Source of the DNA: Burkholderia sp. GAS332
GTDB taxonomy: Bacteria; Pseudomonadota; Gammaproteobacteria; Burkholderiales; Burkholderiaceae
DNA length: 64,000 nucleotides
Direction: 5' to 3'
NCBI GenBank assembly: GCA_900142905.1
Contig: FSRV01000001.1
Location: 3,162,001-3,226,000, forward strand
Both the position numbers and the translations under genes were made by a program. How positions within the stretch are numbered: the stretch's first letter is position 1; every line of letters starts with the position of its first letter. Shown piece by piece: positions 1 through 64,000 of the stretch. The notes beneath the pieces are model-generated. The model saw only the letters and a program-made list of their open reading frames with translations, did no database searches and was not told the origin of the DNA.

Positions 1-18
1 CTGCTGGACACAGCCGCA

Positions 19-1287
19 GTGGCGGCGCCGCTCGCCGACCCTGCTGCGGCGCAACCCGCCGGCGCGGGCGCCGTACTGAGCACGGTGGAATCAGAGCCCG
101 CATGGCGCGCCGCCGCGCAGCGCTGCACCGCCGTGGCCGCGCAGTTCGCCGATCCGGTGGACCGCGAAGCACGCTTTCCCCACGAGGCTTTCGACGCGCT
201 CAAGCGCGAACGTTTGCTGTCGGCGATGGTGCCGGCCGCGTTCGGCGGTGCGGGACTCTCGCTCGCGGATGTCGGCGCGATCTGCGAAATGCTCGCGCAG
301 GGCTGCGCCTCGACCGCGATGGTGTACGCGATGCATCAGATCCAGGTGGCCTGCATCGAGGCGCACGGCAGCGAGTCGGCATGGCACCGGCAGTTGCTCG
401 CGCAACTGGTCGAGCATCAATGGCTGCTGGCTTCGGCGACCTCCGAAGAAACCATCGGCGGCAATATGCGCACCAGCGCCTGCTCGGTCGAACTCGACGG
501 AGAGCCGGGCAACCCACGCTTTCGCATCGAAAAGCTCGCGCCGACGATCTCCTACGGCGCGCACGCCGACGGCATTCTGGTCACCGCGCGCCGCACCGCT
601 GAATCGGCCGCGGCCGACCAGGTGCTGATCGTCGCGTTACGGGAAGAAACACAACTGGAAAAGCGGGGCGGCTGGGATTCGATGGGCATGCGCGGCACCT
701 GCAGCGAGGGCTTCCGGCTGGTCGCCACGGGACTCGCCGAGCAGATCCTGCCGACACCCTTCGCCGATATCGCCGATCAGACCATGCTGCCGGTCTCGCA
801 CACACTGTGGGCCTCGGTATGGACCGGCGTGGCCATTGACGCGGTCAATCGCGCGAAAGCCTTCTTCCGTGCGCAGGCCCGCTCGAAGCCCGGCGCGATT
901 CCGCCGGCCGGCCTGCGCCTCGCCGAAGCGGTCGGTCTGCTGCAGATGATGCAGGCGCGCCTGTCGGTCGCGCTCGAAGCGGCGCGCACCGCCCACCACG
1001 CGCGGCACGGCGGCTGCCAGGCCGATGCGCCGCTCTCGGCGATGCTCGGCTTCGCCTCCGACATGAATACGCTGAAGACCAGCATCTCGACCACGGCGCT
1101 GCAAGTCGTGCAGGAAGTGCTGATGATCTGCGGCATGGCGGGCTACAAGAACGGCACGGAATACAGCGTGGGACGGCATCTGCGCGACCTCTACTCCGCG
1201 CCGCTAATGATCAATAACGACCGTATCGCGCAGAACACGGCGAGCCTGTTGCTCGCACAGCGTCCTGCCACCCCGGGGAGAGCCTGA
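19..1287 (+). CDS. Acyl-CoA dehydrogenase family protein (start may lie upstream)
   Basis: This is an acyl-CoA dehydrogenase/flavin oxidoreductase-like protein of about 422 residues. It has the helical N-terminal domain, a central beta domain with the Ser/Thr-rich segment around SATSEETIGGN, and a C-terminal helical bundle ending near ICGMAGYKNGTEYSVGR. Members of the family oxidise acyl thioesters with FAD. The next gene is an amino acid:carrier-protein ligase, so the substrate may be an aminoacyl- or acyl-carrier thioester rather than a free CoA ester; that is inference. The first start codon is a GTG at 19, but the frame is open to the left edge, so the true start, and perhaps a carrier-protein gene, may be outside the window. 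The stop is 1 bp before the next ATG, so the genes are clearly cotranscribed. Confidence 0.8.
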   Translation: MAAPLADPAAAQPAGAGAVLSTVESEPAWRAAAQRCTAVAAQFADPVDREARFPHEAFDALKRERLLSAMVPAAFGGAGLSLADVGAICEMLAQGCASTAMVYAMHQIQVACIEAHGSESAWHRQLLAQLVEHQWLLASATSEETIGGNMRTSACSVELDGEPGNPRFRIEKLAPTISYGAHADGILVTARRTAESAAADQVLIVALREETQLEKRGGWDSMGMRGTCSEGFRLVATGLAEQILPTPFADIADQTMLPVSHTLWASVWTGVAIDAVNRAKAFFRAQARSKPGAIPPAGLRLAEAVGLLQMMQARLSVALEAARTAHHARHGGCQADAPLSAMLGFASDMNTLKTSISTTALQVVQEVLMICGMAGYKNGTEYSVGRHLRDLYSAPLMINNDRIAQNTASLLLAQRPATPGRA

Positions 1288-1288
1288 C

Positions 1289-2353
1289 ATGAACACGATG
1301 ACCGATACCGCCGCGCTGGCCGCTGCCGCCGCGGAACCCGCGGCGCCGACTTTCCGCGACGAACTGCTGGCCGCGGGCCTGCTGATCGATACCGGTGAAA
1401 ACGGCCTGTACGGCCGCAGCCAGATTTTCGAAGACGTGGTGGAGCGCCTGAACGTGGCGATCACGCATCTCGGCGCGGACCAGCAGCCGGAAGTGCTGCG
1501 CTTTCCGCCCGCCATGCGCCGCACCGATTTCGAAGACAGCGAATACCTGAAGAGCTTCCCGAACCTCGCCGGCACGATCCACTCGTTCTGCGGCAACGAC
1601 ATGGGCCACCAGCGCCTGTTGCGCGCACTCGACGACGCCATAACCGAGCGCGACGACGAACGCAGCGAAGAATGGATGGCGCAGCAGAAACCGACTCACG
1701 TGGTCCTCACGCCGGCCGCCTGCTATCCGATCTATCCGGTGATGGCGCGGCGCGGCCCGCTGCCCACCGGCGGCCGCACGATCGATGTGCTGTCGTATTG
1801 CTTCCGCCACGAACCGTCGCTCGATCCGGGCCGCATGCAGATGTTCCGGCAGCGCGAATACGTGCGCCTCGGCAGCGCCGAGCAGGTGATGGCGTTCCGG
1901 CAAATGTGGGTGGAGCGCGGCTCGCTGCTGATTACGCTACTGCAGCTGCCGGTGGAAGTGGATCTCGCCAACGATCCGTTCTTCGGCCGCGGCGGCAAGA
2001 TCGTCGCCGATAGCCAGCGTGCCCAGGCGCTCAAATTCGAACTGCTGATTCCGGTCGCCGACCCGCGCGGCAAGACCGCATGCCTCTCGTTCAACTATCA
2101 CATGGACCACTTCGGCGCGATCTGGAAAATCGCCTGCGAAGACGGCGCGGTGGCGCACACGGGTTGCGTCGGCTTCGGCATGGAGCGCATCACGTTGGCG
2201 CTGTTCCGTCATCATGGGCTCGATGTCAACGCGTGGCCGGACGATGTGCGCGCGCTGCTGTGGGGCGGCACCGAGGCGCGCGTGGCGCACGGCATGCATT
2301 CTATGCAGCCGGCCCCCACCGTGGTTGCGGAGGGTGCCGGAGATCGCGCATGA
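1289..2353 (+). CDS. Amino acid--[carrier protein] ligase, class II aaRS-like
   Basis: The protein (354 residues) is a truncated class II aminoacyl-tRNA synthetase-like enzyme related to the catalytic core of atypical archaeal SerRS. Motif 2 is visible at residues 172-190 (CFRHEPS, then FRQREYVRLG) and motif 3 at 295-304 (GFGMERITLA). The likely zinc ligands are Cys145, Glu175 and Cys293, as in characterised members from Bradyrhizobium. There is no tRNA-binding domain. Known relatives activate a small amino acid with ATP and load it on the phosphopantetheine of a carrier protein instead of tRNA. No carrier protein is visible here, so it may be just upstream of the window. The gene sits between an acyl-CoA dehydrogenase and a DUF1839 gene and overlaps the latter by ATGA. 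Amino acid specificity cannot be read from the sequence. Confidence 0.88.
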   Translation: MNTMTDTAALAAAAAEPAAPTFRDELLAAGLLIDTGENGLYGRSQIFEDVVERLNVAITHLGADQQPEVLRFPPAMRRTDFEDSEYLKSFPNLAGTIHSFCGNDMGHQRLLRALDDAITERDDERSEEWMAQQKPTHVVLTPAACYPIYPVMARRGPLPTGGRTIDVLSYCFRHEPSLDPGRMQMFRQREYVRLGSAEQVMAFRQMWVERGSLLITLLQLPVEVDLANDPFFGRGGKIVADSQRAQALKFELLIPVADPRGKTACLSFNYHMDHFGAIWKIACEDGAVAHTGCVGFGMERITLALFRHHGLDVNAWPDDVRALLWGGTEARVAHGMHSMQPAPTVVAEGAGDRA

Positions 2354-3411
2354 ATCCCTCCCCGATCCCCGTGCCGAAGGGCGTGCCATCCCCCTTCCCG
2401 TTGCCCCGCCGGCTCGATCTGCCGGCTGCGGGCGGCGCGGCTGCGCCCGCAGCGGCGCTGCGCCAGCACGCGCCGCACGCGCTGCATCAAGGCGAGCGCG
2501 TCTGGCAGGAGACCAACTGCTACATCGACCTGTGGATTGAACTGCTGCACGGCTTCGGGCTCGATCCGCGCGCGGCGCTCGGCTTTACCGTCACGCAGGA
2601 CTTCGAAGGCGACCAGTTCACATTCTTCAAATTCCCGCTCGAAGACCTCGAGCGGCTGTACGGCACCCAGGTGCAGGAACTGGCGATCTACGACTCGCTC
2701 GAAGCCCGCGTGCTCGCGCAAACCTCGCGCGGCCATACCGTGCTGGTGGAAGTGGACGGCTATTACCTGCCGAATACGCGCGCCACATCGTATCGGCGCG
2801 AACATCCGAAAACCACGGTAGGGATCGACTTTATCGATCCCACGGCGCACCGCCTCGGCTATTTTCACAACACGGGCTATTACCTGCTCGACGGCGAAGA
2901 CTACGACGGCGTGTTTCGCAAACTGCCGCAATTCGCGCAGCAGCCCGATCTGCTGTTTCCGTACGTCGAATTCGCCAAGCAGGCGCGGCCCGCGCTGGAG
3001 GGCACCGCGCTCGCCGAAGCATCGGCGGAATTGTTGTGCGCGCATCTAAACCGGCGGCCGCTGACCAATCCGATCTCGCAGTGGCGGGCCGTGTTTCCCG
3101 CGCATCTCGATACGCTGCTTGAACGCGGCGAGGCATTCTTCCATCCGTACTCGTTCAACCTGATGCGGCAGCTTGGCGCGAACTTCGAGTTGCTCTCGAA
3201 GTATCTGTTGTGGCTCTCCGCGCAAGGCTTCGAGGTGCCGGCGTCGATCCCGGCGGCGGCGCAAAGCATCGCATCGGAGTCGATGGTGATGCAGTTCCGG
3301 CTCGTGCGGGCCATCGCACGCGGACGCCGCGATTCGTGTGAAGACTGTTTCGACGTGCTCGAAAGCGCTTATGAAAAGACGCTGCCACCGCTTGCCGCAC
3401 TTGTGCTTTAA
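2350..3411 (+). CDS. DUF1839 family protein
   Basis: This 353-residue protein belongs to the DUF1839 family, recognised by the segments ETNCYIDLWIELLHGFG, DFEGDQFTFFKFP and VEVDGYYLPNT. I place the start at ATG 2350, which overlaps the upstream stop as ATGA; the frame is open further upstream, but only inside the ligase gene. The family repeatedly accompanies carrier-protein aminoacylating ligases and is thought, without proof that I know of, to act on the loaded carrier. Cys57, His152 and Asp160 could be a papain-like catalytic set, which would fit an acyl or aminoacyl transferase. That assignment is inference from residue type and spacing only. No signal peptide or membrane segment is seen, so a cytoplasmic role is expected. 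Confidence 0.8.
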   Translation: MNPSPIPVPKGVPSPFPLPRRLDLPAAGGAAAPAAALRQHAPHALHQGERVWQETNCYIDLWIELLHGFGLDPRAALGFTVTQDFEGDQFTFFKFPLEDLERLYGTQVQELAIYDSLEARVLAQTSRGHTVLVEVDGYYLPNTRATSYRREHPKTTVGIDFIDPTAHRLGYFHNTGYYLLDGEDYDGVFRKLPQFAQQPDLLFPYVEFAKQARPALEGTALAEASAELLCAHLNRRPLTNPISQWRAVFPAHLDTLLERGEAFFHPYSFNLMRQLGANFELLSKYLLWLSAQGFEVPASIPAAAQSIASESMVMQFRLVRAIARGRRDSCEDCFDVLESAYEKTLPPLAALVL

Positions 3412-3441
3412 CGAGCTCGAGTCGAGCTTCAGGAAATCGCC

Positions 3442-6087
3442 GTGGATGCGCTGACGACTGATCGGTTACCGGATGAAGGCGACTCGCATCCGGCGCCGTT
3501 TGCCAGGACGGCTGAAGCTGCCGGCATGACCATGAGCTTGAGCATGACCATGGCCGTTGCCGCATCCAAGGCCCAATCCCAGGAACCTCAAGACCTCTGG
3601 CCACAGCCACTCGACACGGGTTGGCAGTGCGTCAGCACGCCGGCCGGGGCCTGCGCGTCACCCGCCGACTTGCCTGCGCAGGGCTGGCTCGCCGCACAAG
3701 TCCCCGGCACGGTGGCGAGCGCGCGCCGTGCCGCAGGCCTGCTGGACACCGCGAATCCGCCACCACTCGCCTTCGACGATCACTGGTACCGGCTCACGCT
3801 GACCGGCACCGGCAAACGCCGTTTGCGCCTGCACGGCCTCGCCACGCTCGCCGAAGTCTGGCTCGACGGCATCGAGCGCCTGACGTCGGATTCGATGTTC
3901 GTCGCGCACGATCTCGACATCGAACTGCACGGCAGCGCGACCCTCGCGCTGTGCTTTCGCTCGCTGACTCCCGCGCTGGCGGCAAAACGCACACGTGCTC
4001 GCTGGCGGCCGCGGCTCGTCACACCCTCCACCTTGCGCAACGTGCGCACCACCCTGCTCGGCCATATGCCGGGATGGTGTCCATCGGTGCAGGCAGTGGG
4101 TCCATGGCGCCCGATTGAAATGTTGAGCGACGTGCCGCACGCATTCGACACGATTGATCTGACAAGCCGACTCGAAGACGACGACGGCGTTGTTTCGTTG
4201 ACGCTACATTTCCTGCATCCGCATGACGTCGACACGTGCGCGGCTTCGTTGAATTGCGGGGGCGTTGTTTCGTCTTTGCAATGGAGCGATGCATATACAC
4301 TGACCGGCAGCGTGCGTGTACCGCATGCCGAACGCTGGTGGCCGCACACGCATGGCGAGCCCACTTTATATCCTCTGACGTTGCAGCTTGATGACGAGCC
4401 CGCGATATCCCAATCATTGGGATCGGTCGGCTTCCGCCGCATCGAAGTGGATCGCGGCGCAGACGGTACGGGCTTCGCATTACGCGTGAATGACACGCCG
4501 GTGTTTTGCCGCGGCGCCTGCTGGACCAGCGCGGATCTCGTCACATTGAGCGGCACCGAGGCGCAATTGCGCCACGCTTTCGCGCTCGCTCGCGATGCAG
4601 GCATGAACATGCTGCGGGTCGGCGGCACGATGGTGTACGAGTCGGACACCTTCTATTCACTTGCTGACGAATACGGCCTGCTCGTCTGGCAAGACTTTGC
4701 GCTGGCGAATTTCGACTATCCGAACGATGCTGTCTTCAGCGCGTCCATCGAGCGCGAAGCGACGCAATTCCTGACCCGCACGCGGCGCTTCGCATCGCTC
4801 GCGGTGCTGTGCGGCGGCAGCGAAGTCGACCAGCAGGCGGCCATGTTCGGCCTGCCCGCTTCGATGCGCGCGCAACCACTCTTTACCGAACAGTTACCCG
4901 CCATCGTGGCGTGCGAGCGGTCGGACGTGCCGTATGTGAGCAATTCGCCCTCGGGCGGCGCGTGGCCGTTTTCGACTAATGAGGGCATCACGCATTACTA
5001 CGGCGTGGGCGCCTATCAACGCCCGCTCGACGACGTGCGTCGCTCGCAGGTCCGTTTCGCCGCCGAATGCCTCGCCTTCGCCAACGTGCCCGACGACGCC
5101 ACCTTGCACGACGCGCTGGGCACGATCCATCTGCACGATCCGCGCTGGAAAGCGGCCGTGCCGCGCGACCCCGGCGCCGGCTGGGATTTCGACGACGTGC
5201 GCGATCATTATCTTCAGACGCTTTACGGCGTCGATCCGGCGCGCTTGCGTTACGAAGACCCCGAGCGCTATCTGGATCTGTCGCGCGCGGTGGTCGCCGA
5301 GTTGATGGGCGACGTGTTCGCCGAATGGCGGCGCGCCGGCTCGACGTGCGGCGGCGCGCTGGTCTGGCAGCTCCAGGATCTGCGCCCCGGCGCAGGCTGG
5401 GGCTTGATCGACGCCACAGGACGGCCTAAAAGCGCCCTGCACGGCCTCGCGCGGACGCTGCAACCCATCCAGGTGGTCATGACCGACGAAGGCCTCAACG
5501 GCCTTGATATTCATCTGCTGAACGAACGTGCGGAACCGTTGCGCGCGCAACTGGAGCTGGTCTGCCTGCGCGACGGCAGCGTCAAGGTCGCGTCGGCCAA
5601 CCGCGCGGTCGAACTGGCGCCGCACAGCTCGCAGCGCATCAGCGCGGCCGGGTGCCTCGGCCAGTTCTTCGATTTCACGCACGCGTACCGCTTCGGTCCG
5701 CGCGGCCACGACGTCACGATTGCGACGCTGCGCGATCCAGCGAGCGGCCGGATTGTTTCAGAAGCGGTGCATCTGCCGGAGCGGCGCGCAGACGCTCGTC
5801 ACGACCTCGGCCTCACGGTCGGCGCCGAGCGCACCGCCGACGGCTGGCAGCTGATCATCGAGGCAAAGCGCTTTGCACGCTTCGTTCATATCATTGACAC
5901 GCATTACCGCGCGGCGCACGACTGGTTCCATCTGCCGCCAAACCGCCCCTGTGCCGTGCCGCTCCTCCCCATTGAACAATTCGTTGCGCGTGCATCTAAT
6001 ACGGCGTTTAAAGCTGACGCAACATGCGAAGCACCCGCTGGCGAAGTGCGCGCGATCAATGCGATTTCCGCCACCTTTTACGGCTGA
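3442..6087 (+). CDS. Glycoside hydrolase family 2, beta-mannosidase-like
   Basis: This 881-residue protein has the GH2 layout: an N-terminal jelly-roll sugar-binding domain (about 60-220), an immunoglobulin-like domain (about 230-335), a TIM barrel (about 340-670) and C-terminal beta domains. Candidate catalytic glutamates are Glu461 in CGGSE (acid/base) and Glu542 in FAAECLAF (nucleophile). Both differ from the usual beta-mannosidase context, so the substrate is open. The start is a GTG at 3442 with AGGAAA about 6 bases upstream. I see no convincing signal peptide, so it probably acts in the cytoplasm. It lies 30 bp behind DUF1839 on the same strand and closes the operon, which suggests that the carrier-protein pathway makes or trims a glycoconjugate, though this is only inferred. 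Confidence 0.8.
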   Translation: MDALTTDRLPDEGDSHPAPFARTAEAAGMTMSLSMTMAVAASKAQSQEPQDLWPQPLDTGWQCVSTPAGACASPADLPAQGWLAAQVPGTVASARRAAGLLDTANPPPLAFDDHWYRLTLTGTGKRRLRLHGLATLAEVWLDGIERLTSDSMFVAHDLDIELHGSATLALCFRSLTPALAAKRTRARWRPRLVTPSTLRNVRTTLLGHMPGWCPSVQAVGPWRPIEMLSDVPHAFDTIDLTSRLEDDDGVVSLTLHFLHPHDVDTCAASLNCGGVVSSLQWSDAYTLTGSVRVPHAERWWPHTHGEPTLYPLTLQLDDEPAISQSLGSVGFRRIEVDRGADGTGFALRVNDTPVFCRGACWTSADLVTLSGTEAQLRHAFALARDAGMNMLRVGGTMVYESDTFYSLADEYGLLVWQDFALANFDYPNDAVFSASIEREATQFLTRTRRFASLAVLCGGSEVDQQAAMFGLPASMRAQPLFTEQLPAIVACERSDVPYVSNSPSGGAWPFSTNEGITHYYGVGAYQRPLDDVRRSQVRFAAECLAFANVPDDATLHDALGTIHLHDPRWKAAVPRDPGAGWDFDDVRDHYLQTLYGVDPARLRYEDPERYLDLSRAVVAELMGDVFAEWRRAGSTCGGALVWQLQDLRPGAGWGLIDATGRPKSALHGLARTLQPIQVVMTDEGLNGLDIHLLNERAEPLRAQLELVCLRDGSVKVASANRAVELAPHSSQRISAAGCLGQFFDFTHAYRFGPRGHDVTIATLRDPASGRIVSEAVHLPERRADARHDLGLTVGAERTADGWQLIIEAKRFARFVHIIDTHYRAAHDWFHLPPNRPCAVPLLPIEQFVARASNTAFKADATCEAPAGEVRAINAISATFYG

Positions 6088-6719
6088 TTGTCGTCCCTGA
6101 ACTAGCTATGCCTTCGCAAGCCGCGTAAAACCTCGCGCTGCGCGAATTCACCTGTCTGGTCTACAGAAACACTGTTAGTTCTTTTGCGACTTCCTGACCT
6201 TCAAAAAGAGACAGTGCGTGCGACACCGTACGCAACGTATGGAACACATCTGAATCAATTCCGGCACATCCCGGACGCCCCCCGATAACGCGCACACAAA
6301 GGCTATTTCATCTGTGAGACACCCCCTGCAAAGGTATGCTCATCAGCCTCTAACCCAATCCGATCAAGGACTTGACTCGAATAAAAATACCCTGCGAAGG
6401 GGCCGTGGGTTAAGCAGGCGTTGTACAGAATTGAAACAAAAAGCCACATTTGGCTTCGCGCGCCGCTAAGGCCTGGTTCGCTGCGCCGCACCAGCACTCG
6501 TTTTCCCCAGGGTTGGCACGCTCCTCGCTAAAGAGAAAGCGCAGCACCGCGTCGCCGCCACGAGATCCACAAGAACGGCGGTGATGCATCAGGCCAATAC
6601 GGGGCCGTTCCTGTCCATCCCTCGCTGCTCGCCAGGCAGCACGTCGTTTATTCAAGGATGCAGGCATCGGATCAAAAAACACGAAGTCGCGCTGCGCGCG
6701 CCTTCAGCGAGGACCGATC
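6088..6719 (+). other. Intergenic region, 632 bp, before the exopolysaccharide locus
   Basis: No believable gene is seen here. The stretch is AT-richer than its flanks between about 6150 and 6470. It holds a sigma-54-like promoter at 6513-6529, listed separately, and otherwise separates the aminoacyl-carrier operon from the regulator gene at 6720. Short open frames on both strands lack ribosome binding sites and protein-like composition. Confidence 0.6.
6513..6529 (+). promoter_or_regulatory. Putative sigma-54 (-24/-12) promoter
   Basis: TTGGCACG, four bases, then TCGCT gives the invariant GG-N10-GC spacing of sigma-54 promoters (GG at 6515-6516, GC at 6527-6528). The -24 box is a perfect consensus match; the -12 box has TCGC instead of TTGC. 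It lies about 190 bases upstream of the Crp/Fnr-type gene and would drive that gene and possibly the polysaccharide genes behind it. This is a motif match only. Confidence 0.45.
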
Positions 6720-7454
6720 ATGTTGACACTTCAATCAGATCTGCACGGCAACCATTTGCTCGGCGCATTACCGTCCCACGAATGGCAAGCCCTTGCCCCG
6801 CATCTCGAGCTGGTTCATCTGCGCACCGAACAACTGCTGTGCGACTCTGGTCAACGCATCCATCACGTCTACTTCCCGACCACGGCGATCATCTCGATGC
6901 TCTCGACGATGGAAGACGGCAGCTCGGTCGAAATCGCCGCAGTCGGCCGCGAAGGCATGACCGGCGTGCCGGTGCTGACAGGCGGCGAAACCATGCCGAA
7001 CCGCGTACAGGTGCAATGCGCCGGCTTCGCCTACCGGATGAGCGCACAGGCGCTCAAGCAGCAATTCGCACGCTCTGACTTCCTGCGCCGCCTGATGCTG
7101 CTGTACATGCACGCACTGCTCACGCAAGTCGCGCAAACCGCGGCCTGCAATCGCCACCACGCGTTGAACAAGCAACTGTGCCGGTGGTTGCTGATCGAAG
7201 TGGACCGCGTGGCATCGAACGATCTGACGGTCACCCAGCAACTGATCGCCGACATGCTCGGCGTGCGCCGCGAAGGCATCACCGAAGCGGCCGGCAAGTT
7301 GCACGACGAAGGCCTGATTCATCACAGCCGCGGCCACATCAAGGTACTCGATCGCAAAGGTCTCGAAGCACGTGCCTGCGAATGCTACGGCCTCGTCAAG
7401 CGCGAATTCGATCGCCTGCTGCCGCGCCTGCGTCAGGCCGAAACCGTCGAGTAA
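6720..7454 (+). CDS. Crp/Fnr family transcriptional regulator
   Basis: This 244-residue protein has an N-terminal cyclic-nucleotide-binding-like beta-roll (about 10-130), a dimerisation helix, and a C-terminal winged helix (about 150-220) with the recognition region around TVTQQLIADMLGVRREGI. The Fnr-type N-terminal cysteine cluster is absent, so oxygen sensing through an iron-sulphur cluster is unlikely. It is the first gene of a same-strand run of polysaccharide genes and lies 45 bp before the sugar transferase, so it probably controls exopolysaccharide synthesis. Its ligand is unknown; cyclic nucleotides, including cyclic di-GMP, are possibilities by analogy with Burkholderia polysaccharide regulators of this family. 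A sigma-54-like promoter is found upstream. Confidence 0.85.
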   Translation: MLTLQSDLHGNHLLGALPSHEWQALAPHLELVHLRTEQLLCDSGQRIHHVYFPTTAIISMLSTMEDGSSVEIAAVGREGMTGVPVLTGGETMPNRVQVQCAGFAYRMSAQALKQQFARSDFLRRLMLLYMHALLTQVAQTAACNRHHALNKQLCRWLLIEVDRVASNDLTVTQQLIADMLGVRREGITEAAGKLHDEGLIHHSRGHIKVLDRKGLEARACECYGLVKREFDRLLPRLRQAETVE

Positions 7455-7499
7455 CAAATCGACCCAAGGCTGCATCGTTCGATTACAGGGTAGATCACC

Positions 7500-8885
7500 A
7501 TGTTCAGGAATACTGCGCGATGTCTCGACGCACTCTTTGTGATTGCGGGCGGGCTGCTCGCTCATTGGATGCGTTTTTCGACGCCGATCGCGTTGTCGGA
7601 CACCGAGCGTCTTCTGATCGCCTTCAACTGTGTGCTCGTGCTGCTGATGTTTCCCGGCTTCGGCGTCTATGAAACGTGGCGCGGCAAGTCGCTGCCTGCC
7701 ATGCTGTTGAGAGTCGCCGCCGCGTGGCTGGTGGTGGTCGCCACCGCCCTGCTGCTGGCGTTCACCTTGCACCGCATGGATGCGGTGTCGCGGCTATGGT
7801 TCGCGTACTCCACGCTGATCTCCGGCGCGCTGATCATCGCCACCAAGTGCCTCGTGCATGTGGCCTTGCAGAGCGTGCGCCGGCGCGGCATGAACTTCCG
7901 CACGGTCGCGATCGTCGGCGCACCCGGCTTCTCGCGTACCTTGCTCGCGCATCTCAACCATGCGCCACAAGCCGGCTTCAGGCCCGTCTGCGTCTTCGAC
8001 ACCAGCATCGAAGCGGCCGGCACCTACGGCGTGCGTCTCAATCGCCTGCCCGTGCTGACCGATCTGAATGCGTTCGCCGCCAAGGTGCGCGAAGAGCATG
8101 TGAACGAGGTGTGGCTCGCTTTACCGCTCTCAGAAGAACATATGATCTATCGCTTCACGCACATGTTCAGACATGACTTCGTGAATCTGCGCTTTATTCC
8201 CGATGTACGCAGCCTCTCGCTTTTCAACCACGCGCTGGTCGATGTCGTCGGTTTACCGACGCTCAATCTGAGCGCGACACCCGTCGCGTCGCCGCAGATG
8301 TGGCCCAAGCTGATCTTTGACCGCCTGTTCGCGGCGGCTGCGCTGCTGGTGCTCGCGCCCGTGTTCATCGCACTCGCGATCGGCATCAAGCTGAGCTCGC
8401 CGGGGCCGGTGTTCTTCCGCCAGACCCGCAAGGGCGTGGACGGCCAGCCGTTCGCGATCTACAAGTTCCGCTCGATGACCGTGCACCACGAAGCGCACGG
8501 CCAGGTCACGCAGTGCGCGCGCAATGACGCGCGCGTCACGAAGCTCGGTGGCTTCATGCGTCGCACCAGTCTCGACGAACTGCCGCAATTCCTGAACGTG
8601 CTGCTCGGCCAGATGTCGGTGGTCGGGCCGCGTCCCCATGCGGTCGAACACGACGATCTCTACAAGGATCAGGTGTACGGCTATATGAACCGCTACCGGA
8701 TCAAACCAGGCATCACCGGCTGGGCGCAGGTGAACGGCTATCGCGGTGCCACCACCAAGGTCGAAAAGATGGAGGCGCGCGTCAAGTTCGATCTCTTCTA
8801 TATCCACAACTGGTCGTTCTGGTTCGACATGAAGATCGTGTTCATCACGATTTTCAAGGGTTTCGTCGGCCGCAACGCATTCTGA
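7500..8885 (+). CDS. Undecaprenyl-phosphate hexose-1-phosphate transferase
   Basis: This 461-residue membrane protein has several N-terminal transmembrane helices (within about residues 1-115), a central nucleotide-binding-like domain, a further helix near 280-300, and the C-terminal bacterial sugar transferase domain. Diagnostic parts are the stretch from KLIFDRLF through [14 protein letters not shown], then [25 protein letters not shown] and [11 protein letters not shown]. Such enzymes, as in WcaJ and the UndP-glucose transferases, start each polysaccharide repeat by moving hexose-1-phosphate, usually glucose, from UDP-sugar to undecaprenyl phosphate at the inner membrane. It is the priming enzyme of this locus. 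The next gene starts 2 bp after its stop. The exact sugar is not readable from the sequence. Confidence 0.92.
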
Positions 8886-8887
8886 CC

Positions 8888-9841
8888 ATGCCACTTCGGA
8901 AACCGTCTGTGAAAGTGTCCGTGATCGTGCCGACGTACCGGCGCACGGCGGATCTCGCACGCTGCCTCGCGGCACTCGATGCGCAGGAGCGCCGCGCCGA
9001 CGAAGTGATCGTGATAGCCCGTCACGACGACTACGCGACGCTCGACTGGTTGCGCACGCGCGACGCGACCCGGCCCGACCCGCGCCGTTGGATCGTGCTG
9101 GTGCACAAGCCAGGCGTGGTCGCGGCCTACAACCTCGGCATCGACAGTGCAAGCGGCGACGTGCTCTGCTTCACCGACGACGACGCCGCGCCGCATTCCG
9201 ACTGGGTCGCGCGGATCACCCGCGCGTTCGACACCGATCCGGCGCTCGGCGGCCTCGGTGGACGCGACATCGTGCATGAACGCAATGGCATTCTGCAGGG
9301 GCAGAAGCCACGCGTCGGCCTCGTGCGCTGGTATGGCCGGACCATCGGCAATCACCATATCGGCCACGGCGCGGCACGCGAAGTCCAGGTGCTCAAGGGC
9401 GTCAACATGGCGTTTCGCCGCGAGGCGATCGGCACGCTGCGCTTCGATGCCCGCTTGCGAGGTACCGGCGCGCAGGTTCACTGCGAGATGGCCTTCAGTC
9501 TGGACGTGCAGCGGCGCGGCTGGACCCTGATTTACGACCCGTCGCTGCTGGTGGAGCACTTCCCGGCCCAGCGCAGCGACGAAGACCAGCGCTTCACATT
9601 TAACGACGCCGCCTTCTATAACGCGTCATTCAATCTCCGACTCATCATGTGCGAATACCTGACGCCAACCGGCCGATGGGCGTTCGTCGTTTACTCGACG
9701 CTGATCGGCGATCGTGCGGACCCGGGGTTCCTGCGCGCATTGTCGTTGGCATTCGAGCGCGGCGGCGTGGCACTCGCGCTTCGCAAATGGCGAGTTGGTT
9801 TACGCGCAATGCGCGGGGCATGGCAGGAGGCGGCGCGCTGA
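8888..9841 (+). CDS. Glycosyltransferase family 2
   Basis: This 317-residue GT-A glycosyltransferase begins with VSVIVPTYRRTADLARCLA and carries the metal/nucleotide-binding DXD-type motif as CFTDDDAAPH (about residues 95-104). A likely acceptor-side segment, LKGVNMAFRREAIG, follows. It should add a sugar to the growing lipid-linked repeat on the cytoplasmic face of the inner membrane. No transmembrane helices are evident, apart from a weak hydrophobic patch near FVVYSTLIG. It follows the priming transferase with a 2-bp gap and precedes the export lipoprotein gene by 37 bp, so it belongs to the polysaccharide operon. Donor and acceptor sugars are unknown. Confidence 0.88.
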   Translation: MPLRKPSVKVSVIVPTYRRTADLARCLAALDAQERRADEVIVIARHDDYATLDWLRTRDATRPDPRRWIVLVHKPGVVAAYNLGIDSASGDVLCFTDDDAAPHSDWVARITRAFDTDPALGGLGGRDIVHERNGILQGQKPRVGLVRWYGRTIGNHHIGHGAAREVQVLKGVNMAFRREAIGTLRFDARLRGTGAQVHCEMAFSLDVQRRGWTLIYDPSLLVEHFPAQRSDEDQRFTFNDAAFYNASFNLRLIMCEYLTPTGRWAFVVYSTLIGDRADPGFLRALSLAFERGGVALALRKWRVGLRAMRGAWQEAAR

Positions 9842-9878
9842 CCGATCATCGCGCTGCTTCACGCGAGGGACCACTAAA

Positions 9879-11075
9879 ATGACTATCAGAACGATTGCCG
9901 CAGGGCTCGCGGCCGCATCTCTGTGCGCCTGTTCTTTGGCGCCAGGACCTTATCTGGACACCAAGCGGCTGGAGCCGCCTCCTCCGCCGGAGCAGACCGC
10001 CGAAAAATTTCCGGTGCACACCATCGATGTCGGCTATTTTCGCCAGCAACGCGCCGCCGCGGTGCCGGCCGTCTGCCCGCTGTCGTGCCTGACGCCGCAG
10101 ACGCGCGGCGCCTACGACTACCGGCTTGGCATCGGCGATCAGTTGAACATCATCGTCTGGGATCACCCGGAACTGACCGGCGGTGGCACGGGCGTGGCGC
10201 CATTGCCGCTCCCCTCCATCGGCAACGGCGCCACGCCAACGCCCGGACCCACGCAGACCCAAGGCGCGACACCGATCGCACCGACGCTAACGGGCGGCGG
10301 TGAAGGCGGATTGACCGTGCGCGTCGCCAACAACGGCACGATCTTTTTCCCGCGCGTGGGCCGCATCAAGGTGCTCGGCATGACCGCGCAGCAGGTTCAG
10401 GAGTCGCTGTCGAAGGGCCTCTCGAAGACGATTCGCAATCCTCAGCTCGATGTTCGCGTGTCGGGATTCAATAGCCAATCGGTGCAGGTGACCGGCAATC
10501 TGCGCACGCCCGCCTCCGAAGCAATCACCGATTCGCCGCTGACCGTGCTCGATGCCATCAATCGCGCAGGCGGCGCGCTGCCCGACGCGGATCTACAGAA
10601 CGTGGGCGTGACCCGCGACGGCAAGCGCTACACGGTCGACGTCGCCTCGCTGCTCGAAACCGGCGATCCACAACAGAACGTGCTGCTGAAAGACGGCGAC
10701 ATCATCGATGTGCCGGATCGCTCGAACAGCCGCGTCTTCGTGCTCGGCGAAGTGAACAAGCCGACCTCGCTGCCGATGAACCGCGGCCGCCTGACGCTCG
10801 CCGATGCGCTGACCGGCGCCGGCAGTCTCGACGTCAAAACCGGCGATCCGCGTTTCGTCTACGTGGTGCGTGGCGCCGACAAGACGCTCACACCCGACGT
10901 CTATCAGCTCGATATGACCCAGGTCGACGCGTTGATGCTGATGACCAAGTTCGAACTTCAGCCGAAGGATGTGGTGTACGTGCAGGTCTCGAGCGCAGCA
11001 CGCTTTAACCGCGCCCTCGAACAGATCACGCCGACCCTGCAAGACTTGTTCTACACGGTTGAACTGGGCCGATAA
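9879..11075 (+). CDS. Polysaccharide export outer-membrane lipoprotein (Wza family)
   Basis: This 398-residue protein starts at ATG 9879; the open frame extends upstream only into the glycosyltransferase gene. A lipoprotein signal is seen, with the lipobox LCAC giving a mature Cys18. The Poly_export domain begins at YRLGIGDQLNIIVWDHPEL (about 81-99) and is followed by SLBB-type repeats (for example 165-240 and 245-330) and a C-terminal amphipathic segment. Wza proteins form the octameric outer-membrane channel for capsule or exopolysaccharide and work with the Wzc kinase encoded next. Between the end of the first motif and the following strand (VANNGTIFFPRVG) there is a Gly/Pro/Thr-rich insertion at about residues 101-144 that I do not expect in standard Wza. 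Confidence 0.9.
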   Translation: MTIRTIAAGLAAASLCACSLAPGPYLDTKRLEPPPPPEQTAEKFPVHTIDVGYFRQQRAAAVPAVCPLSCLTPQTRGAYDYRLGIGDQLNIIVWDHPELTGGGTGVAPLPLPSIGNGATPTPGPTQTQGATPIAPTLTGGGEGGLTVRVANNGTIFFPRVGRIKVLGMTAQQVQESLSKGLSKTIRNPQLDVRVSGFNSQSVQVTGNLRTPASEAITDSPLTVLDAINRAGGALPDADLQNVGVTRDGKRYTVDVASLLETGDPQQNVLLKDGDIIDVPDRSNSRVFVLGEVNKPTSLPMNRGRLTLADALTGAGSLDVKTGDPRFVYVVRGADKTLTPDVYQLDMTQVDALMLMTKFELQPKDVVYVQVSSAARFNRALEQITPTLQDLFYTVELGR

Positions 11076-11098
11076 ATCGCACGCAACGGAGTATCCCT

Positions 11099-13489
11099 AT
11101 GAGTACGTACGACATGCTGGACCATGGACCGGCGCCCAGCAGCGACGAAGATGCGGTGATGCGCGATTTGCTGCGCATGATCATGGACCAGATCTGGTGG
11201 GTGATCGGCATTGCCGGCTGTGTGATTCTCGCCGCGGTGATCTATACGAAGCTCGCCACGCCGATCTATTCCGCCGACGCCCTGCTTCAGGTCGACACGC
11301 AACCCATCAACAACGGTTCGCAAAATCAGAGCACGCCGTCGCTCGTGCCGTCGGTGGGCCCGATGCGCACCGACGCGGAAATCGAAATCATCAAGAGCCG
11401 CGCGGTGGTCGAGCCGGTGGTCGAGCAGTTCAAGCTGAACTTCAGCACGGGCGCCAAAACCATGCCGGTACTCAGCAAGATCTCGTCATGGTTCGCGCAT
11501 CCCGGCCGTCCACTCGGCGCTGCGTTCGGCATGGATTCCTATGCGTGGGGTGGCGAGCAATTCGAGGTCGCGTCGATCACGGTGCCGAAATCGCTGGAAG
11601 GCGCGCGCCTGACATTGCAAGTGCTCGATTACGGCCGCTATGAATTGACCGACTCGTTCGGGCAGAAGATCCTCACCGGGGTGGCGGGTCAGGAAGCAAG
11701 CGGCAATGACGTCACGCTGTTCGTCAGAACGCTGGTGGCCCGTCCGGGCACTGAGTTCTACGTGACGCGCTTCAACCAACTGGACGCGGTCGCCGCGCTT
11801 TCTTCCGGATTGCAGGTGAGCGAGAAAGGCCGGGACACCGGCGTCGTGCAACTGTCGTACATGGGCACCGATCCGCACGCGATCACCGAGATCACCAATG
11901 CGGTGGCGGCGTCGTATCTGGCACAACGCACCGAACGCGCACAGGAAGAAGCGAGCCACATGCTGAGCTTCCTGAACAGCGAGTTGCCGCGCCTGCGCGA
12001 CGAAGTGAAGAAGACTGAGACCGCGTTGTCGGAGTATCAGTCGAAAACCGGTTCGTTCCAGCCGACCCAGGAGGCCGGCGTCTACCTCGCCGGTGGTCTG
12101 GACTACGAGAAGCAGATTGCGACGCTACGCATCCAGCGCGCGCAACTGCTGCAGCGCTTCACTGAGGAAAGCCCGGAAGTGCAGCAGGTGGACACGCAAC
12201 TGGCGGCGATGTCGCGCGAAAAAGCCCGCTTCGAAGAGCATTTCAACACACTGCCGAGCTCCGAACGCAATGCCCTCTCCTTGCAGCGCGACGCGAAGGT
12301 TGCCGAGGAAATTTATGTGGCCTTGCTGAACAAAACCCAGGAGTTGTCGATCTCTCGTGCCGGCACGATCGGCAACGTGCATATCATCGACCAGGCCTTG
12401 CTGCCGTCTCAGCCGGTGCGGCCGAAGTCGGCGCTGATCATTTCGGCGGGCACGCTGCTCGGCATCATCGGCGGCGTTCTGTTCGCGTTCTGCCGCCGCA
12501 CGTTCTTTACCGGCGTGGCCGATCCCGAGTTCGTCGAGCGGCGCTTCCAGTTGCCGATCTTCGGCTCGATCGCCTTCAGCCCGGAACAGGCGCGCAGCGA
12601 CCGGCAATTGAGCGCCGCGCGCACCGCGGCCCTGCCTGGCCCCAGGTCGACGCCGACCGAAGTGCTAGCGGAGCCGTCGGGCGTCATGCGAATGCTTCGG
12701 CCGGGTTCCGCAGCGGCCCGCCAAGGCAGCGTACCGGTCGGCACGCAAACCGTCATTGCGTCGAGCAAGGCGCCGATGCGGCCGCTGCTGGCAAAGACCC
12801 ATCCGTACGACTCGACGGTGGAAGGTCTGCGTGGGCTGCGCGCCACGCTGCAATTCGGCCTGATCGACGCACCCAACCGCATCGTGGCAATCACGAGCCC
12901 GGCGCCCTCGGACGGCAAAAGCTTTCTGTGCGCGAACCTCGCCGCACTGATCGCGGAATCAGGCAAGCGCGTGCTGCTGATCGACGCCGATCTGCGGCGT
13001 GGACGCCTCGCGCAGTATCTCGGCCGCTCGCCCCACGGCGGCTTGACTGAACTGCTGACGGGTCAGGTCGATCTTGAAGTCGCGGCGCGCGCCACGGGCG
13101 TGGAGGGGTTGCACTTCATCGCGGCGGGCGCCTATCCGCCGAATCCGTCGGAGATTCTGACGTCGCCGCGCTTCGGTGAAATTCTCGCACGCTTCGAGCA
13201 GGAGTTCGATCTGGTGATCGTCGATACGCCGCCGCTGCTGGCGGTGGCCGATGCGGCGGTGATTGCGCATCTCGCCGGTTCGACCGTGCTGGTGATGCGG
13301 GCCGGCGCTCACACCGAGGGCCACGTGGCCGACGCGCTGAAGAAATTGCGGCGCGCACGGGCCCGGGTGGTAGGTGGCGTGATGAACGCAGTGCCGCTCA
13401 AGAGCCACAACAAGAACGGCACGTACGATTATGCGTATGCGTACACCTACTCCGCCGGCGATCCGCTCGATACTCATGGATCACGATAG
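11099..13489 (+). CDS. Polysaccharide co-polymerase / tyrosine autokinase (Wzc family)
   Basis: This 796-residue protein has an N-terminal Wzz-type domain with a transmembrane helix near 40-60, a long periplasmic coiled-coil part, a second helix near 445-465, and a cytoplasmic BY-kinase domain. Walker A is APSDGKSFLCANLA, Walker A' is VLLIDADLRRG and Walker B is LVIVDTPPLLAV. The C-terminus carries a tyrosine cluster (YDYAYAYTYS), the usual autophosphorylation site. It controls polymerisation and export together with the Wza-like protein, 23 bp upstream. No cognate low-molecular-weight phosphatase gene, such as Wzb, is found in the window. A strong terminator-like hairpin follows the stop codon, so the operon probably ends here. 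Confidence 0.92.
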   Translation: MSTYDMLDHGPAPSSDEDAVMRDLLRMIMDQIWWVIGIAGCVILAAVIYTKLATPIYSADALLQVDTQPINNGSQNQSTPSLVPSVGPMRTDAEIEIIKSRAVVEPVVEQFKLNFSTGAKTMPVLSKISSWFAHPGRPLGAAFGMDSYAWGGEQFEVASITVPKSLEGARLTLQVLDYGRYELTDSFGQKILTGVAGQEASGNDVTLFVRTLVARPGTEFYVTRFNQLDAVAALSSGLQVSEKGRDTGVVQLSYMGTDPHAITEITNAVAASYLAQRTERAQEEASHMLSFLNSELPRLRDEVKKTETALSEYQSKTGSFQPTQEAGVYLAGGLDYEKQIATLRIQRAQLLQRFTEESPEVQQVDTQLAAMSREKARFEEHFNTLPSSERNALSLQRDAKVAEEIYVALLNKTQELSISRAGTIGNVHIIDQALLPSQPVRPKSALIISAGTLLGIIGGVLFAFCRRTFFTGVADPEFVERRFQLPIFGSIAFSPEQARSDRQLSAARTAALPGPRSTPTEVLAEPSGVMRMLRPGSAAARQGSVPVGTQTVIASSKAPMRPLLAKTHPYDSTVEGLRGLRATLQFGLIDAPNRIVAITSPAPSDGKSFLCANLAALIAESGKRVLLIDADLRRGRLAQYLGRSPHGGLTELLTGQVDLEVAARATGVEGLHFIAAGAYPPNPSEILTSPRFGEILARFEQEFDLVIVDTPPLLAVADAAVIAHLAGSTVLVMRAGAHTEGHVADALKKLRRARARVVGGVMNAVPLKSHNKNGTYDYAYAYTYSAGDPLDTHGSR

Positions 13490-13511
13490 ATTGCCCTGAA
13501 TGGGGTAAAGC

Positions 13512-13548
13512 AAACAGGGCTGCGCCGGATCGAGGCGCAGCCCTGTTT
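13512..13548 (+). terminator. Hairpin terminator after the wzc-like gene
   Basis: A perfect 15-bp inverted repeat, AAACAGGGCTGCGCC and its complement, is separated by a 7-base loop. The 3' arm ends in TTT and is followed by CATT, so the U-tract is short. The position 23 bp after the wzc-like stop fits the end of the polysaccharide operon. Confidence 0.75.
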
Positions 13549-13746
13549 CATTGGTCCGCGGTTGATACGGACAAAGCGGGGGCAAGGTCGTCGTTACAAG
13601 CGCCGAAGCCGGCGGCGAACATGCAGGCTACCCGTGTGGCGCGGACGGAGACGATGAGAAAGGCAGGAATGCTGAGGGGTTGACCAGGCGAGTGGCCAAC
13701 AGAGGGAAGTCACAGCGCTCAGCTCAAGGCCGGCGCTGCCGCGCGC

Positions 13747-14169
13747 TTACAGAAACGCGCTGACGTCAGTATGAAAGCGCACGGCCAGCGCCTTCGCCAC
13801 CTTTTTGCTGATGGCGCGTCGGCCCGCGAGAATATCGCTCACTACGGTAGGCGACGCGATACCGATCAGATCCTTCTGCTTGAGCCCGTGCGTTTCCAGC
13901 AGATGCCGCAACACTTCGCGCGGCTCCGCTTTCGGGATCGTCACGTTGCTCGCTTCCCAGCTTCCGATCAGGTCGGTGACGATCGCGAACAGATCGGCCA
14001 GCGGATCTTCCTCGCTACCGTTCAGGTGATCGGCGAGCGCGTTGGCGAGCCGCACCATCGTCTGATAGTCCTGCTCGTTGCGAATGGGCGTAATCGGCAA
14101 CTGGGTTTGCAGTGCAGCCCAGGTTTGAGCGATGTCGGGAAAGGCTCCCGGAAGGCGATCGGCATTCAT
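13747..14169 (-). CDS. higA: HigA-type antitoxin, helix-turn-helix
   Basis: This 140-residue protein has a C-terminal helix-turn-helix (GLKQKDLIGIASPTVVSDIL, then AGRRAISKKVAKALAVRF) and an N-terminal part that resembles HigA antitoxins of the E. coli type. It binds and neutralises the HigB toxin and represses the operon. I choose ATG 14169 over the upstream TTG at 14193, because ATG 14169 overlaps the toxin stop as ATGA, which is typical coupling, and GAGGAAG lies upstream. The toxin gene comes first in the operon, as in other higBA loci. The pair sits inside the polysaccharide locus, between wzc and a glycosyltransferase, pointing to insertion of a mobile addiction module. Confidence 0.85.
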   Translation of the reverse strand: MNADRLPGAFPDIAQTWAALQTQLPITPIRNEQDYQTMVRLANALADHLNGSEEDPLADLFAIVTDLIGSWEASNVTIPKAEPREVLRHLLETHGLKQKDLIGIASPTVVSDILAGRRAISKKVAKALAVRFHTDVSAFL

Positions 14170-14465
14170 GAGTTTAAATTCTTCCTCGTCCAAAGGTCGT
14201 ATTCCGCATGCGTCAGTACGTGACGAACGAACAACGACTGCCTGTTGTAGTGAATCGCCGCGATGATCCGGAACCGGTTGCCGCCCACGTCGAAAACCGT
14301 GTATTGCGGCGGCACGTAGTCCACGCCCGCGAACGTCTGCTTCAGGTCGTTATAGCCATACGCGAGGCATGCCTGCGCCAGTGAGTACCACGTCAACAGC
14401 GCACTGCGCGCCTCCGGATGTCTCTTTATGAAGTCCAGCAACGCTTTCTTTGAAATGACCCGCAT
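14166..14465 (-). CDS. higB: HigB-type toxin (mRNA interferase family)
   Basis: This 99-residue protein shows the HigB toxin pattern: MRVISKKALLDF at the N-terminus, a central WYSLAQ-type helix, then YTVFDVGGNRFRIIAAIHYN and a C-terminal FVRHVLTHAEYD segment. HigB toxins of this type cut mRNA at the ribosome. The start at ATG 14465 has GAGGAAA seven bases upstream; a longer frame upstream has no such site. It is followed by higA with an ATGA overlap. Transcription probably starts near 14597 from a promoter embedded in the inverted repeat at 14606-14644. The basic residues conserved in the family are present, so it looks intact and active. Confidence 0.85.
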   Translation of the reverse strand: MRVISKKALLDFIKRHPEARSALLTWYSLAQACLAYGYNDLKQTFAGVDYVPPQYTVFDVGGNRFRIIAAIHYNRQSLFVRHVLTHAEYDLWTRKNLNS

Positions 14466-14603
14466 CGAATTTCCTCGCATGGTTTCGCGCGCTGAACCTG
14501 CGCGCCCTACCTGCAAGACTAATAAGACGGGATCGACACCGATAGTCAGCCGGACGGCATAGACCGAACAGCCAGCTACGGCTTACTGCAGTACGACAAG
14601 AGC

Positions 14604-14644
14604 ATTTTATTCGCATATTGCGAAGTTCGCAATATGCGAATAAA
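14604..14644 (-). promoter_or_regulatory. Predicted higBA promoter and operator in a 19-bp inverted repeat
   Basis: Bases 14606-14624 and 14626-14644 form a perfect 19-bp inverted repeat around one base. Each arm is itself a small palindrome (TTCGCA, three bases, TGCGAA), so four half-sites are present. On the minus strand TTGCGA (14632-14627), a 17-base spacer and TAAAAT (14609-14604) form a sigma-70 promoter directed at higB, which starts about 140 bases downstream. This is the expected place for a HigA operator. Promoter and operator function are inferred. Confidence 0.6.
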
Positions 14645-14688
14645 GAGACAATCGGCCGCGGCTGCATTCGCGCTCGCCCGCGTCCACT

Positions 14689-15906
14689 TCAGCGCCCCCA
14701 ACTGCTTCCCCGCGCGCGTTCGACGGGCCATGCGAGATCCTCGGTGGCCAGATCGGATTCGATCCGCTCTGCCGCCGCCACCCGCAGACGCCAGCCTGAC
14801 GCCGCGATCGTGCGCGTCACTTCGGCCATGAAAGCGCGCCGGAAAACCGCCGCCGAAAACCGTTCGGCATTCGCACGGCATGCCGCCGGCGTGATCTGTT
14901 CACTCTGCCGTTCGAAGCGGTCGATCGCGTCGAGCATCGACACAACCGTTTGGCGTGCGAAATACACGCCGGTAGGACGCGCTTCGCCGATCGGCACCAC
15001 GGTTTCGAGCGCCCCGCCCTTGCCGAACGCAATGACCGGTGTGCCGCACGCCTGCGCTTCGAGCGCGACGATGCCGAAGTCTTCCTCGGCGGCGAACACG
15101 AAGGCGCGCGCACGTTGCAGATGATCCTTGAGAACCTTGAACGGCTGATAGCCGAGGATCGTCACGTTCGGACCGGCCTTGGCGCGAATCGCCGCCATTT
15201 CCGGCCCGTCGCCGATCACGATCAGCCTGCGGTGCGGCGTCGCGGTGAAGGTTTCGACGATCAGATCGATGCGCTTGTAAGGCACCATCCGCGAGGCGGT
15301 CAGATAGAAGTCTTCTTTGTCCGTGCACAGTTCGAACTTGTGCACGTCGACGGGAGGCGGAATCACTGCCGCATCGCGCCGGTAAGTTTTCATCACACGC
15401 CGCGCGACGAATTGTGAATTCGCGATCAGGCGGTCGACGCTGTTCGCCGAGTGCGAATCCCAGCCGCGCAAATAATGAAGCAACGCGCGCGCGACCCAGG
15501 ACTTCGGCCCGCGTGTCAGATTCGCTTCGCGCAAGTACTGATGTTGCAGATCCCACGCGTAGCGCATCGGCGAATGCACGTAGCTCACGTGCGTCTGATC
15601 GGGGCCGACCAGCACACCCTTGGCAACCGCATAGGAGCTCGTGATGATGAGGTCGTAGCCCGAGAGATCGAACTGTTCGACGGCCAGCGGCATCAACGGC
15701 AGATACGCGCGATAGCGCCGCCGCGCAAACGGCAGGCCCTGGATAAACGAAGTCGTGACGGGTTTGCCGCCGAGCGGTCTGCGGTCTTCGAGGAAATCGA
15801 CGAGACTGAAAAGATCGGCGTCGGGAAAGCACGCAATGATCTGCTCGAGCACCTTCTCGGCGCCGCCGGGTGCGACGAGCCAGTCGTGCACGATCGCCAC
15901 TTTCAT
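14689..15906 (-). CDS. Glycosyltransferase family 4 (WbaZ-like)
   Basis: This 405-residue GT-B glycosyltransferase starts with MKVAIVHDWLVAPGGAEKVL and has the GT4 donor-site signature near FGIVALEAQACGTPVIAFGKGG (two overlapping parts: EDFGIVALEAQACG and TPVIAFGKGG), with the expected EX7E-type glutamates. Such enzymes often transfer mannose or related sugars to lipid-linked intermediates. ATG 15906 is preferred because it has GGGGAGAT just upstream and matches the family N-terminus; the longer open frame upstream does not. The gene is divergent from the next glycosyltransferase (176 bp apart) and belongs to the polysaccharide locus. Its sugar is unknown. Confidence 0.85.
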   Translation of the reverse strand: MKVAIVHDWLVAPGGAEKVLEQIIACFPDADLFSLVDFLEDRRPLGGKPVTTSFIQGLPFARRRYRAYLPLMPLAVEQFDLSGYDLIITSSYAVAKGVLVGPDQTHVSYVHSPMRYAWDLQHQYLREANLTRGPKSWVARALLHYLRGWDSHSANSVDRLIANSQFVARRVMKTYRRDAAVIPPPVDVHKFELCTDKEDFYLTASRMVPYKRIDLIVETFTATPHRRLIVIGDGPEMAAIRAKAGPNVTILGYQPFKVLKDHLQRARAFVFAAEEDFGIVALEAQACGTPVIAFGKGGALETVVPIGEARPTGVYFARQTVVSMLDAIDRFERQSEQITPAACRANAERFSAAVFRRAFMAEVTRTIAASGWRLRVAAAERIESDLATEDLAWPVERARGSSWGR

Positions 15907-16082
15907 GATCTCCCCACCTATTAATAAACGACCCTTGGTCTTATCAATGAGTGTATGTGCCGCATCATTTACTGTGCGTGCGTATGCCCACATTCGGGGC
16001 GCGACAGTCCGCTAATAATGAGGACGCGGCATTCGCCTCTTGCGAACAGCGCGTTCAATTACTTCGCCCGACTTTGCACTTT

Positions 16083-17366
16083 ATGCGCCCTCCGATCGAC
16101 GCTTCTCCCCTCCCCCAATCCTTACCGCTGATTCAGCCTGCCCTGCTCGATCCATCTGTCGCGCCACCCTCATCGGTATCGACAGCAACATCGGCAGCGC
16201 GCTCACTGACGCGGCCGACTGTGCTATTCGTCGATCAGAGCGGCCAGCTCGGCGGCGCTGAATTCGCACTCCTGCAACTGGCCGGAAGCTGCACCGCGCG
16301 CAGCGAAGTCGTGCTGCTGTCCGACGGTCCATTTCGCGCGCGCCTCGAAGCGCTCGGCGCACACGTGCAGGTACTGAACGACGCACGCGTGTCGGGCATC
16401 GCTCGGCAAGCCTCCGGATTGAACTGTCTGCGCGTCGTGCCCGGCATCCTGCGCCAGGTTCGCGTCATCGCGGCGCGAGCAAGCGCGTTCGACGTGCTGT
16501 TTCTCAACACACAAAAAGCCCTCGTGCTTGGCGCGCTCGGCAAGCCGTTGCATCGCAAACCGGTGATCTGGTATCAGCATGACATCCTCACACGCGAGCA
16601 TTTCGGGCGCGTGCAGTTGCACGTCATCAAGTGGGTGGTGCGCTTCGCCGTTGATCTGGTGGTGGCGAATTCGCAGGCGTCGAAGCAATCGCTGATGGCG
16701 CTGACCGGCATCGCGGCCGACGCGGTACCGGTCATCTACAACGGTATCGACGCCGGCGCGTTCGAACGCATCGATGGCAGCGATGTGGGCACGCTGCGCC
16801 GGCGTCTGGGCTTGCCTGAGCATGCGTGGCTCGCGGGCTTGTTCGGCCGTCTCGCGCCGTGGAAAGGACAGCACATTGCGCTCGAGGCCATTGCGCGACT
16901 GCCCGACGTGCACCTGGTGCTGGTCGGTGCGCCGCTATTCGGTGAGGAGGCCTACGCGCAGCGCCTGCATGAGCAGGCCGCGGCACTGGGCGTAGCGGAT
17001 CGCGTGCATGTCGCGGGCTTTCAGGACGACGTGCCCGCGTGGATGAAGGCGATGGATGTGATCTTGCACACGTCGACCGAGCCGGAGCCGTTCGGGCGGG
17101 TGATCGTCGAAGGCATGGCGGCAGCGCGCCCGGTGATCGCAGCGGCCGCGGGCGGCGTGACTGAGATCGTGCGGCATCAACACAATGGGTGGCTCGTGAA
17201 ACCGGGAGACGTGGCCGCACTGGCTGATGCGATCGGCGCGTTGCGCGCCGATCCGGCCATGGCGCAGCGCCTCGCGGATCAGGCGCTTGCCGATGCGCAA
17301 AGCAGGTTTTCAGTGGATCAGTATTTGCAGCGGATGATGCAGGCGATCGGGCAAGCCGCGCGCTAG
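16083..17366 (+). CDS. Glycosyltransferase family 4
   Basis: This GT-B enzyme of about 427 residues has the N-terminal PTVLFVDQSGQLGGAEFALL motif, typical of GT4 proteins that bind an acceptor near a GGAE loop. The C-terminal donor domain has GLFGRLAPWKGQHIALEA and the EPEPFGRVIVEGMAAARPVI signature. The start is uncertain: ATG 16083 gives a family-like length, but GTG 15951 and ATG 15984 are also in frame, and no strong ribosome binding site is seen at any of them. It lies beyond the higBA insertion and is divergent from the other GT4 gene, so it is a late member of the polysaccharide cluster. The transferred sugar is not known. Confidence 0.82.
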   Translation: MRPPIDASPLPQSLPLIQPALLDPSVAPPSSVSTATSAARSLTRPTVLFVDQSGQLGGAEFALLQLAGSCTARSEVVLLSDGPFRARLEALGAHVQVLNDARVSGIARQASGLNCLRVVPGILRQVRVIAARASAFDVLFLNTQKALVLGALGKPLHRKPVIWYQHDILTREHFGRVQLHVIKWVVRFAVDLVVANSQASKQSLMALTGIAADAVPVIYNGIDAGAFERIDGSDVGTLRRRLGLPEHAWLAGLFGRLAPWKGQHIALEAIARLPDVHLVLVGAPLFGEEAYAQRLHEQAAALGVADRVHVAGFQDDVPAWMKAMDVILHTSTEPEPFGRVIVEGMAAARPVIAAAAGGVTEIVRHQHNGWLVKPGDVAALADAIGALRADPAMAQRLADQALADAQSRFSVDQYLQRMMQAIGQAAR

Positions 17367-17514
17367 TGGAGCTTGACGCAAGTTAGTGCGGCTCGACACT
17401 GATCTCTGCTGGAGCAAGAGCCCGCCGACGCGGGTTAGTACAGGTCGACGCAGGTCAACGCAGGAAAGCGAGCCCGCTAAAGCAGGCTCGCGTGCAGCGG
17501 CAAAAACGCGGTGA

Positions 17515-18210
17515 TCAGCTCTTGCTGTATTCGATCGTCTCGACGCCGGTATCCGTGCCGAGCATGCACAGATTTGCGCCGCGGCCCGCGAAGAGCCCCA
17601 CCGTCACCACGCCCGGCCATGCGTTGACGTGCATTTCCAGCGTGCGCGGGTCGCTGATGCGCAGACCCTTGACGTCGATGATCTCGTTGCCGTTATCGGT
17701 AATGAACGGCACGCCTTCCCTGGTCACGCGCACCACCGGCACGCCGCCGAGCGCTGTAACACGGCGGCCGATCGCCGTGCGCGCCATGGGGACGACTTCG
17801 ATCGGCAGCGGGAAGTTGCCGAGCGTGTCGACCAGCTTGCTCGCATCCGCGATGCAGACGAACACGTCCGACACCGACGCGACGATTTTCTCGCGCGTCA
17901 GCGCGCCGCCGCCGCCCTTGATCATCGCGCCGCTGTGGTCGATCTCATCGGCGCCGTCCACATACACCGGCAGCGAATCGATTTCGTTCAGGTCGAGCAC
18001 CTTGAAACCGTGCGATTGCAGACGCGCGGTAGTGGCGAGCGAGCTCGACACCGCGCCGCGATAGCGGGTCTTGCTGGCGGCCAGCGCGTCGATAAAACAG
18101 TTCGCGGTGGAGCCGGTGCCGACGCCGATCACGGAGCCTTCCGGCACGTTGGCGTTCACATAGTCGGCGGCGGCCTGGCCGACCAGTTGCTTGAGTTCGT
18201 CTTGGGTCAT
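17515..18210 (-). CDS. rpiA: Ribose-5-phosphate isomerase A
   Basis: This 231-residue enzyme interconverts ribose-5-phosphate and ribulose-5-phosphate in the non-oxidative pentose phosphate pathway. The nucleotide/phosphate loop [15 protein letters not shown], the active-site VDGADEIDH and the loop [14 protein letters not shown] are all present. Length and motifs are normal for RpiA. It is the last of three same-strand genes (rnr, rlmB, rpiA), separated from rlmB by about 195 bp, so it may have its own promoter. A hairpin with arms GCGAGCC and GGCTCGC lies just beyond the stop (17468-17491) without a clear U-tract. Confidence 0.95.
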
Positions 18211-18405
18211 GGGGAATGCAGGCGAGCAGTAAAAACGATGAGTTTACCGGAGTGGCGAGCGAGCGCCGGATTTACCGGGCACGGCGGCCGGCAAAAGTGC
18301 CCGCCGCGCGCGCCCGAACGCTGTTTCTGCCGGCGATATGCGAGCCGGCCCTGCCGTGAGCATTGAGGGCTCGGCGAACGGACCGGTGTCGAATGATCAG
18401 GGGAT

Positions 18406-19152
18406 TTACTTCTTCTTCACCGAGCGCTGACGCACGGCTTCGAACAGGCACACGCCGCTTGCCACGGAGACGTTCAGGCTTTCGACCGTACCCGCCATCG
18501 GAATCTGCATGATCATGTCGCAGGTTTCGCGCGTCAGACGCCGCATGCCCTCGCTTTCGGCGCCCATCACCAGCGCGACCGGACCGTCGAGTTCGGTCTC
18601 GTAGAGGCTCTTGGTCGCCTCTTCGGCGGTACCGACCACCCACACGCCTGCGTCCTTCAACTCACGCAGCGCGCGCGCCAGATTCGTCACGGTGATGTAC
18701 GGCACGGTATCGGCTGCGCCGCTCGCCACCTTCGCGGCCGTCGCGTTCAAACCGACCGCGCGGTCACGCGGCACGATCACCGCGTGCGCGCCGGCCGCAT
18801 CGGCCACGCGCAGGCAGGCGCCGAGATTGTGCGGATCGGTCACGCCGTCCAGCACCAGAATCAACGGCGAACCGTTGATGCCGTCGAGCAGTTCGGCCAG
18901 ATTCTGCGCGAGCGGCATATCGGTTGCACGCGCAACCACGCCCTGGTGACGCTCGGTATGCGCGAGACCCCACAGACGCGTTTCGTCGGCGGCGATCAGA
19001 CGCACGCCGGCTTCTTTCGCCGCGTGCAGGAATTCGGTCATGCGACGGTCTTTGCGCGTCGCGTCGTAATAGACCTCTTCGACCGTCGACGCGTCGTGCC
19101 GCATACGCGCGGTCACTGCGTGGAAACCGTATAAAACCTTGAGACGTGACAT
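18406..19152 (-). CDS. rlmB: 23S rRNA (guanosine-2'-O)-methyltransferase RlmB
   Basis: This 248-residue SpoU-family (SPOUT) methyltransferase modifies G2251 of 23S rRNA. It has the N-terminal substrate-binding domain ([11 protein letters not shown]) and the C-terminal knot with motifs [24 protein letters not shown] and [20 protein letters not shown] 19152 is chosen over a TTG at 19161: it yields the common [13 protein letters not shown] start and has AAAGG upstream. It follows rnr on the same strand after about 180 bp, a common arrangement in proteobacteria that links RNA maturation with RNA decay. Confidence 0.95.
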
Positions 19153-19334
19153 GACTGACAAACCTTTGATTGAGCGCGCCTGGAACGCGCGCTGCTGTGA
19201 TGAATACGAGCCTGCTTACTGTGCCGGGTATCGGCTGAGTACCTTGCGGTACTTGACCACGATGAAACGAAGACCGCGCGCATCGGATACGTCTGAACGT
19301 ACCCGATGCGCGCGGTTCAAGCCGTCATACGACT

Positions 19335-21851
19335 TCAGCGCTTCTTACGGGCCTGCGGTTTCGATGCCGACTTCGCCGCGGCGCCGCCGTGCTTCTTCGC
19401 AGCGCCCCGTGCCGCACGCGCTTCCTTGACGGCCGCGGTTTGCGCCGGCGCAGCCTTCTTGCGCCGCCCACCCGCACCTGCCGGCGCGCCGCCTAACCCA
19501 CCGTCCACCGGCGGCAACGAACGCACGCGTGCACCGCTGCTTTCGCCGGATGCCTTGTCGGCAAGCGCCGGACGACTCGTCGGCGGCTTGATCGGCGTGT
19601 CGCGCACGAGGCGGAAGTCGATCTTGCGCGCGTCGAGATCGACGCGGCTCACCTGCACCCGCACGCGATCCGACAGGCGGTAGCGAATGCCGGTGCGCTC
19701 GCCGCGCAACTCGTTCTTGATCTCGTCGTACTGGAAGTAATCCGAACCCAGTTCGGTGACGTGCACGAGGCCTTCGATGAAGAGCGAGTCGAGCTGAACG
19801 AAAATGCCGAACGACGTCACGCCGTTCACCATGCCGCCATACTCTTCGCCAAGCTTGTCGCGCATGAAGTAGCACTTGAGCCAGGCTTCGACGTCGCGCG
19901 AGGCTTCGTCGGCGCGGCGTTCATTGGCCGAGCAATGCAGACCGAGCTCTTCCCAGATCGCCACGTTGTTGCCACGCTGGCGGCCGCGCTTTTCGTCGTC
20001 GGCTTGCTGCATGGCGCGGGCGCGCGGCGACAGCGCCGTATTCAACTCGACGCCCTGCGGCGGCTCCGGCTGATACTTGCGGCCTTGCAGAACCGCGTAG
20101 ATCGCCCGGTGCGTGAGCAGGTCGGGATAGCGGCGAATCGGGCTTGTGAAGTGCGCGTACGCCTCATACGCGAGACCGAAGTGGCCGATGTTGTCCGGAC
20201 TGTAGACGGCCTGCTGCATCGAGCGCAGCAGCATGGTCTGCAACATCTGCGCGTCCGGCCGCTCGCGGATCTGCGCCATCAGCGCGGCGTAATCGCTGGC
20301 ATGCGGCTTGTCGCCGCCGGCGAGCGTGAGGCCCATGCCGCGCAGGAAGGTGCGCAGATTTTCGAGCTTCTCGGCGGTCGGCCCGGCGTGCACGCGGTAC
20401 AGACCCGGGTGCTTGTTGCGCTTGAGGAAGTCGGCCGCGCAGACGTTCGCGGCCAGCATGCATTCCTCGATCAGCTTGTGTGCGTCGTTGCGGGTGCGCG
20501 GAATGATCTGTTCGATCTTGCCCTGCGCATTGCAGACGATGTATGTCTCGGTCGTATCGAAGTCGATCGCGCCGCGCTTCTGGCGGGCGGCGAACAGCGA
20601 CTTGTAGACCCCATACAGATTCTGCAGTTGCGGCAGCAAGGCGGCGCGACGCGCGGCCTCCGGGCCCTTGGTGTTCTTGAGTACCGCGGCCACTTCCGTG
20701 TAGGTGAGGCGCGCGGCCGAGTTGATCACGCCCGGATAGAACTGATACGCCTTCACTTCGCCACGCGCGGTGATGATCATGTCGCACACCAGCACGCAAC
20801 GGTCGACGTTCGGGTTCAGCGAGCACAACCCGTTCGACAGCTTCTCCGGCAGCATCGGAATCACGCGGCGCGGGAAGTACACCGAGGTGCTGCGCTCAAG
20901 CGCGTCGGCGTCCAGCGCGCTCTTCGGATGCACGTAGTGCGAGACGTCCGCAATCGCGACGATCAGGCGGAAACCTTCGCCGCGACCGACCTGAACCGGC
21001 TCGCAATAGACCGCGTCGTCGAAGTCGCGGGCATCTTCACCGTCGATCGTGACAAGCGGCACGTCGCGCAAATCGATGCGATGGCGCGCGTCGACCGGCC
21101 GGACTTCGTCGGGCAGCTTCGCGGCTTCGTCGAGCGCGGCCAGGCTGAATTCGTGCGGCACGCCGTACTTGCGCACCGCGATTTCGATTTCCATGCCGGG
21201 GTCGTCGATATCGCCGAGCACTTCCACCACGCGGCCGAGCGGCTGCGAATGACGGCTCGGGAATTCGGTCAGCTCGACCACCACCACCTGGCCGACCTTG
21301 GCCTTCTTGGTGTTCTGCGTGATCAGAATGTCGTGACCGATGCGCTTGTCTTCAGGCGCGACGATCAGCGCGCCGTTCTCATTGAGCAGGCGGCCGATCA
21401 CGCGCTTGTTGGCACGATCCGTGACTTCGACGACATGCCCTTCCGGCCTGCCGCGGCGGTCATAGCCGACGATGCGCGCAAGCACGCGATCGTTGTGCAT
21501 GACTTTCTGCATTTCGCCGGTGGGCAGGAACAGGTCGTCCTGGCCGTCGTCGCGAATGAGAAAACCGTAGCCGTCGCGATGGCCCTGGACGCGGCCCGCG
21601 ACGAAATTCGACGGATGGGTCAGCTGGTAGAGATTGCGCTGATCGAGCCGGATCTGGCCGTCGCGCTCCATGGCGCCTAAGCGCTTGAAAAATCCTTCGC
21701 GCTCCTGGCGCTTGATCGACAGGGCTTCGGCGATGTCGTTCGCGGCAAGCGGCGCTTCACTCGTGCGGAGGACGCCCAGGATTTCTTCGCGGCTTGGGAT
21801 CGGATACGGAAATTTGCTCAAGGGCTTGTCGATGATTTTTTCTCGTTGCAT
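19335..21851 (-). CDS. rnr: Ribonuclease R
   Basis: This 838-residue 3'-5' exoribonuclease has an N-terminal winged helix (about 10-75), cold-shock domains (about 80-240), an RNB catalytic domain with the metal-binding aspartates in IDGEDARDFDDAVYCEP, an S1 domain (about 645-730, with GMVNGVTSFGIFVQLD) and a Lys/Ala/Gly-rich basic tail. It degrades structured RNA and helps in rRNA and tmRNA-linked decay. The start codon reads MQREKIIDKPLSKFPYP, a normal RNase R beginning. It heads the rnr-rlmB-rpiA run. The tail is low-complexity and GC-rich, as often seen in Burkholderiales homologues. Confidence 0.95.
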   Translation of the reverse strand: MQREKIIDKPLSKFPYPIPSREEILGVLRTSEAPLAANDIAEALSIKRQEREGFFKRLGAMERDGQIRLDQRNLYQLTHPSNFVAGRVQGHRDGYGFLIRDDGQDDLFLPTGEMQKVMHNDRVLARIVGYDRRGRPEGHVVEVTDRANKRVIGRLLNENGALIVAPEDKRIGHDILITQNTKKAKVGQVVVVELTEFPSRHSQPLGRVVEVLGDIDDPGMEIEIAVRKYGVPHEFSLAALDEAAKLPDEVRPVDARHRIDLRDVPLVTIDGEDARDFDDAVYCEPVQVGRGEGFRLIVAIADVSHYVHPKSALDADALERSTSVYFPRRVIPMLPEKLSNGLCSLNPNVDRCVLVCDMIITARGEVKAYQFYPGVINSAARLTYTEVAAVLKNTKGPEAARRAALLPQLQNLYGVYKSLFAARQKRGAIDFDTTETYIVCNAQGKIEQIIPRTRNDAHKLIEECMLAANVCAADFLKRNKHPGLYRVHAGPTAEKLENLRTFLRGMGLTLAGGDKPHASDYAALMAQIRERPDAQMLQTMLLRSMQQAVYSPDNIGHFGLAYEAYAHFTSPIRRYPDLLTHRAIYAVLQGRKYQPEPPQGVELNTALSPRARAMQQADDEKRGRQRGNNVAIWEELGLHCSANERRADEASRDVEAWLKCYFMRDKLGEEYGGMVNGVTSFGIFVQLDSLFIEGLVHVTELGSDYFQYDEIKNELRGERTGIRYRLSDRVRVQVSRVDLDARKIDFRLVRDTPIKPPTSRPALADKASGESSGARVRSLPPVDGGLGGAPAGAGGRRKKAAPAQTAAVKEARAARGAAKKHGGAAAKSASKPQARKKR

Positions 21852-22118
21852 GGACGTCGGTCGGCGATGTGGCTCGGCTTAAGAGGCGCTCGGCTTAGAG
21901 GCCTTTGGGTTGCGCTTAAGTTGCACTTGCGATTGCACTGGAGATTCTGCTCGGGTCCGGCTCGTTCAAGTCTGAGTCCGACGGGCGTGTGCACCGTGCC
22001 AACGAACTACTGCGAGGCATTCTAACACCCGTCTTGCGCGCCACGCGGCCCGTCAATAGTCGCTGTGAGCCCCATGCAGGCTCGCTGCGGCGATGTTTAA
22101 GCGACTTTTGAGAAACGC

Positions 22119-22146
22119 TTGACAGCCCTGAATCTGTCGCTATAAT
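22119..22146 (+). promoter_or_regulatory. Promoter of first tRNA-Leu gene
   Basis: A perfect TTGACA box (22119-22124) and a perfect TATAAT box (22141-22146) are separated by 16 bases, about 24 bases upstream of the tRNA. Consensus boxes and closeness to the tRNA fit a strong sigma-70 stable-RNA promoter. Confidence 0.85.
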
Positions 22147-22170
22147 GGCGTTCTTTGCTGTTCATCACCT

Positions 22171-22257
22171 GCCCAGGTGGCGAAATTGGTAGACGCACTA
22201 GGTTCAGGTCCTAGCGGTGGCAACACTGTGGAGGTTCGAGTCCTCTCTTGGGCACCA
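22171..22257 (+). tRNA. tRNA-Leu (anticodon CAG)
   Basis: This 87-nt class II tRNA includes an encoded CCA end. Acceptor arms GCCCAGG and CTTGGGC pair with one G-U. The anticodon stem CTAGG/CCTAG holds the loop TTCAGGT, giving CAG. The long variable arm and the T-loop GTTCGAGTC are present. It has its own promoter and terminator. A near-identical second copy lies at 22511-22597; the two differ by three transitions. Confidence 0.97.
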
Positions 22258-22270
22258 GATTCAAAAGTAG

Positions 22271-22297
22271 AGCCGCCTCCGGGCGGCTTTACTTTTT
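22271..22297 (+). terminator. Terminator after first tRNA-Leu
   Basis: AGCCGCC and GGCGGCT form a 7-bp GC-rich stem around TCCG, followed by TTACTTTTTG. It is a good rho-independent terminator, 13 bases after the tRNA. Confidence 0.85.
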
Positions 22298-22461
22298 GTG
22301 CGAGGCTATGTGATCCGGTTCGGGTTGTTTCGATCGAATCACGTGGTTAGCAGGACGGTTGGGTCGGCGTGAGTTGGCTCGTTGTCGAGCAGTGGAGTTT
22401 TGCTCTGCTGCATGGCACAACCGGGCGGTTGATAAAGCGTTAGTTTGTTTGCATGTAGGGA

Positions 22462-22489
22462 TTGACACGCTGCATCATCACGCTAAAAT
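22462..22489 (+). promoter_or_regulatory. Promoter of second tRNA-Leu gene
   Basis: TTGACA (22462-22467), a 16-base spacer and TAAAAT (22484-22489) lie about 21 bases upstream of the second tRNA. The layout matches the promoter of the first copy, so the two genes are independently transcribed. Confidence 0.8.
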
Positions 22490-22510
22490 AGCGGTCTAGC
22501 TTGAAGACGT

Positions 22511-22597
22511 GCCCAGGTGGCGGAATTGGTAGACGCACTAGGTTCAGGTCCTAGCGGTGGCAACACCGTGGAGGTTCGAGTCCTCTCCTGGGCACCA
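22511..22597 (+). tRNA. tRNA-Leu (anticodon CAG), second copy
   Basis: This 87-nt gene has the same anticodon CAG and the same overall structure as the copy at 22171-22257. It differs in one D-arm base (A to G), one variable-arm base (T to C) and one acceptor-stem base (T to C), the last turning the G-U pair into G-C. CCA is encoded. Its own promoter and terminator are present. Confidence 0.97.
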
Positions 22598-22620
22598 CCC
22601 CTCTTCAAGTGAAACAAAGC

Positions 22621-22657
22621 ACCCCGTTAAGCCTCAGCGCTTCGCGGGGTTTTTTGT
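22621..22657 (+). terminator. Terminator after second tRNA-Leu
   Basis: ACCCCG and CGGGGT arms enclose a further partly paired region, and the hairpin is followed by TTTTTGTTTTTG. It starts 24 bases after the tRNA and should end its transcript. Confidence 0.8.
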
Positions 22658-22703
22658 TTTTGGGCTGTCCTGCACAAGCAAAAAGTCTACGCGGGCCGTC
22701 CGC

Positions 22704-23249
22704 TCAGGTCTTTGCCGGCAGGCCTCCCAGCAAATCCGCCATCTCGTCAGCGTGTTCCTCTTCCACTGCGAGAATGCCCTCCATCATCCGCCGTGTCGTC
22801 GGGTCTTTGTCGCCGAGGTACTGGATGATGTCGCGATAGCTGTCGATGGCGATGCGCTCGGCGACAAGATCTTCCTTGATCATGTCCGCAAGGGAGGTGC
22901 CTTCCACATATTCAGCGTGGCTTCGGCCCACCAATCCGTCGGGTGCAAAGTTGGGTTCGCCACCCAACTGGACGATGCGTTCTGCGATCTGATCGGCGTG
23001 CCCCTGCTCTTCGTTCGAATGGACCAGAAACTCATCGGCGACGCTTTTCGATGCGGGTCCCTTTGCCATGAAGTGATGGCGCCTGTACCTCAGCACACAG
23101 ACGATTTCTGTAGCCAGCGAGTCGTTGAGTAACTTCAGGACAGTTTCGCGGTCCGCCTCATAGCCAGCCGTTACCGCACCTTCGTCAATATGCTGACGGG
23201 CACGCTTGCGCAGGGTCTGGACGTCCGTCAGGAAGGGTTTCTGGGACAT
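22704..23249 (-). CDS. Ferritin-like / bacterioferritin-type protein
   Basis: This 181-residue four-helix protein carries the ferritin-like di-iron pattern: SLATEIVCVLRYRRH, EEQGHADQIAERI, DLVAERIAIDSYRDII and VEEEHADEMADLL, i.e. Glu and ExxH ligands on paired helices. Such proteins store iron or detoxify iron and peroxide in the cytoplasm; the exact activity is not decided by sequence. The start ATG 23249 has GGAGA upstream. It is convergent with the second tRNA gene and lies ahead of other stress-type genes (PRC-barrel, receiver), so it may belong to a stress-response region. Confidence 0.85.
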   Translation of the reverse strand: MSQKPFLTDVQTLRKRARQHIDEGAVTAGYEADRETVLKLLNDSLATEIVCVLRYRRHHFMAKGPASKSVADEFLVHSNEEQGHADQIAERIVQLGGEPNFAPDGLVGRSHAEYVEGTSLADMIKEDLVAERIAIDSYRDIIQYLGDKDPTTRRMMEGILAVEEEHADEMADLLGGLPAKT

Positions 23250-23475
23250 GAGAATCTCCTTGAAATTTCAATGGAAGACATTGATCTGCACATTCGCCGG
23301 GATCTGGCGTGCTGCAATGTATGGCCGCCTCCGTCCATGACGATGATCCAGCTCGGACACGGACCTGCATCCGTGTGCGGGTCCTGACTCAAGGCCATCA
23401 AGTCGAATCAGGCGGCGAGTTCATGTGAGGCGGAGATGTCAGTTCCTCTGACACCGCCGTCTGTTTGCCGTGCAG

Positions 23476-23949
23476 TTAAAGGTCGCGCGGGTCTTCTTCG
23501 ACAACATCCCGCGTGGCCATCCAGTAGGGCCGGCGGTTGTAGTAATCGTGCACCGAAGAACCCCACTGCGGGTCCGCCATCGAAGGCCAATGGTCCTTAT
23601 CGAAACCGGGCGCGTTTTTGATACGGTCCGCAGTCATCTCGAGCAGGCGGAAGCACTTCTCGTCCGTATCCAACGTCAGCGCGCTCCATGGAATGGCGTG
23701 CAGCGTATCGCCCATCCCGAGAAAGCCTCCGCTCGACAGTACCGCGTAAGCAATGCGGCCGCCGCGCACATCGAGCATGATGTCCGCGATCTTGCCGACA
23801 TGTTCACCATCCGACGTGAGGACCTTGTTGCCGTCGAGCGTGGCCGCGGCCATGACATAGGGGCCGGGCCCGTCGCCGCTCGCGATGCCTACGATGTGCG
23901 CGCCTGTTCCAGCCGACGGTTGCTGGGTGCCTGGGTCTAGTGCGGTCAT
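23476..23949 (-). CDS. PRC-barrel domain protein
   Basis: This 157-residue protein contains a PRC-barrel domain at about 40-110 (VLTSDGEHVGKIADIMLDVR, then GGRIAYAVLSSGGFLGMGD), a fold found in RimM, photosynthetic reaction centre H subunits and many small stress proteins. The C-terminal part is a tryptophan/proline-rich tail (WPSMADPQWG). ATG 23949 is preferred because AGGAG lies just upstream; an open frame extends further but has no site. The role is unknown. PRC-barrel proteins with this architecture are common in Burkholderiales near general stress genes, which fits the neighbouring ferritin-like gene. Confidence 0.8.
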   Translation of the reverse strand: MTALDPGTQQPSAGTGAHIVGIASGDGPGPYVMAAATLDGNKVLTSDGEHVGKIADIMLDVRGGRIAYAVLSSGGFLGMGDTLHAIPWSALTLDTDEKCFRLLEMTADRIKNAPGFDKDHWPSMADPQWGSSVHDYYNRRPYWMATRDVVEEDPRDL

Positions 23950-24319
23950 GATGTACTCCTGAGAGATCGGACTTTGTTCCGAGCAAGCGGCATGCCGCAC
24001 CGTAACGTGGTCAACGAATTGCCCGGGCCGTGCCTTCCCTGCGGGCGGCGCTCTTTCGAAAATCACAAACTGACGATCGCAGCGGGTTTACGCGCACAGC
24101 GAATCTGCAATTGCGTGGACGTCCGCATGCCGATACGACGCGAGCGCTACCGAAACGGAAGAAGATGTGACGTACAGTTTGGGGCGCTGCCACGCGCAAG
24201 CATTGGCGAAAGCGCTATGCGCAAATGAGCCGAGCATTCTTACGACATACGGCTATAAGAGGGCTATAAGCGGAAACCTAACGCTGGTGGTCGGGAACGC
24301 CCGTTGCGTGAAGGGGTAC

Positions 24320-24733
24320 ATGGACGCTCACCCCTCATCAATTGCCGACCGCGATGCCCCGTCAAAGAAGCTTCTGCTAGCAGATGATGACCACTCCGCG
24401 TGTGCTGCGGTCGGGCTATTTTTCGAGTCCGAGCAGTTCGAAGTAAAAACAGTCGGTGACGGCATCAAAGCGCTACATCTTTGCACGACCTGGCACCCGG
24501 ACGCTGCATTGCTGGATATCGACATGCCCGGCGCCAGCGGCTATGAGGTGGCGCGGGAAATACGACACCTGGAGCGACAAGGACACCGGATGCTGCTGGT
24601 CGCGGTAACCGGCGAAATGCCTTCGGACAAAGTTGCCGGGAGATGCCGCGCTGCGGGATTCGACCTTCACGTGGCAAAGCCGACGGACCTTAAGGCGCTC
24701 CTCCATTTCGTCGTTCAGAGCATCGCCCAATGA
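24320..24733 (+). CDS. Stand-alone response regulator receiver
   Basis: This 137-residue protein is a single CheY-like receiver with no output domain. The acidic pocket is Asp22-Asp24 (LLADDDH), the phosphoacceptor is Asp66 (LLDIDMPG), and the conserved Thr and Lys are seen in VAVTG and VAKP. The start at ATG 24320 has AAGGGG upstream; the frame is open for another 50 codons but without protein-like sequence. No histidine kinase gene is nearby, so the partner is encoded elsewhere. It may act as a phosphate shuttle or bind a protein target. The gene faces away from the PRC-barrel gene. Confidence 0.85.
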   Translation: MDAHPSSIADRDAPSKKLLLADDDHSACAAVGLFFESEQFEVKTVGDGIKALHLCTTWHPDAALLDIDMPGASGYEVAREIRHLERQGHRMLLVAVTGEMPSDKVAGRCRAAGFDLHVAKPTDLKALLHFVVQSIAQ

Positions 24734-24920
24734 GCCGGGCCACGGCCGCGCTGCAGCTTCGGCAAGAAGGCCAGCCTATCCCGCACGTGACGCTGCCGGG
24801 CACACGCGGCACAAAAAATGCGTCATACGCAGGCGATTTGCCCCCGCACGGCGTCGCAGTGGTGCCGAACGGGTCGGCATATCGACAATGGCGGTATCAA
24901 CAAGGTCATGGAGGCTGTCA

Positions 24921-25857
24921 ATGAACATCACAAGAGATCCAGCGGATCTATACGCTGGCCACGAAAGATCCCGCGCTGCTACTCCGTCAACACGAGGCCG
25001 CAGTCTCATGGGGAGCCGTATTCGCTGGCGGCGTCGGTGCGGCCGCGTTCGCACTCATCCTGCTGACGTTGGGCACCGGCCTCGGCCTGACGTCGATTTC
25101 GCCATGGTCATCGGGCGCCTCGAATGCGAAAGCTTTCGGCTTCGGCGCTGTAGTGTGGGTATGCGTCACCTCGATTCTCACGTCAGGATTAGGGGGCTAT
25201 CTGGCGGGACGGCTGCGCAGCCGCTGGCTGGCAGTCGACGCCGATGAAATCCACTTCCGGGACACGGCGCATGGTTTCCTGAGCTGGGCCGTGGCGACAC
25301 TCGTTACCGCCGCCATCCTGACATCGGCCGTGTCTGGCATCGTGCGGGCCGGCGCGCAGACCGCCGCGACCACCGCCGCGGCAGGCGGCCTGGTCACGAT
25401 GGGGACGACGCAACGCGGTAATGCAGAGGCCGCGAACAATACGTGGCCGCTCGGCTACTTTGTCGATTCCCTGTTCCGGATGCCCGCCGGTTCGTCACTC
25501 GCCACACCCGCGGCCACAACCGGCAGCAACGAAACAGCGCGTGCGGAAACCGCACGGATCTTCCTTAACAGCGCGGCAACGGGCGAGCAACTGTCGCCGG
25601 AAGACACTGCCTACCTAAGCCAGCTTGTCGCACAACGTACCGGCCTTACGCGAGAAGCGGCACAAGCTCGTGTCGTAACCACTTACACGCGCCTGTTGCA
25701 AAAACTCACTGCCCTTGATGCTGCCGCGAAGGATGCCGCCGACAAGGCACGCAAAGTCACAATCGGCGCCGCGTTGTGGTTATTCATCTCGCTTCTGATG
25801 GGCGCATTCTCTGCGAGTCTGATGGCAACGCATGGCGGTCGCGTACGCCAACTCTGA
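24921..25857 (+). pseudogene. Membrane protein gene with a frameshift near its start
   Basis: The main frame, ending at 25857, encodes at least four transmembrane segments (for example AVFAGGVGAAAFALILLTLG, AVVWVCVTSILTSGLGGYLA, SWAVATLVTAAILTSAVSG and ALWLFISLLMGAFSASLMA). It resembles uncharacterised Burkholderiales membrane proteins. The best start is ATG 24921 with GGAGG seven bases before it, but that ATG is one base out of frame: the main frame opens with TGA at 24922 and reads TSQEIQRIYTLATKDP. The only usual start codon in frame is a TTG at 25069, inside the first membrane segment. So one base appears inserted in the first few codons, or there is a sequencing error or an unusual start. 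Confidence 0.65.
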
Positions 25858-25892
25858 TTGAAGCTTCAATTCATTTACCGAAGGAGACGTTC

Positions 25893-25967
25893 ATGCGCTC
25901 AATTCTTCTTTATATGCTCGGCGTACCTATTCCCATCATTATTCTGATCGCGCTCTTCTGGCATTAG
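25893..25967 (+). CDS. Small membrane peptide, 24 residues
   Basis: ATG 25893 is preceded by a perfect AAGGAG with 6-base spacing and opens a 24-codon frame. The peptide is nearly all hydrophobic (a single membrane helix around LLYMLGVPIPIIILIALF) and ends in WH. It starts 35 bp after the four-helix membrane protein and could be its small partner. I have a sense of similar short VPIPIIILI peptides in other proteobacteria but cannot confirm it. It is too short for ordinary gene calling. Function unknown. Confidence 0.6.
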   Translation: MRSILLYMLGVPIPIIILIALFWH

Positions 25968-26575
25968 GCGCCGGCGGGCCGCCGATCGCCGGGGGTATCC
26001 CGGTGTTCGGCGGCATTACGTTGGCAACGCCCCACGTCCTCTGTGAGATGAACCAAGGAAGCGCCCCCGGCTCCATGGGGAATGCAATAGCGTTAAAACT
26101 TATATGCAACGGACACAAACGTCCTGCGCGAAGAATGGGTGAAGTTGAAACGTGAGGTTGCAGATCCTCACAAGCTGATAAAGGACATCCTCGAAGCCAA
26201 GCTGCCTGGTGCAGCAGCCGTGAAAGCGGCGAAGAAAAATCCTGGCCCAAGCGTGGCTTCGATACTGTCCTCCAAGAAGGTTGTGCCGTCCAACATGAAC
26301 GCGCGTTCTTCAGGACAATGCCCCTCTCACCCCTCCCTAAGTTTCCACGTCGCCCATACCCACTCGATTATCAATTCCGCTTGACCTTCCGGCCTGCGAC
26401 ATGATCCAAAGACGGGATTCATCTTGAGGGCCCTCGATCTGCCCTTCGTATCTGACCATCTACGCTGGCGGCGTCAACACTGATGCACGCCGGCACAGAT
26501 GGTCGCTCTGGTATCGAACATGCGCTTGTGCCGGGGGATGAACGGCATCATCGCATCCCGCCACGACTCGTCACC
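25968..26575. other. Gap of 608 bp with a possible gene relic
   Basis: No intact gene is seen. On the plus strand a frame from about 26091 to 26384 has protein-like, Lys/Ala-rich content in its first half (REEWVKLKREVADPHKL, then IKDILEAKLPG), but the only usual start is a GTG at 26139 with no clear ribosome binding site, and the second half looks random. It may be a decayed gene. The region is the left flank of the AT-richer YcaO gene and may mark a junction of acquired DNA. Confidence 0.35.
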
Positions 26576-28780
26576 CTAACTGGCTGTAGCCACCACATTG
26601 GCCCGCGCCTTATGCAGTTTTTTGTAGCTGTCGATCAGGCGGTGGTGCCTATCGAGACCCTCCAGTTTCATACTCGTTGGCGTCAATCCATAGAAGCGCA
26701 CGCTGCCGTCCACTGCCCCCATTACCGCGTCCATCCGAGCGTTGCCAAACATCCGACGGAAGTTGACCGCGTAGTCGTCCAGTTCCAGGTCGTCATCGAG
26801 GAGCACCTCCAGCACCACATTCAAGGCCTGGTAAAACAATCCGCGCTCGACCGTGTTGTCGTTGTACTGCAGGAAAGCGCCCACCAGCTCTTGCGCCGCC
26901 TCAAATTGCTGCAAGGCGAGATGAATCAGCAGCTTCAACTCGAGAACGGTTAGCTGCCCCCAGTCCGTATTCTCGTCAAATTCGATGCCGATCAAAGTGG
27001 CAATATCGGAGTGCTCGTCCAGCTCGCTGTTCTCCAAGCGCTCAAGCAGCGCTGCCAGGCCGGCATCGTCCAGTCGATGCAAATTCAAAATATCGGCGCG
27101 GAACAACAGCGCCTTGTTTGTGTTATCCCAGATCAAATCCTCTACCGGGTAAACTTCCGAATAATCGGGCACCAGAATCCGGCAGGCTACGGCACCCAAC
27201 TGGTCATACACCGCCATGTAAGCTTCTTTGCCCATGTCTTCGAGAATGCCGAACAAGGTTGCTGCTTCCTCAGCGTTGGAGTTTTCACCTTGACCAGAAA
27301 AATCCCACTCAACAAACTCGAAATTCGCTTTGGCGCTGAAAAAGCGCCACGACACTACACCGCTGGAATCAATGAAGTGCTCAACGAAGTTATTGGGTTC
27401 AGTCACGGCGTTACTGACAAAGGTGGGCGGAGGTAAATCGTTCAGGCCTTCAAAACTCCGCCCCTGCAGCAATTCCGTCAGACTCCGTTCCAGCGCCACC
27501 TCGAAGCTTGGGTGCGCGCCGAACGAGGCAAAGACACCGCCTGTCCGCGGGTTCATCAAGGTGACGCACATCACCGGGTAGGTCCCACCCAGCGACGCAT
27601 CTTTTACCAGCACCGGAAAGCCCTGCTCTTCCAATCCCTGAATCCCGGCCAGAATGCCAGGGTATTTCGCCAGCACTTCGTGCGGCACATCAGGCAAGGC
27701 GATTTCACCCTCCAGAATTTCGCGCTTTACCGCCCGTTCGAAAATTTCGGACAGACATTGCACCTGCGCTTCTGCCAGCGTATTACCGGCACTCATGCCA
27801 TTGCTGAGGAATAGGTTTTCGATCAGGTTGGACGGAAAATACACCACTTCACCGTCCGACTGCCGCACGAACGGCAGCGAACAGATACCGCGCTCCACAT
27901 TGCCGGAGTTGGTGTCGATCAGATGCGAGCCACGCAACTCGCCATCGGGGTTGTAAATTTGCAGGCAGTACTCATCCAGAATCCCAGCCGGCAGTGCATC
28001 TTTACGGCCAGGTTTGAACCAGCGCTCGTTGGGGTAATGCACAAACTCCGCATTGGCGATGTCTTCGCCCCAAAATGCACCGCCATAGAAATGGTTGCAA
28101 TTCAGGCGCTCGATAAACTCGCCCAACGCTGACGCCAACGCGCTTTCTTTAGTCGCTCCCTTGCCATTGGTAAAACACATCGGCGAGTGCGCATCGCGGA
28201 TATGCAGCGACCACACATTGGGAACGATATTGCGCCATGAAGCGATTTCAATCTTCATGCCCAAGCCCGCCAAAATGCCCGACATATTGGCGATGGTTTG
28301 CTCCAACGGCAGATCCTTGCCCGCAATATAGGTGCTGGCGTCAGAAGCCGGCTTCAACGTCAGCAAGGACTGAGCATCGGCATCCAGGTTCTCTACCTCT
28401 TCAATGACAAACTCGGGCCCGGCTTGCACCACTTTTTTGACCGTACAACGGTCGATAGAACGCAAAATACCCTGGCGGTCTTTGTCGGAGATGTCCGCCG
28501 GCAACTCAACCTGAATCTTGAAAATCTGCTGGTACCGGTTTTCCGGATCAACAATATTATTCTGCGACAGGCGGATATTTTCGGTAGGAATATTGCGAGT
28601 CACGCAGTACAACTTCACAAAGTAAGCTGCACACAAGGCCGATGAGGCCAAAAAATAATCGAAGGGACCAGGCGCGGAGCCATCGCCCTTATAACGGATA
28701 GGCTGGTCGGCCACTACCGTGAAGTCATCGAACTTGGCTTCAAGACGTAGCTTATCGAGAAAGTTGACTTTAATTTCCAT
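26576..28780 (-). CDS. OsmC-YcaO fusion protein
   Basis: This 734-residue protein begins with an OsmC-like domain (about 1-130, with GDGSAPGPFDYFLASSALCA) and continues with a YcaO domain (about 180-500) and a TPR-like C-terminal part. The YcaO ATP-binding pattern is visible as GATKESALASALGEFIERL and NTLAEAQVQCLSEIFERA. YcaO enzymes activate amide backbones with ATP in azoline or thioamide formation; the E. coli-type YcaO is linked to RimO-dependent modification of ribosomal protein S12. No RiPP precursor, cyclodehydratase partner or rimO gene is nearby. ATG 28780 is chosen over an upstream start because it begins the OsmC fold. The gene is AT-richer than its neighbours, suggesting transfer. 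Confidence 0.85.
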   Translation of the reverse strand: MEIKVNFLDKLRLEAKFDDFTVVADQPIRYKGDGSAPGPFDYFLASSALCAAYFVKLYCVTRNIPTENIRLSQNNIVDPENRYQQIFKIQVELPADISDKDRQGILRSIDRCTVKKVVQAGPEFVIEEVENLDADAQSLLTLKPASDASTYIAGKDLPLEQTIANMSGILAGLGMKIEIASWRNIVPNVWSLHIRDAHSPMCFTNGKGATKESALASALGEFIERLNCNHFYGGAFWGEDIANAEFVHYPNERWFKPGRKDALPAGILDEYCLQIYNPDGELRGSHLIDTNSGNVERGICSLPFVRQSDGEVVYFPSNLIENLFLSNGMSAGNTLAEAQVQCLSEIFERAVKREILEGEIALPDVPHEVLAKYPGILAGIQGLEEQGFPVLVKDASLGGTYPVMCVTLMNPRTGGVFASFGAHPSFEVALERSLTELLQGRSFEGLNDLPPPTFVSNAVTEPNNFVEHFIDSSGVVSWRFFSAKANFEFVEWDFSGQGENSNAEEAATLFGILEDMGKEAYMAVYDQLGAVACRILVPDYSEVYPVEDLIWDNTNKALLFRADILNLHRLDDAGLAALLERLENSELDEHSDIATLIGIEFDENTDWGQLTVLELKLLIHLALQQFEAAQELVGAFLQYNDNTVERGLFYQALNVVLEVLLDDDLELDDYAVNFRRMFGNARMDAVMGAVDGSVRFYGLTPTSMKLEGLDRHHRLIDSYKKLHKARANVVATAS

Positions 28781-29068
28781 GGGGAAATTCCAAAAATGGT
28801 GCTCAAAACAAAATATAAAGCGCTGTAAAAAACAGGGCCTCAATAGCGAATCAACTAGCGAATGATGTTTCCTAGCGGGAATTCTACCCCCTCCCGACCG
28901 TCAATCGGGGGGCTGAACCCTTGTGTGGCGGTGTTCCGCCGAGTCGTTTCGTGCCGATACCGTCAAGGATACCGAAGAATACTACCGGCACTTACCGCTC
29001 GCGCTACGCAACAAGCCCGTCTCGACGACCGTTGCTTCGCGGTATCCGCCAAAGAAAAACAAACCGCG
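28781..29068. other. Short gap, no gene seen
   Basis: The first 100 bases are AT-rich and form the upstream region of the YcaO gene; the rest is GC-rich and lies beyond the 3' end of the exporter gene. I see no convincing open frame, promoter or terminator. Confidence 0.4.
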
Positions 29069-29659
29069 CTAAAACATCGAATGCGCCGTCGGATAGAGCG
29101 CCGTTCTCAGGGCGAGTCCACCGAGTACAACAAAGATGATGGCAGCAAGGATGTGAACGGCCTTCGTCGGCAGGCGGTCGGCAAACTTATGGCCAAGATA
29201 GATGACCGGCACATTCGCCAGCATCATGCCCAGTGTCGTGCCTGCGACAACACCGAAGAATTCATGAAAGCGCGCAGCAAGCGCGATGGTCACGATTTGC
29301 GTCTTGTCGCCCATCTCGGCGAGGAAGAACGTTACAGCCGTTGTGCCGAAGACGCCCATCGAGTTCTTCGTCAATACCGCATCGGCATCGTCCAGCTTGT
29401 CGGGAATGAGAATCCACACGGCCATGACCGCAAATGATACGACGACGGCCCAATTCAGAATGTTGGGGCTCAGAATACTCGCGAGCCACACGCCCAGTGC
29501 ACCCGATGCGCCATGGTTGATAAGGGTCGCGGCAAGCACACCAAGGATGATGGGAACAGGCTTGCGATAGCGCGCCGCTAACACCAGGGACAGCAGTTGA
29601 GTCTTGTCGCCGATTTCGGCGAGACCGACCACACTGGTCGAGACGAGGAAGGATTGCAT
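29069..29659 (-). CDS. TMEM165/GDT1 family membrane protein (probable manganese exporter)
   Basis: This 196-residue protein is an internal duplication of three-helix units, each with the family motif: GLAEIGDKTQ (about 12-21) and LAEMGDKTQI (about 113-122). The acidic and Asp residues in these motifs bind divalent cations. GDT1-family proteins move Mn2+ or Ca2+, and bacterial members work as Mn2+ exporters. ATG 29659 starts the first helix; the longer open frame runs back through the riboswitch and is not coding. A yybP-ykoY manganese riboswitch in the leader strongly supports Mn2+ as the signal and likely substrate. It neighbours other metal genes (DmeF, DmeR). Confidence 0.9.
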   Translation of the reverse strand: MQSFLVSTSVVGLAEIGDKTQLLSLVLAARYRKPVPIILGVLAATLINHGASGALGVWLASILSPNILNWAVVVSFAVMAVWILIPDKLDDADAVLTKNSMGVFGTTAVTFFLAEMGDKTQIVTIALAARFHEFFGVVAGTTLGMMLANVPVIYLGHKFADRLPTKAVHILAAIIFVVLGGLALRTALYPTAHSMF

Positions 29660-29693
29660 GGGATGCTGTACCCGGGCCGCGCTGAAAGAACGC

Positions 29694-29740
29694 GATGACG
29701 CGCATTCCGGCGACCCGGTTAGGTCGGAATGCGTGTCATC
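29694..29740 (-). other. Long hairpin, expression platform of the manganese riboswitch
   Basis: Bases 29694-29709 and 29725-29740 form a 16-bp stem with a single G-U pair around a 15-base loop. On the minus strand it follows the aptamer directly, and its 5' arm starts with GATGA, which is also the 3' half of the predicted aptamer P1 helix. The two structures therefore compete. There is no long U-tract after it, so transcription termination is uncertain. Confidence 0.6.
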
Positions 29741-29848
29741 GGTCTTGCCAGGCACTTGGCTGCGCACGCCATAGCGGGTCTTTCGACTCGCCAAGTATGT
29801 TGACGTGCGCCCTCGAACATAGCGTTCGAGGCGGCTACTCCCCAATGA
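29736..29848 (-). promoter_or_regulatory. yybP-ykoY manganese riboswitch aptamer
   Basis: Read on the minus strand, the leader contains all three conserved parts of the yybP-ykoY aptamer in the right order: GGGGAGTAGCC (from 29843), GTCAACATACT (29804-29794) and GCAAGACC (ending at 29741). P1 can form between TCATTGG and CCGATGA at the two ends, and a hairpin CCTCGAAC/GTTCGAGG makes the first arm. This RNA senses Mn2+ and turns on exporters. It lies about 80 bases before the GDT1-type gene. Confidence 0.85.
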
Positions 29849-29926
29849 TCAGGCGCGATTCTATCGCACCGCGTGTTACGGAAGCAAGTCGCCACGCCGG
29901 AAGCTCGTGGCGGATGGAGGCGCTCC

Positions 29927-30148
29927 CTAGATGGAATAATTCGAAGTTGCTGCGCCCGGGGGCGACTCCTGGGCTTCCCGCTGCAGCTTGGCCTGCCGCC
30001 TCGCCCGGTCGTTAATCACCTGATGGCGCCGATGGTCGGTCATCTTCTTCCACCCCCGAATTTCATCGAGGGTACGAAAACACCCAACGCACAATTTGGT
30101 CTTGCCATCGAAGGCACAGACATCGATGCACGGCGACTTGACTGCCAT
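29927..30148 (-). CDS. DUF1289 domain protein
   Basis: This 73-residue protein has the DUF1289 pattern SPCIDVCAFDGKTKLCVGCF, with four cysteines (Cys7, Cys11, Cys20, Cys23) that probably bind a metal ion, followed by TLDEIRGWKKM and a basic C-terminal helix. DUF1289 proteins are small, cytoplasmic and widespread in proteobacteria; their role is not established. It starts 3 bp after the DmeF stop on the same strand, so it is probably the third gene of the dmeR-dmeF transcript. That link may point to a metal-related role, but this is inference. Confidence 0.85.
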   Translation of the reverse strand: MAVKSPCIDVCAFDGKTKLCVGCFRTLDEIRGWKKMTDHRRHQVINDRARRQAKLQREAQESPPGAATSNYSI

Positions 30149-30151
30149 GCG

Positions 30152-31429
30152 TCAGGCCGCCGCGTGTGAGGGTTGCACTTCAACGGTGACATGCGACAGC
30201 CCCTTGAAGCGCTCAAGCACTGAGTGATAGAAGCGCGAATCACGCTCGGTTTCACCCGTTGCCACTGACACCACAGCACTCATGTGACCCGGACCCACCC
30301 GCCATACATGCAGGTCGACGACCTTGTCGCCACGATCCTCGATAGCGTTGCGCACGTTTTCCGCCATACGTCGGTCGGAGTTCATGTCGAGCAGAATTGC
30401 GCCCGTGTCCCGCATCAGGCCGTACGACCAGTTTGCAATCACCAGCGCGCCGATGACACCAGCGAGCGGGTCCATCCAGAGCCAGCCAAAGGTGCGCGCC
30501 AGCAGGAGTCCGATGATAGCCAGCACGGAAACCGCCGCGTCCGCCATCACATGAATGTACGCGGACCGGATGTTATGGTCGCGAGTCGCTGCTTCATGCG
30601 CATCGTCGTGGTGCTCGTGTTCTTCGAATTCGACTTCGTGCTCGCCGTCCACCATACGCACGATGGCCCTGAAGGCGTGTGGCTCGGGAATGTCTTCCTT
30701 CGATTCCAGATAGCCGCCACGGTCCGCCAGCGCGAATACCTGTTGCGTCCCATCGGGTCGCACCGTCGTAACGGACACCGCGGAAGCGTCCAATCGGGAA
30801 CCCTCCGTCGCCGGTGTGATGCGGAAAACGGGCGGCACGCCATCCTCGAAGATGGAAACGGCAAACACACCGGACGGCGCGAAAATCTTCTGCGTCTCGT
30901 CTTCATGAGCATGGTCGTCGTGACCATGGCTGTGTCCGTGGCTAGGGCCGTGACTGTGCCCGTGATGATCGCCGCTCAGCAGCCAAACGCTCGCCAGGTT
31001 GACCAGCAGCCCGACCACCGCGATAGGAATCGCTTCGCCGAAGTGAATGGGGACCGGCGACAGAAAACGCGACACCGCCTCGTAGCCAATCAGCACTGCA
31101 ATCATCGCGAGCACGATGGCACTCGTGAACCCGGCGAGATCACCCAGTTTGCCGGTACCGAACACGAAGCGGGAGTCGGTGGCATGTTTGCGCGCGTAGG
31201 TGTACGCGAGGGCCGCAATCAGCATGGCCCCGGCGTGCGTCGACATATGCAAGCCGTCGGCGACAAGCGCCAGTGACCCGAACATACTGCCGCCGACGAT
31301 TTCGATCAGCATCATCGCGCTGCACAGCGCGATGACCGCCCACGTTTTGCGCTCGTTCTTTTCATGACCGGCACCCAGAAAGATGTGGTCGTGCCCTGCG
31401 CCGAATGCGGCGTTTTTGAAATCACTCAT
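30152..31429 (-). CDS. dmeF: Cation diffusion facilitator, Co/Ni efflux DmeF type
   Basis: This 425-residue cation diffusion facilitator has six membrane helices. Transport-site residues are in LVADGLHMSTHAGA and ASVLAIIGL-type segments (residues H and D on helices 2 and 5). A His-rich loop (HHGHSHGPSHGHSHGHDD, about 161-178) lies before helix 5, and an unusually long cytoplasmic insertion (about 185-285) follows it. The C-terminal domain has the usual metallochaperone-like fold. The DmeF group exports Co2+ and Ni2+ with proton antiport. The gene lies 8 bp after a DmeR-type repressor gene, the known pairing that names this subfamily. Confidence 0.9.
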   Translation of the reverse strand: MSDFKNAAFGAGHDHIFLGAGHEKNERKTWAVIALCSAMMLIEIVGGSMFGSLALVADGLHMSTHAGAMLIAALAYTYARKHATDSRFVFGTGKLGDLAGFTSAIVLAMIAVLIGYEAVSRFLSPVPIHFGEAIPIAVVGLLVNLASVWLLSGDHHGHSHGPSHGHSHGHDDHAHEDETQKIFAPSGVFAVSIFEDGVPPVFRITPATEGSRLDASAVSVTTVRPDGTQQVFALADRGGYLESKEDIPEPHAFRAIVRMVDGEHEVEFEEHEHHDDAHEAATRDHNIRSAYIHVMADAAVSVLAIIGLLLARTFGWLWMDPLAGVIGALVIANWSYGLMRDTGAILLDMNSDRRMAENVRNAIEDRGDKVVDLHVWRVGPGHMSAVVSVATGETERDSRFYHSVLERFKGLSHVTVEVQPSHAAA

Positions 31430-31437
31430 GCTTTGCT

Positions 31438-31713
31438 CTATTTGAAATAGCTGTGAACGACTTCGATGAGCTGGTCAGTCGCACTGCCGGCCGGCTCTTC
31501 GTGAGTTTCCGCATCGACGAGATGGGTGCGGATATGGTCCTCCAGCACCACAGCCAGCAGACCGTTCATCGCGCCGCGGCAACTGGTTATCTGCTGCAGG
31601 ACGTCCATGCACCCCCGCTCGTCCTCGAGCGCCCGCTCGATGGCTTCCACCTGCCCCTTGATGCGGCGGACGCGGTTGAGCAGCTTCTGTTTGTCGCGAA
31701 TGGTGTGGCTCAT
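31438..31713 (-). CDS. dmeR: Metal-sensing repressor, RcnR/FrmR family (DmeR)
   Basis: This 91-residue all-helical repressor belongs to the CsoR/RcnR/FrmR family: HTIRDKQKLLNRVRRIKGQV, then EAIERALEDERGCMDVLQQI, with the conserved Cys36 of the metal site, and H61-type residues in VLEDHIRTHLVD. Members bind G-tract operators and release them when Ni2+ or Co2+ is bound. The gene heads the dmeR-dmeF-DUF1289 run. Its start at 31713 has AGGGGAG upstream. The A/T- and G-tract repeats between 31719 and 31773 are the likely autoregulatory operator. Confidence 0.9.
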   Translation of the reverse strand: MSHTIRDKQKLLNRVRRIKGQVEAIERALEDERGCMDVLQQITSCRGAMNGLLAVVLEDHIRTHLVDAETHEEPAGSATDQLIEVVHSYFK

Positions 31714-31718
31714 TGATG

Positions 31719-31773
31719 ACTCCCCTGTATACCGTAGGGGAGTATAGCTAATATAGGGTAGAGGGGTATACCA
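31719..31773 (-). promoter_or_regulatory. Putative DmeR operator with repeated G-tracts
   Basis: Two similar blocks, GTAGGGGAGTATAG (31734-31747) and GTAGAGGGGTATAC (31758-31771), combine a G-tract with TATA/TATAC flanks, as in operators of RcnR-type repressors. The first block also pairs with ACTCCCCT at 31719-31726. The stretch sits directly upstream of the repressor gene. Operator function is inferred from position and resemblance. Confidence 0.5.
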
Positions 31774-31869
31774 ATACTTGTGGGCGAAGGGTTTTTGAAA
31801 ACACTCGTTGGGACGACTTCGTCGTCAAATAGCGGCTTGCGCAGCCGAGCACTGCAGCACGCACAATTA

Positions 31870-32228
31870 TTACGAAAACCTTTCCATCGCGATATGCTCG
31901 TCGCTGTCTTTGGGGAGTAGCCGGCTTCTACCCAGAAGCGCCTGCGTCAACATTCTCGGTCGCGCAGACCGTGGTGCAGGCAGCCCTTTGGTTGGCAAGA
32001 CCATCGACAGCCCAAGCATGCTGCATGCGTCGATCGCCATGGATCGCAATTGCACCGTGGAAACCAGGCCAGTCAGCGCACATCCCGTCCCCCGACTTCC
32101 CCAGTAGAACGTGCTGCGATTGCCGTCACGAAACAGGCGGAATGCTGTTGCGTCCTTGGGAACCGCGGCGCAGCGGCCATGAACAGGGTCAGTGTCACCA
32201 GACGGGCAGGCGATGGTATTTGCGATGC
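31870..32228 (-). pseudogene. Relic of an anti-sigma factor gene
   Basis: Read on the minus strand, this region encodes ATAFRLFRDGN and STFYW, followed by ALTGLVSTVQLRSMAIDAC and SMLGL. This aligns residue by residue with the C-terminal end of the anti-sigma factor at 57080-57940 (ETAFRLFRDGN, RTFYW, ALSGPIAEGKLRSIAIDVC, SALGG). The upstream part of the frame (RLVTLTLFM versus ARLTLYITG) also matches, then meets a stop. No N-terminal domain or start is present. It is therefore a decayed, truncated copy. The paralogue of the His-rich gene that neighbours the intact anti-sigma gene lies at 33295-33822, so a whole module was probably once duplicated. Confidence 0.7.
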
Positions 32229-32472
32229 GCGTCAGCGGCTCGACACGTCCAGCGTCGACACCGTTAATAAACGTACGGCGCGGACGCTATATTCCAATCA
32301 GGCAATCTAACGGTCTGCCGTGTCCGAGCCGGGAATAGTTCAGGCACTACGCCTCAACCCGGCTCGGGCAGCCAACTTCGCGACACCTTCGCGTCATCAA
32401 GTTCTGCACAAAGGATGGAATAGACGTCGTGCCGAATCGTTTAGAGGTAGTACGAACCAACGGCAGACTTCG

Positions 32473-33237
32473 ATGAACATTCAACAGCAACACGTCATTC
32501 GTTTTGCCAACGCAAATCTGCTAATTGCATCCGCTGCATTGTTCGCTGCTTGCGGAGGCGGTGGCGGTGGCGGAGGCGGAGGCGGCCCAAGCAACATGTC
32601 GATGATTTCGATCGCTGGCACGGCGGCAACCGGGAAGGCACTCGCGAACGCGACGATTAGCATCGACTGCGCTCAGGGTTCCATGTCGGTCGCTGCAGAT
32701 GCGAACGGAAACTACCACGCGACGCTCGGCGCAGTGACGCCGTGCATGATTGCTGCGACTTCGGGCGGGACGATGCTGCATTCCGAGGCGTTCGCTGGCG
32801 GCACGTACAACGTCACGCCGGAGACGGACTTGCTGCTGTCCTATCTCGCGGCGCAACTTGGCACGAATGAAAGCGGGCTCATCGCCAGCTTCACGACGAA
32901 CACGCAGTTTCAGCAGACGCTGCAGAATCAGACCGACGTTCTGACTGCGCAGGCCGCTGTCGTCCAAGGTCTGCAGCAGAAGTACGGCGTTACGCTTTCC
33001 ACCCCCAATTTTCTGACCACCGCATTCACTGTCGGCCAACCAGGCGAGGACAGTGATCTGGAAGCGCTCTTTGCTCTCGGCGCAATCGACACCAACGGCG
33101 AACCGGACGCCGCCGCCGTCACACTCATGGCCACGACGGGGGCCGCGCATCCGATTGCGACATCGCCAGGTACCGGCGCAGGCGGGACCGGTGAGGCCGG
33201 GGTGGGCGGCACGGGAAGCCCGGGCGGCATGATGTGA
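32473..33237 (+). CDS. Lipoprotein with an 11-glycine tether
   Basis: This 254-residue exported protein starts at ATG 32473. The signal peptide ends in a lipobox (LFAAC, Cys27), followed immediately by eleven glycines (codons 32554-32586), then a carboxypeptidase-regulatory-like beta domain (SIAGTAATGKALANATISI, about 42-60, with DANGNYHATLG). The middle is helical and Gln/Thr-rich (TQFQQTLQNQTDVLTAQA), and the C-terminus is Gly/Thr-rich (GTGAGGTGEAGVGGTG). It should be anchored in the outer membrane with a flexible spacer. I do not recognise a named family. It lies downstream of the anti-sigma relic, but in the opposite orientation. Confidence 0.75.
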   Translation: MNIQQQHVIRFANANLLIASAALFAACGGGGGGGGGGGPSNMSMISIAGTAATGKALANATISIDCAQGSMSVAADANGNYHATLGAVTPCMIAATSGGTMLHSEAFAGGTYNVTPETDLLLSYLAAQLGTNESGLIASFTTNTQFQQTLQNQTDVLTAQAAVVQGLQQKYGVTLSTPNFLTTAFTVGQPGEDSDLEALFALGAIDTNGEPDAAAVTLMATTGAAHPIATSPGTGAGGTGEAGVGGTGSPGGMM

Positions 33238-33294
33238 GGCGACAGGACACCTCCGGCCCTTGTGTCACGCTCAACATCTCCAGGTACCTTTCGA

Positions 33295-33822
33295 CTAGTG
33301 CCGATGCACCCCGCCGAATCCCTGCGCTCCGCCGAACCCATGCATGCCGCCGAATCCCCTCGTACCACCGAAATCATGCACACCACCACCGGGGAACGGG
33401 CCGTGATGAACGCCCGCGCCGACGAATGTAACGTGGCCGTGACCCATCTGATGAAAGTGATCGAAGTGGTGAAAATGATGGAAATGGTCGACAAAGATAA
33501 AGCTCACGCCCGCGCCAATGAATATTGGCGGCCCCCACCACCAGGGGTCGGGATAGGGATAGGCCGCGACGGGGTACCACAGCACGCTGCCATCCGGGCT
33601 TTGCACAATCTGCCAGGTCCCGTCACTTTGCAGGCACGCACGTCCGACGATCTGCTGCATCGTCCCATCGATTTCTGCCTGCCCGACAACTGCGCGGCAA
33701 TTCGTGCTGTCAACCGGCACGGGTGACTCGTCATAGGTTTGCGCGGGTACAGGCGCAGCGAAGCCGAGACAGACGAGCAATGTCCCGACACGAAGCAGGT
33801 TGTCCATGATGTATGGCCACAT
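33295..33822 (-). CDS. His-rich exported protein, paralogue of the one at 56325-56810
   Basis: This 175-residue protein has a signal peptide (TLLVCLGFAAPVPAQ), a conserved core (CRAVVGQAEIDGTMQQIVGR and ACLQSDGTWQIV), an aromatic stretch (PYPDPWWWGPP) and a hydrophobic segment followed by a His-rich motif (FVDHFHHFHHFDHFHQ). The C-terminus is Gly/Phe/His repeats (FGGMHGFGGAQGFGGVHRH). The same order is found in the protein at 56325-56810 (CRFVVGQAEIDGVMQQVSGR, FVDRFHHFHH). It may bind metal at the cell surface, but that is inferred only from composition. The second copy follows an ECF sigma/anti-sigma pair; this copy lies near a relic anti-sigma gene. Confidence 0.7.
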   Translation of the reverse strand: MWPYIMDNLLRVGTLLVCLGFAAPVPAQTYDESPVPVDSTNCRAVVGQAEIDGTMQQIVGRACLQSDGTWQIVQSPDGSVLWYPVAAYPYPDPWWWGPPIFIGAGVSFIFVDHFHHFHHFDHFHQMGHGHVTFVGAGVHHGPFPGGGVHDFGGTRGFGGMHGFGGAQGFGGVHRH

Positions 33823-34091
33823 GAATCCCCGACGTTTTCGACGTCATGCCATCGGCGTCACTCAGCACATCGGTGTGCTTGCATAAATTCACGTCGAGGA
33901 TGTGCAGCCTTGGAAGTTTGCCGCCCGGGACGTGCTTGCCTGACGAGTAAACGATGGAACACACCGGCTTATTCCAGCGTCGCACGTGTGACGTGGACTG
34001 GGTCGCCCCCGAGATCGTATGCTTGTGCATGGTTGCAATTGACTCCGCAACGCGCCCAAGTGTGCATACGCAGTCGGAAAGGCGAGACAAC

Positions 34092-34472
34092 ATGACTCAC
34101 GATCCATCGGCAGGACCACAATTTCGCTGGAGCGATTCGAACGACGCCCCTTGGATACCGTCAACGCTCGCCAAGGGCGTCGAGGTGAAAAACCTGGGCA
34201 AGGCGAACGGCCGCGCAATCCAGCTCGTGAGGTTCTCACCCGGCGCCGTGTTTCCCGACCACCTTCACACAGGCCCGGAGTTCATCTATGTCGTGGAAGG
34301 CGAAGTGACCTGGAACGGCCGACTGCTAGCGCGCGGATGCGTCGGCGTGGCGGAAGCGGGAACGGTCGAGCGCGGATTCCGTAGCATGACCGGGTGCGTG
34401 TTCCTGCTCATGTACGACCTCGAGCAGCTTTTCGATTCGGTGAATTCGATGAAGCCGGGATCAGCTCAATAA
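34092..34472 (+). CDS. Cupin domain protein, ChrR-like
   Basis: This 126-residue single-cupin protein resembles the ChrR/anti-ECF cupin group. The two cupin motifs are seen as PGAVFPDHLHTGPEFIYVVE and the later RGFRSMTGCVFLLMYD. The His residues in DHLHTG and the Glu in EFIYV are likely metal ligands. The start is ATG 34092; the longer frame upstream has no ribosome binding site. Such proteins act as metal-dependent sensors or as small enzymes. There is no sigma factor gene directly beside it. It faces away from the His-rich gene and converges on the GntR gene. Confidence 0.75.
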   Translation: MTHDPSAGPQFRWSDSNDAPWIPSTLAKGVEVKNLGKANGRAIQLVRFSPGAVFPDHLHTGPEFIYVVEGEVTWNGRLLARGCVGVAEAGTVERGFRSMTGCVFLLMYDLEQLFDSVNSMKPGSAQ

Positions 34473-34541
34473 AGCTCGTACGGCCTGCACGGCGTGGACA
34501 CGCTCGCCTCTCCGGGATCGTCCCTCCGTGCAACCAAGCTG

Positions 34542-35222
34542 CTACCGCTTTAGCGTCCGTGAACCGGGCCCATAAACATCCTGAGGCGTGATCGCCAGGT
34601 GCTCTGACAGCGCCGTGACCGCCGCCTCCGCGTTCCTGCCAAGCACCATGCGCATAAGCGCCTCATGCCGCTCGACGAAACCATCAAGCTCCTGCGCGTC
34701 GGCAAGGATCACATGACGGTAGCGGCTCGCCTGATCGTAGAAAGTAGCCTGCAAATCCATCAGTCGTCGTGAGCGGCAAGCCCCAAGCAACGCGGCGTGG
34801 AAGCTCTTATGAGCCATCTCGATCGTACTCCGCGCCTCTGCCGGCGCATCGTAATGGCGCGTCACGGCAAGCGACAGCTTCGCGAAGCTGCCTGCGATCT
34901 CCATCTCCCAGTCGGCATTGCCTGCCGCGATCGCTTCACGCAATGCCTCTGTCTCGATCAACTGGCGCATCCGGGTCAGGTCTGCCAGATCCCCTTGCGA
35001 CAGCGGCGCAACACGGAAGCCGCGCCGCGTTTCGTTGGTCACGAAACCCAGCGAGGTCAGCCGCGCCAGCGCCTCACGCAATGGCGAGGCCCCGACGCCG
35101 TACTGCTCCTTCAGTTGCTCGATGCGCAGGTTGTGCTCGGGCGGCAGCACGCCGGACACGATATCTTCGACGAGACGCTCGAGTATCGCCTCGGTCAGCG
35201 TTTCCTTGACGAGTATTTCCAT
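34542..35222 (-). CDS. GntR family regulator, FadR (FCD) subfamily
   Basis: This 226-residue regulator has an N-terminal GntR winged helix (about 10-75: VSGVLPPEHNLRIEQLKEQY, then GVGASPLREALARLTSLGFV) and a C-terminal all-helical FCD ligand domain with metal-binding His residues. The start is taken as ATG 35222; a GTG three codons upstream is also possible and no strong ribosome binding site is visible at either. It is divergent from the cyclase operon and separated from it by 149 bp that contain two palindromes, so it is very likely the operon's repressor. The effector is probably an intermediate of the pathway. Confidence 0.88.
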   Translation of the reverse strand: MEILVKETLTEAILERLVEDIVSGVLPPEHNLRIEQLKEQYGVGASPLREALARLTSLGFVTNETRRGFRVAPLSQGDLADLTRMRQLIETEALREAIAAGNADWEMEIAGSFAKLSLAVTRHYDAPAEARSTIEMAHKSFHAALLGACRSRRLMDLQATFYDQASRYRHVILADAQELDGFVERHEALMRMVLGRNAEAAVTALSEHLAITPQDVYGPGSRTLKR

Positions 35223-35292
35223 GGACGGCACATGCTTGAGGGGGACGGCGTCATGCTGCGCTACGCCCTCCTTTTTGTCAATAAAGTCAATT

Positions 35293-35316
35293 TTATCGAT
35301 AATAATGGTATTTACC
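35293..35316. promoter_or_regulatory. Palindromes in the GntR-cyclase intergenic region
   Basis: Two palindromes lie in the divergent promoter region: TTATCGATAA (35293-35302) and GGTATTTACC (35307-35316). Short palindromes with central A/T bases are typical FCD-GntR operators. The surrounding stretch is AT-rich and lies 56 bases before the cyclase start. I see no reliable promoter boxes. Confidence 0.4.
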
Positions 35317-35371
35317 GATAGAAAGGCAAACGTAGGTCATCCACTATGCAGACCATAGGAGGAGGCGTTCC

Positions 35372-36169
35372 ATGAACACTGAGCATTTACGCTTTATCGA
35401 CTTGTCGGTCGCGCTGGAGAACGACGTGCCGGCCGATCCGCCGGGCCTGCGTCCGCGCATCCAGTACATCGATCACCAGCGCGGCGCCGAGCAGATCGCC
35501 GCGATGTTCCCGGGCCTTTCGCCGGACCAGCTGCCGGATGGCGAAGGATGGGCGGTCGAGGACCTGGTCCTGCACACGCATAGTGGCACCCACATGGACG
35601 CACCGCTGCACTATGCGTCGACCATGAACGGCGGCGAACGCGCGATCGGCATCGATGAACTGCCGCTCGACTGGTGCATGGCGCCCGGTGTGAAGCTGGA
35701 CTTTCGCGAACTGCCGGATGGACATGTGGTGCGTGCAGACGAAGTCGAAGCGGAGTTGGCCCGCATCGGACACGTTCTCAAGCCGCGCGACATCGTGCTG
35801 GTCAACACTGCCGCGGCACGCGCGTACGGCACGCCCGCCTACATCGATAGCGGCTGCGGCATGGGACGTGCCGCCACCCTTTACCTGCTCGAGCGCGGCG
35901 TGCGGGTAGTCGGGACGGACGCATGGAGTTGGGATGCGCCATTCCGCTACACGCGCGAGGCCTACCTCAAGAGCGGCGATCCGTCGATCATCTGGGAGGG
36001 CCACAAGGCAGGCAGGGAGATCGGCTACGGCCAACTCGAGAAACTCACCAACCTGGACCTGCTGCCGCCGTTCGGCTTCACCGTCTGCTGTTTCCCCTAC
36101 AAGATCAAGGGCGCGTCCGCCGGCTTTACGCGCGCCGTCGCCATCATTGATACGGAGTCCCGTTCGTGA
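35372..36169 (+). CDS. Cyclase family protein (metal-dependent hydrolase)
   Basis: This 265-residue enzyme of the cyclase/KynB-like family shows the metal-binding signature HTHSGTHMDAPLHY (about 69-82). Members are Mn2+- or Zn2+-dependent hydrolases, such as arylformamidase and isatin hydrolase, or act in related ring-opening steps. The start ATG 35372 has AGGAGGAGGC upstream. It is the first gene of an operon with an FAH-type hydrolase, an MFS transporter and a porin, and its end overlaps the next start by four bases. This suggests uptake and ring cleavage of an aromatic or heterocyclic compound; which one is not readable. Confidence 0.85.
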   Translation: MNTEHLRFIDLSVALENDVPADPPGLRPRIQYIDHQRGAEQIAAMFPGLSPDQLPDGEGWAVEDLVLHTHSGTHMDAPLHYASTMNGGERAIGIDELPLDWCMAPGVKLDFRELPDGHVVRADEVEAELARIGHVLKPRDIVLVNTAAARAYGTPAYIDSGCGMGRAATLYLLERGVRVVGTDAWSWDAPFRYTREAYLKSGDPSIIWEGHKAGREIGYGQLEKLTNLDLLPPFGFTVCCFPYKIKGASAGFTRAVAIIDTESRS

Positions 36170-37176
36170 AACTCGCCACCTTCGAGACCCGCGACCATGC
36201 TGCGCGTATCGGCGTTGTGTTGCCCGCCCAGCAGCGTGTGGTTGGGCTATCCGATGCGTTTCTCGCGCATCACGGCACCGTCCTGCCGGACTTCGTCGAC
36301 ATGCTGGCGCTGATGCGCGGCGGGCCGCGCGCGCTCGACGCCACCTTCGAGTTAGTCGCGCGCACGCACGGTGACGAGCCGTTCGCGCATACGTTCGATT
36401 CGGTGCGGTTTCTCGCCCCCGTCCCGCTACCGGAACAGATTCGGGACTTTTCGACCTTCGACCTGCACATGCAACAGGCCGGGGCAGCCATTGCCCGTCT
36501 ACGCGCGAATCGACGGGGCGACGACCTGCTTACCCTGCCGGGACCCAACGACATCGCATTACCGCCGGTGTATTACGAACAGCCGATCTACTACAAGGCC
36601 AACCGCCTCAACGTGATCGGTCATGAGCACGACGTGCGCTGGCCACGGCGCGCCAAGCTGCTGGACTATGAAGCAGAACTTGGGGTGTATATCGGGCGCA
36701 CCGGGCGGGATATCGATAGCCGCAACGCCCATGAGCACATATTCGGTTTCACGATCTTCAACGATTTTTCGGCACGTGATCTTCAGGAGCACGAAATGGA
36801 AGGACCGTTCGGTCCGGCCAAGGGCAAGGACTTCGATACCGGCAATGCGATGGGTCCATGGATCGTGACCGCCGATGAAATCGCGGATCCCTACGATCTG
36901 GCCGTCACAGTGCGCGTGAATGGCGAACAGTGGTCGCGTGGCTCGACCAGGGATATGCGTCATCGCTTCGAGCGAATGATCGAACATGTGTCCGCGGACG
37001 AAACCTTGCATGTCGGCGAATTTCTCGGATCGGGCACGGTCGGCAGCGGCAGTGGTCTCGAGCTGAACCGGTGGATCCAGAACGGCGACGTGGTCGAAAT
37101 CGAAGTCGAAAAAATCGGCGTGTTGCGCAACCGTGTCGTCGCGCAGTCAGGCCAACAGACAGGGGACGAATCATGA
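36166..37176 (+). CDS. Fumarylacetoacetate hydrolase family protein
   Basis: This 336-residue enzyme has the FAH fold: an N-terminal domain, then the metal site with DYEAELGVYIGRTGRDI and IFNDFSARDLQ and a later GTVGSGSGLEL loop. FAH-family enzymes cleave or hydrolyse C-C bonds of dicarbonyl acids or decarboxylate them, with Mg2+ or Mn2+. It starts with GTG 36166, overlapping the cyclase stop as GTGA, and overlaps the MFS gene in ATGA. It probably completes the breakdown of the ring-opened product made upstream. Confidence 0.88.
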   Translation: MKLATFETRDHAARIGVVLPAQQRVVGLSDAFLAHHGTVLPDFVDMLALMRGGPRALDATFELVARTHGDEPFAHTFDSVRFLAPVPLPEQIRDFSTFDLHMQQAGAAIARLRANRRGDDLLTLPGPNDIALPPVYYEQPIYYKANRLNVIGHEHDVRWPRRAKLLDYEAELGVYIGRTGRDIDSRNAHEHIFGFTIFNDFSARDLQEHEMEGPFGPAKGKDFDTGNAMGPWIVTADEIADPYDLAVTVRVNGEQWSRGSTRDMRHRFERMIEHVSADETLHVGEFLGSGTVGSGSGLELNRWIQNGDVVEIEVEKIGVLRNRVVAQSGQQTGDES

Positions 37177-38390
37177 ACAATCGTTGGATCGCACTTGCGG
37201 TGCTTTGCCTTTGCGTCTTTCAGTTCACGCTCAACTGGTTCTGCGTCGTACCCGCCTTTCCGGCGATCGCGCACGAATACGGATTATCGATTCCACAGGT
37301 CGCCGCGCTCGTTGCCGCGTTTGTCGGGGGGTACGGCATTTTCCATTTGCCGGCTGGCTGGTTATCCGCCCGATTCGGCATGCGCTGCGCGCTGATCATC
37401 GGCATTGCGCTTGAAGCTTGCGCATCGCTCGGGGGCGCGCTGGTGTCGTCGTATTCAGCGATGCTGGCTACCCGGGTGATCGCGGGGGCCGGTGGCGCCT
37501 GCTGTCTCGGTGCGGTGGTAGGACTCGTCAGCGCCTGGTTTCGCGACCGCGAGTTGTCGTTCGCAATAGGACTGACAACCGGTGTTGCCTTCGCGCTCGG
37601 CGCGGCGGCAGGACTGTTCCTGTGGTCGATGGTGGTGGTGGCCATTGGCTGGCATACCGCCGTCATCATCGCCGGGCTCGTCGGGCTGGGGGTCCTGCTG
37701 CTCGTCTGGCTCGCACCGATTGTGCCGCGTGCGGCTGCGGCGACGCTCGACGGCGGCCACCTCGATATGCGCGCCGTGCGCCGCGTGCTGGGCAACGGGG
37801 CGCTCTGGTGGTGGGGACTGAGTATCGTCGGCTCGTACGGCGCGTTCTTTACCCTTGCGCAGTTCCTGCCGATCTACGCGGAGCGTGTCCTGCACTTCTC
37901 GCCAACCGAAGGCGGACGTCTTAGCGCCTTGCTGCTGCTGAGCGGCATTCCGGCTGCGATGCTGGGTGGCTGGGTGTCGGACCGTTTCGGCCGGATCAAG
38001 CTGCTGATCTGCGGTGCGTTCGTGCTGAGTGGCCTCGTGACCTTGATGCTGCCTCGCCTCGACGGCGGCGCGTTGCATCTTGCTGCCGCAGCGATCGGGC
38101 TGATCACCATGACCGGACTCACACCGTGGTTCAGCGTACCCGCAATGTATCCCGACCGTATTCCGCTGCATGACGTGCCCGCGGCCTCCGGCCTGATGCT
38201 CTCGCTCGCGGCGCTTGGAGGCTTTGCCGTACCGTTGGGATTCGGCCGCATTGTTGCCAGCTACGGATTTGACGCCGGTCTGCCCTACCTCGGCATCGTA
38301 TCGATTGTCTTCACTGTCTTCGGACTGATTGCACCGACACCATCACGCCGCCGCGGCATGGTCGGCCATATCCAGACGGACGCCGCCTGA
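37173..38390 (+). CDS. MFS transporter, catabolic operon
   Basis: This 405-residue protein has twelve predicted helices and a major facilitator fold, starting MNNRWIALAVLCLCVFQFTL, with the loop 2-3 motif GWLSARFGMR and its loop 8-9 counterpart GWVSDRFGRIK. ATG 37173 overlaps the FAH gene stop as ATGA. It should import the substrate of the operon across the inner membrane, matching the porin encoded behind it. The open frame upstream of the ATG is inside the FAH gene and is not used. Substrate unknown; the neighbours suggest an aromatic acid or amide. Confidence 0.88.
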   Translation: MNNRWIALAVLCLCVFQFTLNWFCVVPAFPAIAHEYGLSIPQVAALVAAFVGGYGIFHLPAGWLSARFGMRCALIIGIALEACASLGGALVSSYSAMLATRVIAGAGGACCLGAVVGLVSAWFRDRELSFAIGLTTGVAFALGAAAGLFLWSMVVVAIGWHTAVIIAGLVGLGVLLLVWLAPIVPRAAAATLDGGHLDMRAVRRVLGNGALWWWGLSIVGSYGAFFTLAQFLPIYAERVLHFSPTEGGRLSALLLLSGIPAAMLGGWVSDRFGRIKLLICGAFVLSGLVTLMLPRLDGGALHLAAAAIGLITMTGLTPWFSVPAMYPDRIPLHDVPAASGLMLSLAALGGFAVPLGFGRIVASYGFDAGLPYLGIVSIVFTVFGLIAPTPSRRRGMVGHIQTDAA

Positions 38391-38503
38391 CAGCAGCACA
38401 TCCGGTGTAACGAAGCGTCTCCGATTCCTGAGGATGGCGCTTCACAATTCCATTTCGCTGATATTTATAAATTCGGATACCTAATTACACAAAGGAGGAG
38501 AAC

Positions 38504-39556
38504 ATGCGTATTCCTAGAGGAAGTAAGGCTTGCCCGGTGTGGCTTGCCTGCGCCATGCTCGGCAGCCCCTGCCTTGCCCAAACCAGCGTCAGCCTGTACG
38601 GGCAGATCGACGTTTTTGCCGGGGCGACGAAGGCCATCGGCGGTCAAACAGCGTGGCAGGAATCAAGCGGCGGCTTATCCACGTCCTATTTCGGCATGAA
38701 GGGCGCGGAGGATCTCGGTGCGGGCATGAAGGCGATTTTCACGCTCGAGAGCTTCTTCCAGCCGCAAAACGGGCAGATTGGCCGATTCCCGAATGACGTT
38801 TTCTTCTCGCGTAACGCGTATGTCGGCATTGAATCGCCATATGGCACATTCACCGCGGGGCGCCAGAGCACCAACCTCTTCATCTCGACAATCCTGTTCA
38901 ATCCCTTTGTCGATTCATTTACGTTTTCGCCTGTGGTGCTGCAAACCTATCTGGGCCAGGGCGGTCAGGGCGTGATCGGCGATACGGGCTGGAACAATGC
39001 GGTCCAGTACAGCACGCCGCGCTTTGGCGGGCTCTCCGGAGCGGCGATGTACTCGTTCGGCAATGCGGCCGGCGCTGCGGGGCAACGTAAATGGAGTGCC
39101 CAGTTCCTGTACTTTCATGGGCCGTTCGCGGCAACGGGTGTCTACCAGTACGAGAACTACAGCTTTGCCGCCGGCGACATCGGCACCTCGCTTCCCGGCG
39201 TGTCGGGCCTGACGAGCCAGAGCACAGGCGAGCTCGGTGCAACCTACGACTTCCGGATCGTCAAGCTGTACGCGCAGTATCTGCATACCAATGACCAGAC
39301 GAGCAACGGCACCCTCCTCGTCAACCGGGGACAGGCCGGTTTTTCGATTCCACTCGGCGCCGGTTCGATTCTCGGCTCGTATGCGTATTCGAAGAGCAAT
39401 GGCCCGGCCGACGGCGTGGTGCGCAAGACGTGGGCGATCGGCTATGACTACTCGCTGTCAAAGCGCACCGATATCTACGCCGCTTATCTGTCCGATCACC
39501 TGACCGGAAAATCGACCGGCGATACGGCGGGCGTGGGTATACGGACGAAATTCTGA
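38504..39556 (+). CDS. Outer-membrane porin, Burkholderia type
   Basis: This 350-residue protein begins with a signal peptide (CAMLGSPCLA, then the mature start QTSVSLYGQIDVF) and shows the pattern of neisserial/Burkholderia trimeric porins: SSYFGMKGAEDLGAGMKAIF-like segments, a GRQSTNLF-type strand and a C-terminal AGVGIRTKF ending in Phe, the outer-membrane assembly signal. The start has AAAGGAGGAG upstream. It is 113 bp after the MFS gene on the same strand and probably serves uptake of the same compound. The C-terminal barrel strands are aromatic-rich, as expected. Confidence 0.9.
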   Translation: MRIPRGSKACPVWLACAMLGSPCLAQTSVSLYGQIDVFAGATKAIGGQTAWQESSGGLSTSYFGMKGAEDLGAGMKAIFTLESFFQPQNGQIGRFPNDVFFSRNAYVGIESPYGTFTAGRQSTNLFISTILFNPFVDSFTFSPVVLQTYLGQGGQGVIGDTGWNNAVQYSTPRFGGLSGAAMYSFGNAAGAAGQRKWSAQFLYFHGPFAATGVYQYENYSFAAGDIGTSLPGVSGLTSQSTGELGATYDFRIVKLYAQYLHTNDQTSNGTLLVNRGQAGFSIPLGAGSILGSYAYSKSNGPADGVVRKTWAIGYDYSLSKRTDIYAAYLSDHLTGKSTGDTAGVGIRTKF

Positions 39557-39649
39557 GCGGACGACGTTCTGACGCGCGTCAGGCAGCGCGCAGATTGCGA
39601 ATGCAGATCTGCAGCATCGAGCTGCAGCAAGTGTGCCTGGTCGGTGGGT

Positions 39650-40981
39650 CTAGCGGGCTTTGCCCGCCCCGCCCCAATTGAAAGCAGAACCAAACTGCAA
39701 CGCCGGCGCCCACTTCACGCACGCCCGAAAACCCACCGCGGCGCCGCCGACGGCAAACAGGACCGGAATCAGAAAGTCGTGGCCCACCCGGGTAAATTCA
39801 AACATGAGAACCACGGCTGTTATCGGCATCTGCATCGACGTGGCCAGAAATGCCGTCGCACCCACAACGGCAAACGCGCCTGCGGAAGCCCCCGGCCAGA
39901 ACAGACTCCAGACTCCGCCGAGCACGATCGCCAACAACGCGCCATTCGCAAGCCCTGGCGTCAACAGACCGCCTTCAGCACCCGCACGCAAACTACTCGC
40001 GGTAATCACCACCTTCAGCACCAGCAGCATCGCTGCGAGCGTCATCGTGATATTGCCGTCGAACGCCAGTCCCGCAGGCCCCTTGCCATTACCGAGCAGT
40101 TGCGGAAAGTGCATCGCCAGCACGCCGATGATCGCGAAGTTCAACAGCGACAACACCGGCAAGCGCCAATCCCTCGGTGCCTGGGCACGCGCGCGCTTCG
40201 TCAGTTCCGAAAAACCCCACGCCGCGGCGCCGAAAATCGGCCCGCACACCACGGACCAGACCATCAGCGTTGTGCTCACTGTCAGCGACGGCACCAGATA
40301 CTGGTGCTCGTCGCCCAGACCCAATTGCGCGACCAGCGCCGCTACGGCGGAGGTCACCACAGCAGGCACCAAGGCCGTCCAGCCAAACGTCCCCAACAGC
40401 ACCTCGAGCACGAACACCGCGCCGCCGAGTGGCACGTTGTAGACGGCGGCCAGACCCGCGCCGGCGCCGCACGCGACCATGATGCGACTCTGCTCGACCG
40501 ATAATCCCGCACGGTGCGACAGCCACCCGGCCAGCACCGAACCGATTTCGCGCGGCGCGACTTCGCGCCCGAGCGGCGAGCCGAGCGCCACGGTCACAAT
40601 CTGCAGCAACGCATGCACGATCGTGCTCAGCATCGGCATACGCGGATCGTCGGACTTGACGGCCTGGCGAATGCTCACGAGCGGCCGTCCGAAGCGGTAC
40701 AGCGCCCACCAGCCGAGCCCCGCCACCAGGCCGCATAGCGTCAGGACGAGCAGGCGGCGCTCAGGCGTGGCACCGGTGACCCCTTGCAGAAAACTCTCGC
40801 TGCTGATCGCGTGCGCCACGCTGTAACCATAGGCGAGGTGCTGAATGCCGTGCAGCAGCAAGGCGAGCAACATGCCGCCGAGACCGGCACCAAGGCCGGT
40901 CAACAACGTGACCGCGGCCACTACCGCAAACGGTTTTTGCCCGCGCCGCACAGGTGCTGAAGTGAGTGATTTGAGTGACAT
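39650..40981 (-). CDS. ClC-type chloride channel/antiporter
   Basis: This 443-residue membrane protein belongs to the ClC family. The gating-glutamate motif appears as GSPLGREVAPRE (the Glu is kept) and the anion-site region as EGGLLTPGLANGALL. Many transmembrane segments are visible. CBS domains are absent. Bacterial ClC proteins exchange Cl- or fluoride for protons, for example during acid stress. The start is set at ATG 40981, but ATG 41002 is in frame and neither has a clear ribosome binding site. The gene is convergent with the porin operon; a 7-bp hairpin (39609-39627) lies between them. Confidence 0.88.
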   Translation of the reverse strand: MSLKSLTSAPVRRGQKPFAVVAAVTLLTGLGAGLGGMLLALLLHGIQHLAYGYSVAHAISSESFLQGVTGATPERRLLVLTLCGLVAGLGWWALYRFGRPLVSIRQAVKSDDPRMPMLSTIVHALLQIVTVALGSPLGREVAPREIGSVLAGWLSHRAGLSVEQSRIMVACGAGAGLAAVYNVPLGGAVFVLEVLLGTFGWTALVPAVVTSAVAALVAQLGLGDEHQYLVPSLTVSTTLMVWSVVCGPIFGAAAWGFSELTKRARAQAPRDWRLPVLSLLNFAIIGVLAMHFPQLLGNGKGPAGLAFDGNITMTLAAMLLVLKVVITASSLRAGAEGGLLTPGLANGALLAIVLGGVWSLFWPGASAGAFAVVGATAFLATSMQMPITAVVLMFEFTRVGHDFLIPVLFAVGGAAVGFRACVKWAPALQFGSAFNWGGAGKAR

Positions 40982-41194
40982 GGCGCGTCGGGCCGGCAAC
41001 ATTAATGGGATGGCAACTATGTTATTCCGCGCCGCAACATGAATCCAATTGATTTTTCTGCTCGACTGATGCGTTGTGCGCATAAGTTGTACGCACCCGC
41101 CGCCCTCAACGACAACCCTAAGCGCGTGAAGCGATCCGGATCGTGGAAGCCGACGGTGCGTATCCGTCGGCACCGCCCCGCGCTTCGTCTTATC

Positions 41195-41569
41195 TTAGTT
41201 CACTGATACGAAAAACATCGACACCACACACGCGACGCCAACGAACCACACCAGCGAGCGCAACGTCGCCAGATTCGCCACATACAGCACGCCATACACG
41301 ACACGCGTGACGACAAAAGTAATCGCCAGCCCGTTGATCCACGGACTCGACCCGCCTGCCTGCCCCGCGACGACGATCGCGGCGGTAAACATCGCCAATG
41401 CTTCCCACGCGTTCTGATGCGCAGCATGAGCCCGCGCGCGCCAGCCTTCGAGGCTGGCGAGATAGGGGCGCGGCGCCGCATTGTCGTAGCGCTTGCTGAC
41501 CTTCGCCAACATGGTCCATGGGAACGGCAGCAGAGCCACGATAAGCAGGCACAGATGCGGAATCGTCAT
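41195..41569 (-). CDS. MAPEG family membrane protein
   Basis: This 124-residue protein has four predicted membrane helices and the MAPEG pattern: SKRYDNAAPRPYLASLEGW, then RARAHAAHQNAWEAL, and FVVTRVVYGVLYVANLATL. MAPEG proteins include glutathione-linked membrane enzymes and many bacterial members without a known substrate. It is a single gene, 213 bp beyond the ClC gene start on the same strand. I cannot connect it with a pathway here. Confidence 0.82.
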   Translation of the reverse strand: MTIPHLCLLIVALLPFPWTMLAKVSKRYDNAAPRPYLASLEGWRARAHAAHQNAWEALAMFTAAIVVAGQAGGSSPWINGLAITFVVTRVVYGVLYVANLATLRSLVWFVGVACVVSMFFVSVN

Positions 41570-41975
41570 TCGTCAGTCTCCTTGTATGCGCGGCGCGAAT
41601 GCCGCGAGCCGCTGTTATACCCGCCAGCATCCGCCACCGCCAACCTGAATCCCGCGAGCGCGGCCTCTACCGGCACGCGAAACGCGGCAGCCAGACGGCC
41701 CGGATTGCCGCTCGCGATTGCGAAATTGACATTACAAATAACAAACAACGACTCAAACATGATTAATACAATAATTACATTTGCCAAACGTTTCGCATGC
41801 AGCAAGATTCAGCATGAAATTCGCTCCAGGGATTAGTACGGATAAACGCCGGTTCAATCATGCAAGCATTTAAGGGTCGGCGTACACTCGCTCGAAGCCC
41901 ACACGACAGGCCACGCGGGGCTGCAGAGCCGCCCGTCGTCAAACACGGGATATTGGAGACTCAGGAGAACAATCA
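41570..41975. other. Intergenic region, 406 bp
   Basis: The stretch separates two divergent genes and is AT-rich between about 41720 and 41840. It includes a TTGACA at 41726 without a good partner box. A minus-strand frame of 79 codons overlaps the MAPEG start by ATGA but has no ribosome binding site, so I do not call it. A good AGGAG lies just before the MFS start at 41976. Nothing else is supported. Confidence 0.4.
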
Positions 41976-43190
41976 ATGAGCTGGACACGGGAACAGAGAA
42001 ACGTCACGATCGCCGCCTATCTGGGCTGGACCCTGGATGCATTCGATTTCTTTCTAATGGTGTTCGTATTGAAAGATATCGCGGCGGAGTTCAATACAAA
42101 AATCCCGGCGGTCGCCTTCGGCATTATGCTGACCCTGGCGATGCGTCCAGTCGGCGCATTGATTTTCGGCTGGCTCGCCGACAAATACGGCCGCCGTCCG
42201 ACGCTGATGGTCAACATTGCGTGCTTCTCGCTGCTGGAATTGCTGTCCGGCTTTTCGCCTAACCTGACCACCCTGCTCGTGCTGCGCGCCCTGTTCGGTA
42301 TCGCGATGGGCGGCGAATGGGGGGTGGGCGGCGCACTGACGATGGAAACCGTGCCGCCGAAATCACGCGGCATCGTCTCGGGTCTCCTGCAGGCCGGCTA
42401 TCCGAGCGGCTACCTGCTCGCTTCCGTCGTGTTCGGCGTCTTCTATCAATACATCGGCTGGCGCGGCATGTTCTTCGTCGGCGTGCTGCCGGCCTTGCTG
42501 GTGCTGTATGTCCGCGCACACGTGCCGGAATCGCCGGCCTTCAAGACGCTCGAGAAGAAAAAGCGCCTAGGTCTCGTCGCCACGTTGAAGCAAAACATCG
42601 GCTTGTCGCTCTATGCGATCGTGCTGATGACCGCGTTCAACTTCTTCTCGCACGGTTCGCAAGATCTGTATCCGACCTTCCTGCGCGTGCAGCATGGGTT
42701 CGACGCGCATACCGTGTCGTTGATCACGATCACGCTGAACATCGGCGCGATCTGCGGCGGCCTGTTCTTCGGATACATCTCGGAGCGGATCGGCCGCAAG
42801 CGCGCGATCTTCATCGCTGCCCTGATCGCATTGCCGGTGTTGCCGCTGTGGGCTTTCTCGTCTACACCGGTGCTGCTCGCCGTCGGCGCATTCCTGATGC
42901 AGATCTCCGTGCAAGGCGCATGGGGTGTGATTCCGGTCCACCTGAACGAAATCTCGCCCGACGAAATTCGCGCGACGTTCCCGGGCCTCGTGTATCAGCT
43001 CGGCAATCTGATCGCGTCGGTGAACGGCCCGCTGCAGGCGAGCGCCGCCGAAGCGCACGGCAACAACTACGCGCTGATCATGGCCGTCGTGATCGGTATC
43101 GTGGCCGTGGTGATCGCCGTGCTGATTCCGTTCAGCCGCGAACGCCGCGGCATCGACATGACGCAGTCAGCGAAAGAGGTTGCGGCATAG
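41976..43190 (+). CDS. MFS transporter, SHS (lactate/sialate-like) family
   Basis: This 404-residue transporter has twelve predicted helices and the family N-terminus AYLGWTLDAFDFFLMVFVLK, with loop motif GWLADKYGRRP and MGGEWGVGGALTMETVP. The SHS subfamily includes lactate, pyruvate and sialic acid carriers. It ends at 43190 and is followed by two hairpins, the second with a clear U-tract. A TetR-type regulator lies downstream on the same strand, but a terminator separates them. No catabolic gene is directly next to it, so the substrate is inferred only from family. Confidence 0.85.
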   Translation: MSWTREQRNVTIAAYLGWTLDAFDFFLMVFVLKDIAAEFNTKIPAVAFGIMLTLAMRPVGALIFGWLADKYGRRPTLMVNIACFSLLELLSGFSPNLTTLLVLRALFGIAMGGEWGVGGALTMETVPPKSRGIVSGLLQAGYPSGYLLASVVFGVFYQYIGWRGMFFVGVLPALLVLYVRAHVPESPAFKTLEKKKRLGLVATLKQNIGLSLYAIVLMTAFNFFSHGSQDLYPTFLRVQHGFDAHTVSLITITLNIGAICGGLFFGYISERIGRKRAIFIAALIALPVLPLWAFSSTPVLLAVGAFLMQISVQGAWGVIPVHLNEISPDEIRATFPGLVYQLGNLIASVNGPLQASAAEAHGNNYALIMAVVIGIVAVVIAVLIPFSRERRGIDMTQSAKEVAA

Positions 43191-43250
43191 CTTTAAGCGT
43201 TCGAACTAAACAGCTATTTCGCCGGCGCGTTATCGGGCACAATAGACACA

Positions 43251-43270
43251 AAGGCGGCTCGAACCGCCTT
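43251..43270 (+). other. Small hairpin after the MFS gene
   Basis: AAGGCGG and CCGCCTT form a 7-bp stem around CTCGAA, 60 bases after the stop. There is no U-tract, so it may be a structural part of the 3' end rather than a terminator. Confidence 0.4.
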
Positions 43271-43336
43271 AAAGAAAAGCGCGAGAAAAACGCAGCAGCA
43301 CAGACGCAAGGCCAAACACAGGTAGCAAGCAATACG

Positions 43337-43371
43337 AGGCCGTTCCGATTTCGATCGGAACGGCCTTTTTT
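43337..43371 (+). terminator. Strong rho-independent terminator
   Basis: GGCCGTTCCGAT and ATCGGAACGGCC form a perfect 12-bp stem around TTCG, followed by TTTTTTATTTC. It ends the MFS transcript and isolates the TetR gene downstream. Confidence 0.9.
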
Positions 43372-43565
43372 ATTTCCGCGCGGTTTGACGCACCCGCGCG
43401 CATTGGAAAGATGGACCTTCGTCAGGTCTTCTAGAGGAGTTAGTCCACACAGGGCCCTTGATCGTAGTCCCCGTCCTTCTTTATCCTGAAAAAAAACGGC
43501 TGTTTCAAATAGTCATTTGAATCGCTTGTTTGCGGGCCGGATGCCCGGCAACTGGGAGACGCAAC

Positions 43566-44432
43566 ATGGCAGTTCGCACAACAGGCCGGCATGCCGGCGA
43601 CACGAAGTCCCGCATCCTCGACGCCGCGGAAACGCTTTTCATCGAATGCGGCTACGAGGCCATGTCCCTGCGCCAGATTACTTCGCGTGCCGAAGTGAAT
43701 CTCGCGGCAGTCAACTATCACTTCGGCAGCAAGGAATCGCTGATTCACTCGATGCTGGCGCGCCGGCTCGACCGGCTCAATCAGGAGCGCCTGAAGCTGC
43801 TCGACCGCTTCGACGAGATGCTCGGCGCGCGTCTGACCTGCGAGCACGTGCTCGGCGCCATGTTCATTCCCGCGCTGCGCTTGTCGCGCGATCCGCGAGT
43901 GGGCGGCAAGGCCTTTTTGCGCTTGCTGGGCCGCGCTTATACCGATCCGTCGGCATTTATTCGGGACTTTCTGAATGCGCACTACGAGTCGGTGGCCATC
44001 CGCTTTTTCGATGCATTCCAGCGCGCGCTCCCGCATCTGCCGCGTGAAGAGCTCGGCTGGCGTCTGCACTTCGCGATCGGCGCGCTGTCCGGCGTGCTGG
44101 CCGGAACCGATACCGACAGCCTGATTTCCGAGTTCTCGCAGGGCAAGTCGATGAACGACCTGCAACTGATCGCGCGTCTCGCTTCGCTGATGGTAGCCGC
44201 GCTGAAAGCGCCCTTGCCCGACAGCTCGCAACTGGCAACATTCGCCGCCGTGCTGGGCGACGCCACCGACGGCGCCCCGGAAGGCCTGGCGGAAGGCATG
44301 ACCCCGGCGGCGGTGACGCAGCAAGCGCCGGGCGGGTTTGAAGCGTCGGCGCCAGAAGATTCAGATGGCGAGCACCACGGCGGCAACATGGAGGCAAGTT
44401 CGTTTCAGCCGGCGTTGCACGGCACGGCTTAA
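43566..44432 (+). CDS. TetR family transcriptional regulator
   Basis: This 288-residue regulator has an N-terminal TetR helix-turn-helix (about 12-60: KSRILDAAETLFIECGYEAM, then LRQITSRAEVNLAAVNYHFG) and an all-helical ligand domain. It has a tail of about 60 residues that is Gly/Ala/Glu-rich (GAPEGLAEGM and so on), which is uncommon in TetR proteins. ATG 43566 is chosen because it begins the HTH region directly. The gene precedes the fatty-acid operon on the same strand and probably regulates it, like PsrA or FadR-type TetR repressors that sense acyl-CoA. This role is inferred from position. Confidence 0.85.
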   Translation: MAVRTTGRHAGDTKSRILDAAETLFIECGYEAMSLRQITSRAEVNLAAVNYHFGSKESLIHSMLARRLDRLNQERLKLLDRFDEMLGARLTCEHVLGAMFIPALRLSRDPRVGGKAFLRLLGRAYTDPSAFIRDFLNAHYESVAIRFFDAFQRALPHLPREELGWRLHFAIGALSGVLAGTDTDSLISEFSQGKSMNDLQLIARLASLMVAALKAPLPDSSQLATFAAVLGDATDGAPEGLAEGMTPAAVTQQAPGGFEASAPEDSDGEHHGGNMEASSFQPALHGTA

Positions 44433-44795
44433 TCAGGAAACTGAGCTGGAAACCGCGCTGGAGACTGAGCAGAAGCCCGCGCGGGCGGCGCCGACATAGG
44501 CCGCCCGCGTGCAAACAACATGAATACCGCATACCCGAGCAGCACGTCTAAGTCCCGCACCTAAGCGACGTCACGCTGTCGAACTACAAGTACGACACGA
44601 AAAGCGAAGCAGGCGCGACGCGAAAACCGCTCAGACGCGCCTGAAACAGCGACTAAAAAGCAGCGACAGGCAACTTGAAAGCGCCCCGAGCGCGCGACGC
44701 AGCAGCAACACCGCCAGTTAGAAGATCAACAGAACGCGAGCCGTCCGCGCCCCGTGGATGCGTTCGCACGCACCATCGAAACAGGAGGAAACGTC
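44433..44795 (+). other. Intergenic region, 363 bp, with a hairpin
   Basis: A 10-bp perfect hairpin (CGCGGGCGGC, 44480-44489, and GCCGCCCGCG, 44500-44509) lies after the TetR gene without a U-tract. The rest is the upstream region of fadE, where the start has AGGAGG. I see no confident promoter boxes or operator. A longer open frame on the plus strand here is a shadow. Confidence 0.45.
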
Positions 44796-47294
44796 ATGTC
44801 GTGGTTCATCCTAGTGCTCATCATTGCCGCTCTCGCGCTCGTCTACTTTCAGGCGCGCGCCTCATGGTGGCTTGCCTTCATGATCGCCTGGGTGGCCGCC
44901 GCGCATGTCTGCGGAGCAGCGGGTCCGCTGGCGACGACGGTGCTCGCGATCGTCTTCGTACTCCCCGCCCTCCTGCTCACGATCAAACCGCTGCGCCGTG
45001 CGTGGCTCACAAAGCCGGTGCTCGATATCTTCCGCAAGATCCTGCCGGAGATGTCGCCGACCGAGCGCGACGCGATCGAAGCCGGCACCGTCTGGTGGGA
45101 CGCCCAACTGTTCTCCGGACGCCCGCATTGGGACACGCTGCTCGGCTACGGCCCGGCCACGCTCTCCGCCGAAGAGCAATCGTTTCTCGATGTCGAATGC
45201 GAGCGTCTGTGCGATCTCGCGAACGACTGGGAAACCACCATGGTGTGGCAGGACCTCTCGCCAACCACTTGGCAATACATCAAGGAACACGGCTTTCTCG
45301 GCATGATCATTCCGAAGCAGTACGGCGGCAAGCAGTTCTCCGCTTACGCGCATTCGCAGGTCATCATGAAGCTCTCCACGCGCTGCTCGGCCGCCGCCGT
45401 TTCGGTGATGGTGCCGAACTCGCTCGGCCCGGCTGAATTGCTGATGCACTACGGCACCGAAGAGCAGAAGAATCACTATCTGCCGCGCCTCGCGCGCGGC
45501 GACGAGATCCCCTGCTTCGCGCTGACGAGCCCTTACGCCGGTTCCGATGCGGCCGCGATTCCCGACGTCGGCATCGTCTGCAAGGGCACGTTCGAAGGCC
45601 GCGAAACGCTGGGGTTTCGCGTCACATGGGACAAGCGCTACATCACGCTCGGACCGATCGCGACCGTGCTCGGCCTTGCGTTCCGCGCACTCGATCCCGA
45701 CCATCTGCTCGGCCTGGATGAAGAACCCGGCATCACCTGCGCGCTGATTCCGACCGACCATCCGGGCGTCAACATCGGCCGCCGTCACTGGCCGCTGAAC
45801 GCGGTGTTCCAGAACGGCCCGAATTCGGGCAAGGACGTCTTCATCCCGCTCGACTGGGTGATCGGCGGCCGCGCGCAAGTCGGCAACGGCTGGCGCATGC
45901 TGATGGAGTGTCTCGCTGCGGGCCGCGCGATTTCGCTGCCGTCGTCGAATGTGGGGATGGCGAAGATCGCCGTGCGCGGCACCGGTGCCTATGCCGCGAT
46001 TCGCCGTCAGTTCCGCACCGCCGTCGGCAAGTTCGAGGGTGTGCAGGAAGCACTCGGCCGCATGGGCGGCAATCTCTACGTGATGGACGCCGCGCGCCGC
46101 CTGTCCGCGCATGCGGTGGACCTCGGCGAAAAGCCCTCGGTGATTTCGGCGATCGCGAAGTATCACATCACCGAACGCGCCCGCATGGTCATCAACGACG
46201 GCATGGACGTCGCCGCCGGCAAGGGTATCTGCATGGGGCCGTCGAACTTTCTGGCGCGCGCCTATCAGCAGGTGCCCATTGCGATCACCGTGGAAGGCGC
46301 GAACATCCTCACGCGTTGCCTGATCATCTTCGGCCAGGGTGCGATTCGCTGTCATCCGTATGTGCTGAAAGAAATGGCGGCCACGCGCGAACCGGATCGC
46401 GCCAAGGCGCTACGCGATTTCGATGCAGCCTTTTTCGGCCACGTCAGCTTCACGCTCTCGAACGTGGTACGCAGTTTCGTTTATGGCATCACGGGCGGCG
46501 CGTTCATCGTCAAGCCGCGCTCGGCGTACGCACCGCTGCTGTCGTACTACCGTGCAGCAACCCGCATGTCGACCGCGTTCGCGTTGCTCGCCGACGTCTC
46601 CATGTTCGTGCTCGGCGGCGATCTGAAACGGCGTGAACGCATTTCCGGGCGTCTGGGCGATGTGCTCTCGCAGCTCTACCTGATCTCGGCGACGCTCAAA
46701 CGTTTCGAAGACGAAGGCCGTCAGGAGGAAGATCTGCCGCTGGTGCGCTGGGGCGTCGAGGATTCGCTATACAAGGCGCAACACGCGCTCGACGGCGTAC
46801 TCGCGAACTACCCGAACCGCCTCGCCGCGGGTCTCGTGCGCGTGCTCGCCTTTCCATTCGGCCTGCCGTATCGCGAGCCGTCCGATCAGTTGGGCACCGA
46901 AATCGCGGAGCTGATGCAAACGCCGGGCGCGGCGCGCAACCGCCTGGTGTCCGACTCATACGTGCCGCATCCGGATGTCGACGCGCTCGGTTACGGCGAG
47001 CTTGTGTTCGAGTTGAACCCGCGCTTCACGCAGATCGACCAGAAACTGCGCGACGCGGTCAAGCAAGGCCTGCTCGAACCGATGCCACAAAGCCTGCCGC
47101 ACCTGGCCGCGTGGACCGAAGCGGCCCAGCAGAACGGCCTGATCGATGCCGACGATCGTCGCGTGCTGGAAGACTACGCGCGGTATGGCGCGCAAGTCGT
47201 GAAGGTCGACGACTTCCCAGCCGACTTCGACATGCTCGCCAACTTGCAAAAGCGCAAGGACGCGCTCGAAAAAGCGCTGGAACTTGCGGCCTGA
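44796..47294 (+). CDS. fadE: Long acyl-CoA dehydrogenase, FadE type
   Basis: This 832-residue protein is a large acyl-CoA dehydrogenase of the E. coli FadE type. It has two to three N-terminal hydrophobic helices (WFILVLIIAALALVYFQA, LAIVFVLPALLLTI), which place it at the inner membrane, then the FAD-dependent dehydrogenase core (IPCFALTSPYAGSDAAAIPD) and an extended C-terminal part. It makes trans-2-enoyl-CoA in the first step of beta-oxidation. ATG 44796 has AGGAGGAA upstream. It is the first gene of a run with FabG-like, MaoC-like, thiolase and acyl-CoA ligase genes. Confidence 0.9.
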   Translation: MSWFILVLIIAALALVYFQARASWWLAFMIAWVAAAHVCGAAGPLATTVLAIVFVLPALLLTIKPLRRAWLTKPVLDIFRKILPEMSPTERDAIEAGTVWWDAQLFSGRPHWDTLLGYGPATLSAEEQSFLDVECERLCDLANDWETTMVWQDLSPTTWQYIKEHGFLGMIIPKQYGGKQFSAYAHSQVIMKLSTRCSAAAVSVMVPNSLGPAELLMHYGTEEQKNHYLPRLARGDEIPCFALTSPYAGSDAAAIPDVGIVCKGTFEGRETLGFRVTWDKRYITLGPIATVLGLAFRALDPDHLLGLDEEPGITCALIPTDHPGVNIGRRHWPLNAVFQNGPNSGKDVFIPLDWVIGGRAQVGNGWRMLMECLAAGRAISLPSSNVGMAKIAVRGTGAYAAIRRQFRTAVGKFEGVQEALGRMGGNLYVMDAARRLSAHAVDLGEKPSVISAIAKYHITERARMVINDGMDVAAGKGICMGPSNFLARAYQQVPIAITVEGANILTRCLIIFGQGAIRCHPYVLKEMAATREPDRAKALRDFDAAFFGHVSFTLSNVVRSFVYGITGGAFIVKPRSAYAPLLSYYRAATRMSTAFALLADVSMFVLGGDLKRRERISGRLGDVLSQLYLISATLKRFEDEGRQEEDLPLVRWGVEDSLYKAQHALDGVLANYPNRLAAGLVRVLAFPFGLPYREPSDQLGTEIAELMQTPGAARNRLVSDSYVPHPDVDALGYGELVFELNPRFTQIDQKLRDAVKQGLLEPMPQSLPHLAAWTEAAQQNGLIDADDRRVLEDYARYGAQVVKVDDFPADFDMLANLQKRKDALEKALELAA

Positions 47295-47418
47295 GTGCCT
47301 TAAAAACAACATCCAGGCGGGGCACACTCAGTGCCCCAAACTGGGTGCACACTGACACACGTCCGACGTACCCTCGGGGCGACGTCCTTCGGGCCTGGCC
47401 AGCGGAGCAACGAATAAC

Positions 47419-48831
47419 ATGAACGACTCATATCTGAACTTCGTCAACTCGCCGTTCGGTGCGCGCCTCGCGCGTTCCTTGGGTTTGCCGAAGCCCGAGG
47501 TGCTGCACCGCTATCGCGCGGACCAGCCCGAGTTCGACGGGCTGGTGGCGATCGGTGCGGGCCGCCAACCGCATCTGCTCGAGGCGCTCGCGAACCTCGT
47601 CACGCGCATCGGCGTGACCAGCGTGGCGCATGAAAGCGCGGGGCTGTGGGTGCCGCTCGCGAATCGCCATGGTCTGATGACGGGTCGTTTCGAACCGGCG
47701 GAGTCCGGTTCGCATGGCAAGCTCACGGCTTTACTGTTCGATGCTAGCGGTATCGAGGACAGCAGCCAGCTCGAACCGCTGCATGGATTCTTCCACGACA
47801 CGTTGCGCTCGCTCGGCAAGTGCGGCCGCATCCTCGTGCTGGGGCGACCGCCCGAAGCCTGCGCGACGCCACGTCAATGGACCGCCCAGCGCGCGCTCGA
47901 AGGCCTCACGCGTTCGCTCGGCAAGGAAGCGCGGCGTGGCATTACCTCGAATCTCGTCTACGTGGAGCAAGGCGCCGAGAACGGCATCGACTCGACGCTG
48001 CGCTTCTTTCTGTCGCCGCGCTCCGCCTATGTGTCGGGCCAGGTGGTGCGAATCGGTGCGCGCGCCGGTGCGGATACCTTACCGGCGTTCGACTGGAATC
48101 AACCGCTTGCAGGCCAGCGCGCTGTTGTGACCGGCGCGGCGCGCGGGATCGGCGCATCGATTGCGAGCGTGCTCGCCGCGGAAGGCGCGCACGTCATCGG
48201 CATCGACATCCCGTCGGCGCGCGACGCCCTCGATTCGACCATGCGCCAATTGAACGGCACCGCCCTCGCCTTCGACATTGCCGCGCCCGAAGCGCCCGCA
48301 CAGATCGCCGCCGCGCTCGACGAACAGGGCGTGGATATCATCGTGCACAACGCAGGCATCACCAAGGACAAAACCATCGCGAAGATGACCGACACCGCGT
48401 GGCAAAGCGTGATCGACATCAACCTGTCCGCGCAGGAACGGATCGACGACGCACTGCTCTCGGCCGGCATTCTGCGCGACGGCGGCCGCATCATCGGCGT
48501 GTCGTCGATCAGCGGCATTGCCGGCAATCTCGGCCAGACCAATTACGCCACCTCAAAAGCCGGCGTGATCGGCCGGGTGCAAAGCATGGCGCCACCTCTA
48601 CGCGCGCGCGGCATCACGATCAACGCGGTCGCGCCCGGCTTTATCGAAACACAGATGACCGCGAAGATTCCGTTGACCATCCGCGAGGCCGGCCGCCGCA
48701 TGAATTCGATGAGCCAGGGTGGCCAGCCGGTGGATGTCGCACAGACCATCGCATGGCTCGCGCATCCGGGATCGGCGGGCGTGAGCGGCCAGGTCGTGCG
48801 CGTGTGCGGACAAAGCCTGATTGGAGCGTGA
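47419..48831 (+). CDS. High-molecular-weight FabG-type 3-oxoacyl reductase
   Basis: This 470-residue protein is a two-domain short-chain dehydrogenase. The N-terminal part (about 1-215) is a degenerate Rossmann domain; the C-terminal part has the cofactor motif TGAARGIG (about 238-245) and the catalytic Ser and YATSK (Tyr at about 376). The size and layout match the mycobacterial FabG4 type, which reduces 3-oxoacyl-CoA and favours NADH. It works with R-specific 3-hydroxyacyl thioesters. The gene lies 124 bp behind fadE, with a hairpin (47319-47337) between them, and 2 bp before the MaoC gene. Confidence 0.88.
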   Translation: MNDSYLNFVNSPFGARLARSLGLPKPEVLHRYRADQPEFDGLVAIGAGRQPHLLEALANLVTRIGVTSVAHESAGLWVPLANRHGLMTGRFEPAESGSHGKLTALLFDASGIEDSSQLEPLHGFFHDTLRSLGKCGRILVLGRPPEACATPRQWTAQRALEGLTRSLGKEARRGITSNLVYVEQGAENGIDSTLRFFLSPRSAYVSGQVVRIGARAGADTLPAFDWNQPLAGQRAVVTGAARGIGASIASVLAAEGAHVIGIDIPSARDALDSTMRQLNGTALAFDIAAPEAPAQIAAALDEQGVDIIVHNAGITKDKTIAKMTDTAWQSVIDINLSAQERIDDALLSAGILRDGGRIIGVSSISGIAGNLGQTNYATSKAGVIGRVQSMAPPLRARGITINAVAPGFIETQMTAKIPLTIREAGRRMNSMSQGGQPVDVAQTIAWLAHPGSAGVSGQVVRVCGQSLIGA

Positions 48832-48833
48832 GC

Positions 48834-49754
48834 ATGGGTGAGCCGGGTGATCCGTTCAGGAGTGCTCACGCAGCGAGCGCGGGCCGTCCGAAGACCGTCG
48901 TCATCGAGCAGTTACCCGCGCCGGCGAAGCTGTATGCGCGCGCGTTGTCCGGCATCCTCAAACGCGGGCGCGAAACGCACTTGCCGGCGTTGCGCCTCGT
49001 GCGCCCCGCCGTGCCCCTCGATCCGGGGCCGATCTGGCGTTATTCGCGGGTCTGCGGTTTCATCCCCGAACACGGCGTGCCGCTCACGTATCCGCATCTG
49101 CTCGCCTTCCCGCTGCATCTGCTGATGCTGACCGACCCGGCGTTTCCCTGGCCGGCGCTCGGCCTCGTGCATCTGGCCAATCGTGTGCGGCTGCGCCGGC
49201 CGCTCGCTTACAAGGACCTGCTGCGCGTCGAGGTGGAGTTCGGCGCGCTGCTGCGTCACGACAAGGGGCAGGCGTTTGTGCTGCATACCCGCATGTACCG
49301 CCGCGGCGAAGCGGTGTGGGACGGCGACAGCGTCTATCTGAAACGCGGTGTGCCGGCGAGCGGCAGTCCGCTCGATCCGCTGGAGCTCGGGCACGACGCG
49401 CTGCAGCGCATCTCGCGCTGGCAACTGCCGCCGCAACTGGGCCGCGACTACGCGAGCGTGTCCGGCGACTACAACCCGATTCATCTCACTGCGCTGTCCG
49501 CGAAGGTATTCGGTTTTCCGCGCGCCATTGCGCATGGCATGTGGACGCTGGCGCGTGCTGCCTCCGCCCTGCAACCGCCGAAGCCGCTCGCCGAGGCAAC
49601 GCTGTCCGCCGAATTCAAACTGCCGATGCTGTTGCCTGGCGAGGCGTCGCTGTGGAGCGCGTCGCCTTCGCTGATCGAACGTGACATCGAGGTGCGCGAC
49701 GTCGCCGGCGAAAAACCGCATTTACGCGGCCGCATGCAGTGGAAGCTGCTGTGA
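48834..49754 (+). CDS. MaoC-like (R)-specific enoyl-CoA hydratase
   Basis: This 306-residue protein is a double hot-dog fold MaoC dehydratase. The catalytic hydratase motif is in the C-terminal half: SGDYNPIHLTALSAKVFGF, then PRAIAHGMW, which contains the Asp and His pair. The N-terminal half has LHLLMLTDPAFPWPALGLVH. Such enzymes hydrate trans-2-enoyl-CoA to (R)-3-hydroxyacyl-CoA. It starts 2 bp after the FabG-like gene, so the two are translationally close. It corresponds in type to mycobacterial HtdX. The R stereochemistry is inferred from the family. Confidence 0.85.
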   Translation: MGEPGDPFRSAHAASAGRPKTVVIEQLPAPAKLYARALSGILKRGRETHLPALRLVRPAVPLDPGPIWRYSRVCGFIPEHGVPLTYPHLLAFPLHLLMLTDPAFPWPALGLVHLANRVRLRRPLAYKDLLRVEVEFGALLRHDKGQAFVLHTRMYRRGEAVWDGDSVYLKRGVPASGSPLDPLELGHDALQRISRWQLPPQLGRDYASVSGDYNPIHLTALSAKVFGFPRAIAHGMWTLARAASALQPPKPLAEATLSAEFKLPMLLPGEASLWSASPSLIERDIEVRDVAGEKPHLRGRMQWKLL

Positions 49755-49909
49755 AGCATCGACCCGCAGGCACGCGCATGTTTTTGTCGCTGTATGGAAT
49801 TGAAGCCGTCTGCAAATCGTTGTTGAACTAACCGAAACACCCACGCAAAGAAGCCTTACTCACCGTTCGCACCGTTCAATAACCCGGGAACGACCCAAAG
49901 GAGCCGAGC

Positions 49910-51211
49910 ATGTCCAACCCGCTGCCCGCCGTGCGCCGCGTCGCCATCATCGGCGGCAACCGGATTCCGTTTGCCCGCTCGAACACCGCCTACGCGACCG
50001 CGTCGAATCAGGACATGCTGACGTTCACGCTGCAAGGCCTGATCGACCGCTACAACCTGCACGGCGAACGCCTGGGCGAAGTGGCCGCCGGCGCCGTCAT
50101 CAAGCATTCGCGCGATTTCAACCTGACGCGCGAATCCGTGCTGTCCACCACGCTTGCGAAAGAAACGCCGGCCTACGACGTGCAGCAGGCCTGTGGCACC
50201 GGCCTGGAAGCGGCCATTCTCATCGCCAATAAGATCGCGCTCGGGCAGATCGAGGTGGGCATTGCGGGCGGTGTCGATACGACCTCCGACGCACCGATCG
50301 GCGTCAACGAGCGCATGCGCAAGATCCTGCTCGAAGCGAATCGCGGCAAGAGCACCGGCCAACGTGTCGGCGCGCTGACCAAACTGCGACCAGGCATGTT
50401 TTTCAAGCCGCTTTTGCCGCGCAACGGCGAGCCGCGCACCGGGCTGTCGATGGGCGAGCATTGCGAGCTGATGGCCAAGCGCTGGAACATCTCGCGCGAA
50501 GCGCAGGATGTGCTCGCTTACGACAGCCACCGCAAGCTCACCGAGGCGTATGCGCGCGGCTTCGTCAACGACTTGATGACGCCGTACCGCGGCCTTGCGC
50601 GCGACAACAATCTGCGCTCCGATCTGACGCTCGAAAAACTCTCCGGCCTGAAGCCGGTATTCGATCGCGACGCGGGCACGCTGACTGCCGGCAATTCGAC
50701 GCCGCTGACGGACGGCGCGTCCGCCGTGCTGCTCGCGAGCGAAGAATGGGCGACCAAACATGGACTGCCGGTGCTGGCGTATCTGAGCTGGTCCGAAACC
50801 GCCGCCGTCGACTTTTTCGACAAGAAGGAAGGTTTGCTGATGGCGCCCGCCTACGCCGTGCCGCGCATGCTGGCGCGCGCCGGGCTCACGTTGCAGGACT
50901 TCGACCTGTATGAGATTCACGAAGCCTTCGCCGCGCAGGTGTTGTGCACGCTCGCGGCGTGGCAGGATGACGAGTATTGCCGCACGCAGCTCGGCTTGCC
51001 GGGGCCGCTCGGCGCGATCGATCGGGCAAAATTGAATGTGAACGGCAGCTCGCTCGCCACCGGCCATCCGTTTGCCGCCACAGGTGGCCGCATCGTCGCC
51101 GGACTCGCGAAGATGCTCGCCCAGCTCGACAAGCCGGCCGGCACCGCGCGCGGGCTGATCTCGATCTGCGCCGCGGGCGGCCAGGGTGTGGTGGCAATTC
51201 TGGAACGCTGA
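49910..51211 (+). CDS. Acetyl-CoA C-acyltransferase (thiolase)
   Basis: This 433-residue thiolase has the acylated cysteine in VQQACGTGLEAA (about Cys93), the active-site His in SLATGHPFAATGGR and the general-acid cysteine in ISICAAGGQG. It is close in length and type to FadA2-like thiolases and cleaves 3-oxoacyl-CoA to acetyl-CoA and a shortened acyl-CoA. The start ATG 49910 has GGAG upstream. It lies 155 bp behind the MaoC gene on the same strand. No S-specific FadB bifunctional protein is next to it, which fits an R-hydroxyacyl route. Confidence 0.92.
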   Translation: MSNPLPAVRRVAIIGGNRIPFARSNTAYATASNQDMLTFTLQGLIDRYNLHGERLGEVAAGAVIKHSRDFNLTRESVLSTTLAKETPAYDVQQACGTGLEAAILIANKIALGQIEVGIAGGVDTTSDAPIGVNERMRKILLEANRGKSTGQRVGALTKLRPGMFFKPLLPRNGEPRTGLSMGEHCELMAKRWNISREAQDVLAYDSHRKLTEAYARGFVNDLMTPYRGLARDNNLRSDLTLEKLSGLKPVFDRDAGTLTAGNSTPLTDGASAVLLASEEWATKHGLPVLAYLSWSETAAVDFFDKKEGLLMAPAYAVPRMLARAGLTLQDFDLYEIHEAFAAQVLCTLAAWQDDEYCRTQLGLPGPLGAIDRAKLNVNGSSLATGHPFAATGGRIVAGLAKMLAQLDKPAGTARGLISICAAGGQGVVAILER

Positions 51212-51361
51212 GCGTCGCGGCTGGCTCAGCGCGTGCTTCAATGAACGCCTTGTTTCGAAGGCTGCTGCCATGACTGCTTCGAGGACCGCTTTGACAACGT
51301 CAATGACTGGCTGCAACGCCAGCATACAAACAGATAAAGCCACCGCTTCAGGAGACGACCG

Positions 51362-53179
51362 ATGACCCAGCCCACGCAAGCCCCGCTCTCGCCCGCCGCC
51401 GGATCCGCACCGCTCGCGAATGCAGCGGACCCGGTGCCCAGTCAGATGCCCGGCCACGCGGCGAATCACGCGCCCAACACCGACGGCATCTGGTACGCGT
51501 CCTATCCGGCAGACGTACCGCATGAAATCGACGTCAACCAGTACGAATCGCTCGTGCAGTTCTTCGACGAATGCATTGCCAAGTTTCGCGAGCGGGTCGC
51601 GTATGTGAGTGTCGGCGCAAACCTGACGTATGGGGAACTCGGCCGCAAGGCGACCGCGTTCGCCGCGTATCTGCAAAGCATCGGCGTGAAGCCCGGCGAG
51701 CGCGTCGCGATCATGCTGCCGAATACGTTCCAGTATCCGGTGTCGCTGTTCGGCGTGCTCAAGGCGGGCGGCGTGGTCGTCAACGTGAATCCGCTCTACA
51801 CGGTGCGTGAGCTCGCGCATCAGCTCAAAGACAGCGGCGCGCAAACCATCATCGTGTTCGAGAATTTCGCGAAGACCGTTGAAGACGCGCTACCCGGCAC
51901 GAAGGTGCAGAACGTCATCGTGACGGGTCTCGGCGATCTGCTCGCCGACGGCCTGAATCTGAAAGGACGTCTGCTCAATTTCATGCTGCGCCATGTGAAG
52001 AAGATGGTCCCGGCATACAACCTGCCGAAGGCAGTGCCGCTGCTCCAAGCACTCTCGACCGGCTACACGCGGCCGCTGACGCCCGTGCACCCCACTCACC
52101 ACGACATCGCCTTCCTGCAATACACCGGCGGCACCACGGGTGTGGCCAAAGGTGCGATGCTCACGCACAGGAATATCATCGCCAACCTGTTGCAGGCGAA
52201 GGCGTGGTCCGAGGGGCAGTTGAGCGGCGAGATCGAAACGGTGCTCACGCCGCTGCCGCTGTATCACATCTATTCGCTGACCGTGAACGCGCTGATCTTC
52301 ATGGGACTCGGCGGACGCAACATCCTGATCGCCAATCCGCGCGACATGAAACGCGTGATGATGATCATCCGTCACGAGAAGTTCACCGGCATGACGGCGG
52401 TGAACACGCTCTACAACGCGTTCCTCGACAACGAGGAGTTCTGCAAGCGCGACTTCTCGAACCTGAAGCTCGCGATGGCGGGCGGCATGGCCACGCAGAA
52501 GTCGGTCGCCGATCGTTTCAAGGCGGTCACGGGCAAACCGATCATCGAAGGGTATGGGCTGACCGAATGCTCGCCAATCGTCTCGATGAATCCGGTGGAC
52601 CTGACCAATCTGCGTGACTTCGAAGGCTCGATCGGTTTGCCCGCGCCGTCCACGCAAGTGCGCTTCAAGAAGGACGACGGCACATGGGCGAACATCGGCG
52701 AAGCCGGTGAACTGTGCGTGAAGGGGCCGCAGGTGATGAAAGGCTACTGGAATCGCCCGGAAGAAACCGCCAAGGTGATCGACGACGACGGCTGGCTCGC
52801 CACCGGCGACATCGGCGTGATGGATTCGCGCGGCTTCATCCGCCTGATCGACCGGAAGAAAGACATGATCCTGGTGTCGGGCTTCAACGTCTATCCGAAC
52901 GAAGTCGAAGACGTGATCGCAATGCTCCCGGACGTGCGCGAAGTCGCCGCGATCGGCGTGCCCGACGCGGCGCAAGGCGAGCGCGTGAAGGTGTTCATCG
53001 TCAAGCGCAACCCCTCGCTGACCGCGGAACAGGTGATCGCCCACTGCCGCAAGAACCTCACGGGCTATAAGGTGCCGAAGCTCGTCGAGTTCCGCGACGA
53101 GCTGCCGCAAACCAACGTCGGCAAGATTTTGCGCCGCGCGCTGCGCGACGAGGAACTCGCGAAGCAAAAACCTGCCTGA
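51362..53179 (+). CDS. fadD: Long-chain acyl-CoA synthetase
   Basis: This 605-residue AMP-forming ligase has the P-loop TGGTTGVAKGAMLTHRN, the adenine-binding GYGLTECSP, the GWLATGDIG motif and the C-terminal KKDMILVSGFNVYPNEVE. It activates fatty acids with ATP and CoA for the operon. The N-terminal 40 residues are Ala/Pro-rich and not typical of FadD, but the body is normal. The start has AGGAGACG upstream. It lies 150 bp behind the thiolase and 50 bp before the DUF1571 gene, so the operon extends from fadE to at least 54255. Confidence 0.92.
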   Translation: MTQPTQAPLSPAAGSAPLANAADPVPSQMPGHAANHAPNTDGIWYASYPADVPHEIDVNQYESLVQFFDECIAKFRERVAYVSVGANLTYGELGRKATAFAAYLQSIGVKPGERVAIMLPNTFQYPVSLFGVLKAGGVVVNVNPLYTVRELAHQLKDSGAQTIIVFENFAKTVEDALPGTKVQNVIVTGLGDLLADGLNLKGRLLNFMLRHVKKMVPAYNLPKAVPLLQALSTGYTRPLTPVHPTHHDIAFLQYTGGTTGVAKGAMLTHRNIIANLLQAKAWSEGQLSGEIETVLTPLPLYHIYSLTVNALIFMGLGGRNILIANPRDMKRVMMIIRHEKFTGMTAVNTLYNAFLDNEEFCKRDFSNLKLAMAGGMATQKSVADRFKAVTGKPIIEGYGLTECSPIVSMNPVDLTNLRDFEGSIGLPAPSTQVRFKKDDGTWANIGEAGELCVKGPQVMKGYWNRPEETAKVIDDDGWLATGDIGVMDSRGFIRLIDRKKDMILVSGFNVYPNEVEDVIAMLPDVREVAAIGVPDAAQGERVKVFIVKRNPSLTAEQVIAHCRKNLTGYKVPKLVEFRDELPQTNVGKILRRALRDEELAKQKPA

Positions 53180-53229
53180 CAGGCAAGGCGCCGGATACCG
53201 CGCCTTGCGCCATCCTTTCGGAGAGATTC

Positions 53230-54255
53230 ATGAAGCTCAGCATGTCCGCACGCTTGAACCGCTCGCCAGCCTTCATGCACCTCGCCCGTTTTTCGTCAGC
53301 GAGCTCAACATGGGGTGCGCCCCTGACTGCTTCATTACGTGTGCTTTCATCACGCGGACTCCTGATCGGCGCGCTCGTGGCCAGCGCGGCAGCGTTGGCA
53401 ACACCCCCGGCGTACGGGCAAAACGACGACACGCCGCCCGCGCTCGACACCGGCGTCGCCGTCAAGGCGCCCACCACGCCGTCCTCGCAGGTCGGCAAGC
53501 TCACGCTCGATCAGCAGGTCAAGTGGCTGCGGGCCGCGCAACAAAGCGGCGAGATGGAAAAGCTCGACGACGCGCAACTGGTCGCGCTATTCCAGTCGCT
53601 CGATCCGCTTGCGTTGCCGCGTTACATCAAGGAAGGGCCGAACGGTTACCCGTCATACGAGTTCGTCATGTCACGCTCGGAACGCATTCACGGCCAGTGG
53701 CCCGACAAACCCGATCACATGCTGGTGCGCATCGCCCACGACCCGTTGCGGATCTACGCAAAGTGGTTACCTGATGGGGCGCACGCCGGTCAGGAAATCA
53801 TCTACGACGAGTCCAAACGCACCGACGAAATGTATGGCCACCTCGGTGGCATCATGAATGTGATGCCGCTGTGGACCTCGCTGAACGGCGCCCTCGCCCG
53901 CGCGCAATCGAACCACCAGGTGCGCGATCTCGGCACTGAATACATTGCCAATCAGTACCTGTCCGAAGGCAAAAAGTACATTGAGGCCGGCTTGCCGCGC
54001 TCGACCCAGGTGGAAGTGAAAACGATCGACGGCGTGCGCGTCGTCGCCTTCACTTTCGAAACGCCGACCGGCCAGCCGCAGTTCTATGCGAAGAGAAGCA
54101 CGCTCGGACTGGATCTGCGGCATCCGTATTTCCGCACCGTCGAGTCTTATGACAACGACGGCAAGATCTTCGAGCAAATCGTCTTCGAAAGCATCACACC
54201 GAAAACGTTCGACGACTCGACCTTCGATCCGAAGAACAAGGCTTATAACTTCTAG
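53230..54255 (+). CDS. DUF1571 family exported protein
   Basis: This 341-residue protein has a signal-like N-terminus (LLIGALVASAAALATPPAYG, about 44-63) and the DUF1571 domain (about 130-330) with PLRIYAKWLPDGAHAGQEII, YGHLGGIMNV and FYAKRSTLGLDL. Its fold may resemble the LolA/LolB lipoprotein carriers, which would fit lipid handling in the periplasm, but this is inferred. ATG 53230 has GGAGAG upstream. It closes the fatty-acid operon and overlaps the 3' end of the convergent gene by 4 bp. Function unknown; membrane-lipid or surfactant-type roles are possible. Confidence 0.75.
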   Translation: MKLSMSARLNRSPAFMHLARFSSASSTWGAPLTASLRVLSSRGLLIGALVASAAALATPPAYGQNDDTPPALDTGVAVKAPTTPSSQVGKLTLDQQVKWLRAAQQSGEMEKLDDAQLVALFQSLDPLALPRYIKEGPNGYPSYEFVMSRSERIHGQWPDKPDHMLVRIAHDPLRIYAKWLPDGAHAGQEIIYDESKRTDEMYGHLGGIMNVMPLWTSLNGALARAQSNHQVRDLGTEYIANQYLSEGKKYIEAGLPRSTQVEVKTIDGVRVVAFTFETPTGQPQFYAKRSTLGLDLRHPYFRTVESYDNDGKIFEQIVFESITPKTFDDSTFDPKNKAYNF

Positions 54256-54647
54256 CGGAGAAGGCGCGGCGTCAGCGCGAAGGCGACATGCGCGATGGGC
54301 CCCGCGCCTTGCTCGTGGCTGTGCTCGGCCAGGTGGCCGACGCGGGTGGCAAGCTCCTTGAGCACGAAGTAGTCGGATGCGCGTATGAGGCCGATCAGCG
54401 ACGTCGGCGTTTGCTGGAGACGAGGTGCAAGCGACGTGTACCAGAGCGTGCCGATGTCGTCGCCGGTTTCAAAGGCGGGCAGCTTCATGTGCGCGACGTA
54501 GTCGGCGAATGCGGGGCCGCACGCAAGGGTGGAATCGATCACGGCGAGCGTGCCGTGACGAGCGGCAGCATGCGTGAGCCACGGCCATGCCCCACCTGCC
54601 GCGGTCGAAAGCCATGCGCCGGTCATCATGAAAGTGCGTCGGTCCAT
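54252..54647 (-). CDS. Small exported protein with a twin-arginine-like signal
   Basis: This 131-residue protein begins MDRRTFMMTGAWLSTAAG, with adjacent arginines before a hydrophobic stretch, like a Tat signal but without the full consensus. The remainder contains HGTLAVIDSTLACGPAFADY and an aromatic segment DDIGTLWYTSLAPRLQ. I do not recognise a family. ATG 54647 is chosen; TTG 54662 is a less likely start. It lies 60 bp beyond the stop of the VAO-type flavoprotein gene on the same strand and may encode its partner. Confidence 0.6.
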   Translation of the reverse strand: MDRRTFMMTGAWLSTAAGGAWPWLTHAAARHGTLAVIDSTLACGPAFADYVAHMKLPAFETGDDIGTLWYTSLAPRLQQTPTSLIGLIRASDYFVLKELATRVGHLAEHSHEQGAGPIAHVAFALTPRLLR

Positions 54648-54707
54648 TGTCTGGTCACGCAATTAAGTCACGCATGTCACACACGTCATTCGTTCCGCTC
54701 GCGCGCC

Positions 54708-56285
54708 TCACGTATAACCCCGCCGGTCGCGCCACGCCGCCGGCCAGATCCCCTGCTTGCCCGGCGCGAGAATGCCGTTCGGGTCGAGTGCGTCCTTGAT
54801 CGTTTCCGAGAGCCGCAGCAACGCGCCGTCGTTGAAACTGTACTGCGCCGCGGCGAAATCCATATACGCGAGATGCGCGCGATATTCGCCGTAACCCGCC
54901 GCGCGCGCGTCGCTCATCAGCGAACGCAGTAAAGCACCGGCCTGCTCGACCTGGTTCGCGTCGTCGCGGTCGAAGATTGCCGCGAAGATGTGATGCAGAT
55001 GACGCACGCCCGCCGTAAAACCACCGTAGTAATCGAAGCCATATTCCGCCGCGCGCGTCTTCACCATCGTGTACTGGCGCAACGCGTCGCGCCCGGTCGC
55101 CGGGCACACCGGCGCGAAGTCCACATGTGCGCCCGCGCCGCCGCGCCAATCGAGCATGCGGAACGCGCTCATCGCCGGGATACCGGCCAGGTTGCGATCG
55201 CCGCCCGCGATGGGTTGCGCATCGCCTGCATAGCGAGTGGCCGAGAGTCTGGCCTGCGGGACGCGGGCGAACGCGCGCTGCACGATCGCATAACAGGCGT
55301 CGATCAATTCAGGCGTCCCGTATAGCGCGAAATGCAAATTCCAGCGGCCCACATTCAGCTTGTCGAGCATCGCCGCCACCGCGTTCTCAGGCATCGCGCC
55401 CTTGCCTTCGTACCACTGCTGACGCGCCGACAGTCCCGCGGCCCGGCGCAAACCGCCTTCGATCACCGCGTTGTTGCGGATCGTTTCATCGAGCCGCAAC
55501 GGCCGTAAGCGTTCGACGATCGTTTCGAGATCCTCTTCGTGCCGGAACTGGATTTCGCCGAGCAGATACGCGGGCGGCGCGGGCATCAACCAGACACCGA
55601 GCTTGGTGACGATGCCGTAGTTCGACTGCATGAACATCGCATCGAAGGAAGGCCCGTAGCCCGGTTGGTACAGTTGCCACGCGGTACCGATTTCGATCCC
55701 GCCCATCCCGGTGCGCAGCACGTCGCCGTTGGCGAGCACCACTTCCATGCCGCACTGCGTCGCCGCGTGATCACCGTACGCGGTGTAACCGAAGCCGCGC
55801 TCGAGCGTATTGCCGACCACGCTGCCCCAGCCCGCCGCCGGTGGATCGACCCAGAGCTTGTAGCCTTTATCGCGCAGATGCGCATAGAGATCGAAGTAGC
55901 TGACGCCCGGTTCGACCAGCGCGTAGGCGAGCGTTTCGTTCACTTCGATAATGCGGTTCATCCGCTGCAGATCGAGCACCACCGACCCCGTCAGCCGCGG
56001 CGCGGCGCCACCGTACGCGTAGTTGCGTCCGGTCGAGACCGTCCACAACGGAATACGAAATTGATTGGCAATCCGCAATACGGCACGAATCTCATCGACG
56101 GATGCGGGCAGCAGCGCGGCGGACGCGGAGAACGCTTCGCGCTCGCCGGGCGCGAACGGATCGAGGTACGCGGCGAGCCCGGCCGCCGAGGTCACCACCT
56201 GCTGATCGCCGACAATCGCGCGCCAGCCCGCGAGCGCGCGATCGAACTCAGCGGAGGAAACTTTCGGCGGCAAGCTGCGCGTCAA
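54708..56285 (-). CDS. VAO-type FAD-binding oxidoreductase (p-cresol methylhydroxylase-like)
   Basis: This 525-residue flavoprotein has the N-terminal PP-loop FAD domain (SVDEIRAVLRIANQFRIPLW, STGRNYAYGGAAPR and GYTAYGDHAATQCGMEVVLA) and a C-terminal cap domain ending in LDPNGILAPGKQGIW. The family oxidises para-alkylphenols such as p-cresol, vanillyl alcohol or eugenol. In true p-cresol methylhydroxylase a cytochrome c subunit is encoded nearby; none is seen here, and only a small exported protein follows. The electron acceptor is thus open. The start at 56285 is 39 bp after the stop of the His-rich gene on the same strand. Confidence 0.88.
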   Translation of the reverse strand: MTRSLPPKVSSAEFDRALAGWRAIVGDQQVVTSAAGLAAYLDPFAPGEREAFSASAALLPASVDEIRAVLRIANQFRIPLWTVSTGRNYAYGGAAPRLTGSVVLDLQRMNRIIEVNETLAYALVEPGVSYFDLYAHLRDKGYKLWVDPPAAGWGSVVGNTLERGFGYTAYGDHAATQCGMEVVLANGDVLRTGMGGIEIGTAWQLYQPGYGPSFDAMFMQSNYGIVTKLGVWLMPAPPAYLLGEIQFRHEEDLETIVERLRPLRLDETIRNNAVIEGGLRRAAGLSARQQWYEGKGAMPENAVAAMLDKLNVGRWNLHFALYGTPELIDACYAIVQRAFARVPQARLSATRYAGDAQPIAGGDRNLAGIPAMSAFRMLDWRGGAGAHVDFAPVCPATGRDALRQYTMVKTRAAEYGFDYYGGFTAGVRHLHHIFAAIFDRDDANQVEQAGALLRSLMSDARAAGYGEYRAHLAYMDFAAAQYSFNDGALLRLSETIKDALDPNGILAPGKQGIWPAAWRDRRGYT

Positions 56286-56324
56286 GGTCTCTCCTTTGCG
56301 GTCACGCGTATAGGCGACGGCAAG

Positions 56325-56810
56325 CTAGCGGTGCATCCCACCCCCGCCGCCGTGCGACATGCCACTCCACATCTGCGTGGACGCACCGCCATGCCAGCCG
56401 CCGCGCGCACCCATTCCATTCGATCCGCGCACATAGTGCACGTGCTCCATGTGATGAAAATGGTGAAAACGATCGACGAAAATGACCGACACGCCACCAG
56501 CAAATACCACCGGCGGCCCCCAGTACCATGGATCGTAGTAATACACCGGAGCCGGTGCCAATGCCAGCGCGGCGGCATCGTCTTCGACGATTTGCCAACT
56601 GCCGTCCGGCTGCAGGCAAGCGCGGCCGCTGACCTGCTGCATGACGCCGTCGATTTCGGCTTGGCCCACGACGAAACGGCACGCCGAAGCGTCGCTCAAC
56701 GGCGCATTGGCGTCAGATTGCGCCTCAACCGGCGCCGCGCAACCGGCGCACAGGCACAGACACGCAACGCCGGAACACAGCCCCGTGCCGAAAGGATGAA
56801 AAGTAAGCAT
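56325..56810 (-). CDS. His-rich exported protein, second copy
   Basis: This 161-residue protein has a signal peptide (GVACLCLCAGCAAPVEAQ), the core CRFVVGQAEIDGVMQQVSGR, ACLQPDGSWQIV, an aromatic stretch (YYYDPWYWGPP) and the hydrophobic/His segment FVDRFHHFHHMEHVHY, ending in a Gly/His-rich tail. The order and motifs match the protein at 33295-33822, so they are paralogues. The start is ATG 56810; the longer open frame has no good site. It lies 269 bp after the anti-sigma gene on the same strand and may be a target of the sigma factor. A surface metal-binding role is possible but unproven. Confidence 0.7.
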   Translation of the reverse strand: MLTFHPFGTGLCSGVACLCLCAGCAAPVEAQSDANAPLSDASACRFVVGQAEIDGVMQQVSGRACLQPDGSWQIVEDDAAALALAPAPVYYYDPWYWGPPVVFAGGVSVIFVDRFHHFHHMEHVHYVRGSNGMGARGGWHGGASTQMWSGMSHGGGGGMHR

Positions 56811-57079
56811 GATTTCGCTGCCTCGACGCATCGGCGTTGCGACTCGCAAAGGGCGTGTCGACACCGTGAAGACCCCGTCGGTTTGCCTCGCACGGGAGCG
56901 TGCCGTCCCGGTGCGTATGCAAGGCGGGACAGCAGGATCCTGCAGCGAGTAAACGAGGCGCCGCGCGACGCTATTCCGACGGCGGCCCGCAAGCGCCAGG
57001 CGCTTCTGTTACCGCGTGTTGCAGCGGGATCGTGTGGCAGGCGTTTTGCCGGGTCCCGGCGCTTCCCGTGTTTTCAGCG

Positions 57080-57940
57080 CTACTGCCAGTCCTCCGGCTT
57101 ACCGCCGAGCGCGCTGCACACGTCGATCGCTATCGAGCGCAGCTTGCCTTCCGCGATCGGCCCGGACAGCGCGTAGCCCATGCGGTCGCTGATCCAGTAG
57201 AAGGTCCTGCGGTTACCGTCGCGGAACAGACGGAACGCGGTTTCGTCGCGCGAAATTCCGGTGATGTACAGCGTGAGCCGCGCACCGCTGGCATTCTCGT
57301 ACATGAACTGCGCGGCCGGTCCCGCCTCGCCGGGCAGCAAACGCCCCCCTACCAGCGAGTAGCCGTACTCCTGCAATGACGGCACCGACAGCGGCCGGTT
57401 CAGGCGCTTGGACAGCCAACTGATCAGATGCTCTTCCTCGTTCGCGGCGACTTCGACGGGATGACGCCGCTCGGGTGTGTACACCGCGTAGGCGACGTCG
57501 GCGCGCTCGGCAAAACTAGGCGGCTGGCTGCCGCCCAGACCGTTCCACGCACCGCCCGTCAGACGCGGGGCGAGTGGCCCCAAGGCGAGCGCGAGACCCG
57601 CGCCGGCTGCGAGCCAGCACGCCGCGAGGCCGACGCGTTGCCACCACGGGGTCGGCCGCCGCACGACGATGAAAGCCGGTTCATCGGCCGCGCTCTGCCC
57701 GACGCTCCCGCTGCGCTCATCGTGCTCATTGTGCTCATTGCGCTGTGGCGCACCACACAGCGCCCGCAGCGCCGCTTTCTGCGCGCGCCATGCGGCCACT
57801 CTCGCGACAGCCTGCGGCTCTTGCGGCAGTTGCGCCTCGATCGCGGCGCGCTCCATAGGCGGCAACTCGCCGTCGACGAACGCAGACAGCGCGCGCAGAT
57901 CGAACCCCTCAGGCAAGCTGGAATCGTGGTCGTCGTTCAT
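57080..57940 (-). CDS. Anti-sigma factor, transmembrane
   Basis: This 286-residue protein has an N-terminal cytoplasmic anti-sigma domain (LSAFVDGELPPMERAAIEAQ), one membrane helix near 110-130 (VGLAACWLAAGAGLALALG) and a periplasmic part. The usual zinc motif HxxxCxxC of ZAS domains is not seen, so it is a non-zinc member. It overlaps the upstream sigma factor stop as TAATG and should hold that sigma factor at the membrane until an extracytoplasmic signal arrives. A truncated relic of its C-terminus lies at 31870-32228. Confidence 0.85.
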   Translation of the reverse strand: MNDDHDSSLPEGFDLRALSAFVDGELPPMERAAIEAQLPQEPQAVARVAAWRAQKAALRALCGAPQRNEHNEHDERSGSVGQSAADEPAFIVVRRPTPWWQRVGLAACWLAAGAGLALALGPLAPRLTGGAWNGLGGSQPPSFAERADVAYAVYTPERRHPVEVAANEEEHLISWLSKRLNRPLSVPSLQEYGYSLVGGRLLPGEAGPAAQFMYENASGARLTLYITGISRDETAFRLFRDGNRRTFYWISDRMGYALSGPIAEGKLRSIAIDVCSALGGKPEDWQ

Positions 57941-58494
57941 TACGGATTTCTCACTACTTTCAACGGCGCGACTTTACGCGCCAGTCCCTCAGCGCCCCCT
58001 TCAACCGGCCCCTCCGTCATCAGCACGCGCATGTGCTCGCGCGCCCGCGAGAGCCGCGACATTACCGTGCCGATCGGCACGCCGAGCGCCTTCGACGCTT
58101 CCTGGTACGACAGCTCCTCCACGCACACGAGCAGCAGCACTTCCCGTTGCTCGACCGGCAGGCAATACAGCGCGCGCTGAAGATCGCGCAGCACCAGACC
58201 GTCGACTTCGCCATGCGGCGCTTCGAGATTGCGCCACGGCGCGCTTTCATCGTCGACGGCAATCTCGCGGCGGCCGCGCAACTGATCGATGTAGAGATGC
58301 CGCAGGATCGTCAGGAGCCACGCGCGCAGGTTGCTGTTCGGGCGGAAGGCCGCCCAGCGCGCGAGGGCGCGCTCCGCCGTATCCTGCACAAGATCGTCGG
58401 CCCAAGCGCGGTCGCCCGTCAGTGCGCGCGCATAGCGGCGCAGCTGCGGGAGCCACGAAATCACTTCCGCTTCGAAATTCACCCGGCGTGGCAA
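57940..58494 (-). CDS. ECF sigma factor
   Basis: This 184-residue RNA polymerase sigma factor has region 2 (DDLVQDTAERALARW) and region 4 (EVLLLVCVEELSYQEASKAL, then GVPIGTVMSRLSRAREHM) and nothing else, as in ECF sigma factors. The start is uncertain: TTG 58494 or an in-frame GTG at 58482. It begins 3 bp after a small lipoprotein gene and overlaps the anti-sigma gene, so the three genes form one transcript. Target promoters were not identified; the His-rich gene downstream is a candidate target. Confidence 0.88.
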   Translation of the reverse strand: MPRRVNFEAEVISWLPQLRRYARALTGDRAWADDLVQDTAERALARWAAFRPNSNLRAWLLTILRHLYIDQLRGRREIAVDDESAPWRNLEAPHGEVDGLVLRDLQRALYCLPVEQREVLLLVCVEELSYQEASKALGVPIGTVMSRLSRAREHMRVLMTEGPVEGGAEGLARKVAPLKVVRNP

Positions 58495-58497
58495 CGC

Positions 58498-58647
58498 TCA
58501 GTAGCCGCCAGTGTTGCTCGTGCCGCTGGCGCCGTTGGCGCCTGAGGCGCTGCCGTCGGTCGCGGACGTGCAGGCGGTCGTGGCGAGCGAGCCTAGGGCG
58601 AGCGCCAGCAGCACGAAGGCGGCCGAAAGAATGCGGGATGCTGTCAT
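58498..58647 (-). CDS. Small lipoprotein upstream of the ECF sigma factor
   Basis: This 49-residue protein has a signal sequence (LSAAFVLLALALGSLA), a possible lipobox ending in Cys26 (ATTAC) and a short Ser/Gly/Asn-rich tail. AGGAGA lies upstream of ATG 58647. It is only 3 bp from the sigma factor gene, so it is cotranscribed and may feed the signal for the anti-sigma system. It is too short for standard gene calling but well supported by the ribosome binding site. Function unknown. Confidence 0.65.
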   Translation of the reverse strand: MTASRILSAAFVLLALALGSLATTACTSATDGSASGANGASGTSNTGGY

Positions 58648-58999
58648 GGTGAGTCTCCTGAAGTGTGCCTGGCCGGTGCGCGCGAGCCGGGGATCCGATC
58701 GGCCACGCGCGATATGCAGCGCAGCCATGTCTGACTTAACGCGAGCGGGCTGTGATTTATTCCACGTGCGGCATCGGCGCGCGCTATCTTTTTCCGCCAT
58801 CCGCACCAGAACGGCACGAACGTGGCCGAAGAATGCGCTATTCGTAGGCAGATTCGTAACTCAACGTTACAGCTAATAGTTATCAGATGCTTATGTGCGC
58901 GCAAGCCGTTATAGTGGTCGCAGTTCGGCCGCCAACGCGTTCCGCCCCCACACAGGGTAGAATCGCGGCGAACAACCGTCTTACTAACCTGAATTGTCC
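58648..58999. other. Intergenic region, 352 bp, between divergent genes
   Basis: This is the shared upstream region of the ECF operon (minus) and the hfq2 gene (plus). AT-rich stretches and a TATAGT-type box at 58910-58915 lie before hfq2, but the -35 element is poor. I see no gene, hairpin terminator or clear operator. Confidence 0.4.
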
Positions 59000-59497
59000 A
59001 TGGCTTCCGCAGAATCGCATCCGCAAAACGACTTCATGAACGCTGCGCGCAAAGAACGAAAGCGCGTCGAGATCTACCTTGTCAACGGCATTCGCCTGAC
59101 GGGGTGCATCGAGTCGTTCGATCAGTATCTGGTGATGCTGCGCACGCCTGTCGGCCTGCAAGGCATCTACAAGCGCGCGATCTCGACGATCCAGCTCGAC
59201 ACCGGCACGCGTCCGGCGCCGCGCGCCGGGCGGCCTTCGCACGGCGAGCACACCACGCGTGGCCCGCACGGCTCGCGTGAACCACGCGACCACCGTGAAC
59301 CGCGTGAACCGCGCGAGTCGTACGGCGCGCCGTCTTCGGATCGCCCTGCGTCAGATCGTAGCAGCAGTACGTCCGACGGTCCGGTGGTTGTGACACGCCG
59401 CCGGCGTCTGTTCGGCACGGGTGGCGGTGACGGTGGCAACCATGGTGGTGGGAATCATGGTGGCAATGGCGGCGGCACCCCCGGCGGCAACGAATAA
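59000..59497 (+). CDS. hfq2: Hfq2-type RNA chaperone with long C-terminal tail
   Basis: This 165-residue protein has an N-terminal Hfq/Sm core (about 10-67: [33 protein letters not shown], then [10 protein letters not shown]) and a long tail. The tail is Pro/Arg/His-rich ([16 protein letters not shown]) and then Gly/Asn/His-rich. Burkholderia cenocepacia is known to have two Hfq proteins, the second with a long tail; this copy matches that second type. In the core, the usual FDQF and YKHA motifs read FDQY and YKRA, changes in the proximal RNA-binding face. The start is ATG 59000; a TTG two codons before is less likely. Confidence 0.9.
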
Positions 59498-59517
59498 ACC
59501 GCCGCCGCAGCGGCCGG

Positions 59518-59751
59518 CTACTCCGCTGGATGGCCGAGCCGCTGTAAGATCTTCTCCAGTCGTATTGCCTGTAAATCCGTCAGTTCGAATCCGCATTTGA
59601 CCGCCAGCACGCGGCGGCGCCAGTACAGGGCGTCCAGCATGCGCTGCGCCGGTTGCCGTGTTGCCCAATCCAAGTGTTCCAGTTCCGCTTCCACCACGTG
59701 TGAGGCGTTGAAGCGCTGCGCGCGTGCAGGGTTAGGGTTGTTTCGGTCCAT
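59518..59751 (-). CDS. Small conserved protein, unknown function
   Basis: This 77-residue, largely helical protein has HVVEAELEHLDWATRQPAQR in its first half, followed by MLDALYWRRRVLAVK and a helix with LEKILQRLGHP. No signal peptide or membrane segment is seen. The ATG at 59751 gives a compact protein-like frame; codon use is normal for the region. It lies between Hfq2 and a small plus-strand gene and is convergent with hfq2. I do not recognise a family. It may be Burkholderiales-specific. Confidence 0.55.
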   Translation of the reverse strand: MDRNNPNPARAQRFNASHVVEAELEHLDWATRQPAQRMLDALYWRRRVLAVKCGFELTDLQAIRLEKILQRLGHPAE

Positions 59752-60087
59752 GTTGTTCGCTGCCTTGGGGTTCGCTGTTTTTGTTTGCTCCCCTCCCGAG
59801 CTTGATGTTGCCTATTCACGGTTTGACGTGGGGTCTGCCGTGCGGTCTGCCTGTCGGTGCGGCAGGCGGATTGCTTTTGTTTTTTTCAGGCGACACACGG
59901 AAGACGATTTGATGCGAGTTGGTTTGAAGGTTTGGCTTTTTTGCCTGGTGTTTTCTGATCTGGGTTTTGGGATTTGAGGTTTGAAGGAAATGCTTATTGC
60001 GCGAGCGCTTAGGGCGTTCGGATGATGCTCGCGTGGGGTCGCTTTGCGCTATGCTGAGTTGTTGACCCTCTTCTAATGGAGCATGTC
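59752..60087 (+). other. Intergenic region, 336 bp, with an orphan terminator
   Basis: No gene is seen. The stretch is T-rich on the plus strand and holds a terminator-like hairpin with a U-tract at 59847-59888, listed separately. No annotated plus-strand gene precedes it closely. Confidence 0.5.
59847..59888 (+). terminator. Orphan terminator-like hairpin
   Basis: TCTGCCTG (59847-59854) pairs with CAGGCGGA (59864-59871), with one wobble, around a 9-base loop and is followed by TTGCTTTTGTTTTTTT. It is rho-independent-like on the plus strand. It may end a long 3' region of hfq2 or an unannotated small RNA. Confidence 0.55.
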
Positions 60088-60276
60088 ATGACCAAGCAGA
60101 AGCACCACTCAACTCATCCTAAGGATGCGGCGCAGCCCCTTGAGTCTGCGGAGGATCGGCTCGATGAGGCCCTCGAGGAGAGCTTTCCCGCCAGTGATCC
60201 GATTGCCGTCGATGTTGGTGAGGCACGTCGCTTGCCAGTGGAAGGCGAGCATTCGGGGGGGAAGAAGCGGCATTAA
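60088..60276 (+). CDS. Small acidic protein with ESFPASDP motif
   Basis: This 62-residue protein contains SAEDRLDEALEESFPASDPI, the recurring ESFPASDP signature of small proteobacterial proteins of unknown function, followed by AVDVGEARRLPVE and a basic end. GGAG precedes ATG 60088. No membrane or signal segment is seen. It stands alone before the repeat-bearing region. Its function is unknown to me. Confidence 0.7.
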   Translation: MTKQKHHSTHPKDAAQPLESAEDRLDEALEESFPASDPIAVDVGEARRLPVEGEHSGGKKRH

Positions 60277-60344
60277 GGGAAGGGGTTTTTTTGCCTTGGG
60301 CGGCGCTTGTTCTCTGTGCGCCCACGGTGTTGGCCTTTCCTTGA

Positions 60345-60640
60345 TTTCTTAGTGGTCTATTAGCGTTGCCCCTGTGCGGGGCGGCACTTACTTTCTTTGC
60401 CGCCGCAAAGAAAGATAAGCAAAGAAAGCGGCTAGAAGCCCCTGCTAAGCGGGTCCCCCGCGCAGCCACGGTAGTGGTGCATCTGGAATCCGTGCCCTCG
60501 CACCTTCCGCGGTAGTGACAAAGCGCTCATCAGCTCCCACTCCGCACTGCGTGCGTCGCGGATGGGTTTGCATGGGAAACCTGGGGGTGACCGCTCTGCG
60601 GTGGAGAGGCTTCGGAAACGAGGCTTTTACTGCGGGGAGG
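60345..60640. repeat. Intergenic repetitive element, Burkholderiales type
   Basis: The region carries a perfect inverted repeat, CTTTCTTTGC and GCAAAGAAAG, around CGCC (60391-60414), followed by the related AAGCAAAGAAAGCGGCT and GC-rich short repeats. I recognise this arrangement from intergenic repeats in Paraburkholderia genomes. The exact limits are not defined by the sequence alone. No gene is present. Confidence 0.55.
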
Positions 60641-60741
60641 GGTGACTTGCGTTACTCAACAACTTGTACGTCCAATGGGTTGGGCGGCGCGGTCAAGCCG
60701 CTCCGCCCTTCCATCTTCTTCCAGTTTTTCAACCTGCGCGC

Positions 60742-61458
60742 TCAGTTTGTCGGCAGGCCGGTTTCCAGTTGGCGCTGCAGTTCGCGAACCTGGCGTTGCG
60801 CGGCGCGCAGTTGGTCTTGCGCGGCAGCCTTCTGCTGCGCAAGCGCCGTTGCTTCGGCGCGAGTCTGCGTTTGCTGATTCGTGACAATCGTCTGCTGCTG
60901 ATGCGCAACGTCGAGGTCAGCCTGCAGCCGGTTTGCGCGGTCCTGCGACAAGGCGATCATGCGGTCCGTGAACGCCTTCTGCGCTTCCAGCTGCGTGCGG
61001 CGAATCTCCACGTCCGACAGTTGCACCGTCTGACGCACAAAATCCTTGTAGATCATGTCGGCACGTGTGGCGTCCTGCGTCTTGATAACGCGCCAGAAAT
61101 TCTTCTGTTGGAACAACGCCACGTAGTACGTCATCTCCTTGCCATAAAACAGCAAGCTCGCTCCGTAACTGCCGTTATACGTCGTGCGCAATTCGCTCAG
61201 ATCCGAACCCCGGATCATCTGCTGCAATTCCGCTACATTGCCCGCCGCAGACTGCTTCGCTTCGTCCGGCGTCAATGCGCTCGTCTGCGCCTGTCCAGCG
61301 ACTGCATTGGCCGGCAAAGCCGTCGTCGTGCCCGGCTGGGAAACAACGCCTGCGCTCGATCCGCTATCCGGCAGAGCCTGCGCATTCACGCCCTGCACGC
61401 CCCCCATCACCATGAATGCAACCAGGGCAATCTGTCGTAGTTTCGACTTTCGGTCCAT
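60742..61458 (-). CDS. DUF2968 domain protein
   Basis: This 238-residue protein has a signal peptide (IALVAFMVMGGVQGVNAQ), a central domain (ELQQMIRGSDLSELRTTYNG, ASLLFYGKEMTYYVALFQQ) and a long coiled coil (about 150-235: AQKAFTDRMIALSQDRANRL and on). It belongs to DUF2968, a family often found with Tad/Flp pilus genes. It is likely periplasmic. It is 47 bp downstream of a sigma-54 activator gene on the same strand, so it may be part of the same pilus-associated operon. Function unknown. Confidence 0.82.
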   Translation of the reverse strand: MDRKSKLRQIALVAFMVMGGVQGVNAQALPDSGSSAGVVSQPGTTTALPANAVAGQAQTSALTPDEAKQSAAGNVAELQQMIRGSDLSELRTTYNGSYGASLLFYGKEMTYYVALFQQKNFWRVIKTQDATRADMIYKDFVRQTVQLSDVEIRRTQLEAQKAFTDRMIALSQDRANRLQADLDVAHQQQTIVTNQQTQTRAEATALAQQKAAAQDQLRAAQRQVRELQRQLETGLPTN

Positions 61459-61505
61459 GTAAATCCTGCTCGAACAGTTTTTGTTTTAGTACAACCGTCT
61501 CATTA

Positions 61506-62897
61506 TTACTCACTTTCGCGTGCTTCGGGCTCTTCGTCAAAAATTTGGTACTTGCGCATCTTCTCCCATAAAACCTTGCGGCTGATGCCCAGATAAAGGG
61601 CCGTATCCTGGCGGCGCCAACCATTTGCATCGAGCGCAGCAAGCACGCGATTGCGCTCGGCCATGTCCCATTTGCTACGGTCAACCAGCACTTCGGCCGC
61701 GCTCTCGGCGGGCACCGGTTGACTGGTGCGCGCAAGCGCGAGCAGCCGCTGCAGACGCGCCGCATCCCACGCGCCGATCTGACGCACCGTCACGCCGATC
61801 CGCTCGGCCAGGTTGCGCAGTTCGCGCACATTGCCGGGGAAATAGGTGTCGGCTACCGCGTCGGCGAGCCAGTACGGCAGGTCCGGTAAAGCGGAGAGAC
61901 GCTCGCTGCCGACAATCTGCGCAATGAACGCCTTGAAGATCGCAATCTTGTCGACGGCGCCCCGCTCCTCGAGGGACGGAATCTTCAATTCGATCACCGC
62001 AAGCCGGTAGTAAAGATCGGCGCGGAACGTGCCGTCCTTGACCAGTTGCGGCAGATGTTTGTTGGTCGCCGCCACCAGCCGGAAATCGAGCTTCACGGGC
62101 GTGGCCGAACCGATTCGCGTGACCGCGCTGTCTTCGAGGACGCGCAGTAGCTTGACCTGCTGGTAGAGCGGCAGATCACCGATTTCGTCGAGGAACAGCG
62201 TGCCGCCGTCAGACTGCTCGAAGTAGCCCTTGTGCGCGACCACCGCGCCCGTGAACGAGCCCTTGGAGTGGCCGAAGAACAGCGATTCGAACAGGCCGTC
62301 CGGAATCGCGCCGCAGTTCACCGCGACGAACGGCCCCTGGCCGTAGCGGGTATGTTTTTCGTGCAGCAGTTGCGCGATGCGCTCCTTGCCGACGCCGGTT
62401 TCGCCGTGCACCAGCACGCTCGTGTCGCAGTCGGCAAACGTGTCGACTTCGTGCAACAGCGCCTGCATGCACTCCGAGTTGGCGATCATCGCGTCCGACT
62501 CGTGCGTCTTGGCGCTGTGCGCGCGCAGTTGCAACACGAGCTTCATGACCATGCCGCGCAATTCGGCGCAGGTGAAGTCGAGCGGCAGGATGTGCGAATA
62601 GTCGGACGGGTAAGTCGCCGGGTCATGGTCGCGCGGCGCGGCGCCGACCCACACCACGGGAATGCCGTGCGCGGCCTGCCAGTCGCGCATGAGCAGCGCG
62701 CCGCTGTCGATCACCGATACGCTGATGATCGCAAGCGACGGCCGCAGCGCGGTCCGCTCAGGCGAGATCGCAATATCGTCCGCGCGGATCACTTCGACGT
62801 CGAAGCTCGCCAAGCAGCGCGCGACCCGGTCGACAATGTCGGCCTTGCCCTCCCAGACGTAGATATCGAGTTCCTCGATTTTGGGGTTGGTTCTCAT
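61506..62897 (-). CDS. Sigma-54-dependent transcriptional activator
   Basis: This 463-residue activator has an N-terminal receiver-like domain (about 8-125), an AAA+ domain with Walker A GETGVGKE (165-172), the sigma-54 contact loop as GSFTGA (213-218) instead of GAFTGA, Walker B LFLDEI (234-239), and a C-terminal Fis-type helix-turn-helix (about 420-450). The receiver-like domain lacks the phosphoacceptor Asp (SLAIISVSV at that place), so it is probably not controlled by phosphorylation. It lies 15 bp after a TadG-like gene and 47 bp before the DUF2968 gene, so it likely regulates the Tad pilus locus. Confidence 0.88.
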
Positions 62898-62912
62898 CTT
62901 GTCTTGGTTACG

Positions 62913-64000
62913 CTAGTTGACCAGTTGCGAAACGCCGCATGTCAGCGACATGTTATGGAGCGTGGCGGTGCCGACTTGTACGCCTAACAGCGAGAGTGTC
63001 GGGACGAGCACGGTGTCGAGCAGGCTGAACACGGGCTGCAGCAGCGGTGTCAGAACAGCGGCGACCGCAGTCAGAATCGGCTGCAGCAGCGACGAAATAT
63101 CGATCAGGTTATTGAGAAGCGAAATGTCCAGCGCGTGAGGCAACGCGTTCAGCAATTGCGAACTGAAGATGGCGACCGCGCTCCCGACCTGATTGGAATT
63201 GGCGCTCGCCACTACGTCGAAGCTGCCCGACGAGCCGTTGATGACAATCGGCGTGGTACCCGGCGTCAAGGTCAAGGGACCGATGCCGTGCACGATGACG
63301 TTGGCCACCTGCGCCGTGAAGCCGAGCAATGTCGCCGTGATGGAGGCCAGTTTGATCGGGGAGGCATAGACCGCCGCGGTGACGGGCGCGGTGACCGGCA
63401 CCGTACACTGCACACTGCCGCCAGACAGACAGGCCGCCGCGATGCCCGGCGTCACCTGCAGCGTTGCGTTGGTGGCCGCCTTGGTGCTTTCGCAATCGAC
63501 CGCCGTGAGGCTCGCGGTGCCGGGCCCGACGGCCAGCGTGACCACGAGCGGCGTGCTGAGCGCGGAGATCGACGCGGATACCAGCGGCGCCAAGCCCACG
63601 GTCAACGTCGGCAGCGGAACCGGCGCCAGCGTGACGGTCGCGTTGATCACCGCCGTGCGAGCCTGTGTGCGGGGCACGGCATTGGCACCGGTCCCCACCG
63701 TCCCGCCCTCGCCCACCGCCAGAGCCGGCGGATTGAGGACCTGCAGCGAGAGTCCCAGCACGCCGGGCAGGCTAGCCGCCACGTTGATCACCGGTGCATT
63801 GCCCACGGTGCCGTCCGGACTGCGCTGCGCGATCTGCGCGGCGACCAGCAACGCGTCGAACGCGTTGATGGTCGCTGTTGCTGCGGCATTGGGATTGGCG
63901 AGCCCAAGCGCGAGCAACCCGGGCGCGGACTGGCCGCCATCGCCCACGGTGATGTTCTGACCGCCAGGAATCGCGACGGCCAGCGTCTGCAGAATCGCCG
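62913..64000 (-). CDS. TadG-like pilus assembly protein, 5' end outside the window
   Basis: The frame is open to the right edge, so only the C-terminal part (about 360 residues) is present. It is low in charged residues and rich in Ala, Val, Thr, Leu and Ser, with short repeats such as LTPLLQPVFSLLDTVLVPTL and an end LHNMSLTCGVSQLVN. This matches the C-terminus of TadG-type proteins of Burkholderia Tad/Flp pilus loci. These are exported and help pilus assembly. The N-terminal TadE/G helix would be outside the window. It precedes the sigma-54 activator on the same strand. Confidence 0.72.
   Translation of the reverse strand, partial: AILQTLAVAIPGGQNITVGDGGQSAPGLLALGLANPNAAATATINAFDALLVAAQIAQRSPDGTVGNAPVINVAASLPGVLGLSLQVLNPPALAVGEGGTVGTGANAVPRTQARTAVINATVTLAPVPLPTLTVGLAPLVSASISALSTPLVVTLAVGPGTASLTAVDCESTKAATNATLQVTPGIAAACLSGGSVQCTVPVTAPVTAAVYASPIKLASITATLLGFTAQVANVIVHGIGPLTLTPGTTPIVINGSSGSFDVVASANSNQVGSAVAIFSSQLLNALPHALDISLLNNLIDISSLLQPILTAVAAVLTPLLQPVFSLLDTVLVPTLSLLGVQVGTATLHNMSLTCGVSQLVN

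What the first reader, a model, noticed from the sequence alone, without database searches (positions are those of the whole stretch)
19..6087. Operon around a carrier-protein aminoacylating aaRS homologue
Four tightly linked genes combine an acyl-CoA dehydrogenase, an aaRS-like amino acid:carrier-protein ligase, DUF1839 and a GH2 enzyme. The ligase has class II motifs 2 and 3 and the Cys145/Glu175/Cys293 zinc set but no tRNA-binding domain. Its relatives load amino acids on carrier proteins. The set implies a pathway that charges an amino acid on a carrier, oxidises or modifies it, transfers it, and acts on a glycoside. I know of no defined product for such operons.
Basis: partly seen in the sequence, partly recalled or inferred. 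Interest (0 to 1): 0.72.

Follow-up and report, generated by a model that had tools for sequence, protein, structure and literature searches.

The report
Amino-acid carrier cassette in biofilm-sugar clusters
Five neighbouring bacterial genes look like a small assembly line that loads an amino acid onto a carrier protein, alters it and hands it to a sugar; in many relatives they sit among genes for biofilm sugars, which suggests what this enzyme family, known since 2010 but without a known job, may be for.

Summary
The DNA just left of the window encodes an 83-aa carrier protein whose stop codon overlaps the start of the flavoenzyme gene. The unit is five genes: carrier, acyl-CoA-dehydrogenase-like flavoenzyme, aaRS-like amino acid:carrier ligase, DUF1839, GH2.

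Of 123 distinct loci examined, 107 hold all five, 104 of them in the same order and strand, in beta- and alphaproteobacteria and two Myxococcaceae MAGs. Here the block lies in an exopolysaccharide cluster. Export or priming genes lie within 10 kb in 53 of 80 named relatives; in 27 none was seen, eight of these on short stretches. In nine distinct loci it sits between homologues of the biofilm regulators BerA and BerB. A published screen in a related cluster found an acyl-CoA-dehydrogenase gene in the matching position needed for full biofilm formation.

Most likely the cassette makes a modified aminoacyl-carrier thioester that DUF1839, papain-like and weakly similar to the acyltransferase BtrH, passes to a surface-sugar precursor. 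The idea is not new: a 2010 note added in proof predicted it. New here are scale, the Bep/bec link, DUF1839 evidence and a sixth partner. Product and amino acid are unknown.

The parts
1..1287 (+). Acyl-CoA-dehydrogenase-fold flavoenzyme, 432 aa; its ATG is 12 nt left of window base 1 (L002:13989). Apparently without either usual catalytic Glu; probably oxidises carrier-bound aminoacyl (inferred). Directly before it, outside the window at L002:13741-13992 (+), lies the carrier protein (ACP), 83 aa, serine S35 in a G-L-S-S motif, its stop overlapping this gene's start.
   Evidence: Flavoenzyme: PF02771; matches to 7p98, DnmZ, nitrososynthases, DszC and also ordinary acyl-CoA dehydrogenases; H116, E153, R412 identical in 102 of 102. 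Carrier; NF005480 126 bits, cut-off 72; PF00550; S35 identical in 102 of 102 sequences collected, 89 distinct.
1289..2353 (+). aaRS-like amino acid--[acyl-carrier-protein] ligase, 354 aa.
   Evidence: NF005479 532 bits; Bll0957 structures, E 1.2e-86 and 7.3e-85; C145/E175/C293 invariant in A1.
2350..3411 (+). DUF1839, 353 aa; papain-like according to PMC10318531, candidate carrier-to-acceptor acyltransferase (inferred).
   Evidence: PF08893 451 bits; BtrH_N weakly matched by 8 of 28 members, best E 0.0069, not by the window's own copy; C57 in 98 of 109, H173 in 109 of 109.
3442..6087 (+). GH2, beta-mannosidase-like, 881 aa or shorter. Cell compartment not tested. A looser sixth partner (HYD, fused double alpha/beta-hydrolase with Cys in the GxCxG motif of its C-terminal half) lies outside the window at L002:497-2704 (-); in other genomes it stands beside GH2 or the ligase.
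   Evidence: GH2: nearest PDB 2vjx, E 6.5e-43; E461 and E542 identical in 94 of 94 and 95 of 95 ungapped of 98 sequences. HYD; C506 identical in 35 of 35 sequences; neighbours.
6720..7454 (+). Context: Crp/Fnr-family regulator.
   Evidence: PF13545, PF00027.
7500..8885 (+). Context: undecaprenyl-phosphate glucose phosphotransferase (WcaJ), priming enzyme of the exopolysaccharide cluster.
   Evidence: TIGR03023 505 bits, cut-off 411.
8888..9841 (+). Context: family 2 glycosyltransferase.
   Evidence: PF00535.
9879..11075 (+). Context: Wza-like polysaccharide export protein.
   Evidence: PF02563, SLBB.
11099..13489 (+). Context: Wzc-like chain-length/tyrosine-kinase protein.
   Evidence: PF02706, GNVR, WZC_N.

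Best explanation
A five-gene cassette makes an amino-acid-derived acyl group on a dedicated carrier protein and hands it to a saccharide, most often a precursor of an exopolysaccharide. Steps: (1) the ligase adenylates a small amino acid and loads the carrier's phosphopantetheine thiol (shown by others for relatives, inferred here); (2) the flavoenzyme oxidises the carrier-bound aminoacyl group, perhaps as a monooxygenase rather than as an alpha,beta-dehydrogenase (inferred, weak); (3) DUF1839 takes the acyl group on its Cys and passes it to an amine or hydroxyl of a sugar, as BtrH does in butirosin synthesis (inferred from weak similarity); (4) the GH2 removes or checks a sugar on that intermediate (inferred, weakest step); (5) the double hydrolase, where present, is a thioesterase or transacylase for the same carrier (inferred). 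In the window's genome the acceptor would be the polymer made by the surrounding WcaJ/Wza/Wzc cluster.
For: Carrier upstream, its stop overlapping the next start. Ligase and carrier score over the cut-offs of NF005479 and NF005480.

All five genes in 107 of 123 distinct loci, 104 in the same order and strand. In 299 Burkholderiaceae genomes ligase and DUF1839 co-occur: 129 both, 7 ligase only, 12 DUF1839 only, 151 neither (own genome included, lists compared by eye; the genomes are related).

Polysaccharide link: WcaJ, Wza or Wzc homologues within 10 kb in 53 of 80 named loci, WcaJ alone in 49. Rough control from one genome: 6 PF02397 genes in 10.4 Mb, so about 1.2% of it lies within 10 kb of one. 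The arrangement differs between lineages, including Rhizobiales loci where HYD is followed by a sugar transferase. Ten of 12 sequences tested (nine distinct: L036 and L109 are one contig) hold the cassette between BerA-like and BerB-like regulators.

Genetics: becG, an acyl-CoA-dehydrogenase gene in the matching position of the related bec cluster, is biofilm-defective when disrupted (PMC5507470).

DUF1839: BtrH_N is the only other Pfam family hit by more than one of 28 members. Each of the 11 Cys-less copies (ten distinct) has a Cys-bearing copy at the same locus. It stays with carrier or flavoenzyme in three loci of genomes without a ligase match (L143, L145, L146).
Against: In 27 of 80 named loci no WcaJ/Wza/Wzc was seen within 10 kb (eight of the 27 are stretches under 17 kb). 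Annotated copies in Azospirillum brasilense, R. rhizoryzae, Mycetohabitans and Caballeronia show none in the stretch, though L134 has a glycosyltransferase and L137 an acyltransferase, an ArnT-like and an LTA-synthase-like gene. So the acceptor need not be an exopolysaccharide.

The Bep polymer was reported without any substituent (PMC7084887), though extracted and measured in 0.3 M NaOH/NaOD, which would strip esters (an amide should survive).

becF, by position the carrier gene, was in the library but not a hit. Transposon effects may be polar. Beyond ManC the B. cenocepacia stretch L133 does not follow the published bep gene order.

The BtrH_N match is weak and DUF1839 matched no solved structure by sequence with confidence. 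Ordinary acyl-CoA dehydrogenases score nearly as well as monooxygenases against the flavoenzyme, and the top hit 7p98 is named a dehydrogenase. The best-studied ligase, Bll0957, is very close to one in a separate clade whose five loci lack detectable DUF1839 and GH2, so its substrate cannot be carried over. The amino acid is unknown.
Confidence: 0.55

Rival explanations
1. The cassette makes a small diffusible, glycosylated amino-acid metabolite (a signal or protective compound) that is co-regulated with biofilm sugars but not attached to them; GH2 processes its sugar.
For: The five-gene block also occurs where no WcaJ/Wza/Wzc was seen (27 of 80 loci lack them), for instance in Azospirillum brasilense Sp7, and just after nif genes on a Rhizobium gallicum plasmid.
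Against: Strong link to WcaJ/Wza/Wzc in Burkholderiaceae and to a sugar transferase in some Rhizobiales. Transporter genes lie near in some of the seven annotated loci, but not the same one.
Confidence: 0.25
2. The acceptor is a lipid or lipopolysaccharide rather than an exopolysaccharide, as with AlmEFG glycine on Vibrio lipid A.
For: Elsewhere in the same genome a second NF005480 carrier lies between an AMP-type amino acid ligase and a HYD copy, in a row with a VirJ-like gene and mprF, which aminoacylates lipid. PMC2922099 speaks of liposaccharide genes. L137 has an ArnT-like gene nearby.
Against: No lipid A or LPS gene is a steady neighbour in the loci seen; WcaJ, Wza and Wzc are. The mprF neighbour concerns another carrier and another ligase.
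Confidence: 0.12
3. A catabolic or redox side pathway (amino acid oxidation on a carrier) with no glycan product; GH2 is a bystander.
For: Carrier and flavoenzyme are the most constant partners (79 of 80 each) and occur with the Bll0957-type ligases without DUF1839 and GH2.
Against: GH2 is part of the block in 107 of 123 distinct loci and keeps both catalytic Glu residues.
Confidence: 0.06

Closest known systems
Amino acid:[carrier protein] ligases of Mocibob et al. 2010/2013 (Bll0957; Atu2573 recalled)
   Same: Same family (NF005479), same lack of a tRNA-binding domain, carrier gene nearby; about 320 residues alignable to 3mey/4h2w.
   Different: L168, very close to 3mey (714 bits over 327 residues), and four similar loci hold carrier or flavoenzyme but no detectable DUF1839 or GH2; four of them form a separate clade, L168 was thinned from the tree. 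The papers themselves were not read (one look-up not held); known from PMC9437257 passages and recall.
Surface-sugar aminoacylation predicted by Aravind, de Souza and Iyer 2010 (PMC2922099, note added in proof)
   Same: Same neighbourhood (ACP, monooxygenase/dehydrogenase, conserved unknown ORF, glycosidase, liposaccharide genes) and same prediction: an amino acid ligated to the amino group of a cell-surface sugar.
   Different: The text of that note gives no BerA/BerB or biofilm link and no double hydrolase, and calls the unknown ORF (Atu2574) a ligase; it is probably DUF1839, but Atu2574 was not checked here and the additional file was not read.
AlmEFG (Vibrio lipid A glycine) and Dlt (teichoic acid D-alanine)
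   Same: Works alike: ATP-dependent ligase, carrier protein, transfer to a surface polymer (PMC3783018 and PMC12930378 passages).
   Different: AMP-binding-type ligases and other transferases; no flavoenzyme, no glycosidase (recalled). Not the same ligase family.
BtrH of butirosin biosynthesis
   Same: Papain-like acyl carrier protein:aminoglycoside acyltransferase (PMC10318531 passage).
   Different: Only a weak profile match. PMC10318531 reports a C-(T/S)-H order of catalytic residues for DUF1839.
Bep (B. cenocepacia) and bec exopolysaccharide clusters
   Same: Cassette lies between BerA-like and BerB-like regulators in nine distinct loci.
   Different: The window's own flank (L002, -14 to +6 kb) has no BerA or BerB match; its cluster has another arrangement.

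Membership tests
Amino acid--[acyl-carrier-protein] ligase (NF005479) | Score over the curated cut-off | tested here: met
   531.8 bits against 357.
Amino acid--[acyl-carrier-protein] ligase (NF005479) | Cys/Glu/Cys zinc set and class II motifs, no tRNA-binding domain | tested here: met
   Aligned with Bll0957; C145, E175, C293 invariant in A1. Zinc role recalled.
Amino acid--[acyl-carrier-protein] ligase (NF005479) | Carrier protein nearby with a phosphopantetheine serine | tested here: met
   S35 in 102 of 102.
Amino acid--[acyl-carrier-protein] ligase (NF005479) | Aminoacylates the carrier, not tRNA | not testable with these tools
   Needs purified protein.
Acyl-CoA dehydrogenase | Acyl-CoA dehydrogenase domains | tested here: met
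   PF02771 54 bits, over cut-off; PF00441 19.5 bits, below 22.4.
Acyl-CoA dehydrogenase | Catalytic Glu at the MCAD Glu376 or IVD Glu254 position | tested here: not met
   In the alignment to 7p98 the query has Ile where 7p98 has Thr; that this is the MCAD Glu376 position, and Ser at the IVD position, rest on recalled MCAD/IVD sequences placed by hand. Filed as fold only.
BtrH acyltransferase (PF14399) | Profile match over the curated cut-off | tested here: not met
   8 of 28 DUF1839 members match, best E only 0.0069, the window's protein not at all. 'Works like', not 'is'.
Papain-like fold (DUF1839) | Catalytic Cys and His | tested here: met
   C57 in 98 of 109, the other 11 paired with a Cys copy; H173 in 109 of 109. 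Which residues are catalytic is inferred; the fold was not modelled.
GH2 beta-mannosidase | Acid/base and nucleophile Glu | tested here: met
   E461 and E542 aligned to 2vjx and invariant; their roles in 2vjx recalled. Substrate not testable.
Exosortase A-associated hydrolases 1/2 (TIGR03100/03101) | Over curated cut-offs, with an exosortase in the genome | tested here: not met
   83 and 104 bits, below 168 and 203; no PF09721 match in the genome at E 0.001.
AlmEFG / Dlt | AMP-binding-type ligase | tested here: not met
   The window's ligase matches class II aaRS-like models only.
Bep/bec exopolysaccharide cluster | BerA-like and BerB-like regulators on either side | tested here: not met
   Met in ten of 12 sequences tested, not in the window's flank L002 nor in L105.

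The most novel reading that the evidence does not exclude
A third, convergent way for bacteria to put amino acids on surface polymers: an aaRS-derived ligase and a flavin monooxygenase-like enzyme make an oxidised aminoacyl-carrier thioester, and a papain-fold transferase (DUF1839) hands it to the repeat unit of biofilm exopolysaccharides such as Bep and bec, whose published structure (Bep) may have missed an ester-linked group because alkali was used.
Probability: 0.3. Interest if true: 0.78.

Novelty: new member of a known kind. Interest (0 to 1): 0.55.

Why it matters
These ligases have solved structures and a reported activity, but the purpose of carrier aminoacylation was still called unknown in 2022 (PMC9437257, passages). 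The evidence here points to genes that can be deleted and a polymer that can be analysed, so the question becomes testable. If right, a biofilm polysaccharide carries an amino-acid-derived group that alkaline extraction could remove, and DUF1839 gains a function.

Tried and rejected
Exosortase/PEP-CTERM system: considered because the double hydrolase resembles exosortase A-associated hydrolases 1 and 2; rejected for membership, scores below cut-off and no exosortase match in the genome.

Sigma-54 control of the cassette: -24/-12-like sites upstream of ACP in 6 of 122 cases against about 2% in shuffles (about 2.4 expected); none in the window; dropped as unconvincing.

True acyl-CoA dehydrogenase: doubted because the usual catalytic Glu seems missing, not excluded.

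A cytoplasmic GH2: I first read it so from N-termini printed, but those were cut about 30 residues before the match and no leader prediction was run; the claim is withdrawn.

Chance neighbours: rejected.

Amino acid preference from sequence: not attempted. Structure of DUF1839 and HYD: prediction was never available, so no fold comparison was made.

Six of the 129 loci were duplicates. L052 has only a partial ligase match. The tree used 62 of 130 ligase rows after near-identical ones and matches of 250 aa or less were left out. Neighbours of loci with ligase but without the full block included glycosyltransferases, ManC, Wzx-like, cellulase-like and AMP-binding genes and a c-di-GMP enzyme; not followed further.


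Full report
WHAT IS THERE. The window's first 6.1 kb carry four genes on the + strand: an acyl-CoA-dehydrogenase-like protein, an amino acid--[acyl-carrier-protein] ligase (NF005479, 532 bits, cut-off 357), DUF1839 (450 bits) and a GH2 enzyme. Gaps are +1, -4 and +30 nt. The window is G000:C1:3162001-3226000 of a 10.4-Mb genome. The DNA to its left was fetched; window coordinates are L002 coordinates minus 14000.

THE BLIND TEST. It is there: 83 aa at L002:13741-13992, PP-binding domain, NF005480 126 bits against a cut-off of 72, with its stop codon overlapping the ATG of the flavoenzyme. The flavoenzyme frame thus has an ATG 12 nt left of the window; GTG 19 is internal. The serine motif is G-L-S-S, not D-S-L; that serine is the same in all 102 sequences collected, 89 of them distinct.

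CONSERVATION. A profile search for the ligase in named genomes returned the best 80 of at least 569 relatives: Paraburkholderia, Caballeronia, Burkholderia, Cupriavidus, Ralstonia, Azospirillum, Pannonibacter, Rhizobium, Myxococcaceae MAGs and others. In these 80, ACP is found in 79, the flavoenzyme in 79, DUF1839 in 77, GH2 in 75, all five in 75. All five genes are in 107 of the 123, and 104 of those have the same order and strand (113 and 110 of 129 with duplicates). Of the three exceptions, L042 and L120 have DUF1839 on the other strand and GH2 in pieces or copies, and L163 shows DUF1839 in two pieces. In 299 Burkholderiaceae genomes, the own one included, ligase and DUF1839 occur together in 129, ligase alone in 7, DUF1839 alone in 12, neither in 151 (compared by eye; the genomes are related, so this is no test of independence). 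In a class-wide sample 7 of 274 had a ligase match, 4 over the cut-off (own genome included); in a sample of the order of Rhizobium sp. Leaf371, 52 of 249, 48 over the cut-off.

POLYSACCHARIDE LINK. In the window the block is followed by a Crp-family regulator, WcaJ (505 bits), a glycosyltransferase, Wza-like and Wzc-like genes. To the left lie glycosyltransferases and a Wzy-like gene on the other strand, and further left a Wzx-like gene. Among the 80 named loci, 53 have WcaJ, Wza or Wzc homologues within 10 kb; in 27 none was seen, eight of these on stretches under 17 kb. As a rough yardstick, the own genome holds six PF02397 genes, so about 1.2% of it lies within 10 kb of one; WcaJ was found in 49 of 80. 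Gene arrangement differs between Paraburkholderia, Burkholderia and Cupriavidus, and two Rhizobiales loci have HYD followed by a sugar transferase, with a Wzy-like gene or a glycosyltransferase near. Against this, annotated copies in Azospirillum brasilense, R. rhizoryzae, Mycetohabitans and Caballeronia show no such genes in the stretch, though a glycosyltransferase (L134) and an acyltransferase, an ArnT-like and an LTA-synthase-like gene (L137) are there.

BEP AND BEC. In B. cenocepacia (L133) the order is Crp-family gene, ACP, flavoenzyme, ligase, DUF1839, GH2, then a sigma-54 regulator with a VpsR domain, a GNAT gene and ManC. PMC9684580 (Table 2 passage) lists BCAM1349 as berA (CRP/FNR), BCAM1342 as berB (sigma-54) and BCAM1330-1341 as bep. 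PMC3584217 (table passage) lists 1341 as a COG2153 acyltransferase, 1340 as ManC, 1334 as a TIGR03100 hydrolase. The cassette thus fills the slot BCAM1343-1348 by position. Locus tags themselves were not read, L133 is another strain, six tags face five cassette genes, and beyond ManC the order in L133 does not follow the bep table. No paper in the library names BCAM1343-1348. Of 12 sequences tested, 10 have BerA-like and BerB-like genes on either side of the cassette (nine distinct; L036 and L109 are the same contig of Paraburkholderia ginsengisoli, the others tested positive are Burkholderia); L105 and the window's own flank do not. In L107 the order regulator, ACP, flavoenzyme, ligase, DUF1839, GH2, HYD, BerB-like matches the six genes becF-becK between a cNMP-binding and a sigma-54 gene in the bec cluster of PMC5507470 (sections 16 and 17 read whole). 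There a transposon screen hit 15 of the 18 bec genes in its first, visual round; becM and becO were not in the library and becF was in it but not hit. becG, named acyl-CoA dehydrogenase, was among the mutants studied further, all with at least a 40% decrease in biofilm. The names of becF and becH-K were not seen; their identity is inferred from position. becF, by position the carrier, was not a hit, and polar effects are possible.

THE PARTS. Ligase: aligned to Bll0957 over about 320 residues. In a tree of 62 of 130 rows, L166 and L169-L171 stand apart with 100/100 support, in loci without detectable DUF1839 and GH2; L168, very close to 3mey, has the same make-up but was thinned from the tree. 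Flavoenzyme: best profile hits are 7p98 (named a dehydrogenase), DnmZ and nitrososynthases, with a butyryl-CoA dehydrogenase, DszC and many ordinary dehydrogenases close behind. Ile stands where 7p98 has Thr and, by recall, MCAD has its catalytic Glu. H116, E153 and R412 are invariant in 102 sequences. DUF1839: PMC10318531 (passages) places it in the papain-like fold and guesses glycan processing. Here C57 is kept in 98 of 109 copies (91 of 101 distinct), and each of the 11 Cys-less copies (ten distinct), most in Cupriavidus/Ralstonia loci, has a Cys-bearing copy at the same locus. At E up to 10, BtrH_N is the only other Pfam family matched by more than one of 28 members (8, best 0.0069, not the window's copy). 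GH2: nearest to a beta-mannosidase, both Glu that align with its catalytic pair invariant; its compartment was not tested.

A SIXTH PARTNER. A double alpha/beta-hydrolase lies beside GH2 in Azospirillum, Mycetohabitans and R. rhizoryzae, in the last on the other strand, and in the same cluster 11 kb left of ACP in the window's genome. It is within 10 kb in 23 of 80 named loci, and overlaps the ligase gene where DUF1839 and GH2 are missing (L049, L050). Its C-terminal half has Cys in the GxCxG motif in 35 of 35; the N-terminal half has Arg or Gly there. A second copy in the same genome lies beside another NF005480 carrier, an AMP-type amino acid ligase, a VirJ-like gene and mprF.

MECHANISM. 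Reported by others: ligases of this family load amino acids on carriers. Inferred: flavoenzyme oxidation on the carrier, DUF1839 transfer to a sugar, GH2 action on the same intermediate. I hold the scheme at 0.55. The main rival, a small diffusible metabolite, is kept at 0.25 because in a third of the named loci no polysaccharide export or priming gene was seen nearby.

PRIOR WORK. The scheme is not new. Searches of the open-licence library that bear on this: DUF1839: one paper, PMC10318531; BCAM1343-1348: none; two of ligase name, exopolysaccharide, DUF1839: none. I therefore score novelty as a new member of a known kind and interest 0.55.

Noticed in passing
G000:C1:3064.4-3072.5 kb (L175:8397-16527, - strand): Second carrier system in the same genome: mprF, a VirJ-like gene, an AMP-type amino acid adenylation ligase, an NF005480 carrier (58% identical to the first) and a double hydrolase.
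   Followed up: partly
L173:1-14472: On Rhizobium gallicum plasmid pRgalR602b the cassette follows nifDKENX/fdxB and a gene annotated as exopolysaccharide production repressor, and is followed by an ACC deaminase.
   Followed up: no
L041, L042, L051 (same contig as L101), L094, L095, L096, L101, L102, L114, L119, L135: One DUF1839 copy has lost its Cys (Arg, Gln or Ser) while a second, Cys-bearing DUF1839 stands in the same locus.
   Followed up: partly
L143, L145, L146: Exopolysaccharide-type loci with DUF1839 and carrier and/or flavoenzyme in genomes without a ligase match; another enzyme may supply the acyl group.
   Followed up: no
L035:8916-10899: Two ligase genes in tandem with no carrier, flavoenzyme, DUF1839 or GH2 match in the 20-kb stretch, next to an Acyl_transf_3 gene.
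   Followed up: no
L168:11665-14535: The locus with the ligase very close to Bll0957 also holds a PAS-GGDEF-EAL protein.
   Followed up: no
window 13747-14193, - strand: 148-aa ORF that looks to the eye like an XRE/HigA-type antitoxin; no Pfam match at 1e-5.
   Followed up: no
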